This document shows, piece by piece, positions 1-41,169 of a stretch of 41,169 nt of DNA (position 1 is its first letter; every line of letters begins with the position of its first letter). Location of the stretch: NCBI GenBank assembly GCA_947631865.1, contig CANRNF010000020.1, positions 1-41,169 of the forward strand, written 5' to 3'. The position numbers and the translations under genes are program-made. The notes under the pieces were generated by a model, which was given only the letters and a program-made list of their open reading frames with translations, had not been told where the DNA came from and made no database searches. This DNA is from an uncultured Oscillospiraceae bacterium (GTDB taxonomy: Bacteria > Bacillota > Clostridia > Oscillospirales > Oscillospiraceae).

Positions 1-31
1 CCGGTTCAGTACAAGGCTGAACTGGGCTTTT
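1..31 (+). terminator. Intrinsic terminator at left edge
   Basis: A 9-bp stem (1-9 with 17-25, one G-T pair) is followed by GC and a T run at 28-31. It probably ends a plus-strand gene lying left of the window. It could also act on the minus strand for the nitroreductase operon, although the T run favours the plus strand. Nothing else is recognisable before position 107. Confidence 0.55.
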
Positions 32-106
32 GATCCTTTGGTTGCTTCCTCTTGTCTACTTCCCCTTGACTACTGCAGCCACGGCAGGGTGGTTTTCTGT
101 TTTATA

Positions 107-778
107 TCATTCCGCCCAGGAGAAGTTCTCCCTGCCGGCGCCTAGCTCAAAGTGGTACTTCACGATGCCCAGGTCCACCTTGGAAAAGGGCCCTTTCAGC
201 GCCTCAGCCCGGACCCGTCCGTCCGGCTCCAGGGTGAAGCAGAATTTCTGCTGGTTGATGGCCGTTGGCGCCAGCATGGCGCACTCCATCCCCCGGCGGA
301 ACCAAACGGGCATATCCCCATCTACCTGACACAGCTTCTCCATGAGCTTGTCCTTGTGAGCTGTACCCTGTGCCGCCCCATAGCCCAGGGCGATCACCAG
401 CGCCAGCTTTTCCCCCGGCCCGATCTCCATGCGGGCCTTCTTCTTGGAGAAGGTCAGGCCCACCCAGCAGGTATTCAGCCCCAGCATCTGGGCCAGGAGC
501 ACCAGCCGCTCGCCGTAGTACCCGGCCCGCTCCTCCAGGCCCTCGTCGTCCGGGCCTGCCAGTACGAAGTAATCGCTCACACCGGAAAAGCTGCCGTACT
601 TGGCCATGGCGCAGTCGAAAGCCCGGGGCTCGTCGGTCACCAATTGGATGTGCAGTTTTCCCTCCCGGTTGCAGGCGTCCACTTCCTCCCGGAGCTTTGC
701 CAGCACATCCGACGGGATGGGCTTATCCAAGTACTTGCGCACGCTGTGCCGCGCCCTCATCGCCTCAAAAATGTCCAT
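107..778 (-). CDS. Nitroreductase family protein (TM1586-like)
   Basis: An FMN-dependent nitroreductase-fold protein of about 223 residues, probably cytosolic. The N-terminus carries the family's RHSVRKY phosphate/FMN-binding stretch. The C-terminal half repeats a nitroreductase-like segment (MLAPTAINQQKF), as in the pseudo-dimeric TM1586 branch, where one chain holds two half-domains. Two adjacent ATGs exist at 781 and 778. The AAGAGGAG ribosome site at 786-793 is 7 nt from the ATG at 778 and only 4 nt from the other, so 778 is preferred. It is the last gene of a three-gene minus-strand operon and starts 13 nt after its neighbour's stop. The substrate cannot be told from sequence. Confidence 0.88.
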   Translation of the reverse strand: MDIFEAMRARHSVRKYLDKPIPSDVLAKLREEVDACNREGKLHIQLVTDEPRAFDCAMAKYGSFSGVSDYFVLAGPDDEGLEERAGYYGERLVLLAQMLGLNTCWVGLTFSKKKARMEIGPGEKLALVIALGYGAAQGTAHKDKLMEKLCQVDGDMPVWFRRGMECAMLAPTAINQQKFCFTLEPDGRVRAEALKGPFSKVDLGIVKYHFELGAGRENFSWAE

Positions 779-791
779 CATGATGCTCCTC

Positions 792-1004
792 TTACCACTC
801 GTATTTGATCTCGTTTTTTTCAAAGCCATAGTCCCGCAAAAACTGCTCCAGGTCGGCGTCATTGCGGATCAGCATGACCTCCACGAAGCGGCCCGCGGCG
901 GTCTCCCGGTACCCGGCCACCTTCTCGCCGGTGCAGATACTGGCGCGGATGACCGGCTCCTTGCCAGTCCGGTCATACCGCGGCCCTTTCTTCTTTCCAA
1001 ACAT
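792..1004 (-). CDS. Small conserved hypothetical protein (70 aa)
   Basis: A 70-residue basic protein beginning MFGKKKGPRYDRTGKEP, with a compact alpha/beta-looking body ending in NEIKYEW. There is no signal peptide or membrane segment. Short proteins with this start and a PVIRASICTGE stretch recur in Clostridia, in my recollection, without an established function. The ATG at 1004 is chosen because AGGTGG lies 4 nt upstream; an in-frame start at 1022 has no such site. It sits between the membrane protein and the nitroreductase in one operon, which suggests co-expression but not a role. Confidence 0.75.
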   Translation of the reverse strand: MFGKKKGPRYDRTGKEPVIRASICTGEKVAGYRETAAGRFVEVMLIRNDADLEQFLRDYGFEKNEIKYEW

Positions 1005-1046
1005 GGTCCCACCTGCTCTCAATAGAAATTATGTAAACTTATATAT

Positions 1047-1526
1047 TCAGTCCGCGTCCTCGATCACCAGCTCGGACTGCTGCAAGAACGCCACGGCCCG
1101 CTCCTTGGCCCGGATGAGGGGGAACTCCTGGATCCACACGTTGGCCGCCTCCCACACGGAGAAGGAGCCGATGGTGGAGACGATGGCCGCCGCCACCGCG
1201 CCCATTCTGTTCTCGAAGACCAGGCCCAGCACCACGAATATCACGCCGATGGCCAGCAGCCGCAGGCTGTTGAGCCAGCTGCTCCGCTTGTGCCGCTTCA
1301 CGCTCTTGCCCACGGCGTCCATGTACTGTCCGATGGCCTTCTCCAGCCGTCCCTCGTCCAGGTCCAGGGCGCTGGCAAAGCACAGCCGCAGCTTCTCCCC
1401 CCGGCGCCGGCCCTCCAGAGCCTTGGTCATATAGGACAGCACATCCTCGCTCAGGGTGAGGCCCGTCTCGTCAAATCCGCAGTACAGGTCCTCCTCCCGG
1501 TCGATCTTGATCCTCACCTCAAACAT
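1047..1526 (-). CDS. Predicted membrane protein with two TM segments (159 aa)
   Basis: An acidic, charged N-terminal half (about residues 1-80) is followed by two hydrophobic segments, roughly 85-105 and 110-128, and a short charged tail. This predicts an inner-membrane anchor with a cytosolic domain. I do not recognise a named family. The start ATG is preceded by GGAGG at 7 nt. It is the first gene of the operon that continues to the small protein and nitroreductase. Upstream lies the tandem hairpin repeat (1572-1733), and a TATAAT-like box at 1551-1556 is close to the gene. Confidence 0.8.
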   Translation of the reverse strand: MFEVRIKIDREEDLYCGFDETGLTLSEDVLSYMTKALEGRRRGEKLRLCFASALDLDEGRLEKAIGQYMDAVGKSVKRHKRSSWLNSLRLLAIGVIFVVLGLVFENRMGAVAAAIVSTIGSFSVWEAANVWIQEFPLIRAKERAVAFLQQSELVIEDAD

Positions 1527-1571
1527 CCCTCGTCCTCCGTTCTCTGCCGTATTATATCCGCTATTTGTATC

Positions 1572-1733
1572 ATACCATGTCGCGCGGTTCCGGCGTCAGC
1601 CGGGAGCGCGACCGGTATTTTTTTGGTGTAACAGCGCGTAGCGTCTGTTATACCATGTCGCGCGGTTCCGGCGTCAGCCGGGAGCGCGACCGGTATTTTT
1701 TGAGTATGATAGCGCTCTTGGCGCTATCATACC
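1572..1733 (-). repeat. Tandem two-hairpin promoter-associated repeat (copy A, two units)
   Basis: Two units with a 78-bp period. A stretch of about 52 bp beginning ATACCATGTCGCGC is identical at 1572 and 1650. Each unit, read on the minus strand, is a variable-sequence hairpin followed by an A run and then a conserved long hairpin (ATACC / GGTAT ends, GTCGCGC / GCGCGAC stem). The variable hairpin of the outer unit is a 12-bp perfect stem at 1704-1732; the inner unit has a weaker one (GTAACAG / CTGTTAT). Related single copies occur at 12751-12831 and, truncated, at 27111-27155, always just upstream of a minus-strand gene and in the same orientation. Confidence 0.85.
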
Positions 1734-1754
1734 GCAAAACACCGCCGAGGGCAA
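1726..1754 (-). promoter_or_regulatory. Putative promoter reading into the repeat and the 1047-1526 operon
   Basis: TTGCCC (1749-1754), a 17-bp spacer, and TATGAT (1726-1731) on the minus strand. The -10 box is the first arm of the perfect hairpin of repeat copy A, so transcription would start inside the hairpin and give a leader of about 190 nt made of the repeat. A second TATAAT at 1551-1556 closer to the gene has no good -35. Confidence 0.45.
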
Positions 1755-1820
1755 CCGGGGAGAGCCAGCGGACGCCCCGAACTTACGGCAAATTATCGGC
1801 GAAGTAGTTAAGTTTATCTA

Positions 1821-1849
1821 TTGTGTCGATTTAGAAACTGTGATATACT
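1821..1849 (+). promoter_or_regulatory. Promoter of the redox operon
   Basis: TTGTGT (1821-1826), a 17-bp spacer ending in TGA, and TATACT (1844-1849); the TG one base before the -10 makes an extended -10. The leader then carries a GC hairpin (GGGCGG / CCGCCC, around 1866-1882) and a strong ribosome site (AGGAAGGAGAG) before the ATG at 1931. No riboswitch is recognised. Confidence 0.6.
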
Positions 1850-1930
1850 GACAAGGAATGACCGAAGGGCGGCCGGACCGCCCGGGGGAGAGGCGTTTTC
1901 TCATGAACGTCAAGGAAGGAGAGAGTTATC

Positions 1931-2425
1931 ATGCAGTCGTGTGACCACAAGAGCGTGGACCTGACGCTGCTGGAGGACACGCTGGCGGAATACGCCGGCG
2001 TCAAAGGCAGTCTCATCTCCATCCTGCAGAAGACGCAGGAGATCTACGGCTACGTACCCATGGACGCGGTGTACCTCATCTCGGAGCGGACGGGGGCCAG
2101 TCCCGCGAAGATCCTGGGCGTGGCAACGTTTTACTCCCAGTTCCGCTTCCAGCCGGTGGGCAGGTACCTCATCATGCTGTGCAAGGGCACGGCGTGCTAC
2201 GTGAACGGCGCCGAGCGCATCCTGGACGCGGTGACGGACGAGCTGGGCATCGGCAACAACCAGACCACCGAGGACGGGCTTTTCTCCCTGTCCGTGGTGG
2301 CGTGCCTGGGCTGCTGCTCCCTGGCCCCGGTGATGATGATCAACGACAAGGCGTACGGGTCCCTCACGCCGGACAAGGCCCGGCAGATATTGCGGGACCT
2401 GCGAAAGGAGGCTGAGGCCCAATGA
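1931..2425 (+). CDS. nuoE: NuoE-like [2Fe-2S] subunit of NAD(P)H-linked oxidoreductase
   Basis: 164 residues. It has the thioredoxin-like ferredoxin fold of the NuoE/HndA/HydC family, with ligands C84 and C89 (CKGTAC) and C125 and C129 (CLGCC). The first half is the helical NuoE N-terminal domain, including GVATFYSQFRF. It should pass electrons between the flavin subunit and other centres of a soluble complex. The gene is first in a tightly coupled operon: its stop overlaps the ATG of the NuoF-like gene by 4 nt. The family assignment is firm. Which complex it serves (transhydrogenase, hydrogenase or formate dehydrogenase) rests on the neighbours; see the third gene. Confidence 0.93.
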   Translation: MQSCDHKSVDLTLLEDTLAEYAGVKGSLISILQKTQEIYGYVPMDAVYLISERTGASPAKILGVATFYSQFRFQPVGRYLIMLCKGTACYVNGAERILDAVTDELGIGNNQTTEDGLFSLSVVACLGCCSLAPVMMINDKAYGSLTPDKARQILRDLRKEAEAQ

Positions 2426-4179
2426 CGGCACGGATCGTAGTAGGCGAGGGCAGCTGCGGCCTGGCCGCCGGCGCCGGGGCGGTATACGACGCCCTGAAGG
2501 CGGCGCTGACCGCCGATATGGACGCGAAGCTCTCCATCACCGGCTGCGTGGGCGCCTGCTTCCTGGAGCCCATCGTGGACGTATATGACGGCAAGGGCAC
2601 GCTGCACCGCTGCGTGCACGTATCGCCGGAGAACGCGGAGACCATCGCCGCCGCCGTGAAGAGCGGCGACTATTCGGGCCTGGCCGACATCACCATCCGG
2701 CCCGAGGATGAGATGTTCCTGTCCCGGCAGACCCGCATAGCCCTGCGGCACTGCGGCGTCATAAACCCCGAGAGCATCGACGAGTACCTGGCGGACGACG
2801 GCTATCAGGCCCTGGAGAAAGTCCTGAAGACCATGACCCCGGAGGACGTCATCCAGGAGATCAAGACCTCCGGCCTGGCCGGGCGCGGCGGCGCGGGCTT
2901 CCCCACCTGGTTTAAGTGGAACGCGGCCCGGCAGAGCCCCGGCACGGAGAAATACCTCATCTGCAACGCGGACGAGGGCGACCCCGGCGCGTTCATGGAC
3001 CGGGCCGTGATCGAGTCCGACCCCCACAACCTCATCGAGGGCATGCTCATCGGCGCTTACGCCATCGGCTGCCAGGAGGCGGTGGTATACGTCCGGGCGG
3101 AGTATCCCCTGGCCATCGTCCGGCTCACCGAGGCCCTGAAGCAGGCCCGGGAGCGGGGGTATCTGGGCAAGAACATCCTGGGCACGGACTTTTCCTGCGA
3201 CATCCGCATCAAGGCGGGCGCCGGCGCGTTCGTCTGCGGCGAGGAGACGGCCCTTATCGAGTCCCTGGAGGGCAGCCGGGGCATGCCGCGCTTAAAGCCC
3301 CCCTTCCCCGCGGAGGCCGGCTACTGGCACAAGCCCAGCAACATCAACAACGTGGAGACCTGGGCCAACGTGAGCTGGATCATCAACCACGGCGGCGAGG
3401 CCTTTGCCGCCATGGGCACGGCCAACAGCAAGGGCACCAAGGTCTTCGCCGTCACCGGCAAGGTGAAGCGGGGCGGCCTTGTGGAGATCCCCATGGGCAT
3501 GACGCTGCGGGATGTGATCTTCGGCATCGCCGGGGGCATCCGGGACGACCGGGAGTTCAAGGCGGTCCAGCTGGGCGGACCCAGCGGCGGGTGCATCCCC
3601 GCCAGCCTTCTGGACACCGTCATCGACTACAAGAGCCTGCAGGCCACCGGCGCCATCATGGGTTCCGGCGGCATGGTGGTCATGGACGACTCCACCTGCA
3701 TGGTGGGCATCGCCAAGTTCTTCCTGGACTTCACCACCCGTGAAAGCTGCGGCAAGTGCGTCCACTGCCGCATCGGCACCAAACGGCTGGGCGAGATTTT
3801 GAACCGCATCGTGAACGGCGAGGGCAAGGAAGGGGACGTGGAGCTTCTGGAAGAGCTCTGCACCACCGTGAAGGCCGGGGCCCTGTGCGGCCTGGGCCAG
3901 AGCGCGCCCAACCCCGTGCTCACCACCATCCGGTATTTCCGGGACGAGTACGACGCCCACATCCGGGACAAGAAATGTCCCGCCAAGGCGTGCCCGGCGC
4001 TGCTTACATACAGCATCGACAAGGATAAGTGCAAGGGCTGCTCCGCCTGCGCCCGCAAGTGCCCTGTCCAGGCCATCAGCGGCGAGGTAAAGAAGCCCTA
4101 TACCATAGACCCGGCCAAGTGCATCCGCTGCGGCGCGTGCCACAACACCTGCCGCTTCGGCGCGGTGACCGTGGAATAA
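2422..4179 (+). CDS. nuoF: NuoF-like NADH/FMN subunit with C-terminal ferredoxin domain
   Basis: 585 residues. Domains in order: a thioredoxin-like [2Fe-2S] domain (C12, C42, C46 visible, residues 1-95); the NuoF FMN/NADH module (GRGGAGFPTWFKW and NADEGDPGAFMDR near 155-195); an SLBB region; a [4Fe-4S] helical domain (ESCGKCVHC near 438); and a C-terminal two-cluster ferredoxin (CKGCSACARKCP and CIRCGACHNTC). This is the HydB/NuoF layout of bifurcating hydrogenases and transhydrogenases, not of respiratory complex I, which lacks the terminal ferredoxin. It is the likely site of NAD(H) exchange and flavin bifurcation. The start overlaps nuoE by 4 nt. Confidence 0.95.
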   Translation: MTARIVVGEGSCGLAAGAGAVYDALKAALTADMDAKLSITGCVGACFLEPIVDVYDGKGTLHRCVHVSPENAETIAAAVKSGDYSGLADITIRPEDEMFLSRQTRIALRHCGVINPESIDEYLADDGYQALEKVLKTMTPEDVIQEIKTSGLAGRGGAGFPTWFKWNAARQSPGTEKYLICNADEGDPGAFMDRAVIESDPHNLIEGMLIGAYAIGCQEAVVYVRAEYPLAIVRLTEALKQARERGYLGKNILGTDFSCDIRIKAGAGAFVCGEETALIESLEGSRGMPRLKPPFPAEAGYWHKPSNINNVETWANVSWIINHGGEAFAAMGTANSKGTKVFAVTGKVKRGGLVEIPMGMTLRDVIFGIAGGIRDDREFKAVQLGGPSGGCIPASLLDTVIDYKSLQATGAIMGSGGMVVMDDSTCMVGIAKFFLDFTTRESCGKCVHCRIGTKRLGEILNRIVNGEGKEGDVELLEELCTTVKAGALCGLGQSAPNPVLTTIRYFRDEYDAHIRDKKCPAKACPALLTYSIDKDKCKGCSACARKCPVQAISGEVKKPYTIDPAKCIRCGACHNTCRFGAVTVE

Positions 4180-4193
4180 GGGAGGCGGCTGCA

Positions 4194-6221
4194 ATGAGTG
4201 AGATAAAACTGACCATCAACGGAAAGCCCTGCGCCGGCCAGGCCGGCCAGACCATCCTGGAGATCGCCCGGGAAAACGGCATCGACATCCCCACCCTGTG
4301 CCATGACGACAGCGTGGCCCATTACGGCGCCTGCGGCCTGTGCGTGGTGGAGGCGGAGGGCTCGCCGAAGCTTTTGCGCTCCTGCTCCACCCTGGCCGCC
4401 GACGGCATGGTGATCAACACCGAGGGGGAGCGGGCCGTCCAGGCGCGGAAGATCGCTCTGGAGCTTCTCATGAGCGACCACGACGGGGACTGCATGGGCC
4501 CCTGCCGCCTGACCTGCCCCGCCGGGACCAACTGCCAGGCCTACGTGAAGCAGGTGGCCCTGGGCAACACAAAGGAAGCCGTGCGCATCGTGAAGGAGCG
4601 GCTGCCCCTGCCCGCCAGCATCGGCTATGTGTGCCCCCACCCCTGCGAGAAGGAGTGCCGCCGGGGCCTGGTGGAGGAGCCCATCTCCATCGCCATGATC
4701 AAGCGGTTCATGAGCCTGGACCAGCTGGGCAAAGCCGACAAGTGGAAGCCCGAGCGGGCCCCCGCCACCGGCAAGACCGTGGGCGTCATCGGCGGCGGCC
4801 CCGCCGGCCTGACCGCGGCCTACTACCTGGCCCTGAAGGGCCACGACGTGACCCTCACCGAGGCCATGCCCCAAATGGGCGGCATGCTCCGCTACGGCAT
4901 CCCCCAGTACCGCCTGCCCAAGGACGTGGTAGACGCGGAGATCGCCGAGATCGCCGAGGCCGGGGTGAAGATGGAGAACAACGTCAAGATCGGTAAAGAC
5001 ATCTCCTTTGCCGACTACCGGGCCAAGTTCGACGCGGTGGTCATCGCCATCGGCGCCTGGAGCAGCACGCCTCTGCACTGCCCCGGCGAGGACATGGACG
5101 GCGTGTACGGCGGCATCGATTTTTTGCGCAGCGTCGCCTTGCACGACCCCCTGCCCATCGGCAAAAACGTGGCCATCGTGGGCGGCGGCAACACCGCCAT
5201 GGACGCCTGCCGCACGGCGGTGCGCCTGGGGGCGGAGAACGTGTACGTCATCTACCGCCGGACCCAGAGCGAGATGCCCGCGAACCAGGACGAGATCGAG
5301 GAGGCCACGGAGGAGGGCGTCCAGTTCAAGTTCCTCACGAACCCCGCCGAGATATTGGGCGAGAACGGCCACGTGACCGCGGTGAAGCTGCAGGTCATGG
5401 AGCTGGGCGAGCCCGACGCCTCCGGCCGCCGGAGCCCGGTGCCCGTGGAGGGCAAGTTCGTCACGCTGGACGTGGACAGCGTCATCGCCGCCATCGGCCA
5501 GAAGGTCAACCCCGCCGGCTTCGACGTGGCCCTCAATAAGCGGGGCATCATCGCCGCCGACGAGGCCACCTTCCTCACCGACCAGGAGGGCGTGTTCGCC
5601 GTGGGCGACGCCACCAACAAGGGCGCGGGCATCGCCATCGCCGCCATCGGCGAGGCCAGCAAGGCCGCCGACGTGGCGGACAGCTGGCTCCGGGGCCACA
5701 TGGTGCCCTACCGGGAGCCCTTCGTGAGCAAGCGGACCGTGACCGCGGCGGACCTGGCCGACAAGGAGAAGAAGCCCCGCGTCCACGTCACCAACCGCCC
5801 GGCGGAGGAGCGCAAGCACGACTTCGAGCCCGTGAACGACGGCTTCAGTGCCGAGGAGGCCATGAAGGAGGCCAAGCGGTGCCTGGAGTGCGGCTGCCAC
5901 GATTACGGGGAGTGCTCCCTTATAAAGCACGCCAACCGCTATGAGATCCATCCCGAGCGGTTCGCCGGCGAGAAGCGCCACAAGGACCTGGAGCAGAAGC
6001 TGGTGGTCATCCAGCGGGACCAGGGCAAGTGCATCCTGTGCGGCCTGTGCGTGCGCGTCTGCGACGAGGTGGCCAAGGAGGGCATCCTGGGTCTGGTGGG
6101 CCGCGGCTTCGGCACCGTGGTCAAGCCGGAATTCCGGGACAGCGACCGCATCAAGGTCTGCGCCGCCTGCAAAAAGTGCGCCGAGGCCTGCCCCACCGGC
6201 GCCCTCCAGATCATCGGCTGA
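4194..6221 (+). CDS. Ferredoxin / GltD-like FAD oxidoreductase fusion with terminal 4Fe-4S clusters (StnABC-type candidate)
   Basis: 675 residues from ATG 4194, with GGAGG 9 nt upstream. Residues 1-80 are a NuoG/HydA-like [2Fe-2S] domain (C36, C47, C50, C64). Next is the cysteine-rich domain seen in GltD and NfnB (GPCRLTCPAG, CPHPCEKEC). Then come FAD- and NAD(P)-binding Rossmann motifs (GVIGGGPAGLTAA, VAIVGGGNTAMDAC) and the second FAD motif (GVFAVGDATNKG). The C-terminus binds further clusters (CILCGLCVRVC, CAACKKCAEACP). There is no H-cluster domain and no molybdopterin subunit nearby. A NuoE + NuoF + GltD-like trio is the layout of the Sporomusa-type transhydrogenase (Stn), which couples NAD, NADP and ferredoxin pools; that reading is an inference. 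Many databases would call it glutamate synthase small subunit or NuoG-like. Confidence 0.88.
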   Translation: MSEIKLTINGKPCAGQAGQTILEIARENGIDIPTLCHDDSVAHYGACGLCVVEAEGSPKLLRSCSTLAADGMVINTEGERAVQARKIALELLMSDHDGDCMGPCRLTCPAGTNCQAYVKQVALGNTKEAVRIVKERLPLPASIGYVCPHPCEKECRRGLVEEPISIAMIKRFMSLDQLGKADKWKPERAPATGKTVGVIGGGPAGLTAAYYLALKGHDVTLTEAMPQMGGMLRYGIPQYRLPKDVVDAEIAEIAEAGVKMENNVKIGKDISFADYRAKFDAVVIAIGAWSSTPLHCPGEDMDGVYGGIDFLRSVALHDPLPIGKNVAIVGGGNTAMDACRTAVRLGAENVYVIYRRTQSEMPANQDEIEEATEEGVQFKFLTNPAEILGENGHVTAVKLQVMELGEPDASGRRSPVPVEGKFVTLDVDSVIAAIGQKVNPAGFDVALNKRGIIAADEATFLTDQEGVFAVGDATNKGAGIAIAAIGEASKAADVADSWLRGHMVPYREPFVSKRTVTAADLADKEKKPRVHVTNRPAEERKHDFEPVNDGFSAEEAMKEAKRCLECGCHDYGECSLIKHANRYEIHPERFAGEKRHKDLEQKLVVIQRDQGKCILCGLCVRVCDEVAKEGILGLVGRGFGTVVKPEFRDSDRIKVCAACKKCAEACPTGALQIIG

Positions 6222-6237
6222 AAGAATACAACGGAAA

Positions 6238-6270
6238 GGGTCTGCTGCCATCGTGCAGCAGACCCGTTTT
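6238..6270 (+). terminator. Terminator of the redox operon
   Basis: An 11-bp perfect stem (6238-6248 with 6255-6265) with a 6-nt loop, followed by GTTTTCT. It lies 17 nt after the stop of the fusion gene. Confidence 0.85.
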
Positions 6271-6278
6271 CTATGTAG

Positions 6279-6409
6279 GCCCCCTCAGACGAGGGGGCTG
6301 TCGAGCGTCAGCGAGACTGGGGGAGGGAAAAACTCCATTAGGCTGGGAAACGTCTATCTCTCTCCGTCTCGGCCTGACGGCCGAGCCACCTCCCTCGTCA
6401 GAGGGAGGC
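6279..6409 (+). repeat. Multi-hairpin intergenic repeat, type I (copy a)
   Basis: Terminal hairpins GCCCCCTC/GAGGGGGC at the left and CCTCCCTC/GAGGGAGG at the right enclose two smaller hairpins and a pyrimidine-rich centre. The right half (CTCCGTCTCGG, a CTGACGG stretch, then the terminal hairpin) is nearly identical to copy e at 27788-27922, in the same orientation; copy b (10113-10227) is inverted. The right hairpin supplies the last codons and the stop of the VanZ gene. Confidence 0.85.
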
Positions 6410-6871
6410 TTTTCTCTGTTTTGCTTTGTGTACCGCCATAAACAGCCCCCAGCCTATGATACCGCCGGCGGTGTTCAGGATAAGGTCGTCCACGTCGCAC
6501 ACGCCCAGGAGCGTGGCGTACTGTATCCCCTCCACGGCGGTAATGATGAGGATCAGCACCGGCAGGAAGAGCCATATCTTCCCCATGGCCCGCCACAGAC
6601 AGGGCAGGAATATCCCCAGGGGCACGAACACCGCCACGTTCCCCGCCAGGTTCACCAGCGCGGACGCCACCAGCCGGCGTTTGTCGGACAGGGCCACGAT
6701 CCGCAGGAAGTGGCGTATCATGGAAAAGGGCTCCAGATTGAGCCGGCTGGCCCCGGCCAGGGCCTCCTCCGTCAGGGGAGAGCCCAGCCGCTGGCCGAAC
6801 AGGAGCCAGGCCATCACGGCGCAGTACAGCCCGAACAGGACCCATATCCACTTCTTCCCTTTTTGTTCCAT
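6398..6871 (-). CDS. VanZ family membrane protein
   Basis: About 157 residues with four hydrophobic segments and the VanZ signature layout: an N-terminal TM with a following FGQ-type loop, NLEPF, LVNLAGNVAVFVPLGIFLPCLW, and the VEGIQYATLLGVCDVDDLILNTAGGIIG core. Members are membrane proteins, the best known linked to teicoplanin resistance; the function here is unknown. The ATG at 6871 has no ribosome site, but TATACT ends 8 nt upstream, so a leaderless message is predicted. An alternative TTG at 6907 overlaps the neighbour's stop. The last residues (KASL) and the stop are encoded by the terminal hairpin of the repeat at 6279-6409. Confidence 0.85.
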   Translation of the reverse strand: MEQKGKKWIWVLFGLYCAVMAWLLFGQRLGSPLTEEALAGASRLNLEPFSMIRHFLRIVALSDKRRLVASALVNLAGNVAVFVPLGIFLPCLWRAMGKIWLFLPVLILIITAVEGIQYATLLGVCDVDDLILNTAGGIIGWGLFMAVHKAKQRKASL

Positions 6872-6878
6872 GGGTACC

Positions 6879-6907
6879 AGTATACCGGACAGAGAGGGAA
6901 AAATCAA
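6879..6907 (-). promoter_or_regulatory. Promoter of vanZ, overlapping the stop codon of the HAD gene
   Basis: TTGATT (6902-6907), a 17-bp spacer and TATACT (6879-6884) on the minus strand. The -35 overlaps the TGA of the upstream HAD gene. Seven bases separate the -10 from the ATG at 6871, so +1 falls at or next to the start codon. Confidence 0.6.
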
Positions 6908-7641
6908 CCGAACGGGCGGTCCAGCGCCTCCGCCAGACCCTCATAGCCGGGGATGGTCCAGTCCGCCAGACGGTCTATCTCCCCCCGGTCCGGGTCGGAA
7001 TTGGCGTCGTAGACCACCACTGTTTCTACTCCCGCCCCCTTGGCCGCCAGCACGCCGGACAGGGAGTCCTCGAACACGATGCACTCCTCCGGCGTAAGTC
7101 CCAGGTCCCCCATGGCCCGCAGGTATATCTCCGGGTCCGGCTTGATGCATCTCACGTCCTCGCAGGTGTAGACCCGGTCGAACACCTCGTCTATAGGCCC
7201 TCTCTGGGCGAAAAACGCATTTTTCGTCCGATAGATCTCCAGGCTGCTCCGCCGGCCGGTGGTGGTCAGGGCCAGAATATAGCCATGGTCCTTCAGGGTC
7301 CGGAGGAACGCCGCCGCCCCTGGCCGGTAGTCCATATGCTCCAGCATGGCGTGGGCGATGGCCGCCCGGCGGGTCTGGACCTGGCTGGGGGACAGGTCCG
7401 TGCCGTACCGCTCCTTCAGAAGGCCGCAGTAGCGCAGATAGGGGTCCGGCTCGTTCCGGAACCGACGCAGCGCCTCCTCCCGGAAGACCCGCAGCTCCTC
7501 CCGAGACGGGGCAGCGCCCGCCAGCTCTATAGCCAGGCGCTCGTCCGCCTCGGTCCACAGGCTCACGGAGTCCACCAGCGTGCCGTCCAGGTCGAACAGC
7601 ACCGCTTTTTTATATTGTAAAACGCGCAGAATCTCCGTCAT
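6904..7641 (-). CDS. HAD superfamily hydrolase (beta-phosphoglucomutase/GPP-like)
   Basis: 245 residues. Motif I FDLDGTLVDS (residues 15-24, nucleophile and acid Asp), motif II Thr in ALTTTGR, motif III Lys in IKPDPEIYL, and motif IV VFEDSLSGVLAAKGAG place it among subfamily I HAD phosphatases and mutases with a helical cap. It probably acts on a small phosphorylated metabolite. No clear ribosome site precedes ATG 7641. It stands between the 111-residue protein and vanZ, and a terminator upstream (7651-7683) separates it from the former. Confidence 0.9.
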   Translation of the reverse strand: MTEILRVLQYKKAVLFDLDGTLVDSVSLWTEADERLAIELAGAAPSREELRVFREEALRRFRNEPDPYLRYCGLLKERYGTDLSPSQVQTRRAAIAHAMLEHMDYRPGAAAFLRTLKDHGYILALTTTGRRSSLEIYRTKNAFFAQRGPIDEVFDRVYTCEDVRCIKPDPEIYLRAMGDLGLTPEECIVFEDSLSGVLAAKGAGVETVVVYDANSDPDRGEIDRLADWTIPGYEGLAEALDRPFG

Positions 7642-7650
7642 ATTTTCGTC

Positions 7651-7683
7651 AAAGAAATACCGGCCGGCATCCTGCCGGCCGGT
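7651..7683 (-). terminator. Terminator of the 7696-8031 gene
   Basis: A 10-bp perfect GC stem (7659-7668 with 7674-7683), 5-nt loop, then ATTTCTTT on the minus strand, 12 nt past the stop. Confidence 0.85.
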
Positions 7684-7695
7684 AACGCATCGGTC

Positions 7696-8031
7696 TTATT
7701 TTTTCAGCATCTCCAGAATGTCCTCGGCGGACTTCCCGCTGCTGACCAGCTTGGTGACCACCTTCTCGATCTCCGCCTTCTGGGCCACGGCGGTCTCGAT
7801 GGCGGCGGCCTCCACCTTCTTCTGCTCCAGGGAGAGGATGGCCTTTTCCACGGCGCGCAGCTCCTTCTTCTTTCCCTTCAGAAGCTGCTTCTGTTTCTCC
7901 ACCTCGGCCAGGATCGCCGCCTGCTCCGCTTCCAGCGCCTGCTTTTTCGCCTGCTGGGCGGCCATCTGCTCCTCGATCTTCGCCACGGAGGCGATGGACT
8001 TCTTGTTCTTGCTTCCCTTGGGTCTGGGCAT
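7696..8031 (-). CDS. Coiled-coil protein of unknown function (111 aa)
   Basis: The basic start MPRPKGSKNKKS is followed by a long Ala/Glu/Lys/Gln-rich helix (about residues 18-95) with coiled-coil heptads, and a short C-terminal SAEDILEMLKK. The MPRPKGSKNK start is common in small Firmicutes proteins and resembles AT-hook-like DNA-binding tails, but no function is established. The ATG at 8031 is chosen for the AGGAGGAAG ribosome site; upstream in-frame codons lack one. Single gene with its own terminator. Confidence 0.8.
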   Translation of the reverse strand: MPRPKGSKNKKSIASVAKIEEQMAAQQAKKQALEAEQAAILAEVEKQKQLLKGKKKELRAVEKAILSLEQKKVEAAAIETAVAQKAEIEKVVTKLVSSGKSAEDILEMLKK

Positions 8032-8187
8032 GATATTCTTCCTCCTGTGAAGATATAAATAGCTTGTAAAATAAATTATAAATGCTGCCAGACAAAAACG
8101 CAAGAAAAATATGAATAAATTTTCATGGTTTCCGTGCGCACTTTTTTGTTTCTGTAAAACCTGTCGAAAACCGGCGCAATATCCCTG

Positions 8188-9534
8188 TTATTTACCGCGC
8201 ATTTCCGACGCCGCTTCCAAAAGCGCCTCCCGCTGGTTGGGGAGCGTCCCATCCACCACCTTGGCAAACAGTTCATTCAATATCCGCCCCACGGCGGGCC
8301 CCTTTTCCACTCCCAGGGCCAGGATGTCCCGGCCGTTCACCGCCAGGCTCTTCACCGAAAAACAGGGGGCCGGCCCCGCCAGAAGCTCGGTCAATATCCG
8401 CTCTGCCGTCCCGATCAGGGTCTCCCAGGGGGTGTCCGTCGCCAGCACCGCCTGGACCCGGTCGGCGCAGTCTGCCCGCCAGCAGGCCAAAAGCTGCCGC
8501 ACCGCGTCCTCGCCCACCTTCGCCAGCAGACGCCGCATGGCCCTGGGGGTCTGGGGCGGGCAGATATCATGGTTGGCAATGAGCAGGCACACCCGCTCCC
8601 TGGTGTCGTTGTCGCACCGGAGCCGGCGCAAAATGCCGTCCGCCATCTCCGCGCCCCGTTCCCCATGGCCGTAAAAGTGACCCACGCCGGCCTCGTCGGT
8701 GAAGAAGCACGGGGGCTTGGCCACGTCGTGCAGCAGCATGGTCAGCCGCAGCACCGGCTCCGGCGGGGCCGCGTCCACCGCCATGGTGCTGTGGGTCCAC
8801 ACATCGTGGACATGGTGGGGATTTCTTTGGTCAAAGCCTTCCTCCGCCGCCAGCTCCGGGATCACCTGGAATATGACGGGGGCATATTCCCGCAGCACCC
8901 GGCCTGCGCCGGGGCCTACAAGCAGGCCCTTCAGCTCGGAGAAAACCCGCTCCCGGGCGATCCTGTCCAGCAGGGCCCGGTTTTCCACCAAGCTTGCCCC
9001 CGTGGCGGGGTCTATTTCAAAGTCCAGCTTGGCGGCGAACCGCAGCGCCCGCAGTATGCGCAGCGCGTCCTCGTGGAACCGGGTGTCGGGATCCCCCACG
9101 CAGCGGATGATCCCTGAACGCAGGTCCTCCCGCCCCCCGAAGGGGTCTATGACCGTCCCGTCCGGGGCCAGGGCCATGGCGTTCACGGTGAAGTCCCGGC
9201 GGGCCAGGTCCTCTTTAAGGTCCGGCACGAAGGTCACCCGGTCCGGGTGGCGGCCGTCGGCATAGGTCCCATCAGTGCGGAAGGTGGTGATCTCCACCAG
9301 GCCCCCCTCCGTCAGCACCGCCACGGTGCCGTGCTTCACGCCGGTCTCCACCAGCCGGTATCCGGCAAAAATACGCTCCGTCTCTGCCGGCGGGGCAGAG
9401 GTGCATATGTCCCAGTCCGCCGGGACGCGGCCCATGAGACTGTCCCGGACGCAGCCCCCCACCGGGTACGCCTCATAGCCCGCCGCCCTCAGGGCGGCGA
9501 GCAGCGTATCCACATGGGCGGGCACAGAGAGCAT
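8188..9534 (-). CDS. cca: CCA tRNA nucleotidyltransferase with HD domain
   Basis: 448 residues. The class II nucleotidyltransferase head is at 20-150: VGGCVRDSLMGR, the catalytic pair in DWDICTSA, and RRDFTVNAMA. It is followed by the RNA-binding and neck region (FHEDALRILRALRFAAKLDFEID) and an HD domain (HDVWTHSTMAVD and LLHDVAK). It adds or repairs the 3' CCA of tRNAs. The HD domain is typical of bacterial enzymes that also have phosphohydrolase activity. ATG 9534 has GAGGGAAAG upstream. It is divergent from the MntR-like gene, sharing an 80-bp promoter region. Confidence 0.95.
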   Translation of the reverse strand: MLSVPAHVDTLLAALRAAGYEAYPVGGCVRDSLMGRVPADWDICTSAPPAETERIFAGYRLVETGVKHGTVAVLTEGGLVEITTFRTDGTYADGRHPDRVTFVPDLKEDLARRDFTVNAMALAPDGTVIDPFGGREDLRSGIIRCVGDPDTRFHEDALRILRALRFAAKLDFEIDPATGASLVENRALLDRIARERVFSELKGLLVGPGAGRVLREYAPVIFQVIPELAAEEGFDQRNPHHVHDVWTHSTMAVDAAPPEPVLRLTMLLHDVAKPPCFFTDEAGVGHFYGHGERGAEMADGILRRLRCDNDTRERVCLLIANHDICPPQTPRAMRRLLAKVGEDAVRQLLACWRADCADRVQAVLATDTPWETLIGTAERILTELLAGPAPCFSVKSLAVNGRDILALGVEKGPAVGRILNELFAKVVDGTLPNQREALLEAASEMRGK

Positions 9535-9548
9535 GACTTTCCCTCGAC

Positions 9549-9577
9549 TTGTTTTTTCTTAAGGAATATGATAAACT
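9549..9577 (+). promoter_or_regulatory. Promoter of the MntR-like gene with possible self-operator
   Basis: TTGTTT (9549-9554), a 17-bp spacer and TAAACT (9572-9577). The spacer contains TTCTTAAGGAA, a near-palindrome around CTTAAG that recalls MntR boxes of Bacillus, and a second palindrome (CTGTATACAATT region) follows the -10. Autoregulation by the product is plausible but not shown. Confidence 0.35.
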
Positions 9578-9614
9578 GTATACAATTCAAATCTGACAGC
9601 AGGGAGGCGCGCGT

Positions 9615-10037
9615 ATGAACATCCATGAATCCGCAGAGGATTATCTGGAAGCCATCTATATGATCGGCCTGGAAAAGGGCTGTGTCCGTGCCATAGACAT
9701 CGCCAACTCCCTGGGCTACTCCAAGCCCTCCGTCAGCGTGGCCATGAAGCAGCTGGAGGAAAACGGCTACATCCGCCGGGACGAGGACCGGCTCCTCTAT
9801 CTGGAGAAAAAGGGCCTGGCCATCGCCAAGCGCATCTATGAGCGCCATGAGACCATCGCCGCGGTGCTCATGAGCCTGGGCGTGGACAGCGGCACCGCTT
9901 ACAAAGACGCCTGCAAGATAGAGCACGACCTCTCGGATGAGACCTTCCGCTGCATCCAGGCCCACATGGCCGAGCACGGCCTGGAGCCGGACCTGTACCG
10001 GGCCGCCCACAAAAACGCCCTTTCGGACAGGAAATAA
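9615..10037 (+). CDS. DtxR/MntR family metal-dependent transcriptional regulator
   Basis: 140 residues. The N-terminal winged helix (ESAEDYLEAIYMIG, then the recognition region YSKPSVSVAMKQLEENGYI) and the metal-binding dimerisation half (ERHETIAAVLMSLGVD, then KIEHDLSDETFRCIQ) match the short MntR branch, which has no SH3-like domain. It should repress metal-uptake genes when Mn(II) or Fe(II) is bound, as a cytosolic dimer. No metal transporter lies beside it in this window. ATG 9615 follows GGGAGG. It is divergent from cca. After the stop there is only a weak CAATTT/AAATTG hairpin before the repeats. Confidence 0.92.
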   Translation: MNIHESAEDYLEAIYMIGLEKGCVRAIDIANSLGYSKPSVSVAMKQLEENGYIRRDEDRLLYLEKKGLAIAKRIYERHETIAAVLMSLGVDSGTAYKDACKIEHDLSDETFRCIQAHMAEHGLEPDLYRAAHKNALSDRK

Positions 10038-10068
10038 GTATAACTCAATTTTTGTAAATTGAAAAGAG

Positions 10069-10277
10069 GCCCCCCTTTCCAAAGGGGGGCTAATTGGATT
10101 CTCTACCTCTTAGCCTCCCTCTGACGAGGGAGGTGGCACGGTGCAAGCCGTGACGGAGGGAGAGATAGTCTACTTCTCTCCCCCAGTCACCGCCAAAGGC
10201 GGCGACAGCCCCCTCGTCAGAGGGGGCCTTTTTCTACGCGTCAGGTAACCGAAAGCCCCCCTTTACACAAGGGGGGC
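10069..10277 (-). repeat. Composite repeat: type I element (10113-10227) between two G/C-run hairpins
   Basis: The core 10113-10227 is the type I multi-hairpin repeat in inverse orientation to copies a and e (ends CCTCCCTC/GAGGGAGG and GCCCCCTC/GAGGGGGC). It is flanked by hairpins of another kind, GCCCCCCTTT/AAAGGGGGGC at 10069-10090 and a matching one at 10255-10277, the termini seen in the type II copies. It fills the gap between the regulator and pcrA; no gene is visible in it. Confidence 0.8.
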
Positions 10278-10287
10278 ATATAAGGAG

Positions 10288-12741
10288 CTATACCTTCTTC
10301 ATGTACCGGCTGGCGGCCTTGAGCATCAGCCGCTTCAGGCCTGCCGCGTCGAACTGGATCTCCACCAGATGGTCCCCGCCCATGGGGGTCATCTTCACGA
10401 TGGTGCCGGTGTGGAAGGCGCTGTGCTCCACCCGGTCCCCCACATGGAAGCTGACGGCGGGGGCCGCCTTCTTGGGAGGCGGGGCGGTGATGGTCTTCTT
10501 CCGGCTGGCCTGCCAGTCCCGGACCTTGGGTGCCGGCTCCCCGCCGGACCAGACGTTCCGCCGGGGCGCCTGGGCCCGGGGCCAGCCGTCGTCCCCGGGG
10601 GGCACGTCGTCGAAGTCGAACCAGCCGCCCGTCTGCAGGCCCGAATCGGGCCGGTCGATGTGCTCGGAGGGGATCTCGTCCACGAACCGGCTCACCCGGT
10701 GGGGGGCCGTCTGGCCGAACACCATCCGCTGGCGGGCGCTGGTGAGGATGAGGCGCTTCTTGGCCCGGGTGATGGCCACGTAGGCAAGACGCCGCTCCTC
10801 CTCCATCTGGGCGCTCTCGCCGATGGCCTGCAGGGAGGGGAATACCCCCTCCTCCATGCCCACCACGAACACGGTGGGGAACTCCAGACCCTTGGCGGAG
10901 TGGATGGTCATAAGGGTGACGGTGTTCTCGTCCAGGTCCACCGCCTGCAGGTCGGTATACAGGCTCACCTCGTCCAGAAACCCGGCCAGGGTGTCGTCTC
11001 CGCTCTCCCGGACATGGGTGACCAGGAAGTTTTTCAGCTCCCGGACGTTCTCCAGTTTGTTCTGTGCCTCGTCCGTGTGGGCGGCCTCCAGCATCCGCGC
11101 GTAGCCGGTCTTCTCCAGCAGCGCGTCGTAAAGGGCCTCCAGGCCCTCGTTCCGGGCCGTGGCGGCCAGGCCGTTCATCATCTCCACGAAGGGCTTCAGC
11201 TTCCCCGCGCTTTTGGCAAGCTCCGGCAGGGACTCCGCCATGGAGATGACGGTAAAGAGCGGCAGGCCGTTGGCCTCCGCGATGGCCCTGGCCTTTTCCA
11301 CGGTGGTATTGCCGATGCCCCGGGCGGGGACGTTGATGATGCGGCCGAGGCGCAGGTCGTCCGCGGGATTCAGGAGCACGAAGAAATAGGCCATCAGGTC
11401 CTTGATCTCCGCCCGCTCGAAGAAGGGGTTGCCCTTCACGATCCGGGGCCGGATGCCGTGGCGCAAAAACGCCTGTTCCAGGGCCCGGGACTGGGCGTTC
11501 ATCCGGTAGAGTACCGCGTGGTCCCGCAGGTTGTCCCCCTGGTCCACGGCCTGCAGGACCTGCCGCACCACGTACTGGGCCTCGTCGTCCTCGTTGCCGG
11601 CCACGTACAGGGTGATGCGCTCCCCGTCCCCGGCGTCGGTCCAGAGCTTCTTGCCCTTGCGTCCCTTATTGTTGGCCACCACCGCGTTGGCGGCGTTCAG
11701 GATGTGGCCCGTGGAGCGGTAGTTCTGCTCCAGGCGGATGGCCCGGGCCTTGTCGTACTGGTCCTCGAAGGACAGGATGTTCTCGATGGTGGCGCCCCGG
11801 AAGGCGTAGATGGACTGGTCGTCGTCGCCCACCACGCAGATATTTTTGTGGGCCCCGGCCAGCAGGGTCGCCATCATGTACTGGAGGTTGTTGGTGTCTT
11901 GATACTCGTCGATGAGGACGTATTTGAACCGGCGCTGGTAGCGCTCCCGCACGTCGGGGAACTCCCGCAGCACCCGCACGGTGTTGTACAGAAGGTCGTC
12001 GAAGTCCATGGCCCCGGCCTCCATGAGCCGCTTGGCATAGGCCTCGTAGAGCTTTGCCGCCCCCTGCATCCGAAAGTCCCCGGATTTGTCCGCCGCCTCC
12101 GCGAACATGGCGGGGGTCTGCAGCCGGTTCCTCGCCTGGTCGAACACATTGGCCGCCCACCGGGCCGGGTAGACCTTCTCGTCCATGTTCTCGTCTTTCA
12201 GGATACGTTTGATGACCGCCACCCGGTCCGCCTCGTCGTAGATGGTGAAGCTGTCCGGATAACCCAAAAGGGGCGCTTCCTTGCGCAATATGCGCACGCA
12301 GGCGGAGTGAAAGGTCTTGGCCCATATCTGCTCCGCCGCCTCCCCCAGCATGGCGGAAAGGCGGTCCTTGAGCTCTCCGGCGGCTTTGTTGGTGAAGGTA
12401 ATGGCCAATATCTGCCAGGGGGCCACGGGCTCGAAGGCCGCGGCCTCCTCCGCCGGGCGCTTTAAGCCCTCGTCCCCGGCCAGGTACCGGCGCATCACGT
12501 CCAGCTTTTCCTCGTCCGCGTCCGGGGGAAGCTCCTCCGTGTCGGAGGCCCGGCCATATTTCATGAGGTTGGCGATGCGGTTTATCAGCACCGTGGTCTT
12601 GCCGCTGCCGGCCCCGGCCAAAATGAGAAGCGGCCCCTCCGTGGCCATGACCGCCTCTTTCTGCTTGTCATTGAGCCGGGGGAAGTTCTTCGCGATGACC
12701 TTCCGCCGGGCGTCTATGTAGTTTTTCGTGAAGTTGTCCAT
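10288..12741 (-). CDS. pcrA: ATP-dependent DNA helicase PcrA/UvrD
   Basis: 817 residues. SF1A motifs in order: Walker A LAGAGSGKTTVL, ITFTNKAAGELKDR, motif II VLIDEYQDTNNLQY, QSIYAFRGA, LEQNYRST, TIHSAKGLEFPTVFV and YVAITRAKKRL. The C-terminal tail ends in the PcrA-type beta domain (VGDRVEHSAFHTGTIV). It unwinds DNA 3'-5' in repair and replication-transcription conflicts. The region around residues 75-110 carries a charged insert rich in D/E that widens 1A/1B. The ATG at 12741 has no ribosome site but lies 6 nt from a TATACT box (see promoter); an in-frame TTG at 12786 falls inside a repeat hairpin and is unlikely. Confidence 0.95.
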   Translation of the reverse strand: MDNFTKNYIDARRKVIAKNFPRLNDKQKEAVMATEGPLLILAGAGSGKTTVLINRIANLMKYGRASDTEELPPDADEEKLDVMRRYLAGDEGLKRPAEEAAAFEPVAPWQILAITFTNKAAGELKDRLSAMLGEAAEQIWAKTFHSACVRILRKEAPLLGYPDSFTIYDEADRVAVIKRILKDENMDEKVYPARWAANVFDQARNRLQTPAMFAEAADKSGDFRMQGAAKLYEAYAKRLMEAGAMDFDDLLYNTVRVLREFPDVRERYQRRFKYVLIDEYQDTNNLQYMMATLLAGAHKNICVVGDDDQSIYAFRGATIENILSFEDQYDKARAIRLEQNYRSTGHILNAANAVVANNKGRKGKKLWTDAGDGERITLYVAGNEDDEAQYVVRQVLQAVDQGDNLRDHAVLYRMNAQSRALEQAFLRHGIRPRIVKGNPFFERAEIKDLMAYFFVLLNPADDLRLGRIINVPARGIGNTTVEKARAIAEANGLPLFTVISMAESLPELAKSAGKLKPFVEMMNGLAATARNEGLEALYDALLEKTGYARMLEAAHTDEAQNKLENVRELKNFLVTHVRESGDDTLAGFLDEVSLYTDLQAVDLDENTVTLMTIHSAKGLEFPTVFVVGMEEGVFPSLQAIGESAQMEEERRLAYVAITRAKKRLILTSARQRMVFGQTAPHRVSRFVDEIPSEHIDRPDSGLQTGGWFDFDDVPPGDDGWPRAQAPRRNVWSGGEPAPKVRDWQASRKKTITAPPPKKAAPAVSFHVGDRVEHSAFHTGTIVKMTPMGGDHLVEIQFDAAGLKRLMLKAASRYMKKV

Positions 12742-12747
12742 GGGGAG

Positions 12748-12776
12748 AGTATACCATGTCGTGCGGTTTCGCGCAA
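12748..12776 (-). promoter_or_regulatory. Promoter of pcrA formed by a repeat end
   Basis: TTGCGC (12771-12776), 17-bp spacer, and TATACT (12748-12753) preceded by TGG, an extended -10. Six bases separate the -10 from the ATG, predicting a leaderless message. The -35 and most of the spacer lie in repeat copy C. Confidence 0.55.
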
Positions 12777-12831
12777 GCGAGAGCAAGACTGGTATCCTGT
12801 GCTATAGCAGCCGCCAAACGGCTGCTATAGC
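12751..12831 (-). repeat. Two-hairpin promoter-associated repeat (copy C, one unit)
   Basis: Same plan as copy A. A long hairpin has ends ATACC (12751) and GGTAT and inner stem TCGC/GCGA. A perfect 13-bp hairpin follows at 12801-12831 (GCTATAGCAGCCG / CGGCTGCTATAGC), whose sequence differs entirely from copy A's but keeps full pairing. It lies immediately upstream of pcrA. Confidence 0.75.
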
Positions 12832-12832
12832 A

Positions 12833-12868
12833 TAAAACCCGGCGGGAGGAAAGCCCCTCCCGCCGGGT
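12833..12868 (-). terminator. Terminator of the DUF4234 / lipoprotein operon
   Basis: A 13-bp perfect stem (12837-12849 with 12856-12868) followed on the minus strand by TTTTATG, 22 nt past the stop of the DUF4234 gene. Confidence 0.88.
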
Positions 12869-12890
12869 ACCGCGTTGTTTGCTATGGTGT

Positions 12891-13322
12891 TCAGCCGTGG
12901 GTGTTGTAGTGCAGGGAAAGCAGGTTCATGGCCTTGAACAGCTTATGGCAGTACACCAGCGGCCCCACCAGGATGAACGTGCCCAGAAAGCCCCAGAGCC
13001 AATAGGTACCGGCGCCGAAGCGGTAGTAGACGCCGCGCCTTGTGAGCTCCGCCCCGATGCGCGCGGATATCCTGTGATACCAGACGAAAAATGCGATGCC
13101 CGCCGTCAGCCAGCCCACAAGAAAAACGAGCAGGCAGTAGTGCATCGTCCGCTTTCCGTCGTACCGCCCGGCGATAACGTTGATGTCAGTGGAGATAGAC
13201 GAGAACAGCACGATGCCGTAGATGCCAAATGTGATGATGGAGAGCAGTATGTACTTGAGAAGCCCCCGGTTCGTTTTTAGTTGTCCTACGGGCGCCTGGG
13301 AAGGATGATAGGTCTGATCCAT
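12891..13322 (-). CDS. DUF4234 domain membrane protein
   Basis: 143 residues with four hydrophobic segments (about 24-45, 62-80, 105-125 and a shorter one). It has the DUF4234 pattern: LLKYILLSIITFGIYGIVLFSSISTD... followed by DINVIAGRYDGKRTMHY. Members are small membrane proteins of unknown role. A GGAGGTG ribosome site precedes the ATG at 13322. It follows the lipoprotein gene by 24 nt with no terminator between, so the two are probably co-transcribed, ending at the 12833-12868 terminator. Confidence 0.85.
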   Translation of the reverse strand: MDQTYHPSQAPVGQLKTNRGLLKYILLSIITFGIYGIVLFSSISTDINVIAGRYDGKRTMHYCLLVFLVGWLTAGIAFFVWYHRISARIGAELTRRGVYYRFGAGTYWLWGFLGTFILVGPLVYCHKLFKAMNLLSLHYNTHG

Positions 13323-13346
13323 GAAAGCACCTCCTTGTTCTCTGTC

Positions 13347-13865
13347 TCAGCCGGCCACTTCCAGAAGCCGCTGATCGATCCGCAGCGTCGCCTGCGTAAG
13401 GTAGATCGATTCCGCGTCGGTCAGGTCCGCGTTGTCCAGGTCGTCCAGTTTCTGCATGTACTCCGTGTACTCCTGCAGGAAGGAGAGATAATCGCTCAAA
13501 GCGCCTATGTCCGAGTCGTCATAGCTCTCCATAAAGTCGGCATATTTGTTGAAGAACTCCTCATAGCTGTCGATGGCCTCCTTGATCTCCGGCCGGATGT
13601 CATCGTCGGCCGCGGCGGGTTCAGCGGGCTCCGCCGGTTCCGCCGTCGGTTCCGGTTCTTCAGTGGGCTCCGGCTCTTCCTCCACCCCATTCAGCTTGTC
13701 CTCCAGGTCGCCGGCCGCTTTCTCCAGACTCTCGGCTCCCGCCTCTATGCGGTCAACGGCGCTGTTGACGGCATTGTTGATCTTCTCTTCCAGGTCATTC
13801 CCGTCGCAGCCTGTCAGCGCAAGGACCATGACCAGCGCGAGGAAAAATGCAGTCGCTCTCTTCAT
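13347..13865 (-). CDS. Lipoprotein with C-terminal helical domain (DUF6591-like)
   Basis: 172 residues. A lipoprotein signal peptide ends in the lipobox LALTGC, so C20 would be the lipidated residue. A helical segment (20-62) precedes an acidic Pro/Glu/Thr linker (about 63-88). The C-terminal helical domain begins IRPEIKEAIDSYEEFFNKYA and resembles DUF6591, in my judgement. It should sit on the outer face of the membrane. The role is unknown; co-transcription with a small membrane protein is the only context. Confidence 0.85.
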   Translation of the reverse strand: MKRATAFFLALVMVLALTGCDGNDLEEKINNAVNSAVDRIEAGAESLEKAAGDLEDKLNGVEEEPEPTEEPEPTAEPAEPAEPAAADDDIRPEIKEAIDSYEEFFNKYADFMESYDDSDIGALSDYLSFLQEYTEYMQKLDDLDNADLTDAESIYLTQATLRIDQRLLEVAG

Positions 13866-13941
13866 ATCCTTTTCTCCTTTTTGTTTTTCTCCGGCAGTAC
13901 CGGCCCAGGGGCAGGGGTGAACTGCCCCCGGACTTTCCCGC

Positions 13942-14144
13942 CGAGATAAACAAAAGCGGTGCAGGGAATCTATTCCCTACACCACAAGAAGCCACACAGC
14001 CTCGAATCTCCCGCTCTTGTGTTTCCACAAAAAAACGGATATAATACGAAACGGTGCAGTTATTCTGCTGTGTGGGAGCCGACACTCCTGCATAGGGGCG
14101 TAGGGTGTTGCGACCACCCTGCGCCCTGCCTCTATTTATCTCGC
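13942..14144 (-). ncRNA. Structured non-coding RNA candidate (about 200 nt)
   Basis: It starts 7 nt below a strong minus-strand promoter. The predicted 5' end (CGAGATAAA, 14134-14142) is perfectly complementary to the 3' end (TTTATCTCG, 13942-13950), giving a 9-bp closing stem. Inside are a 5' hairpin (AGGGTG/CACCCT extended by GGGCG/CGCCC), a 9-bp stem CCACACAGC/GCTGTGTGG enclosing a TTGTG-GAAA-CACAA hairpin, and a 3' hairpin (13958-13983, about 10 bp) followed by GCTTTTGTTT. No coding potential is seen. The size and closed ends recall 6S or raiA-type RNAs, but I cannot assign a class. Confidence 0.6.
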
Positions 14145-14150
14145 GTTTTT

Positions 14151-14179
14151 ATTATATCGCTTGCCCTCCTTTAACGCAA
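14151..14179 (-). promoter_or_regulatory. Promoter of the structured RNA
   Basis: TTGCGT (14174-14179), exactly 17 bp, and a perfect TATAAT (14151-14156) on the minus strand, with no downstream start codon or ribosome site before the structured RNA ends. Confidence 0.75.
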
Positions 14180-14239
14180 GCAGTTTTTTCCAGGGTCCGA
14201 CACCCCCGGACGCACAAGTCATCCTGTGCATATAGGCCC

Positions 14240-14268
14240 TTGTTTTTTACGCGAGGTGCTCCTATAAT
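14240..14268 (+). promoter_or_regulatory. Promoter of the MATE transporter gene
   Basis: TTGTTT (14240-14245), 17-bp spacer, perfect TATAAT (14263-14268). The -10 runs into a small hairpin (ATAGC 14267-14271 / GCTAT 14278-14282), resembling the promoter hairpins at 1.7 and 27.1 kb. Confidence 0.65.
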
Positions 14269-14312
14269 AGCTTTTGCGCTATCGAATATCGAATGGAGAG
14301 GAGGCGGCGCTC

Positions 14313-15641
14313 ATGTTCACGAAAAAAGAGATACGGGCGCTGCTGTGGCCCCTCATATTGGAGCAGGTCCTGACCGGGCTCATGGGCGTGGCGGACACGT
14401 TCATGGTGTCCAACGTGGGCGAGGCCGCCATCTCCGGCGTGGCCCTGGTGGACTCCCTCAACATGCTCATCACCAACTTCTTCTCCGCTCTCGCCGCCGG
14501 CGGCACCATCGTCTGCTCCCAGTACATAGGCAAGGACGATGGGCTCCGGGCCAACAAAGCCGCCTGCCAGGTGCTGAGCGCGTCATTGGCCCTGGCCCTC
14601 GTGTCCTGCGGGGTGCTGGCCACTTTGCGCCTGCCCGTGCTGGGCCTCATCTTCGGCACGGTGGAGCCTGCCGTCATGGATGCGGCCCAGGTGTACCTGC
14701 TGGTCACGGCCCTGAGCTACCCCTTCCTGGCCCTCTACACCGCCAGCGCGGCCCTGTTCCGGGCAGTGGGCGACTCCCGCCGGCCCATGATCGTGGCCCT
14801 GGTGGCGGACATCATGAACGTGGTGGGCAACGCCATACTCATCTTCGGCTTCGGCATGGGCGTTCTGGGCGCGGCTCTCGCCACCCTGGCTAGCCGCATC
14901 GCCAGCGCGGTGGTCATGCTCCTGTTCCAGGCAAAGCCCGGCCGGGTCATCTCCCTGGGCAGGCCCCGCTCCTATCTGCCCGACATGCCCATGCTCAAGC
15001 GCATCCTCCGGCTGGGCATCCCCTCGGCCATCGAAAACGGCATGTTCCAGTTCGGCAAGCTGGTGGTCCAGTCCACCGTCTCGGTCCTGGGCACCACGGC
15101 CATCGCTTCCCAGGCCATCATCGCCATCCTGGACTCCTGCAGCGGCACCCCCGGCCAGGCCATCGGCATCGGCCTGCTCACCGTGGCGGGCCAGTGCATG
15201 GGCCGGGGCCGGCCCGACGAGGCCAAAAAGTACATGATCCAGTTCACGAAGATCGCCGCCGTGGTGGTGCTCATCTCCGGCGGCCTCGTATGCGTGGGGG
15301 CGCCCTTTATCACCAAGCTCACGGCCCTGTCCCCCGAGGGGCGGGTGCTCACCTGCCATCTCACCTGGTTCATATCCGCCATGCGCCTCATCTTCTGGCC
15401 CGTGGCCTTCACCCTGCCCAACGGCCTGCGGGCCGCGGGGGATGTGTCCTTCACCATGATCGTGGGTACGGTGAGCATGTGGTCCCTGCGGGTGGCCCTT
15501 TCCTGGTACCTGTGCCGGTATACCGGCGTGGGCCTGTGGGGCATATGGTTCGGCTGGTGTTCCGACTGGGTATTCCGGGGCGGCTGCTTCCTGTGGCGGC
15601 TGAAAAGCAACAAGTGGCAGGAACACAACGTATTAGCATAG
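14313..15641 (+). CDS. MATE family efflux transporter
   Basis: 442 residues with twelve hydrophobic segments in two related halves, the layout of the DinF/NorM-type MATE pumps. Typical features are LWPLILEQVLTGLMGVADTFMVSNVGEAAISGVAL at the start and the ALYTASAALFRAVGDSRRPM loop in the first half. It should export cationic compounds or drugs by proton or sodium antiport across the inner membrane; the substrate is unknown. The ATG at 14313 is chosen because GGAGAGGAGG lies 8 nt upstream; in-frame codons from 14274 have none. Single-gene unit with its own promoter and terminator. Confidence 0.93.
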   Translation: MFTKKEIRALLWPLILEQVLTGLMGVADTFMVSNVGEAAISGVALVDSLNMLITNFFSALAAGGTIVCSQYIGKDDGLRANKAACQVLSASLALALVSCGVLATLRLPVLGLIFGTVEPAVMDAAQVYLLVTALSYPFLALYTASAALFRAVGDSRRPMIVALVADIMNVVGNAILIFGFGMGVLGAALATLASRIASAVVMLLFQAKPGRVISLGRPRSYLPDMPMLKRILRLGIPSAIENGMFQFGKLVVQSTVSVLGTTAIASQAIIAILDSCSGTPGQAIGIGLLTVAGQCMGRGRPDEAKKYMIQFTKIAAVVVLISGGLVCVGAPFITKLTALSPEGRVLTCHLTWFISAMRLIFWPVAFTLPNGLRAAGDVSFTMIVGTVSMWSLRVALSWYLCRYTGVGLWGIWFGWCSDWVFRGGCFLWRLKSNKWQEHNVLA

Positions 15642-15644
15642 AAA

Positions 15645-15675
15645 GAGCCGCGGCATCCGCCGCGGCTCAGTTCTT
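15645..15675. terminator. Bidirectional terminator between MATE and hicB
   Basis: A 10-bp perfect stem (15645-15654 with 15659-15668), 4-nt loop. AGTTCTTTCTT follows on the plus strand, and TTTCTAT on the minus strand for hicB. Confidence 0.8.
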
Positions 15676-15681
15676 TCTTGT

Positions 15682-16053
15682 TTACGGATTTATCCGGGGC
15701 CTTTCCGCGTCATTCTTTGTCAGCAGATACAGGCAGTACTGATTCATGCTGATACCCTCCTGCCGGGAGTGCTCCGCCAGTGATTTGTGCAGCGATTTGG
15801 GGATGCGCAGCTTGAACTGGCCGGAATACTCACCGTCCGTGGCCGGCTCCGGGATCTCGTATCCCTCCTCCAGCGCGGCCGTGAGCCATTCCCGTTTGCA
15901 GTCCTCGGCGTTGGCGGCGACGGCCTCCACCGTCTCGCCACAGGTGATACAGCCCTTCAGCTCCGGGAACGACGCCACGAAGCCGCCCTCAGCCACGTCC
16001 CGGATGATCTCCAGGCGGTAGGGCAGACCCATATAATACTCAATCGTTTTCAC
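15682..16053 (-). CDS. hicB: HicB family antitoxin with ribbon-helix-helix C-terminus
   Basis: 123 residues. The N-terminal partial RNase-H-like HicB fold (YRLEIIRDVAEGGFVASFPELKGCITCGETVEAVAANAED) is followed by a C-terminal Arc-type domain (GQFKLRIPKSLHKSLAEHSRQEGISMNQYCLYLLTK). It should bind and block the HicA toxin and repress the operon. Start GTG 16053 is preferred: GAGG is 8 nt upstream, and it overlaps the toxin gene by 14 nt. An alternative GTG at 16068 has no ribosome site. Toxin-first order is the usual hicAB layout. Confidence 0.88.
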   Translation of the reverse strand: MKTIEYYMGLPYRLEIIRDVAEGGFVASFPELKGCITCGETVEAVAANAEDCKREWLTAALEEGYEIPEPATDGEYSGQFKLRIPKSLHKSLAEHSRQEGISMNQYCLYLLTKNDAERPRINP

Positions 16054-16294
16054 TGCTCGTCGCCTCACTTTCTATGGCCTCTCTCACCATGAGAAGATAC
16101 GCTGTTTTGATGGGCTCATGCATAGGGATGGTGATCGGCGCACAGCCCGCCTTGCGAAAGGTGCAATGGCTGCCACCGCTTCGCGGCCTCTTCATCTCAT
16201 AGCCATAGCTTTCCAGTATCCGCCGTACTTCCTCGAAGCGTACTTCCCTGGACAAGCCGCATATCTTTTTGATCAGTTTATCCCACTTCGACAC
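16040..16294 (-). CDS. hicA: HicA family toxin (mRNA interferase)
   Basis: 84 residues with the double-stranded-RNA-binding-like HicA fold: FEEVRRILESYGYEMKRPRSGGSHCTFRK contains the catalytic His (GGSH), and ITIPMHEPIKTAYL is the typical C-terminal strand and helix. It is expected to cleave mRNAs and arrest growth when free of HicB. It is somewhat longer than many HicA proteins because of a charged tail that overlaps hicB. The start is GTG 16294 with GAGGCGG upstream; a nearby ATG is out of frame. Confidence 0.87.
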   Translation of the reverse strand: MSKWDKLIKKICGLSREVRFEEVRRILESYGYEMKRPRSGGSHCTFRKAGCAPITIPMHEPIKTAYLLMVREAIESEATSSEND

Positions 16295-16313
16295 CCATTA
16301 CCGCCTCTTTTAT

Positions 16314-16343
16314 AGTATAGCATGGTGTCATATATGGTGTCAA
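16314..16343 (-). promoter_or_regulatory. hicAB promoter with direct-repeat operator
   Basis: Perfect TTGACA (16338-16343), 18-bp spacer, TATACT (16314-16319) on the minus strand. A 9-bp direct repeat (ATGGTGTCA on the plus strand, 16322-16330 and 16334-16342, period 12) covers the -35 and spacer. It is a good candidate operator for the HicB ribbon-helix-helix domain. Confidence 0.65.
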
Positions 16344-16345
16344 TA

Positions 16346-16379
16346 TATAATAAAGAGCCGCGGCGGGATGCCGCGGCTC
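16346..16379. terminator. Terminator after the GNAT gene
   Basis: A 10-bp stem (16355-16364 with 16370-16379) almost identical to the one at 15645-15668. On the minus strand it is followed by TTTATTATAT, 13 nt past the GNAT stop; on the plus strand by AGTTTTCTCTTTT. Confidence 0.75.
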
Positions 16380-16391
16380 AGTTTTCTCTTT

Positions 16392-17162
16392 TCACCTTCT
16401 GTTGAGGCTGTCCACGTGGGCGAAGTCCCGGGCGGTCAGCTCCACCCAGGCAGGGCGGAAGCCGCACTTGAGGGCGTTTCCCACGCTCTTTAAGTTGCAC
16501 CAGGCGGCGCAGTAAAAGGGCACCTTCCCCAGGGCGAATATCTCCAGGGCCAGCCGGCTCGTCAGGGCCGCGGCCACGCCCCGCCGCCGGTATCCCGGCA
16601 GCACGTCCACGCCGATCTGATACATGCTCCCGCAGTCGGCGGAGCATCCGGCGAGGCCCACCAGAGCGTCCCCATAGAAGGCTCCCACCGCCAGCACGTC
16701 CAGATGCTTCCGATCATTGCACAGGGCGTTGGACCACTCCGGCGTATAGAGCCCCGCGAAGTCCGCCGGGCCCAGCAGCCGCACCTCGTAGGGGCAGGGA
16801 AACGCCCGCACCGCGTCCACGTCCGGCAGGAAATACTCCGCGATGTAGCAGCTCTTCAGCCCAAAGGGCGCCAGGGCGTCGTTGAGCACGTACAAATGGG
16901 GCGTCTCGAAGGCGCGCTGGGCAGGGTAGGCGTTCACATAGCCCGTCACCGCGTCCCGTACCCGCTCGCTCACCTGGGCCACCACGTTGGAGCCGTAGCT
17001 CACCAGGTCGCACTCCACCGGCCGGGGCAGGTAGGCCCGGGCCCGGGGGTCGCTGACCGCGTCCGTTATCACGTTCTCCGTTTTTAAAAAATCCCCCGGT
17101 GCGCAGTGACAGTCGATGGCCGACTGCGCCAGGGCGATGCGCCAAACCTCTTTATTGGTCAT
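16392..17162 (-). CDS. GNAT family N-acetyltransferase
   Basis: 256 residues. The C-terminal half is a GNAT domain: LAVGAFYGDALVGLAGCSAD, then QIGVDVLPGYRRRGVAAALTSRLALEIFALG with the acetyl-CoA loop (R-R-R-G-V-A), and NLKSVGNALKCGFRPAWVEL. The N-terminal half (1-130) is a family-specific extension that matches Firmicutes GNATs of unknown substrate. Start ATG 17162 has GAGGTG upstream. It begins 8 nt after the rsmG stop, so the two genes form an operon. Confidence 0.85.
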   Translation of the reverse strand: MTNKEVWRIALAQSAIDCHCAPGDFLKTENVITDAVSDPRARAYLPRPVECDLVSYGSNVVAQVSERVRDAVTGYVNAYPAQRAFETPHLYVLNDALAPFGLKSCYIAEYFLPDVDAVRAFPCPYEVRLLGPADFAGLYTPEWSNALCNDRKHLDVLAVGAFYGDALVGLAGCSADCGSMYQIGVDVLPGYRRRGVAAALTSRLALEIFALGKVPFYCAAWCNLKSVGNALKCGFRPAWVELTARDFAHVDSLNRR

Positions 17163-17170
17163 ATCACACC

Positions 17171-17875
17171 TCACCCCAGCAGGGGTTTTTTCTTGATCTG
17201 GGCCCAGCGGCGGGGATACCGGGCCGGCGTAGGCTTTATTTTTTCAATGATGACTACCGCGTGGACGGCGTCCGCCCCGGGCACGTCGTAGCGGCGGATC
17301 TCCTTTAGCCGCCCCCCCAGGGTCTTGACAGCAAGATCCGCCTTTCGGACCTCCTCCTCGCAGTCGGGCCCCTTCATGGCCAGAAACAGGCCGCCCGACT
17401 TCACCAGGGGCAGGCACAGCTCCGAGAGCATGTCAAGCTCCGACACCGCACGGCTCACGGCCACGTCGTATTTCTCCCGAAGCTGGGGCATCTCCTCCGC
17501 CCGGCCCCAGAGGCACTCAACGTCCTCCAGGCCCAGGGCGGCGCAGGCCTCCCGGACGAAGTCCATCTTCTTGCCCACGCTGTCCAGGCAGGTGAGGGCC
17601 ATGTCGGGCGTCAGGATGCGCAGGGGCACCCCTGGAAAGCCCGCCCCGGAGCCCACGTCGATGACGCTCTTCCCGGCGAGGTCCGCCACAGTGAGCAGCG
17701 CGGCGCTGTCCAGAAAGTGGAGCCGGGCCGCGGCGGCGGGATCGGTGATAGCGGTCAGGTTGGTGGTCTCGTTGGCCTTCAGAAGGAGCGCTCCGTACCG
17801 GGCCATGGCCCGGACCTGCTCCTCCACCGCCGGGACGCCCAGAGCCGCCAGCCCCTCTCGGATAATGTCTTCCAT
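17171..17875 (-). CDS. rsmG: 16S rRNA (guanine-527-N7)-methyltransferase RsmG (GidB)
   Basis: 234 residues, the usual length. SAM-binding motif I is VIDVGSGAGFPGVPLRI (near 70). Other family marks are NLTAITDPAAAARLHFLDSAAL before it, and VAVSRAVSELDMLSELCLPLVKSGGLFLAMKG later. It methylates G527 of 16S rRNA and its loss gives low-level streptomycin resistance in other bacteria. Start ATG 17875 has GAGGAA upstream. It is in an operon with the GNAT gene. The promoter at 17946-17974 is followed at once by a terminator hairpin. Confidence 0.95.
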   Translation of the reverse strand: MEDIIREGLAALGVPAVEEQVRAMARYGALLLKANETTNLTAITDPAAAARLHFLDSAALLTVADLAGKSVIDVGSGAGFPGVPLRILTPDMALTCLDSVGKKMDFVREACAALGLEDVECLWGRAEEMPQLREKYDVAVSRAVSELDMLSELCLPLVKSGGLFLAMKGPDCEEEVRKADLAVKTLGGRLKEIRRYDVPGADAVHAVVIIEKIKPTPARYPRRWAQIKKKPLLG

Positions 17876-17889
17876 AGCAGTTCCTCAAA

Positions 17890-17926
17890 GAGAAAGGGAC
17901 GCGCCATGAGGCGCGTCCCCGTTTTT
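17890..17926. terminator. Terminator hairpin between sleB-like gene and rsmG
   Basis: A 10-bp perfect stem (17896-17905 with 17910-17919) with CGTTTTTTG on the plus side and TTTCTCTTT on the minus side. On the minus strand it ends the SleB-like gene or attenuates the rsmG message, since it lies about 20 nt below that promoter. Confidence 0.8.
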
Positions 17927-17945
17927 TGTCTTTTGCGCCGGGGCC

Positions 17946-17974
17946 AGTATACCATATGGCCCCTCGTCCATCAA
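17946..17974 (-). promoter_or_regulatory. Putative rsmG promoter overlapping the sleB-like stop codon
   Basis: TTGATG (17969-17974), 17-bp spacer, TATACT (17946-17951) preceded by TGG on the minus strand. The -35 contains the TGA of the SleB-like gene. Confidence 0.5.
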
Positions 17975-18903
17975 GCAGCAGTGTAGAACTTCAAGCCTCC
18001 CAGCTTTGCCACGCACTGGTAGCCCGCGCCCATCTCCCGCTCCGCCACATAAGTGGCGCCGTTGGCCGGGTCCCAGCCCTCCAGGGCCAGCTTGGCCGCC
18101 AGGACAGAGCTGTCGTCCGGCTCGGTGTAGATCATACCATTGGTGACCATGTCGAACTGGTTCTTGGCAAAGACCACCTCATAAATATTGCCGTTTGCGC
18201 CGGCAAAAGCACTGTCATGCATACGGTTGACGCACACGCTGCCCACGGCCGTCTTCGCCTCCAGGCTCTCGCCGCCGGCCATGGCGTAGATGAGCCGGCT
18301 GAGCCAGTAGAGATCGGTCTCATTATAGAACGTGCTTCCCTGCTCCAGAGGATCCAGCGGGCCATCGGTCATGTCGATGCGCCACTGGAGCTTGTCCCAG
18401 GAGGCGGTCACGCCCGCGCACCGCACCAGCTGTTCCAGGGGGAGCGCCACCGTGCCGTTCACGCTCTTCACTCCGCCCGCCACATAGAGATAGCGGTCGT
18501 TGCACATGAACCACTTCTGGCCCTCCTGGGCCATCATCACCAGGCCGGGCATGGCCATGGAGAGGGAACTGCCGTAGTCGATGAGCTGGATATCCTGACC
18601 CAGGGCGGCGAAGAAGTCCTTCACCGTCATGTAGGGCTCGCCATCCACCAGGGCACACTGGCCCACAGCGGCCCCGTCCACATATACCTGGACGGCAAGG
18701 CGGTTGTCCGTGGGCGCCGCGGGGGCGGCGGTGGGGTCTGTCTCCTCCCCCAGGACCACAAAGGTGGCCTCCGGGAGCTCGTCCCGCTCCGCCGCCAGAG
18801 CGGTGGTGCCGCCCCGGGCAAATATCATCTGGCTCATCACGCCTATGGCAAGGCAGACCGCACACAGGACCGCCGCCACTTTTGCCAGCCATCGATTCTT
18901 CAT
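17971..18903 (-). CDS. SleB-type cell wall hydrolase with N-terminal stalk domain
   Basis: 310 residues. A signal peptide or anchor (1-30) leads to a Pro/Thr/Ala linker (45-65), then a copper-amine-oxidase-N-like domain (70-190; VYVDGAAVGQ, YMTVKDFFAALG, VALPLEQLVRCAG). The C-terminal Hydrolase_2 domain begins LYWLSRLIYAMAGGESLEAK, with the catalytic Glu in AGGE, and continues with VGSVCVNRM and VFAKNQFDM. Such proteins are lytic transglycosylases that cut spore cortex or wall peptidoglycan outside the membrane. The ATG at 18903 is 8 nt from GGAAGG; an upstream GTG is too close to it. Confidence 0.9.
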   Translation of the reverse strand: MKNRWLAKVAAVLCAVCLAIGVMSQMIFARGGTTALAAERDELPEATFVVLGEETDPTAAPAAPTDNRLAVQVYVDGAAVGQCALVDGEPYMTVKDFFAALGQDIQLIDYGSSLSMAMPGLVMMAQEGQKWFMCNDRYLYVAGGVKSVNGTVALPLEQLVRCAGVTASWDKLQWRIDMTDGPLDPLEQGSTFYNETDLYWLSRLIYAMAGGESLEAKTAVGSVCVNRMHDSAFAGANGNIYEVVFAKNQFDMVTNGMIYTEPDDSSVLAAKLALEGWDPANGATYVAEREMGAGYQCVAKLGGLKFYTAA

Positions 18904-19238
18904 TCGGACCACCTTCCTTTCCTATGATCGCCAAACTTTTTGCAGGATATGAAACCCCAAAATTCATTTTGGTGATTATATTATATAAGAAGGGTAGCCG
19001 TCAAAACAATTGGCATTGTGGCAAAAACGCGGGTTTTCAAATTGGAGATTGTACCAAAGTCACAAGAAGTTGTGCTGATTTTCGATTATTTTTGGCATTG
19101 CGAATCTACATCTTGTGGCCGCAAACTCCCACGGCGCAATAGATTCCCGAAATTTCGACAGAAATTTCCAAAAAAATCGCCGCCTACATGGAGGCATAAC
19201 CATGGTTATGTCTACAAAAATGCAAATTTTCCTTCAAA
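18904..19238. other. AT-richer intergenic region, no gene seen
   Basis: A 335-bp gap upstream of the SleB-like gene. Its AT content is well above the surrounding DNA, with poly-A and poly-T tracts. It contains a short hairpin (CAAAAT/ATTTTG near 18958-18970) and a perfect 16-bp palindrome CATAACCATGGTTATG at 19195-19210. Small open frames cross it but lack ribosome sites. The SleB-like promoter is probably here, possibly recognised by a sporulation sigma factor; I could not fix its boxes. Confidence 0.5.
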
Positions 19239-19481
19239 TTATGTTAACTGTTTTAATGCCTGCGCCAGCTGGTCGGGGCAGGACGTGCCCTTGCCGCCGC
19301 AGTTGATGCCCTCCAGGCGGGATATGGCCTCCTGCACCTCCATGCCCTCCACCAGGCGAGTGATTCCCTGGAGATTTCCGTTGCAGCCCCCCACTACCTC
19401 CACACTTTTGATGACGCCGTCTTCGGCCTCGATGTGCATCAGCCGGGAGCATACGCCCTTGGGAACATAGGTGACTTCCAT
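19239..19481 (-). CDS. TSCPD domain protein (TIGR03905 family)
   Basis: 80 residues. The short form of the TSCPD domain otherwise found at the C-terminus of some ribonucleotide reductases. Cysteines lie in CSRLMHIEAEDG, VVGGCNGNLQGI, GINCGGKGTSCPDQLAQAL, the last carrying the name-giving TSCPD motif. They may bind metal. Its role as a stand-alone protein is not established. ATG 19481 has AAGGAG 9 nt upstream. Monocistronic, divergent from spoIIP. Confidence 0.9.
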   Translation of the reverse strand: MEVTYVPKGVCSRLMHIEAEDGVIKSVEVVGGCNGNLQGITRLVEGMEVQEAISRLEGINCGGKGTSCPDQLAQALKQLT

Positions 19482-19596
19482 TTTATGTTTCTCCTTTTAC
19501 GTTGACGATTTTTTATACAAGGAAGCATATCCCGCCCTCGGGGCGCATATACTTCATTGATACATACTTATGATATAGCTGAAAGGGGGACTTCCC

Positions 19597-20793
19597 TTGA
19601 AGTTCAAAGTGTTTTCCGTCGTGCTGCTGGGCCTGTGTTTTCTGGTGCTGGGCGTCGTGAGCGGCGCCATCCCAGTGAAGGTGCCGGGCCCGCCCGCGCC
19701 GGAGGAGCCCGCCGTCCGGGCGGACGCCGAAGCCGTTCCCGCGTCGGTCGTCCCCACAGCCAGGACCATGCCCAAGGTCACGGCGCCGCCCAAGGCGGCA
19801 CCCACGCCCGGTCCCTCGGCCGGGCCGTCAGACGCGCCCTTGCCCACGGATGCGCCGGAGCCCACGGCCGCGCCGTCCGCTGTGCCGCACCCAACAGATG
19901 AGCCCGCGCCCACGGATGCGCCGGAGCCTACAGACATGCCCTCGCCCTCCGCCGCTCCTTCGCCCACGCCCGGCCCTACACCTGAGCCAGAGCCGGTGAC
20001 CGCGCCGGCGGCGGAAGAGTTATGGGAGCCGGATGTGGCGGCCATATCCACCACCATCACCTGGAAAAACGACCCCATGAACAACCAAACGGCCCACGCT
20101 GTGGACGCCTTCGCCCTGCTGGACCAGCCCCCGGCCATATCCCTGCCGGAGAAGGGGCCCCAGATCCTCATCATACATACCCACGGCACGGAGGCCTACA
20201 CCCCCGACGGGACGGACCGATACGAGGCCGTGGAGCCCTACCGCACCACAGACAAGGACTATAATGTGATCCGGGTGGGACAGGCTTTGGGCGACGCCCT
20301 GGAGGAATACGGCCTGGACGTGCTGGTGGACACAGGTCTCTACGACTACCCCAACTACGTGGGGGCCTATGACCGCTGCGGGGAGGCCGTGGAGGGGTAT
20401 CTCGCGGAATATCCGGACCTGGCTATGGTCATCGACCTGCACCGGGACGCCATCGGGGACGGGGAGATCACCTATGCCCCCGTGTCGGACCAGGCCGGCG
20501 GGCAGGCGGCCCAGATGATGTTCGTCATGGGCTCGGACGGTGTCTTCAGCTATCCAAACTGGGAAGACAACCTGGCCCTGGCCATGAGCCTGCAGGGCCT
20601 GGTGGAGGAGAAGTTCCCCCGCCTCATGCGCCCCACCACCCTGTGCTCCGAGCGGTATAACCAGCAGATGACCACCGGCAGCCTCCTGTTGGAGGTGGGG
20701 GCCGCGGGCAACACCCTGGAGGAGGCCCTGGCCGCCGTGGACCTGTTCGCCCAGGCGGTGGGCCCGGCCCTGGCGGACCGGATCGGCGCATAA
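19597..20793 (+). CDS. spoIIP: Stage II sporulation protein P (SpoIIP)
   Basis: 398 residues from a TTG start (GAAAGGGGG 7 nt upstream). An N-terminal TM anchor (4-24) is followed by a long low-complexity Pro/Thr/Ala/Glu linker (about 30-145) with DAPEPT-type repeats. The C-terminal SpoIIP amidase/endopeptidase domain has metal ligands H194/H196 in IIHTHGTEAY, H282 in VIDLHRDA and the catalytic Glu E366 in LLLEVG. It degrades septal peptidoglycan during forespore engulfment, with SpoIID and SpoIIM as partners elsewhere. The linker is longer than in Bacillus. A sporulation promoter is expected upstream but I could not place it with confidence. Confidence 0.92.
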   Translation: MKFKVFSVVLLGLCFLVLGVVSGAIPVKVPGPPAPEEPAVRADAEAVPASVVPTARTMPKVTAPPKAAPTPGPSAGPSDAPLPTDAPEPTAAPSAVPHPTDEPAPTDAPEPTDMPSPSAAPSPTPGPTPEPEPVTAPAAEELWEPDVAAISTTITWKNDPMNNQTAHAVDAFALLDQPPAISLPEKGPQILIIHTHGTEAYTPDGTDRYEAVEPYRTTDKDYNVIRVGQALGDALEEYGLDVLVDTGLYDYPNYVGAYDRCGEAVEGYLAEYPDLAMVIDLHRDAIGDGEITYAPVSDQAGGQAAQMMFVMGSDGVFSYPNWEDNLALAMSLQGLVEEKFPRLMRPTTLCSERYNQQMTTGSLLLEVGAAGNTLEEALAAVDLFAQAVGPALADRIGA

Positions 20794-20869
20794 AACCGGG
20801 CCTGATGGGGTATGCTCTTCCTGTCCTACATAACCTGCGTATGCGCAGTATATCACAAGGGGGCAGAAA

Positions 20870-21298
20870 ATGAAAGTATCCGATATCATGTCCGGCCACG
20901 TGATCAGCGTGGGCCAGAAGGAGCCGGTGACCGTGGCGGCCCGGCTGATGAAGCGCCACAACCTGGGGGCCCTGCCCGTGTGCGACGACCGGGGCAACCT
21001 GCGGGGCCTGGTGACGGACCGGGACATCGTGACCCGGTGCGTGGCCATGGACCTGGACCCGGCGGACACCATGCTCCGGGAGATCATGAGCCGGGGCGTC
21101 ATGACCTGCCGGCCCGACGATGACGCGGACCGGGCCGCGGCCAGCATGGGCCGGGAGCAGATACGCCGCCTCCCGGTGACGCAGAACGGCCGCCTGGTGG
21201 GCATGGTGTCCCTTGCGGACATGGCCCGCCGGGAGATGCTGGTCATGGAGGCTGCCTCCGCCCTGGGGGACATCTCCGCCAACATTAGGAGAGGATAG
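20870..21298 (+). CDS. CBS domain pair protein
   Basis: 142 residues made of two CBS motifs. The first (7-55) contains VSDIMSGHVISV and LPVCDDRGNLRGLVTDRDIV; the second (70-122) contains EIMSRGVMTCRPDDD and LPVTQNGRLVGMVSLADM. It is a Bateman module with no attached enzyme, so a soluble adenylate-sensing regulator of unknown partner. AAGGGGG precedes ATG 20870. It follows spoIIP by 76 nt without a terminator, so read-through is possible. Confidence 0.92.
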   Translation: MKVSDIMSGHVISVGQKEPVTVAARLMKRHNLGALPVCDDRGNLRGLVTDRDIVTRCVAMDLDPADTMLREIMSRGVMTCRPDDDADRAAASMGREQIRRLPVTQNGRLVGMVSLADMARREMLVMEAASALGDISANIRRG

Positions 21299-21310
21299 GC
21301 GCCAGCCAAA

Positions 21311-21423
21311 GCCCCCCTTGTGAAAGGGGGGGGTGGCCCGCAGGGCCGGAGGGATTGTTGTAGGCCGACCAGCAATCCTCCAGTCAGCGCTTCGCGCTGC
21401 CAGCCCCCTTTGACAAGGGAGCC
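21311..21423 (-). repeat. Multi-hairpin intergenic repeat, type II (copy c)
   Basis: Ends GCCCCCCTT/AAGGGGGG and GCCCCCTT/AAGGGAGC enclose two inner hairpins (GGCCCGCAGGGCC; AGCGC-TTC-GCGCT) around a short centre. The same architecture and much of the sequence recur inverted at 26228-26339. Confidence 0.85.
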
Positions 21424-21425
21424 AT

Positions 21426-21457
21426 ATAAGGAAAAAGACCTGCCGAGCGGCAGGTCT
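21426..21457 (-). terminator. Terminator of proS
   Basis: A 10-bp perfect stem (21436-21445 with 21448-21457) followed on the minus strand by TTTTTCCTTAT, 16 nt past the proS stop. Confidence 0.85.
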
Positions 21458-21473
21458 ATCCCATTTCTTATTC

Positions 21474-22904
21474 TTAATACGCCACGCCCCAGATGATCAT
21501 GTGCTTGGCGGGGCGGCCGCAGCAGGGGCACACGTCCCCCAGCTTCTCCTGCTTGAAGGGGATGCACCGGCTGGAAACGCCGGCCTCCCGCTTCATCTTC
21601 TCCTCGCAGGCGGCGTCGCCGCACCACATGGTCTTGACGAAGCCGTCCATGGCCTTCTCCTTGACCTCCTCCACGGTAGTGGCGGGCCAGGTGTGGCTGT
21701 CCAGGTTGGCCTTGGCCCGGTCGTAGAGGGTCTTGTGGATGTCGTCCAGCAGGGCGGTAACGGCCGTCTCCAGCTCCGCCAGGGGGATGGAGGCCTTCTC
21801 GCCGGTATCCCGCCGGGCGGACATGGCCACGCCGTTTTCCATATCCCGGGGGCCGATCTCCAGCCGCAGGGGCACGCCCTTCATCTCGTACTCGGCGTAC
21901 TTCCAGCCGGGGCTGTTGTCGGAGAAATCCCCCTTGGCCCGGATGCCCGCGGCCTGGAGCCGCGTTACGATATCCTCCGCCGCCTCGGTGACGCCGGGCT
22001 TGTGGGCGGCCACGGGGATGACGATGACCTGGATGGGCGCCACCCGGGGGGGCAGCACCAGGCCGTTGTCGTCGCCGTGGGTCATGATGAGCCCGCCGAT
22101 GGAGCGGGTGGTGAAGCCCCAGCTGGTCTGATGGGGGTAGACGGACTGGTTGTTCTTGTCCTGGAAGGTGATGTCGAAGGCCCGGGCAAAGCCATCGCCA
22201 AAGTAGTGGCTGGTGGCGGACTGGAGGGCCTTGTGGTCGTGCATCATGCACTCCACGGTGTAGGTGTTCTCCGCGCCGGCGAACTTCTCCTTCTCGGTCT
22301 TGTCGCCCCGGATGACGGGCATGGCCAGCAGCTCCTCATAGCAGCGGGCGTAGATCTCCAGCATCTGCAATGTCTCCGCCTTGGCCTCCTCAGCGGTGGC
22401 GTGGAGGGTGTGGCCCTCCTGCCAGAGGAACTCCCGGCCCCGCAGGAAGGGGCGGGTGGTCTTCTCCCAGCGGACCACGCTGCACCACTGGTTATACTTC
22501 ATGGGCAGGTCCCGCCAGGAGTGGAGGACGTTTTTCCAATGGTCGCAGAACAGCGTCTCGCTGGTGGGGCGTACGCAGAGTTTTTCCGGCAGCTCCTCGG
22601 TGCCGCCCAGGGTCACCCAGGCGCACTCGGGGGCAAAGCCCTCCACGTGATCCTTCTCCCGCTGCAGCAGGCTCTCGGGGATGAGAAGGGGCATGGCCAC
22701 GTTCTCATGGCCGGTCTTCTTGAATTCCCCGTCCAGCCAGGACTGGATGTTCTCCCAGATGGCATAGCCATAGGGGCGCATGATGAAAAAGCCCTTCACG
22801 CCGGAGTAATCCACCAGCTCTGCCTTGGTGCACACGTCGGTGTACCACTGGGCAAAATCCTCATCCATGGAGGTGATGCGCTCCACCTGCTTGTTGTTCG
22901 CCAT
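21474..22904 (-). CDS. proS: Prolyl-tRNA synthetase, short archaeal/eukaryotic-type (ProS3)
   Basis: 476 residues, without the editing insertion of long bacterial ProRS. Class II motifs: CVRPTSETLF; motif 2 with FLRGREFLWQEGHTLHA; HQTSWGFTTRSIGGLIMTHGD in motif 3. An anticodon-binding domain (about 285-380, IQVIVIPVA) and a C-terminal zinc-binding domain (DVCPCCGRPAKHMIIWG) ending in Tyr follow. It charges tRNA-Pro. A 17-bp-spaced promoter with consensus TTGACA lies at 22938-22966. The leader is short and has no T-box. Confidence 0.95.
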   Translation of the reverse strand: MANNKQVERITSMDEDFAQWYTDVCTKAELVDYSGVKGFFIMRPYGYAIWENIQSWLDGEFKKTGHENVAMPLLIPESLLQREKDHVEGFAPECAWVTLGGTEELPEKLCVRPTSETLFCDHWKNVLHSWRDLPMKYNQWCSVVRWEKTTRPFLRGREFLWQEGHTLHATAEEAKAETLQMLEIYARCYEELLAMPVIRGDKTEKEKFAGAENTYTVECMMHDHKALQSATSHYFGDGFARAFDITFQDKNNQSVYPHQTSWGFTTRSIGGLIMTHGDDNGLVLPPRVAPIQVIVIPVAAHKPGVTEAAEDIVTRLQAAGIRAKGDFSDNSPGWKYAEYEMKGVPLRLEIGPRDMENGVAMSARRDTGEKASIPLAELETAVTALLDDIHKTLYDRAKANLDSHTWPATTVEEVKEKAMDGFVKTMWCGDAACEEKMKREAGVSSRCIPFKQEKLGDVCPCCGRPAKHMIIWGVAY

Positions 22905-22937
22905 AGCTCGTGACCTCTTTTCTTGATGTGCCCCCCT

Positions 22938-22966
22938 ATTTTATATAGGTGAGGGGCCCTTGTCAA
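22938..22966 (-). promoter_or_regulatory. proS promoter
   Basis: Perfect TTGACA (22961-22966), 17-bp spacer, TAAAAT (22938-22943) on the minus strand, about 35 nt before the ATG. Its -35 faces the plus-strand -35 at 22975 across 8 bp; together they form an inverted repeat GTCAAG - 6 bp - CTTGAC. Confidence 0.65.
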
Positions 22967-22974
22967 GGGAAGAC

Positions 22975-23004
22975 TTGACCGTATGACCTCACATGCCGTA
23001 TAAT
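22975..23004 (+). promoter_or_regulatory. Promoter of the 23081 membrane-protein operon
   Basis: TTGACC (22975-22980), 18-bp spacer, perfect TATAAT (22999-23004). The leader of about 70 nt ends in a GC-rich hairpin just upstream of the ribosome site GGAGAGGAA. Confidence 0.65.
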
Positions 23005-23080
23005 ATGATGTTGTACGACTATTAAAATCACATCGCACGCCGGCTCGGGGCTCCTGCTCCCGGCCGGAGAGGAAACGACT

Positions 23081-24109
23081 ATGAACAAACAGCGATATCT
23101 GGCGGAGCTGGGGCAGCTGCTCATCTTCATGACCGGCGCAGACCGGGACCTGACCCTGCACCGGTTCGGGGACCTGTTCGACCAGGCCGGCCCCGGCGGC
23201 GCCGAGGCCCTGGTAGCCCGCATCGGCTCCCCCACGAAAAACGCCATACGCCTCAGCCGCAGCTATATGCCCGGCTGCCTCACAGACGAGATATTGTTCC
23301 AGGGCCTGGACCTGACCGCCCCGGAGCCGGAGGCGTCCCCCGCGCCCGAACCGGCGGCAAAAGCCGCCGAGCCGGAGGAAGCGCCCGCTCCCGCGCCGGA
23401 GAAGGAGGCCCATCCCGCCTACGTCCTGCCCGACCTGCCGGATCTGACGGAGATGCCGGACCTGCCCGATCTTCCCGACCTGCCGGATATACCGGCGGCA
23501 GCCGGGGAGCCCGTCCCGGCCGAGCCTGAGCCGGAAGAGCCAGAAGAGGCCGAGGCGGAAGAGGCCCCGGAGCCCGACAAGACTGAGGACGAGGGACCGG
23601 AAGAAGCGGCCGGACCGGACGAGGAAGAGACGCCTCCCGCGCCGGAAGAGCCCCCCGTGGACGACGCCTCCCCAGCGCCCGGCGTGAAGGTCCCCCACGG
23701 CTTCGTCTCTGTGCCCCTGCATCCCATGGAGGAGCCCGACGAAGAGCCGGAGCGGGAAAAGCCCCAGGTGGAGCGGCCCATGCCCCTGTGGGCGGGGGTT
23801 CCCCTGTTCATCCTGGCGGTCGTCATCCTGTGCCTTCCCCTGGCGGCGCTGATACTGGCGCTGCTGCCGGTACTGCTCCTCCCCGGCGCGGCAGTGCTGG
23901 GCGGCGCGGCGCTGGCCGCCGTGGGCGGGCTGTGGTGCATCGCCTATGTGGCCGACGCGGTGCTCCTGTTCGGCCTGGCTTTCTTTGTTTTGGGCCTGGG
24001 CCTGCTGGTGCTGTGGTGCGGCTTCGCCCTGGATGTGGACCTGGTGAAGCTCTATATCAAGATCGTCGCGGGGCTGAAGCACCTGTTTCTGGGAAGGAGA
24101 GTGAGCTGA
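23081..24109 (+). CDS. Membrane protein with acidic Pro/Glu-rich linker, unknown function
   Basis: 342 residues. The N-terminal helical domain (1-85) resembles the start of DUF1700/HAAS-type proteins (MNKQRYLAELGQLLIF, with a following ALVARIGSP stretch). The middle (about 88-225) is low-complexity and strongly acidic, with tandem PDLPDL repeats near 115-135. Three hydrophobic segments follow (about 245-335), ending in a basic tail (KHLFLGRRVS). It probably sits in the membrane with a cytosolic N-terminus. DUF1700 proteins are often paired with PadR-type regulators; none is seen here. It is coupled to the next gene by a 1-nt gap. Confidence 0.75.
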   Translation: MNKQRYLAELGQLLIFMTGADRDLTLHRFGDLFDQAGPGGAEALVARIGSPTKNAIRLSRSYMPGCLTDEILFQGLDLTAPEPEASPAPEPAAKAAEPEEAPAPAPEKEAHPAYVLPDLPDLTEMPDLPDLPDLPDIPAAAGEPVPAEPEPEEPEEAEAEEAPEPDKTEDEGPEEAAGPDEEETPPAPEEPPVDDASPAPGVKVPHGFVSVPLHPMEEPDEEPEREKPQVERPMPLWAGVPLFILAVVILCLPLAALILALLPVLLLPGAAVLGGAALAAVGGLWCIAYVADAVLLFGLAFFVLGLGLLVLWCGFALDVDLVKLYIKIVAGLKHLFLGRRVS

Positions 24110-24110
24110 T

Positions 24111-24338
24111 ATGCGCAAAGCGTGGCACGTGGTGAGTCTGTTGGCCATGACATGCATCCTTCTGGGCGTCGTGGGCGTGGCCGTGGGCTTTTTCACCGGC
24201 AGCTCCCCCTCCGTCATCGCCAGCCATGGCCATATCCAGCCCTACGGCGAGCGGCTGGCCATGAACTGGGACATCCTGAAGCAGGACTTCACCGCCATCC
24301 TCACTGTGGTCCGGTCCTGGATCGCCAACATCTTCTAA
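24111..24338 (+). CDS. Small single-span membrane protein (75 aa)
   Basis: 75 residues. Residues 8-30 are a TM segment (VVSLLAMTCILLGVVGVAVGFF). The remainder is an amphipathic tail with a second weakly hydrophobic stretch (ILTVVRSWIANIF). No family is recognised. ATG 24111 follows the stop of the preceding gene by one base, so translational coupling is expected. A role with the larger membrane protein is likely but not demonstrable. Confidence 0.75.
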   Translation: MRKAWHVVSLLAMTCILLGVVGVAVGFFTGSSPSVIASHGHIQPYGERLAMNWDILKQDFTAILTVVRSWIANIF

Positions 24339-24362
24339 GGGGCGCATGCGCGCCCCCTTTTC
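24339..24362 (+). terminator. Terminator of the 23081-24338 operon
   Basis: A 7-bp GC stem (24339-24345 with 24350-24356), loop ATGC, then CTTTTC, immediately after the stop codon. Confidence 0.8.
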
Positions 24363-24388
24363 ATCCTTCCCTATAAGGAGATACCGCC

Positions 24389-25564
24389 ATGCCGAAACTG
24401 AGCGACCGCGTCGGCACTTTCACCGACTCCGTCATCCGCCGGATGACCCGCATTTCCAACCAGTACGGGGCCATCAACCTGAGCCAGGGCTTCCCCGATT
24501 TCGACCCGCCCCAGCCCATGCTGGATAGGCTCTCCCAGGTGGCCCATGAGGGTCCCCACCAGTACTCCATCACCTTCGGGGCCAAAAACCTGCGGGACGC
24601 CCTGGCCGCCAAGCAGAGCCGGGCCATCGGCCGGACCGTGGACCCGGAGCGGGAGATCGTGGTGACCTGCGGCAGCACGGAGGCCATGATGTGCGCCATG
24701 ATGACCATCTGCGATCCCGGGGACAAGGTGATGGTCTTCTCCCCCTTCTACGAGAACTATGGCGCGGACGCCATCCTCTCCGGGGCGGAGCCCATCTACA
24801 TCCCCCTGGTCCCGCCCACCTATGACTTCGACCTGGCCCTCATCGAGCAGGGCTTCCGGGACGGAGCCAAGGCCATCATCATCTGCAACCCCTCCAACCC
24901 CTGCGGCAAGGTGTTCACCAAGGAGGAGCTCTCCGCCATCGGCCAGCTGTGCCTCCAATACGACGCCTTCGCCGTCACCGATGAGGTATACGAGCACCTG
25001 GTCTATGCGCCGGCGGAGCACGTGTATATGTCCGCCCTGCCGGGGATGTTCGACCACACCATCACCTGCAACTCCCTGTCCAAGACCTTCTCCGCCACCG
25101 GCTGGCGGCTGGGCTACCTCATCGCCCCGGCATGGGTGGTGGAGGCGGCGCGGAAGGTCCACGACTTCCTCACCGTGGGGGCCGCCGCGCCATTGCAGGA
25201 GGCGGCGGTGGCAGGGCTCCTGCTGCCCGACAGCTACTATGAGGACCTGCGGGCGCTGTACACCGAAAAGCGGGACTATTTTCTCGCGGGCCTGGACAGG
25301 CTGGGTCTTAAGCACAACGTGCCCCAGGGCACCTATTTCGTGCTCATGGATATCTCCGATTTCCTGGCCCTGCCCCAGTTCCGGGGCTGGACGGACCTGG
25401 CCTTCTGCGAGTGGATGATACGGGAGATCGGCGTGGCCGCCGTGCCCGGGTCCAGCTTTTTCAAGGAGCCGGTGAATAACCTTATCCGCTTCCACTTCGC
25501 CCGGCAGAAGCCGGCCATGGACGAGGCCCTGCGCCGGCTGGAAAAGCTGACAAAGCTATTGTAA
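24389..25564 (+). CDS. PLP-dependent class I/II aminotransferase
   Basis: 391 residues, fold type I. Substrate and cofactor motifs: NLSQGFPDFDPPQPM; CGSTEAMM; CNPSNPCGKVFTKEEL with the conserved Asn; FAVTDEVYEHLVY with the Asp and Tyr that contact PLP; SLSKTFSATGWRLGY with the Schiff-base Lys; and C-terminal IRFHFARQK carboxylate-binding Arg. It resembles kynurenine/methionine-type aminotransferases (YbdL-like), which use aromatic or sulfur amino acids with 2-oxo acids; the exact substrate is unknown. The ribosome site is AAGGAG. Single gene with a hairpin after it. Confidence 0.92.
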   Translation: MPKLSDRVGTFTDSVIRRMTRISNQYGAINLSQGFPDFDPPQPMLDRLSQVAHEGPHQYSITFGAKNLRDALAAKQSRAIGRTVDPEREIVVTCGSTEAMMCAMMTICDPGDKVMVFSPFYENYGADAILSGAEPIYIPLVPPTYDFDLALIEQGFRDGAKAIIICNPSNPCGKVFTKEELSAIGQLCLQYDAFAVTDEVYEHLVYAPAEHVYMSALPGMFDHTITCNSLSKTFSATGWRLGYLIAPAWVVEAARKVHDFLTVGAAAPLQEAAVAGLLLPDSYYEDLRALYTEKRDYFLAGLDRLGLKHNVPQGTYFVLMDISDFLALPQFRGWTDLAFCEWMIREIGVAAVPGSSFFKEPVNNLIRFHFARQKPAMDEALRRLEKLTKLL

Positions 25565-25578
25565 AACGCATACAATAA

Positions 25579-25600
25579 GGCCCCCTCTGCCGAGGGGGCC
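25579..25600 (+). terminator. Hairpin after the aminotransferase gene
   Basis: A 9-bp perfect stem (25579-25587 with 25592-25600), loop TGCC. The tract after it (GCGCTATTATTT) is a weak T run, so termination may be partial. Its sequence resembles the terminal hairpins of the type I repeats. Confidence 0.6.
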
Positions 25601-25623
25601 GCGCTATTATTTCGTGGTACCAT

Positions 25624-25783
25624 GGCGCTCCCTGCGTCGACAGTGGCCCTCGCAAACCGTTTCGCTACGCTCAACAATGTTTGTTCGAGGGACACTGCCT
25701 CCTTGGAGCGCCGTCGGCATGCGTTCTACCCGACGTGCGGCTGGAACCGGCAGTGTCACGGGATGCGGTTGACGAGCGTAGCG
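25624..25783. repeat. Long imperfect inverted repeat of unknown origin
   Basis: Nested arms: GGCGCTCC 25624-25631 with GGAGCGCC 25705-25712, and CAGTGGCCCTCG 25641-25652 with CGAGGGACACTG 25686-25697 (one mismatch). A competing pair, CGCTACGCTC 25663-25672 with GAGCGTAGCG 25774-25783, would rearrange the fold. It could be a relic of a small mobile element or a structured 3' region. No ORF with a ribosome site is seen in it. Confidence 0.5.
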
Positions 25784-25839
25784 AGCCTTAGCAGACCGGG
25801 ATACTGTCGGGCCAGGCCGCGCTACGCCAACGTAATTTG

Positions 25840-25905
25840 TTATATATCCGTCGGCAATGCCACCCGCTCCACTAAGATGGTGCCGACCGCCGTTTCAGCG
25901 CTCAT
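25840..25905 (-). pseudogene. 21-codon ORF duplicating the 3' end of the S24 repressor gene
   Basis: The ORF starts at ATG 25905, which overlaps the stop of the upstream peptide frame (ATGA), and encodes MSAETAVGTILVERVALPTDI. The last 14 residues match the C-terminus of the nearby S24 repressor (GTILMERVALPTDV) with conservative changes, and the DNA is similarly close. It is either a remnant of a duplicated repressor gene or a real coupled mini-ORF. It is not a functional repressor. Confidence 0.45.
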
Positions 25906-26100
25906 GGCTGCTGCTCCATATCGTTATCCGAGTGGAGGTTCGCCCATACAGCTAAATCGTCCTGGGCCTTTTCTGCCCAGTAATTCAACGACAGTTTCTT
26001 TTCTCCTCCAGAGACAGCCTCCAGGACGGCATCATCCAGGGCGGCGTCCTTTTGTTCCGGGGTTAACCCCCCCCCGCAAGGTTTTCTTCTCGTCTGTCAT
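25902..26100 (-). pseudogene. Double-glycine leader-like peptide gene interrupted at a nine-G tract
   Basis: ATG 26100 has AGGAGGA 9 nt upstream and a consensus promoter further up. In the literal frame the peptide stops after 22 codons. Removing one G from the nine-G run (26072-26080) opens a 65-residue frame ending at 25902. The frame is MTDEKKTLRGG, then LTPEQKDAALDDAVLEAVSGG, then a 33-residue polar tail beginning EKKLSLNYWAEK. The acidic helix ending in AVSGG looks like the leader of GG-processed peptides (bacteriocins, RiPP precursors). No transporter or modifying enzyme is nearby. It may be phase-variable, decayed, or a sequencing error. Confidence 0.5.
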
Positions 26101-26149
26101 TGCTGTGATTCCTCCTATTTTATTCCCTCGCCAGGGTATGACCTCTTAT

Positions 26150-26178
26150 AGTATCGACCGCTCCGGGGCAGTTGTCAA
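26150..26178 (-). promoter_or_regulatory. Promoter of the GG-leader-like peptide unit
   Basis: Perfect TTGACA (26173-26178), 17-bp spacer, GATACT (26150-26155) on the minus strand. The leader of about 45 nt leads to the ribosome site AGGAGGA. Confidence 0.6.
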
Positions 26179-26227
26179 CCGCTTTGTCCCGAATCAACAA
26201 AAACACGACTCGAATCGCATCTTGGAT

Positions 26228-26339
26228 GGCCCCCTTGTCAAAGGGGGCTGGCAGCGCGAAGCGCTGACTGGGGGATTGGCGTTAGACTTACAACAATCCC
26301 CCCGGCCCTTCGGGCCACCCCCCTTTCACAAGGGGGGCC
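26228..26339 (+). repeat. Multi-hairpin intergenic repeat, type II (copy d)
   Basis: Ends GGCCCCCTT/AAGGGGGC and CCCCCCTTT/AAGGGGGG. Inner hairpins are AGCGC-GAA-GCGCT and GGCCC-TTC-GGGCC. It is the inverted counterpart of copy c (21311-21423). It lies between the S24 repressor stop and the peptide promoter. Confidence 0.85.
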
Positions 26340-26350
26340 TTTTCCATTTT

Positions 26351-27088
26351 TCACACATCCGTCGGCAAAGCCACCCGCTCCATCAATATGGTGCCGAAGC
26401 AGGTCAGGCTCCGCTCCGCGTCCTTCCAGATGGTCACGTCCGCGTCCTTCCGGGCCCGGTTCAGGGCGAAAAGATAGAGGTTCCCCACCATGTCCTGGCA
26501 CACCTGCTTGCACAGGAATTCTCCGTCCAGCAGCAGCGCCGCCACCTCTCCGTCCCGGGGCGCCCGCTTCTGGCCCAGGGCGACGGACCCGTCGGGCAGG
26601 TACGGCTCCATGGAGTTGCCGTTGATGCGCACGGCAAAGTCCGCGCCGCTGTCCGCCGGGACCTGGTAGTCCTCCCAGGGATTGCCGAAATCCGGATCGC
26701 CCCGGCCGGCGGCAAAGCTGTTGCCGATGAGGGGGATGACCTTGAAGGCGGGCGTGACCGCCGCGCCGCTCAGGGCCATGCGCTGCTTCTCCTCGCCCAT
26801 CACCGCCCGGACCACCCGCTTGCCGTGGCCGTCCAAGCCGTCGTAGTCCCGGGCCAGGCCCAGGGCCTCCCCGGAGAGGCCGGGGGCTTTCGGCCCATCC
26901 ACGAAATCCGCCACGCTCCGGTCCAGGGCCCCGGCGATCTTCGCCATGACTTGGATGGTGGGGCTGGCGGTGACGCCGCCGGTGATCTTGTTCAGCGTGC
27001 CCTTGGGCACCCCGGACCGGCGGGCCAGCTCGTCGATGGTCATGCCCGCCTCCAGGCGGTACCGGGTGATCTGCTTTCCGATGTCCAT
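26351..27088 (-). CDS. XRE-family repressor with S24 (LexA-like) self-cleaving domain
   Basis: 245 residues. The N-terminal helix-turn-helix (5-60; IDELARRSGVPKGTLNKITGG) is followed by a linker, then an S24 peptidase fold (about 115-225). The fold has a candidate cleavage bond at A127-G128 (FAAGRG), nucleophile S159 in INGNSMEPYLPDG and general-base K194 in EFLCKQV. This is the design of phage CI-type repressors that self-cleave on RecA/SOS signals. It is divergent from a phage-type HTH gene and has a consensus promoter (27148-27176). ATG 27088 follows GGGAGGGAG. The likely targets are the repeated TTTTCGG sites near 27190-27234. Confidence 0.92.
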   Translation of the reverse strand: MDIGKQITRYRLEAGMTIDELARRSGVPKGTLNKITGGVTASPTIQVMAKIAGALDRSVADFVDGPKAPGLSGEALGLARDYDGLDGHGKRVVRAVMGEEKQRMALSGAAVTPAFKVIPLIGNSFAAGRGDPDFGNPWEDYQVPADSGADFAVRINGNSMEPYLPDGSVALGQKRAPRDGEVAALLLDGEFLCKQVCQDMVGNLYLFALNRARKDADVTIWKDAERSLTCFGTILMERVALPTDV

Positions 27089-27110
27089 GGCTCTCCCTCC
27101 CTTTGTCGCT

Positions 27111-27155
27111 GACTGGTATCTTGTGGTACGATAGCGTCTTTGTCGCTATTGTACC
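27111..27155 (-). repeat. Truncated two-hairpin promoter-associated repeat (copy D)
   Basis: It retains the end GACTGGTATC (27111-27120) and the variable hairpin (GGTACGATAGCG 27125-27136 with CGCTATTGTACC 27144-27155, one G-T pair), but lacks the rest of the long hairpin of copies A and C. It lies just upstream of the S24 repressor gene in the same orientation as the other copies. Confidence 0.6.
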
Positions 27156-27176
27156 TGAAACGGGCAGTCCTGTCAA
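27148..27176 (-). promoter_or_regulatory. Promoter of the S24 repressor gene
   Basis: Perfect TTGACA (27171-27176), 17-bp spacer, TACAAT (27148-27153) on the minus strand. The -10 is the first arm of the copy D hairpin. Confidence 0.7.
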
Positions 27177-27189
27177 TGATAAAATCTAC

Positions 27190-27237
27190 TTTTCGGAATT
27201 ATTTCCCCTTGACAAATCCCATTTTCGGGATTATACT
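27190..27237 (+). promoter_or_regulatory. Promoter and likely operator of the 27290 HTH gene
   Basis: TTGACA (27209-27214), 17-bp spacer, TATACT (27232-27237). A 13-bp direct repeat TTTTCGGRATTAT occurs at 27190-27202 and 27222-27234, the second inside the spacer. There is also an inverted ATCCC/GGGAT pair, and a reverse half-site (ATCCGAAAA) lies near 27269. These are good candidate sites for the divergent S24 repressor. Confidence 0.65.
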
Positions 27238-27289
27238 TGGCCCATAAATACCGAGAACGGAATGAGACATCCGAAAAGGAGGAGACACA

Positions 27290-27727
27290 ATGGACTGGAA
27301 ACAGGAGGCGGCGGAGAAGCTGACACAGTACGAGGCCCGGCGGCAGTCTTTGGAGAACATCCCGGCGGAGATACGCCGGCTGGAGCAGGATTATACCGCC
27401 CTGCGCACCTCGACGGTGGACGCCATACCAACCCATGGGAACGGCAGCCGCCGGGAGGACGCCATGCTGTCCAACATCGTGCGGCGGGAGGAGCTGGCCC
27501 GGCAGCTGGAGTCGGTGAAGGCATGGGTAGCCCTGACGGACGGCGGCCTCGCGGCCCTGAACGAGGAGGACCGGCTGGTGCTGGACCGGTTCTACGTCCA
27601 CCGGCGCAAGGGGGCCTGCGAACAGCTCTGCGAGGAGCTGGACCGGGAGAAGGCCCAGGTCTACCGCCGGCGGGACCGGGCGCTCCGGCGCTTCACCCTG
27701 GCCCTCTACGGCGGGCTGGAATCGTAA
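27290..27727 (+). CDS. Phage-type HTH regulator, sigma-70 region 4-like
   Basis: 145 residues. An N-terminal coiled coil (1-50; AAEKLTQYEARRQSLENIPAEIRRLEQDY) and a helical middle (HGNGSRREDAMLSNIVRREEL) precede a C-terminal sigma-region-4-like HTH (ALNEEDRLVLDRFYVHRRKG, REKAQVYRRRDRALRRF). This matches the RinA/ArpU-like late regulators common in Clostridia prophages. It probably activates transcription of prophage or accessory genes; no such genes follow here. It is under a consensus promoter likely controlled by the divergent S24 repressor. A GC hairpin (27738-27764) after the stop has its T run on the minus side. Confidence 0.82.
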   Translation: MDWKQEAAEKLTQYEARRQSLENIPAEIRRLEQDYTALRTSTVDAIPTHGNGSRREDAMLSNIVRREELARQLESVKAWVALTDGGLAALNEEDRLVLDRFYVHRRKGACEQLCEELDREKAQVYRRRDRALRRFTLALYGGLES

Positions 27728-27787
27728 AAAGCAAAACGCCCCTCCGGCGCTGCCGGAAGGGGTGAACTATATCGCACCTCTCAAAAG

Positions 27788-27922
27788 GCCCCCTCAGACG
27801 AGGGGGCTGTCGCCGCTGAAAGCGGTGACTGAGGGAGGGAAACTCCCGTAAGGCTGGTGATTGTCTATCTCTCCCTCCGTCTCGGTCTGACGGCCGAGCC
27901 ACCTCCCTCGTCCGAGGGAGGC
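27788..27922 (+). repeat. Multi-hairpin intergenic repeat, type I (copy e)
   Basis: It has the same ends and right half as copy a (6279-6409), and a perfect left terminal hairpin GCCCCCTC/GAGGGGGC. Inner hairpins are CCGCTGAAAGCGG and CGGTCTGACGGCCG. It lies between the HTH gene and the groEL terminator. Confidence 0.85.
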
Positions 27923-27923
27923 T

Positions 27924-27953
27924 AAAATGAAGGCCGCGCCTTTCGGCGCGGCC
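27924..27953 (-). terminator. Terminator of groESL
   Basis: A 9-bp perfect stem (27932-27940 with 27945-27953), loop GAAA on the minus strand, followed by TTCATTTT, 7 nt past the groEL stop. Confidence 0.85.
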
Positions 27954-27960
27954 AACCTTT

Positions 27961-29893
<1,933 letters not shown>

Positions 29894-29934
29894 CGTAAAT
29901 TGCCTCCTTGCAATATAAATACGTCTTCATGGGA

Positions 29935-29961
29935 TTAGCACTCATGTCCTATGAGTGCTAA
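29935..29961 (-). promoter_or_regulatory. CIRCE operator (HrcA binding site)
   Basis: Perfect inverted repeat TTAGCACTC - 9 bp - GAGTGCTAA, identical to the CIRCE consensus, located just downstream of the groESL -10 box. HrcA bound here represses groESL until heat or misfolding stress. Confidence 0.97.
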
Positions 29962-29968
29962 CATGGTA

Positions 29969-29997
29969 ATAATACCCCATCCCCATGCTTTCTTCAA
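29969..29997 (-). promoter_or_regulatory. groESL promoter
   Basis: TTGAAG (29992-29997), 17-bp spacer, TATTAT (29969-29974) on the minus strand. The start site falls next to the CIRCE operator, as usual for this control. Confidence 0.7.
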
Positions 29998-30039
29998 CTG
30001 GTAATCTGCACAAATTTGGCGTCTTTGTCTTGGTACTTA

Positions 30040-30885
30040 TCACAGCGCCAGCCGGTAGCACATGTACGCCCCCACGCAGCGGAAGCCCAAGGCCAGGGCG
30101 TCCGCCTGGGTCTCGTCGTCGTTGAAAAAGACCATGGACCCGGCCCCGTCGGCCTTGGCCCCGTTCAGGGCCGCCGTCACCAGCGCCCGGTAGGTCACAG
30201 CGTCATAGCCATCCCGGAAGAACACAGCGAATATCTCCCCCATCTCGTTGTCCCTCCTGGCCTGGAGGGCGCCCGCCGGCACGCCGCCGGGCATATACAG
30301 CAGCAGCCGCCACTCGTCCATGTCCGCCAGCAGCCGCTCCGAGTTCCAGTACATATCCTCGTGCGGGGCGTGAAGGGAACGGAACAGGTCAAAATTCTCC
30401 CGTGTCACCGGTATCACATCCGGGTCCGGCTGCCGGGGCTCGTAACGGTCCAGGTCGAACACATCGTTGAAATCCCGCTCAATGCAGACAAAGCCCCCTG
30501 CCTCCAGCGCCGCTTCCGCCTGGGTGTTCTCCCCGGGGAAGCCCAGATAGAGCTCGCTTCCGGGAAAGCGCTCCCGGGCGAAGGCGGTGAATTCCGCTAT
30601 AGCGTCCCCCATCCCCTCGGCGATACAGAAAGAGCAGGTGTCCAGATACTTATCCTCCGCCAAGTAATAATAATGTATCCACCCGGCGGCTCTGCCCTCC
30701 CGCTCATAGAGCAGGATCTCCTCGTTGTCCCGCTCAAAGGCTTTTTTTGCCCGGTCCACAAAATCCGCCCTGGTCTTGATCCCGTCCGTATAGGTGGGAT
30801 AGCCGGACCGGGCCGGGTCCAAAGCCAGCGCGTATGCAAAATCTATGTACTTGTCAAATTCCTCTCTCTTCAGCGGCGTCAGCAT
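30040..30885 (-). CDS. GNAT family N-acetyltransferase, two-domain
   Basis: 281 residues. The N-terminal GNAT-like half (1-140; EEILLYEREGRAAGWIHYYYL, ENTQAEAALEAGGFV) and a second half (150-281; GGVPAGALQARRDNEMGEIFAVFF, then NDDETQADALALGFR) look like tandem GNAT folds. The substrate is unknown. GAGGGAGAG precedes ATG 30885. It is last in the operon following the RNA methyltransferase, 12 nt after its stop. The acetyl-CoA loop is degenerate in the first half. Confidence 0.78.
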   Translation of the reverse strand: MLTPLKREEFDKYIDFAYALALDPARSGYPTYTDGIKTRADFVDRAKKAFERDNEEILLYEREGRAAGWIHYYYLAEDKYLDTCSFCIAEGMGDAIAEFTAFARERFPGSELYLGFPGENTQAEAALEAGGFVCIERDFNDVFDLDRYEPRQPDPDVIPVTRENFDLFRSLHAPHEDMYWNSERLLADMDEWRLLLYMPGGVPAGALQARRDNEMGEIFAVFFRDGYDAVTYRALVTAALNGAKADGAGSMVFFNDDETQADALALGFRCVGAYMCYRLAL

Positions 30886-30897
30886 CGTCTCTCTCCC

Positions 30898-32004
30898 TCA
30901 CCAGTACATATTCAGCCAGCACTGGATCATGCCGTTGTAGAGCTTGCGGCGTTTGGCGGCGGGGGCGCCATAGAGGCGCTCGAAGTCCGGCTCGGAGGAA
31001 ATGACGTACTTCCCCCAGTCCTCCAGGCCGCGCCAAGCCTGGCCCATGTCCCGGTAAAGGGCCTGGGCCTCCTCTCTTTCCAGCATCCGCTCCCCGTAGG
31101 GCGGGTTGCAGACGATCACGCCCTTCTCCCAAGGGGCGGGGGCGGTGCGGGCGTCGGCCACGGAAAAGGTGATGTCGGCCGCCACCCCGGCCCGCATGGC
31201 ATTCTCCCGGGCCAGGGCCACCGCCTTGGGGTCGATGTCCGAGGCGAAGATGTGATAATCGCCGTTATATTCCAGGCTCCGGGCCTCCTCGGCCGCCTCC
31301 CGCCACACCCTTGCGGGCAGGCCGGGCCAGCTCTGGGCGGCGAAGGACCTATGAAGTCCCGGGGCCCGGTTGCGGGCCATGAGGGCCGCCTCGATGGGGA
31401 TGGTGCCGCTGCCGCAGAAGGGGTCCCAGAGCGCATCCCGGCCCCGATAATGGGCGAAGCCCACCAGCCCCGCCGCCAGCGTCTCCCGCAGGGGCGCGGC
31501 CACGTGGCCGGGCCGGTAGCCCCGCTTGAAAAGGGGCGCGCCGGTGGTGTCCAGGAATATCTCCGCGCAGTCTTTGACGATGGAGAACTGCAGCTGGTAG
31601 AGCGCCCCGGTCTCCGGCAGCCACTGGACGTGATACGCCGCGCCCAGAGCCGTAGCCGCCGCCTTTTTGATGATCTTCTGGCAGTTGGGCACCGAGTGGA
31701 GCGCCGAGTCCAGGGAGTATCCCTTCACGGGGAACTGCCCGTCTTTCGGGATAAGCCTTGCCAAGGGCAGGGCCTTCACGCCCTCAAAAAGCTGGTCAAA
31801 GGTCCGGGCCTCGAAGCCCCCCAGGCGCAGCAGCACCCGCTCCCCGGTGCGCAGGCGGATATTGGCTTTGGCGCAGGCGGCGGCGTCCCCGGAAAAGCGG
31901 ACATGACCGTTCTCCGCCCGGACATTTTCGCAGCCCATGCGCCGCAGTTCCTCCGCCGCCGGGCCCTCCAGCCCGAACAGGCAGGGCACCATGAATTCAG
32001 ACAT
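30898..32004 (-). CDS. THUMP-domain SAM-dependent RNA methyltransferase (RlmL/YpsC-like)
   Basis: 368 residues. The N-terminal ferredoxin-like and THUMP domains (1-155) are followed by a Rossmann methyltransferase (160-368). Motifs: WDPFCGSGTIPIEAA for SAM, FASDIDPKAVALARENA, and the N6/N2 methylase signature VCNPPYGER. Relatives methylate G2445-type positions of 23S rRNA; the B. subtilis homologue is YpsC. The start overlaps the end of the yhaN-like gene by 8 nt, indicating coupling, with GAGGTGG just upstream. Confidence 0.92.
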   Translation of the reverse strand: MSEFMVPCLFGLEGPAAEELRRMGCENVRAENGHVRFSGDAAACAKANIRLRTGERVLLRLGGFEARTFDQLFEGVKALPLARLIPKDGQFPVKGYSLDSALHSVPNCQKIIKKAAATALGAAYHVQWLPETGALYQLQFSIVKDCAEIFLDTTGAPLFKRGYRPGHVAAPLRETLAAGLVGFAHYRGRDALWDPFCGSGTIPIEAALMARNRAPGLHRSFAAQSWPGLPARVWREAAEEARSLEYNGDYHIFASDIDPKAVALARENAMRAGVAADITFSVADARTAPAPWEKGVIVCNPPYGERMLEREEAQALYRDMGQAWRGLEDWGKYVISSEPDFERLYGAPAAKRRKLYNGMIQCWLNMYW

Positions 32005-33955
32005 GGTCCACCTCGATCTTCGTCACGTCGCTGTCGTCGGCAAAATATTCCCGCTCCCGGTCGTGGCAGGTGAACAGCAACACCTGCCGCTCCTTGGAGA
32101 GCGCCTTCAGCATGTCCAGCGCCCGCTCCATCCGGGCCTGGTCAAAGGCGGTCAGGGCGTCGTCCAGGACGATGGGGCAGGCCTGCTCCTTAGGCAGCAC
32201 CAAATCGCATACCGCGAGGCGCAGGGCCAGATACAGCTGGTCCTTCGTGCCCTGGGAGAGGTAGTCCGCCTCCCGGCCCACCGCGTCCCCGGCCCGCCGG
32301 GTCTTGGCGGACAGGTCCCTGGCCAGGGTGATCTCGTCATAGCGGCCGCCTGTGAGGCCGGCGAATATCTCCGCCGCTTTGGCCGCCACCATGGGGGTGA
32401 ACCGCTCCCGCAGGCCCGCGTCCGCCTCGCCCATGGCCTCGATAGCCAAGGTCAGGGCGCTCTCCTGGGCCAGCAGCTCCCGCCGCCGGGTCTGGCCCCG
32501 GTCCAGCTCCGAGCGCAGCACCATGGGGTCGCCCATAGCACGGGCCCGCCCCTCGGCCACGGCCCGCCGCTCCCGCAGGGCCTCTATGTCCCGCTGGCCC
32601 CGGGCCGCCGCCTGGGAGGCCCGGGCGGCCTCGCTGTCCCCGTGCTCAAAATCCAGGCCGTTCAGCACCGGCTCCTCGGAGGCTTTCCGCCGGTCCAGAG
32701 CCGCCTCCAGGGCGCTCTCCGCCCTGATCTCAGCCCGCCTCGCCTGAGACAGCTCCTCCCAGGCGCGGCTATAGTCCTCCAGCAGCTCCTCCATCTCCGA
32801 TGGCTCCCGGAGGCCGTACTTGTCCAAAAGTTCATACCGCCGATCCAGCAGGTCCTCCCGCCGGCGCTCCACATTTTTCCGCCACAGGACCACGCCCACG
32901 ACGAGGCCCGCGTAGACCGCGAGCGACGCCAGGCCGTAGGGGAAGAACAGCAGCGACACCGCGGCCGCCGCCAGGGCTCCCAGCACCAGGGCCAGGATCC
33001 CGATCCACGCCTTGGGCAGGCTTTCCGCCTGCCGCAGGAAGTCCTCCGCCTGGGCCATATCCGCGGCGGCGGTCTTTTCCGCCTCCTCCGGGCCCATGTC
33101 CCCGAAGGGGGTATCCGTTACCGCCCGGGCCGCGGCTTCCTTCTGCCGCCGGGCCTCGGTAAGATCGCTCTCCCGTGCCTGCACCGCCTCCCGCGCGGCG
33201 GCCAGCTCCGCCAGAGCCCTGCGCCGGGCCTCCGCCCGTGCCTCCTCCATCCGGCGGACAAGCTCCTCCTGCCGGGCCTCCGCATGGGAAAGCTCCTCCT
33301 CCAGCTGCCCCACGGCCCCGGCGGCCTGGTCCAGCTGCGCTATCTCCCGGCCCAGCCGGTCCAGCTCCCCTTCCAGTTCGGGCAGGGCGCCCCGCCGGCC
33401 GGAACGGCGCCGCCGCAGCCAGGTCCGCAGCCGGTCGTCCGTCTCAGAGAAGGACTGCTCCTCGTCCCCGGCGGACACGATGGCGGCGAACCGCTTTTCC
33501 AGCTCCGGGTCGTTGGTGACGCCCAGGCCCATCTGGCGGATGAAGGCGCTGCGCTCGAACACCTCCCGGGGCGCGCCGGTGAGGCTCTGGCCCGCCTCCT
33601 CGGCGGTGAGCCCCGCGGGCAGGTCCGTGCCGGTGACGGTGGCGGAGAAGGCCTGCATGGGCTGGTTTGCCCGCTCGGTCCAGCGGCGCAGGGTCACGGG
33701 GCCGTCACTCGTCTCTATATCCATGCTGCCGGACATAGGCGACCCGCTCCAGGGCAGGTACTTCACCTTGTCCGGCTGCTGGCCCTGTTTCGCCCGCTGG
33801 CCGGTGTCCACGCCGTAGAGCATGGCCCGCAGGAAGGCGCACCAGGTGGATTTGCCGCTTTCGTTGGGGGCGCTCAATATGTTGAGGCCGGGCCCCAGTT
33901 CCAGGCTCCGGCCCTCCAGCGTCCCGAACCACGCGGTCATTTTCTTGATGATCAT
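31997..33955 (-). CDS. yhaN: SbcC/YhaN-like AAA ATPase with central TM hairpin
   Basis: 652 residues. A split ABC-type ATPase: Walker A in NILSAPNESGKSTW (about 25-38), long coiled coils (about 170-260 and 370-480) broken by a hydrophobic TM hairpin (about 310-345), then signature SQGTKDQLYLALRLA, Walker B PIVLDDALTAFD, and the His switch FTCHDRE. Rad50-like ATPases of this kind pair with Mre11-like nucleases. The TM hairpin is the mark of YhaN. The yhaO-like nuclease is directly upstream, though separated by a 230-bp hairpin repeat. It likely acts in DNA end processing at the membrane. Confidence 0.88.
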   Translation of the reverse strand: MIIKKMTAWFGTLEGRSLELGPGLNILSAPNESGKSTWCAFLRAMLYGVDTGQRAKQGQQPDKVKYLPWSGSPMSGSMDIETSDGPVTLRRWTERANQPMQAFSATVTGTDLPAGLTAEEAGQSLTGAPREVFERSAFIRQMGLGVTNDPELEKRFAAIVSAGDEEQSFSETDDRLRTWLRRRRSGRRGALPELEGELDRLGREIAQLDQAAGAVGQLEEELSHAEARQEELVRRMEEARAEARRRALAELAAAREAVQARESDLTEARRQKEAAARAVTDTPFGDMGPEEAEKTAAADMAQAEDFLRQAESLPKAWIGILALVLGALAAAAVSLLFFPYGLASLAVYAGLVVGVVLWRKNVERRREDLLDRRYELLDKYGLREPSEMEELLEDYSRAWEELSQARRAEIRAESALEAALDRRKASEEPVLNGLDFEHGDSEAARASQAAARGQRDIEALRERRAVAEGRARAMGDPMVLRSELDRGQTRRRELLAQESALTLAIEAMGEADAGLRERFTPMVAAKAAEIFAGLTGGRYDEITLARDLSAKTRRAGDAVGREADYLSQGTKDQLYLALRLAVCDLVLPKEQACPIVLDDALTAFDQARMERALDMLKALSKERQVLLFTCHDREREYFADDSDVTKIEVDHV

Positions 33956-33978
33956 ATCTCTATACTATCTCCTTTTAG

Positions 33979-34204
33979 GCCCCCTTGCGTAAAGGGGGCT
34001 GTCGCCGCCGTCAGGCGGCGACTGAGGGATTGTCGTTTACAACCCCTCCACATCGTCGGAGCACGCGGTGCCAAGTCTCCCTTTGCCGCAAGCGGCAAAG
34101 CTCGAATGGCCCGCGGCTCCTCCTCTTCCCCACGCGACCCGCTTCGCTGGGCTCGCGCGGGGACCCCGAAATCCGCTCAGCACCTCCCCTTACACAGGGG
34201 AGGC
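33979..34204. repeat. Large multi-hairpin intergenic repeat (copy f)
   Basis: About 226 bp between the yhaO-like and yhaN-like genes. The left terminal hairpin is GCCCCCTT/AAAGGGGGC, followed by GCCGCC/GGCGGC with CGACTGAGGGATTGT. The centre is longer than in other copies and holds hairpins TTTGCCGC/GCGGCAAA and CACGCG.../CGCGCGG. The right hairpin is CCTCCCC/GGGGAGG followed by CGTTTTTTC on the plus strand. No gene is visible. It interrupts what is elsewhere a continuous operon. Confidence 0.75.
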
Positions 34205-34214
34205 GTTTTTTCTT

Positions 34215-35318
34215 TTATGCCAAGGGCGGCTCTTCGCTTCCCTCCAGCGCCTGCAGCCCATATCGCGCGGCCAGCTCGATGTTTGCCCGCTCGGCATCCG
34301 TCCCGGCGGCCTCGTACCGCTTCCACAGCCCGTCCAGGAACAGGCCCTTGAGGCTCACCACCTCCCGGCCCTCCCACACGTCCCGGCGCAGGACCGTCTC
34401 GTCCCGCAGCTCCAGGGCGAAAAAGCGGCCCTCAAGAGCGCTCATGAGCCCCGGCAGGTCCGGAGCCATCTCCGGTGCGCCCCGCAGGAGGATGCGGTAT
34501 ATGTCCCGGGAGCCGTCCCGGCCCAGGGCGTCCAGCACCGTGCTCAGATGGTCCCGGCTCTCCGTCAGGTCCACGGCCAGCACCTCGTAGCGCCGGCCGC
34601 CCAGGTCCGCCAGCCGGGCCGTACAGGCCTCCGGGCCGACTTCGGCGATGATAACGCCTTTCTCCCCGGTCTCGTCAAAGCCCCGGCCCTCGGGGCAGCC
34701 GGGCCAGGCGTAAAAAGTCTCTCCCGCCCGGCGCAGGCCGCTGAACGCGTGGCTGTGGCCCAGGGCCACATAGTCCATGCCGCTGCGGGCGATGTCCTCC
34801 TCGGATATGGGCCCATAGGGGGACGAGGGGTCGCCCACCTCCCCGTGCAGGACCATGATATCCAGCGTGTCCCCGGCCTTTTCCGCCTCGAAGCCAGCCA
34901 GGGGCGCCTTCCGGTACTTGCCCGTGAAGGCCGCGCCCCAGACCCGGGCGTTCAGTTCTGGGACCTCAACGCACTCTATCTTTTCGCCCGTGAACACGTG
35001 GACATTCACCCCCAGGTCCAGCCGGGCCCATGGAGAGCGTGGGCCGTACCAGTCGTGATTGCCCGGCGCGACGAATACGGGCACGCCCCAGGAAGGCAGC
35101 GTCTGCTCCAAAAGCCGGGCCGTCTCCGGAAAGGGCGCGTCCGCGTCAAAGAGGTCTCCCGCCAGCAGGGCCAGCTGGACCCCCTCGCTTTTGATGATCT
35201 CCCCCATCTTCGCGAGAAGGGCCCGCTGCTCGCTGCGGCGCAGGGCGGCCTTGTCCCGCCCCAGGGCCTGGAAGGGGGAATCCAGGTGCAGGTCCGCGGC
35301 GTGCAATACCTTTATCAT
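34215..35318 (-). CDS. yhaO: Mre11/SbcD-like metallophosphoesterase nuclease (YhaO-like)
   Basis: 367 residues. Calcineurin-type phosphoesterase motifs: VLHAADLHLDSPF (D-x-H), LLAGDLFDAD (G-D), FVAPGNHDW (GNHD), VLHGEVG and ALGHSHAF (GHSH). A C-terminal domain follows (about 240-367). It is expected to be a DNA exonuclease partnered with the YhaN-like ATPase, as sbcCD or yhaNO. The start at 35318 overlaps the ymdB stop (ATGA), so translation is coupled; it has no independent ribosome site. Confidence 0.92.
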   Translation of the reverse strand: MIKVLHAADLHLDSPFQALGRDKAALRRSEQRALLAKMGEIIKSEGVQLALLAGDLFDADAPFPETARLLEQTLPSWGVPVFVAPGNHDWYGPRSPWARLDLGVNVHVFTGEKIECVEVPELNARVWGAAFTGKYRKAPLAGFEAEKAGDTLDIMVLHGEVGDPSSPYGPISEEDIARSGMDYVALGHSHAFSGLRRAGETFYAWPGCPEGRGFDETGEKGVIIAEVGPEACTARLADLGGRRYEVLAVDLTESRDHLSTVLDALGRDGSRDIYRILLRGAPEMAPDLPGLMSALEGRFFALELRDETVLRRDVWEGREVVSLKGLFLDGLWKRYEAAGTDAERANIELAARYGLQALEGSEEPPLA

Positions 35319-36094
35319 AGGATACGAAGGGCCTCCGCCCCCACGCACAGGCCGGTGTCCGTGTCGATGTCGAACACACAGCACTCCATTTTCCCGTCCC
35401 CGTCCCCGGACTTATAGCGCATGGGGGGGTCGCCCAGGAAGCGGTTGATGGACTGGTCCACGTCGATGCCCAGCACGCTGTGGCTGGCGCCGGTCATGCC
35501 CAGGTCGCTGATGAACCCCGTGCCCCCGGGCAGCACGCCCGCATCCGAGGTCTGCACGTGGGTGTGGGTGCCCCAGACGGCGCTGACCCGTCCGTCCAGA
35601 AAGTAGCCCATGGCCAGGCGCTCGCTGGTGCCCTCGGCGTGCATGTCCACCAGGGTGATCTTCGGCTTGGGGTCCAGCTCCTTTAAGAGCACGTCCACCT
35701 CCACAAAGGGGTTGTCCGTGTTGGGGTCCAGGGTGAACCGGCCCATCAAATTAATGACGCAGATCTCCCCATAGGGAGTGCGGTATATCCCGTATCCCCG
35801 GCCGGGGCACTGGGGCGCGAAGTTCAGGGGCCTGAGCACATGCACGTTGTCCGCGAGATAGGGCTTTAGCTCCCACCGGACCCAGGTGTGGTTGCCAAGG
35901 GTCACCACGTCCGCCCCGGCGTTCAGGATGCGGTCGCACTGCTCCGGCGTCACGCCCACCACGTTGGCGTTCTCCCCGTTCACCACTGTGAAGGCGATGC
36001 CCCGTTCCCGGCGGATGGTCTTCAGATGCTTTTCCAGGAAGGCGAGCCCCGGCGCGCCGCACACGTCGCCTACCGCCAATATACTGATGATCAT
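35315..36094 (-). CDS. ymdB: YmdB metallophosphodiesterase (TIGR00282)
   Basis: 259 residues, the usual length. Motifs: ILAVGDVCGAPG, VVNGENANVVGVTP, VVTLGNHTWVRWE, VDMHAEGTSERLAMGYFLDGRVSAVWGTHTHVQT, and GMTGASHSVLG. Members form tetramers and hydrolyse 2',3'-cyclic nucleotides. In B. subtilis YmdB affects biofilm and RNA turnover. GAGGAG precedes ATG 36094 by 6 nt. It heads the operon to yhaO-like, then yhaN-like after the repeat, and is divergent from the 53-residue ORF. Confidence 0.96.
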   Translation of the reverse strand: MIISILAVGDVCGAPGLAFLEKHLKTIRRERGIAFTVVNGENANVVGVTPEQCDRILNAGADVVTLGNHTWVRWELKPYLADNVHVLRPLNFAPQCPGRGYGIYRTPYGEICVINLMGRFTLDPNTDNPFVEVDVLLKELDPKPKITLVDMHAEGTSERLAMGYFLDGRVSAVWGTHTHVQTSDAGVLPGGTGFISDLGMTGASHSVLGIDVDQSINRFLGDPPMRYKSGDGDGKMECCVFDIDTDTGLCVGAEALRIL

Positions 36095-36177
36095 AAGACG
36101 CTCCTCGAAAAAATGTCAGTTACATTAAATATATCATGTTTCCTTGGGAAATACTAGCGGTGAAAGAGGGGTAAAGC

Positions 36178-36339
36178 ATGAATAATATGTCGTTTATCAA
36201 GGGCATGGGGCTCGGCCTCGCGGTGGGCTCCATGGTGGGTATGATCGCCGTGCCGAAGAAGAAAAAGATCAACGTCGGCAAGGCCCTCAAGTCCATGGGC
36301 GACGTGATGGACAACGTCGCCGGCGCCATCGGCCTGTAA
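36178..36339 (+). CDS. Small protein with glycine-rich hydrophobic N-terminus (53 aa)
   Basis: The ORF encodes MNNMSFIKGMGLGLAVGS..., with a hydrophobic, Gly/Met-rich segment (about 5-25) then a very basic PKKKK and an amphipathic helix (about 33-53). GAGGGG lies 6 nt upstream. It resembles short YtxH-like or spore-associated small proteins of Clostridia, in my judgement, but I do not recognise a named family. It lies between ymdB (divergent) and tRNA-Arg. The base composition and codon use match the GC-rich chromosome, so it is not part of the adjacent island. Confidence 0.65.
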   Translation: MNNMSFIKGMGLGLAVGSMVGMIAVPKKKKINVGKALKSMGDVMDNVAGAIGL

Positions 36340-36362
36340 AAGGGATTTTTCCAAATACCCCC

Positions 36363-36391
36363 TTGCATTCTGTCCGGGCTTATGCTATTAT
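36363..36391 (+). promoter_or_regulatory. tRNA-Arg promoter
   Basis: TTGCAT (36363-36368), 17-bp spacer, TATTAT (36386-36391), 12 bp before the first base of the tRNA. Confidence 0.7.
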
Positions 36392-36403
36392 ACTTTGGCA
36401 CAA

Positions 36404-36480
36404 GCGGCATTAGCTCAGCTGGATAGAGCGTCTGGCTACGGACCAGAAGGCCGGGGGTTCGAATCCCTCATGCCGTGCCA
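36404..36480 (+). tRNA. tRNA-Arg (anticodon ACG)
   Basis: A complete cloverleaf. Acceptor stem GCGGCAT with ATGCCGT (G-T at the first pair), D stem GCTC/GAGC, anticodon stem TCTGG/CCAGA with loop CTACGGA, T stem GGGGG/CCCTC with loop TTCGAAT, then G and encoded CCA. The anticodon ACG reads CGU and, after editing to inosine, CGC and CGA. It is followed by a terminator and the integrase gene, so it is the likely integration target. Confidence 0.97.
36440..36480 (+). other. Probable attachment site (attL side) in the tRNA-Arg 3' half
   Basis: Tyrosine-integrase elements usually recombine in the T arm and 3' end of a tRNA, restoring it. The integrase gene starts 200 bp downstream and composition falls right after the tRNA. 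The matching copy of the tRNA end (attR) is not in this window, so the exact core is undefined. Confidence 0.45.
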
Positions 36481-36484
36481 AAGG

Positions 36485-36525
36485 AATCCCTGGAACCGTA
36501 ATGGTTCCAGGGATTTTCCTTTTTC
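36485..36525 (+). terminator. Terminator after tRNA-Arg
   Basis: A 13-bp perfect stem (36485-36497 with 36503-36515), 5-nt loop, then TTCCTTTTTCTT. Confidence 0.88.
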
Positions 36526-36600
36526 TTCCATTTCTAAAATTATCGAAATTGGTGCATTTTTGGTGCACTGCCAGCTAAAAATCCGCAGATTCCAGAAAAC

Positions 36601-36629
36601 TTGACGCTTCTTGAAAACTGTTATAGAAT
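36601..36629 (+). promoter_or_regulatory. Integrase promoter
   Basis: TTGACG (36601-36606), 17-bp spacer, TAGAAT (36624-36629). A tandem GGTGCA repeat at 36552-36567, between the terminator and this promoter, could be an arm-type integrase site. Confidence 0.55.
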
Positions 36630-36680
36630 GTTAAAGATAATGATACAGATTTTATTGCTTGCATATCCTGGAGGGGCAAA

Positions 36681-38087
36681 ATGAGCAACATAGTACCACG
36701 AGAAGGTAAGAACGGAGTTGCATATCGTTTCACCGTCTGCTTGGGGAAAGACTCTGAAGGAAAGCAAATCCGCCGCACAAAGACATGGCACCCAGAGCCT
36801 AATATGACACGCAGGCAGGCGGACAAGGCTGCAGAGAAGGAATATTATGATTTTGAGCGTCGAATTCGTTATGGTTTCGCGCCCGATGCGCGGATAACAT
36901 TTGAGGAATATGCCGAGACGGTCTTGACTCGCATGGAGGCAGAGGGCAAAAAGCACAAATCTGTTTTGTCCTATCGCAATCTCCTCAAACGAATCAATCC
37001 CGCCATTGGCTTTATGCGTCTTACCGAGATTCGTCCTGCACACCTAAACGAATTTTACAATATGTTGGCAAAAACACAAACGAGTGGCTCTGACTTTGCC
37101 ACACCCATTCCCACATTCAAGGACGAACTTAAGCGGCTTGGCTATACGCAGAAGGCGCTGGCCGAAGCCTCCGGGCTATCAAAAACAACCATCGAAAAAC
37201 TCTATGCCGGGAATCGTGTTGCAACGGACACGGCGAAAAAACTTTGCTCATCTCTCGGTATTCCGCCCGAAAAATTCTTTTGTATACATACAGAGTCAAG
37301 AACACTCTCCTATTCAACAATACTACGCTACCATCAATGTATTAGAGCGATTCTCGGGCGGGCGGAAAAAGAGATGCTCGTGGAGTACAATGCGGCCGAG
37401 AGGGCTTCGCCTCCTTCTCCTCATAGACAGGAAGCGGAGTCATATACCCCCGAGGAGGTTCAGGCCATTGTCGCCGCCCTCAAGAGCGAGCCCATCAAAT
37501 GGGCCGCAATTGTGCATATGCTTGCCGCCACCGGTGGAAGGCGCGGAGAAGTGCTGGGCCTCATGTGGACTGACCTTGATTTCTCGACCGGTAGTCTCAC
37601 CATTTCCCGCGCATTGCTTTATTCTCCTGACCGCGGCCTTTATGTGGACGATACGAAGACCCGTAATATTAGGCACCTGTATATAGGGGCCGAAACATTA
37701 AACGTCCTCACCGAGTATCGGAACTGGCAGGATGAAACCAAACGCAAAATGGGAGACCAATGGCAGCAAACAGGGTATATCTTCACGCGGGAGGACGGCC
37801 GGCCAGTCCATCCGGACAGCCTAAACACATGGTTGGATAAATTTGCCGCCCGTCACAATCTGCCGCACATTAATCCTCATAAGTTTCGGCATACGGCAGC
37901 GTCCATATTGATAAGAAATAATGTTGACCCTCGCACAGCCGCCACTCACCTCGGGCATACCCGGACCTCTACCACTCTGGATATTTATTCCCACATCTAT
38001 GACAAAGACAGCGCCGAAGCCGCCGCTAGCAGAACTATCGCTTCCGTCGTATATGCGACGCCTTCTGACGATGACCTGCCATTTTAG
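36681..38087 (+). CDS. int: Tyrosine recombinase/integrase with inserted XRE helix-turn-helix
   Basis: 468 residues. An N-terminal arm-binding region (1-65) leads to a core-binding SAM-like domain (about 72-135 and 205-245) split by an XRE-type HTH (about 145-200; YTQKALAEASGLSKTTIEKLYAGN). The catalytic domain (255-450) has R287 (TGGRRGE), K326 (DTKTRN), H400 and R403 (HKFR), H426 (LGHTRTS) and nucleophile Y436 (LDIYSH), so it should be active. It integrates and excises the element at the tRNA. GGAGGGG precedes the ATG. Composition is clearly lower in GC than the chromosome to the left. Confidence 0.93.
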   Translation: MSNIVPREGKNGVAYRFTVCLGKDSEGKQIRRTKTWHPEPNMTRRQADKAAEKEYYDFERRIRYGFAPDARITFEEYAETVLTRMEAEGKKHKSVLSYRNLLKRINPAIGFMRLTEIRPAHLNEFYNMLAKTQTSGSDFATPIPTFKDELKRLGYTQKALAEASGLSKTTIEKLYAGNRVATDTAKKLCSSLGIPPEKFFCIHTESRTLSYSTILRYHQCIRAILGRAEKEMLVEYNAAERASPPSPHRQEAESYTPEEVQAIVAALKSEPIKWAAIVHMLAATGGRRGEVLGLMWTDLDFSTGSLTISRALLYSPDRGLYVDDTKTRNIRHLYIGAETLNVLTEYRNWQDETKRKMGDQWQQTGYIFTREDGRPVHPDSLNTWLDKFAARHNLPHINPHKFRHTAASILIRNNVDPRTAATHLGHTRTSTTLDIYSHIYDKDSAEAAASRTIASVVYATPSDDDLPF

Positions 38088-38090
38088 CAT

Positions 38091-38114
38091 AAAAAAAGGG
38101 CTCAACATGAGCCC
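38091..38114 (-). terminator. Terminator overlapping the end of the excisionase-like gene
   Basis: GGGCTC 38098-38103 with GAGCCC 38109-38114; on the minus strand followed by TTTTTTTATG. The loop contains the stop codon of the 38102-38320 gene, and the stem encodes its last residues. Confidence 0.8.
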
Positions 38115-38320
38115 AAGTAAGATATAAGCGAGTCAAGATTGATTAAATACTTCGTGCCAATACGGACGGTTTCAATTTCGCCCGTAGCCACCAGTCTTCG
38201 CAAAGCAGTTTTGGTGAGCGCGGTGTCTGGGTCGCTGTCTCTGATAATGGCAGCAGCTTGGTCGATTGTTCTCATCTTAGGCACTGGCGCCATCTGGCAT
38301 TGCATTTCATTTTCTCGCAT
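38102..38320 (-). CDS. Excisionase-like helix-turn-helix protein
   Basis: 72 residues. The winged-helix/MerR-like excisionase pattern: TIDQAAAIIRDSDPDTALTKTALRRLVATGEIETVRIGTKYLINLDSLISYL, with the recognition helix followed by the wing motif G-T-K-Y-L-I. Such proteins help integrases excise mobile elements or act as regulators. It converges on the integrase gene. ATG 38320 has GGGG 9 nt upstream. The C-terminal residues overlap its own terminator. Low GC, like the rest of the island. Confidence 0.78.
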   Translation of the reverse strand: MRENEMQCQMAPVPKMRTIDQAAAIIRDSDPDTALTKTALRRLVATGEIETVRIGTKYLINLDSLISYLGSC

Positions 38321-38401
38321 TTACATCAGCCCCTTCGTGTAACATCGTACCACAGGGCATAAAAATAAAAAATGAAAACTTTGTATCTTAAAGGAGAAGA
38401 T

Positions 38402-39424
38402 ATGCGTACAGATTTTAAGAGTGCTTTTTTTGCCCTCAGGACCGCCCAAGATGCCATGGTTGACATCCACTTTATCGGTCGGTCGGCGCATATCATGTCA
38501 TTTGCGTCTCAGGGCGCCAGTGAAAATGAATTTATTAACTATAATGGCGACACGGTTCCTATCGCGGCACTGCTCGAGAAGACCCTGTCGCTCTTGGGGG
38601 GTATTATTGATGACCACAACCACATCTCCGCCCCTTTTGGGTCATCCTCAAAAGATGACTATGAGGAAGCATTTAAACAGCACTTGCGTTTACTGAGGAC
38701 CAGGTATCAGCACATCAGCATCATCAAATCCTGCTTTCTACGCCGCACAACAAAAGATGACCAAGTTTTTTTCCGGCTCCTTCTGGCAGGAAACCGGAAC
38801 ATGCCGCCTTTTTTCTTTCTCCCCCCTGTCACTGAAGGCACTTTGCTTAGCATGTTTGTGGACCAGGAATTAGGAAATATAACTGCCATAGACGCAGCAC
38901 AGGCGCTAGAAACCAGCGAATACTGGGTTGAGTATGCCGCGTGGTGCCAAAAAATCGTTAAACTACCCAATCCATACAGTCCATGCTATAAATGTGAAAC
39001 TTGTGTGGACGTCTGCTATGCTATTTTTGACTACATGGTTGACCAGCAACTTAATTTACGGGAATGCAAGCGCTGTGGCCGCCTCTTCATCCCTGAATAT
39101 CAGCCAAAAGAGCGATATTGCAGCGAGGAGTGCAGAAATGCATCAATTTCAGAGCGTGTTGCAATAAAGCGAACTGACCCACTCTATCGGGAAATTGAAT
39201 CAATAAAGCAGTTATTGAAGCGCCGTATGCTGTCTACCGACCCCAGCCGGCGTAATGATGCCGCGGAGAAGCTTTCATCCTTCGAGGCAGACCTTTGCCA
39301 CCGGAAGCTGGAACTGGCAGACGGTGTTATCACTAAAGATGAGATGGAAAACTTCTTGACCTCCTATCATACTGAATTAAAAAGAACCTATCAACACAAG
39401 CCCCGGCAGAGAAAATCAACGTGA
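38402..39424 (+). CDS. DUF6076-like protein with zinc-ribbon, mobile-element cargo
   Basis: 340 residues. The N-terminal two-thirds are helical with no known motif. A paired-cysteine segment (PCYKCETCVDVC, about 198-210) and a zinc-ribbon-like CKRCGRLFIPEYQPKERYCSEECRN (about 224-250) lie toward the C-terminus, followed by a charged helical tail. This layout matches DUF6076 proteins found in integrative elements of Firmicutes, in my recollection; their function is unknown, and nucleic acid binding is a guess. ATG 38402 has AAAGGAG upstream; an earlier ATG at 38372 lacks one. Converges with the nuclease gene. Confidence 0.72.
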   Translation: MRTDFKSAFFALRTAQDAMVDIHFIGRSAHIMSFASQGASENEFINYNGDTVPIAALLEKTLSLLGGIIDDHNHISAPFGSSSKDDYEEAFKQHLRLLRTRYQHISIIKSCFLRRTTKDDQVFFRLLLAGNRNMPPFFFLPPVTEGTLLSMFVDQELGNITAIDAAQALETSEYWVEYAAWCQKIVKLPNPYSPCYKCETCVDVCYAIFDYMVDQQLNLRECKRCGRLFIPEYQPKERYCSEECRNASISERVAIKRTDPLYREIESIKQLLKRRMLSTDPSRRNDAAEKLSSFEADLCHRKLELADGVITKDEMENFLTSYHTELKRTYQHKPRQRKST

Positions 39425-39468
39425 CCGCTCATTTAAAATAATCAATAATATCATCTGTTCCGGCTTGC

Positions 39469-40590
39469 TCATTCCATGTCACCGTCCTTCTCCTGCAGCT
39501 TCGGATGCTGAACATAGAAAATCTCCTTCTGGCGTTCAATCTCTTCACGGAGCTGTTCCTTGGTCGGCAGGTAGGTCAGGTACTTGGACATGAACAGCCG
39601 TTCATTATCATGGAGCACGGAGTATCTGGCAATGTCCTCGTCCGTTTCCGAACAGAGCAGGATGCCAATGGTGGGGTTGTCTCCATCTCCGCGCTTCAGT
39701 TCATCATACATCCGCACATACATATCCATCTGGCCTACATCCTGGTGTGTGATTTTCCCCATTTTCAAATCAATCAGCACATAGCACTTCAATTCAATAT
39801 TATAGAAGACAAGGTCCAGATAATACTCCGACGTCTCCGTAACAATGTGCTGCTGCCTGGCAACGAACGCAAACCCCTTCCCCATCTCCATCAGGAAATC
39901 CCGAATGTGGGAGAGAATGGCCGACTCCAAGTCGCTTTCCAGATAAGATTGCTCCGTCTTAAAACCAAGAAATTCCGCGACGACCGGGCTCTTAATCAGT
40001 TGAAACTGGCTTTTCCGATATTCTGCGGTCATCCGCTTCATTTCCGCAATGACGTCCTCTTTTTTGGGCGCTTGCAAAATTCGATGATAGTATTGGGTAG
40101 CAATATTGCGGTCCAGCGTCCTTACACCCCAATTTTCATTGGCCGCTTCATTCATGTACCAGATTCTCGCATCTTCATCCGGTACGCGCAGAAGGCACCG
40201 ATAGTGTGACCAAGTAAGATTGTGAACACATGTGTTCACAATCTGCTCATCAGGGAAATACAGGTAAAACTTTCGGAAGTAATGTAGATTCCGCTCGGAA
40301 TAACTCTTGCCAAAGTCCTTCTTTAGTTCTTCCGACAGCACAGAAATCAACCGCTTCCCATATTCAGCCCGCTCATTCCCCTGCTGTTCCTGTTCCACGA
40401 TTCGTCTGCCAACATGCCAATAGGTCAGCACCATGGCGGTATTTGCTGCGCTGTACGCGCTTTGCTGGCCCGCCGAGATGATTTCCTTAATGTCCTTGAT
40501 GATTGGCCGGTATATCACCAAATCGTTTTCCATAGCCCATATCGCCCGGTGCAGTTCTTTACGTTCCATCTCTTTCTTGTCGTTGGCCAT
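39469..40590 (-). CDS. YhcG/DUF1016 family PD-(D/E)XK nuclease
   Basis: 373 residues. The N-terminal DUF1016 half (1-175) has the YWHVGRRIVEQEQQG and SERNLHYFRKFYLYFPD stretches. The C-terminal PD-(D/E)XK nuclease has an Asp in YYLDLVFYNIEL and the D-x-K motif in CYVLIDLKMGK, then DVGQMDMYVRMYDE. YhcG-type proteins are frequent in mobile islands and near restriction systems, with suspected nuclease activity. The ATG at 40590 is preferred because GGGGG lies 8 nt upstream; ATG 40596 is too close. The N-terminal lysine-rich stretch (NDKKEMERKELHR) is poorly conserved. Confidence 0.9.
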   Translation of the reverse strand: MANDKKEMERKELHRAIWAMENDLVIYRPIIKDIKEIISAGQQSAYSAANTAMVLTYWHVGRRIVEQEQQGNERAEYGKRLISVLSEELKKDFGKSYSERNLHYFRKFYLYFPDEQIVNTCVHNLTWSHYRCLLRVPDEDARIWYMNEAANENWGVRTLDRNIATQYYHRILQAPKKEDVIAEMKRMTAEYRKSQFQLIKSPVVAEFLGFKTEQSYLESDLESAILSHIRDFLMEMGKGFAFVARQQHIVTETSEYYLDLVFYNIELKCYVLIDLKMGKITHQDVGQMDMYVRMYDELKRGDGDNPTIGILLCSETDEDIARYSVLHDNERLFMSKYLTYLPTKEQLREEIERQKEIFYVQHPKLQEKDGDME

Positions 40591-40700
40591 GTACATTTCC
40601 CCCAACAAAAAACTTGAACCTACGATATTATCAATTATATCACTGCGATGGTAACCGGGTCAAGAAGGCCCACCGGCTACCCATTCCTGATTTGGTGTAG

Positions 40701-40736
40701 AAAGCAAACAGCCTCCGGTTTTCGGTCGGAGGCTGT
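40701..40736 (-). terminator. Terminator of the partial gene at right edge
   Basis: A 10-bp perfect stem (40708-40717 with 40727-40736), 9-nt loop, followed on the minus strand by TTGCTTTCT, and on the plus strand by CTTTCTGTTT. It is 51 nt past the stop of the right-edge gene and may serve both directions. Confidence 0.65.
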
Positions 40737-40786
40737 CTTTCTGTTTAGCCAAGAGAGTCTTTCCCGGTGGTCTGCAGCGGCGAGGG

Positions 40787-41169
40787 CTAGTTGCGGTGCA
40801 ACATGCTCCGCCATTTCCTTGCCTCTATCTCGATGTCCAGCTCCGGGTCGATACTCTCCCACGCCTGGATATAACCGGGCAGATACTTGTCCATCAAAAT
40901 AATATCCACACTATCCCCCAGCACCGCCTTATAGTACGGTGCCTGCCACTCAAAGCAGGCCACAGCAAAACGCTTGTCCTTTACGTTGCAGACAGTCCTC
41001 TCAATCTGAATCATGAATTTGATGTCTAGGTGAATATTGACAGCCACCAGGGTCCCGCTCTTGGATTGCAGAGGGAAGGCCATTGTTTCTGGGTCCAGTT
41101 TTTTACGTTCAAACTCCCCGGTTTTAACCAAACATTCTATTGCTTTCTGATTCTCCTCGTAGGGAGATG
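40787..41169 (-). CDS. Partial hypothetical protein running off the right edge
   Basis: At least 126 residues; the frame is open to the last base and no start codon with a ribosome site is seen, so the 5' end lies beyond 41169. The visible part reads VKTGEFERKKLDPETMAFPLQSKSG, then a mostly beta-looking body (LVAVNIHLDIKFMIQ, RFAVACFEWQAPYYKAVLGDSVD), and a charged end. I do not recognise a family. It belongs to the same AT-richer island and ends 51 nt before a terminator. Confidence 0.6.
   Translation of the reverse strand, partial: SPYEENQKAIECLVKTGEFERKKLDPETMAFPLQSKSGTLVAVNIHLDIKFMIQIERTVCNVKDKRFAVACFEWQAPYYKAVLGDSVDIILMDKYLPGYIQAWESIDPELDIEIEARKWRSMLHRN

Follow-up and report, generated by a model that had tools for sequence, protein, structure and literature searches.

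A G tract as a likely slippage switch in a family of double-glycine-leader peptide genes from an uncultured Oscillospiraceae genus

Main finding

The minus-strand peptide gene in the window, by which we mean the whole 41,169-nucleotide stretch of DNA analysed, is real and belongs to a family, and the copy as assembled is out of frame. At least 28 copies of such double-glycine (GG)-leader peptide genes, each with a run of Gs near the 5' end, are present in six of the 35 genomes of one Oscillospiraceae genus. We consider it probable that the G run of this multigene family is a slippage switch, i.e., that these genes are phase variable. This interpretation is favored because the tract, its place, its spread of lengths, the occurrence of both frame states and the intact peptide frames all match phase-variable genes. 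Replication slippage would change the length of the run such that each copy turns on or off independently and reversibly, and in the off state translation of the leader peptide would stop early.

The window gene and its family

The promoter of the window gene (26150..26178, minus strand) is of the sigma-70 type, with TTGACA at 26173-26178 and GATACT at 26150-26155 separated by a 17-bp spacer, and is followed on the same strand by an AGGAGG ribosome site (26111..26116) and an ATG start codon at 26098-26100. An earlier sequence-only reading had proposed a TTGACA-17-GATACT promoter, a strong ribosome site and an ATG at 26100, all of which were confirmed on the minus strand. As assembled, the frame from this ATG (26032..26100, minus strand) runs for 22 residues, MTDEKKTLRGGVNPGTKGRRPG, beginning with MTDEKKTL before the G run, and then meets a stop, which is the out-of-frame state. 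The proposed switch is a run of nine Gs at 26067..26075 (minus strand) whose place is kept in the 28 copies; the sequence-only reading had rightly described nine Gs breaking the frame but placed them five bases away, at 26072-26080. From the run onward, the peptide frame (P0001; 25902..26066 including the stop, minus strand), which is backed by homologues, holds 54 residues in which the leader LTPEQKDAALDDAVLEAVSGG ends in LEAVSGG and is followed by a core of 33 residues, in agreement with the LEAVSGG ending and polar 33-residue tail claimed previously. The predicted cleavage site lies at the two Gly codons (26004..26009, minus strand). A search of positions 24000-28500 of the window gave no Rfam match up to an E-value of 0.1.

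With the post-run frame of the window as query, four further copies were found in the window's own assembly (G000) at E <1e-5, together with two weak matches, and a profile search gave matches at E 0.01 in nine of the 35 genus genomes. A DNA pattern of leader plus six or more Gs recovered 27 copies in six of the 35 (G000, G033, G026, G030, G009, and G034), to which G000:C10 was added to give 28; the catalogue includes orthologues, with no entry dropped, so its copies are not independent. Outside the 28 stand a copy with a GTG start at G033:C35 and a gene at G033:C4 (L230) whose leader, which we take to be Nif11-like, is broken by ten Gs. The runs are 6-12 Gs long, nine being the commonest length (16 of 28 copies), where lengths are those of the assembly consensus and Illumina reads misbehave in G tracts according to the accessible text of PMC9187656. 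The register of the ATG relative to the peptide frame is spread over all three possibilities, with offsets of 0, 1, and 2 in 11, 10, and 7 copies, respectively. Identified in each copy from its GG motif, the frame after the run is open without exception (28 of 28), while the remaining two frames over the same stretch meet a stop in 55 of 56 cases. The G run is therefore more than a chance feature, since all 28 homologous leaders have it in the same position, with the peptide frame open throughout and the other frames stopped in nearly every case. Such a long homopolymer that decides the frame within the 5' coding region is what is found in simple-sequence-repeat phase-variable genes. An isolated pseudogene is ruled out by the 28 copies with intact peptide frames.

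The window's assembly carries 11 copies, three in frame and eight out, and all six of those with window-like cores are out of frame. A poly-G plus TAACCCC pattern was found in three of 400 genomes of the bacterial family, all three from this genus, and viral contigs gave no match to the one pattern searched. Relatives in a contig collection come from uncultured Oscillospiraceae MAGs labeled Lapin, so their source is probably the rabbit gut, and the host lineage is likely gut-dwelling. Some homologues have no G run (L009, L011, and L012, beginning MSEEKKLDEKTGA...) and share a different upstream region that is hairpin-rich in look.

Frame states, cassette exchange and competing explanations

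Both states of the proposed switch can be seen among close relatives. The out-of-frame copies G033:C7, G000:C37, and G033:C8b correspond to the in-frame public proteins P0003, P0008, and P0010 with zero differences after the run, and in addition P0009 lies two residues from G033:C8a and P0003 one residue from the window copy; these counterparts are protein records in which the DNA run length is not visible, and P0008, which has no stated source, may stem from the window's own sample. Two further counterpart pairs are visible as DNA. G000:C9 has nine Gs and is in frame, whereas G033:C16, in the same neighborhood, has seven and is out; conversely, G000:C78c has ten Gs and is out of frame, whereas G033:C35b has nine and is in frame, with near-identical peptides. 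Tract length thus differs between close relatives, and both states were seen in these two pairs and the three alleles above. Over the last 12 leader codons, pN/pS is 0.51 among out-of-frame copies (136 pairs) against 0.71 among in-frame copies (55 pairs), the pairs not being independent, and hence the out-of-frame copies still show constraint and drift no more freely than those in frame. A codon comparison of six close pairs found very few changes. The earlier proposal of a GG-leader-like peptide switched by G-run length is therefore supported: the 28 copies occupy every register, and some alleles that are out of frame have counterparts in frame. Uniform nine-G runs and decayed homologues, which it had named as counting against it, did not appear: lengths vary and the homologues are not decayed.

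Several copies are more than single genes. An overlapping start leads into a second GG peptide in eight copies, and two more were seen in flanks. In the window, this second, overlapping (ATGA) gene is replaced by a remnant of 21 codons (25840..25905, minus strand) that ends much like the S24 repressor gene, and at the matching G033 locus a second GG peptide stands where the window has the remnant. Elsewhere, the flanks of G033:C1 and G000:C11 are 93% identical upstream and 96% identical downstream, and the two-gene cassette of G033:C1 is 96.6% identical to that of G000:C97 over 380 bp. Base by base, G033:C1 tracks C11 into the first leader codons, changes over to C97 immediately ahead of the G run, and returns to C11 where the second gene ends. 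This comparison suggests the transfer of a two-gene peptide cassette, one of whose borders falls no more than about 15 bp ahead of the run, and recombination beside the run may add an exchange of cores to the switch.

The position of that border would also suit a different account, in which the G run and its flank serve mainly as a joint for swapping cassettes between loci and the change of frame is a by-product. However, it is the border of a single swap event, the stretch in which it falls is conserved in many copies so that homology alone could place it there, and counterparts that differ in run length only need no swap at all; we regard this account as unlikely. A little harder still to credit is that the peptide is made from an out-of-frame gene by programmed frameshifting, or by slippage of RNA polymerase in the G run, which would make the run a fixed decoding signal with no heritable switch. 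Long G runs could slip in transcription, and 17 of the 28 copies are out of frame yet keep the peptide frame intact, as a decoding signal would allow. A programmed signal should, however, favor one offset, whereas offsets 1 and 2 are near-equal (10 and 7 copies) and 11 copies are in frame; this lack of a preferred offset is why programmed frameshifting is not our first choice, and identical peptides occurring in both frame states also speak against it. Finally, the G tracts might be misread, with the gene always in frame in the cell. The run lengths are a consensus and Illumina data are error-prone in such tracts in the accessible part of PMC9187656, but lengths from six to 12, counterparts differing by two Gs, and a T[AT] border after 40 of the 45 long G000 runs are hard to obtain from assembly or sequencing error, and we judge it very improbable. 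Overall, a slippage switch remains the reading that we prefer.

A common promoter box and its candidate regulator

The family copies share a stretch just 5' of the -35 element, a conserved LytTR-like box with half-sites 21 bp apart. Box comparison places the upstream half-site of the window copy, TGCGATTCGAGTCGTG, at 26204..26219 and the downstream half-site, TTGATTCGGGACA, 21 bp from it, at 26185..26197 (both minus strand). The pattern RATTCGGGACAANNNNNTTGAYN, allowing up to two mismatches, has 25, 16, 4, 6, 12, and 9 sites in G000, G033, G026, G030, G009, and G034, respectively, while the reversed pattern has 0, 0, 1, 4, 1, and 1 in the same genomes, giving totals of 72 and 7; the enrichment is weak in G030 (6 vs. 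4) and G026 (4 vs. 1). The consensus from 61 distinct boxes is TGCAATTCggGTCGTGtTTTTgtCGATTCGGGACAAAgC.aTTGAC, and identity between half-sites is highest at an offset of 21 bp (0.69), followed by a smaller maximum at 16 bp (0.51). Of the 72 sites, 64 were read and assigned to genes by reading of the loci: 43 precede GG peptides, 13 precede signal-peptide proteins or lipoproteins, six precede GH3, radical SAM, AIM24-like or patatin genes, and two are unassigned, where the signal-peptide, lipoprotein and AIM24 labels are presumptive on our part. One box-led GH3-family gene (L103:294-340) begins MSEERKIQRGGVNP, in which the G run is broken by a T and looks like a frozen switch. In G009, two box-led GG peptide genes (L113 and L115) have a run of seven Cs, one being in frame and the other out.

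Direct repeats of 9 bp lying about 21 bp apart upstream of the -35 element are the arrangement of LytTR regulons. In the accessible texts, the binding sites reported for LytTR regulators are 9-bp direct repeats separated by 12 bp (PMC2766830), and such sites often lie some 10 bp ahead of the -35 element (PMC6193735). At G000:C9, a box-led cluster of GG peptides that includes a poly-G copy ends in a GHKL kinase gene, with a LytTR response regulator gene convergent to it. This LytTR/GHKL pair was found in four of the six carrier genomes; relative to G000 it is 94-97% identical in G033 and 71-74% identical in G026 and G030, while G009 and G034 gave matches only near 32% among part of their LytTR loci. 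Analogy and position lead us to infer that the regulator acts through the 21-bp box; the LytTR-type response regulator and the GHKL (AgrC-like) kinase would then activate the family via these direct repeats. The response regulator gene itself has nine or ten Gs immediately ahead of its start in G030 and G026 (L058, L059), with a different relation to the frame in the two genomes; no such run precedes it in G000 and G033.

The neighboring HTH/S24 repressor gene (26351..27088, minus strand) had previously been taken as a sign of an SOS-linked accessory unit. Among the 234 sequences searched, the S24 protein was found at just two places, the window locus and its G033 counterpart (97.6% identical), and an inverted-repeat element with related copies elsewhere (26230..26336) separates the repressor gene from the peptide promoter. 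We give virtually no credence to control by this repressor, which is encoded some 250 bp upstream in the same orientation and is also present at the G033 locus, since it is absent beside the other copies searched, the element common across the family is the 21-bp box, and the inverted repeat intervenes; on comparison, the repressor looks like an incidental neighbor.

Leader class and export

The leaders are short, end in V[SAT]GG and precede variable cores, as expected of double-glycine leaders, and their sequences weakly resemble ComC/class II leaders. The ComC family (PF03047) scored 18.8 bits on P0008 (E 0.0014), below its cut-off of 20.4, and P0001 and P0003 match no family. For the NHLP/Nif11 leader models, no NCBIfam match was found for P0001, P0003, P0008, P0023, or two typed peptides of the family.

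No ABC transporter or modifying enzyme adjoins the window copy, where the sequence-only reading had suggested looking for one, and a C39-peptidase exporter is instead found elsewhere in five of the six carrier genomes, including the window's own. The exception, G009, has poly-G copies and no C39 match in an assembly that is 78% complete. Under a stricter cut, C39 is present in 14 of the 35 genus genomes, nine of which have no poly-G copies. The G000 exporter is of the NHLP type, scoring 951 bits with TIGR03796 (cut-off 853) and 731 with TIGR03797 (cut-off 709), and an HlyD-like fragment at the locus reached 43 bits against a cut-off of 156. GG-leader peptide genes follow this exporter pair, and no cyclodehydratase or LanM was found among nine proteins scanned at the locus. 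We infer that the poly-G peptides use this C39/NHLP-type exporter, by which they would be cleaved at the GG motif and released, and the mature peptides may have an antagonistic, bacteriocin-like role.

Wider G tracts and implications

Long G tracts are not restricted to the peptide genes. The G000 genome has 45 runs of at least nine Gs; the next two bases are T and then A or T in 40 of them, as opposed to four preceded by [AT]T. Among the loci analysed, 59 of 73 runs with at least eight Gs are followed by T, the base least often found after runs of four to six. At L208, nine Gs followed by tagacattattttcg or ttagacattattttcg occur in each of three similar stretches spaced at about 200 bases. 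Two similar genes at G033:C6 (L217 and L219), which we take to be methyltransferases, have ten and nine Gs at the same place and differ in their relation to the frame, perhaps indicating a wider set of G-tract switches.

Taken together, these genomes may hold a phase-variable secretome, a proposal in which we have about as much belief as doubt. One LytTR-type quorum circuit would drive GG-leader peptides by the tens, and independent G-tract switches would control as many as eleven of them in a genome; whole cassettes would be exchanged at the joint beside the run, the regulator gene itself would lie beside a G tract in two species, and each cell would broadcast a different mixture. The outcome would be a population whose cells release differing subsets of a large peptide set. 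G-tract phase variation is most familiar from surface structures, chiefly those of Gram-negative bacteria; here, it would be built into predicted secreted peptides of an uncultured, likely gut lineage. If this is true, a clone hedges its chemical interactions cell by cell, off copies are missed or truncated by gene finders, and read-level metagenomes could be used to measure which peptides are selected on or off.

Comparison with known systems

Searches of the open-access literature, with most subscription papers lying outside it, yielded no such system in clostridia, including under clostridial homopolymer phase variation. The nearest known case is napR of the gonococcal nap island. In the accessible text, this gene for a GG-motif peptide has a poly-G tract of 6-12 close to its 5' end, the same range as here, and is considered likely to be phase variable; whether the GG leader is retained depends on the length of the tract, and a C39 peptidase gene lies on the same island (PMC11798529). 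As described there, the nap island of Neisseria has one poly-G gene, along with the poly-T gene napC, and a putative DNA-binding role is given for napR. In contrast, the present family comprises 28 scattered copies in a clostridial genus that share a promoter box, and one cassette appears to have been swapped. Among Gram-positive gut bacteria, the closest parallel is the Bifidobacterium breve pilus, where the tract is likewise intragenic and where slippage was measured, with lengths that vary and shift in mice; the accessible account concerns pilus operons, with two pilus loci in the strain, whereas the genes here encode predicted secreted peptides (PMC9187656).

The NHLP/Nif11 precursors also resemble this family in their GG-ended leaders, hypervariable cores and possible location far from the TIGR03794/03796/03797 exporter, although, from the accessible text, those leaders average 70-83 residues, whereas the present ones have about 26-32 and match no NHLP/Nif11 model (PMC2887384). 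The candidate control is closest to the LytTR regulons of Sil/Blp and HdrR, for which the accessible texts describe 9-bp repeats with a spacer of about 12 bp just upstream of the -35 element, and GG peptides (PMC6193735, PMC2766830). The likeness extends to the presence here of one peptide cluster adjoined by genes for a GHKL kinase and a LytTR regulator. However, the targets here are more numerous and scattered, some carry putative G-tract switches, and the box is a candidate binding site. The scale, common control and cassette exchange of this system in a clostridial lineage seem to be new.
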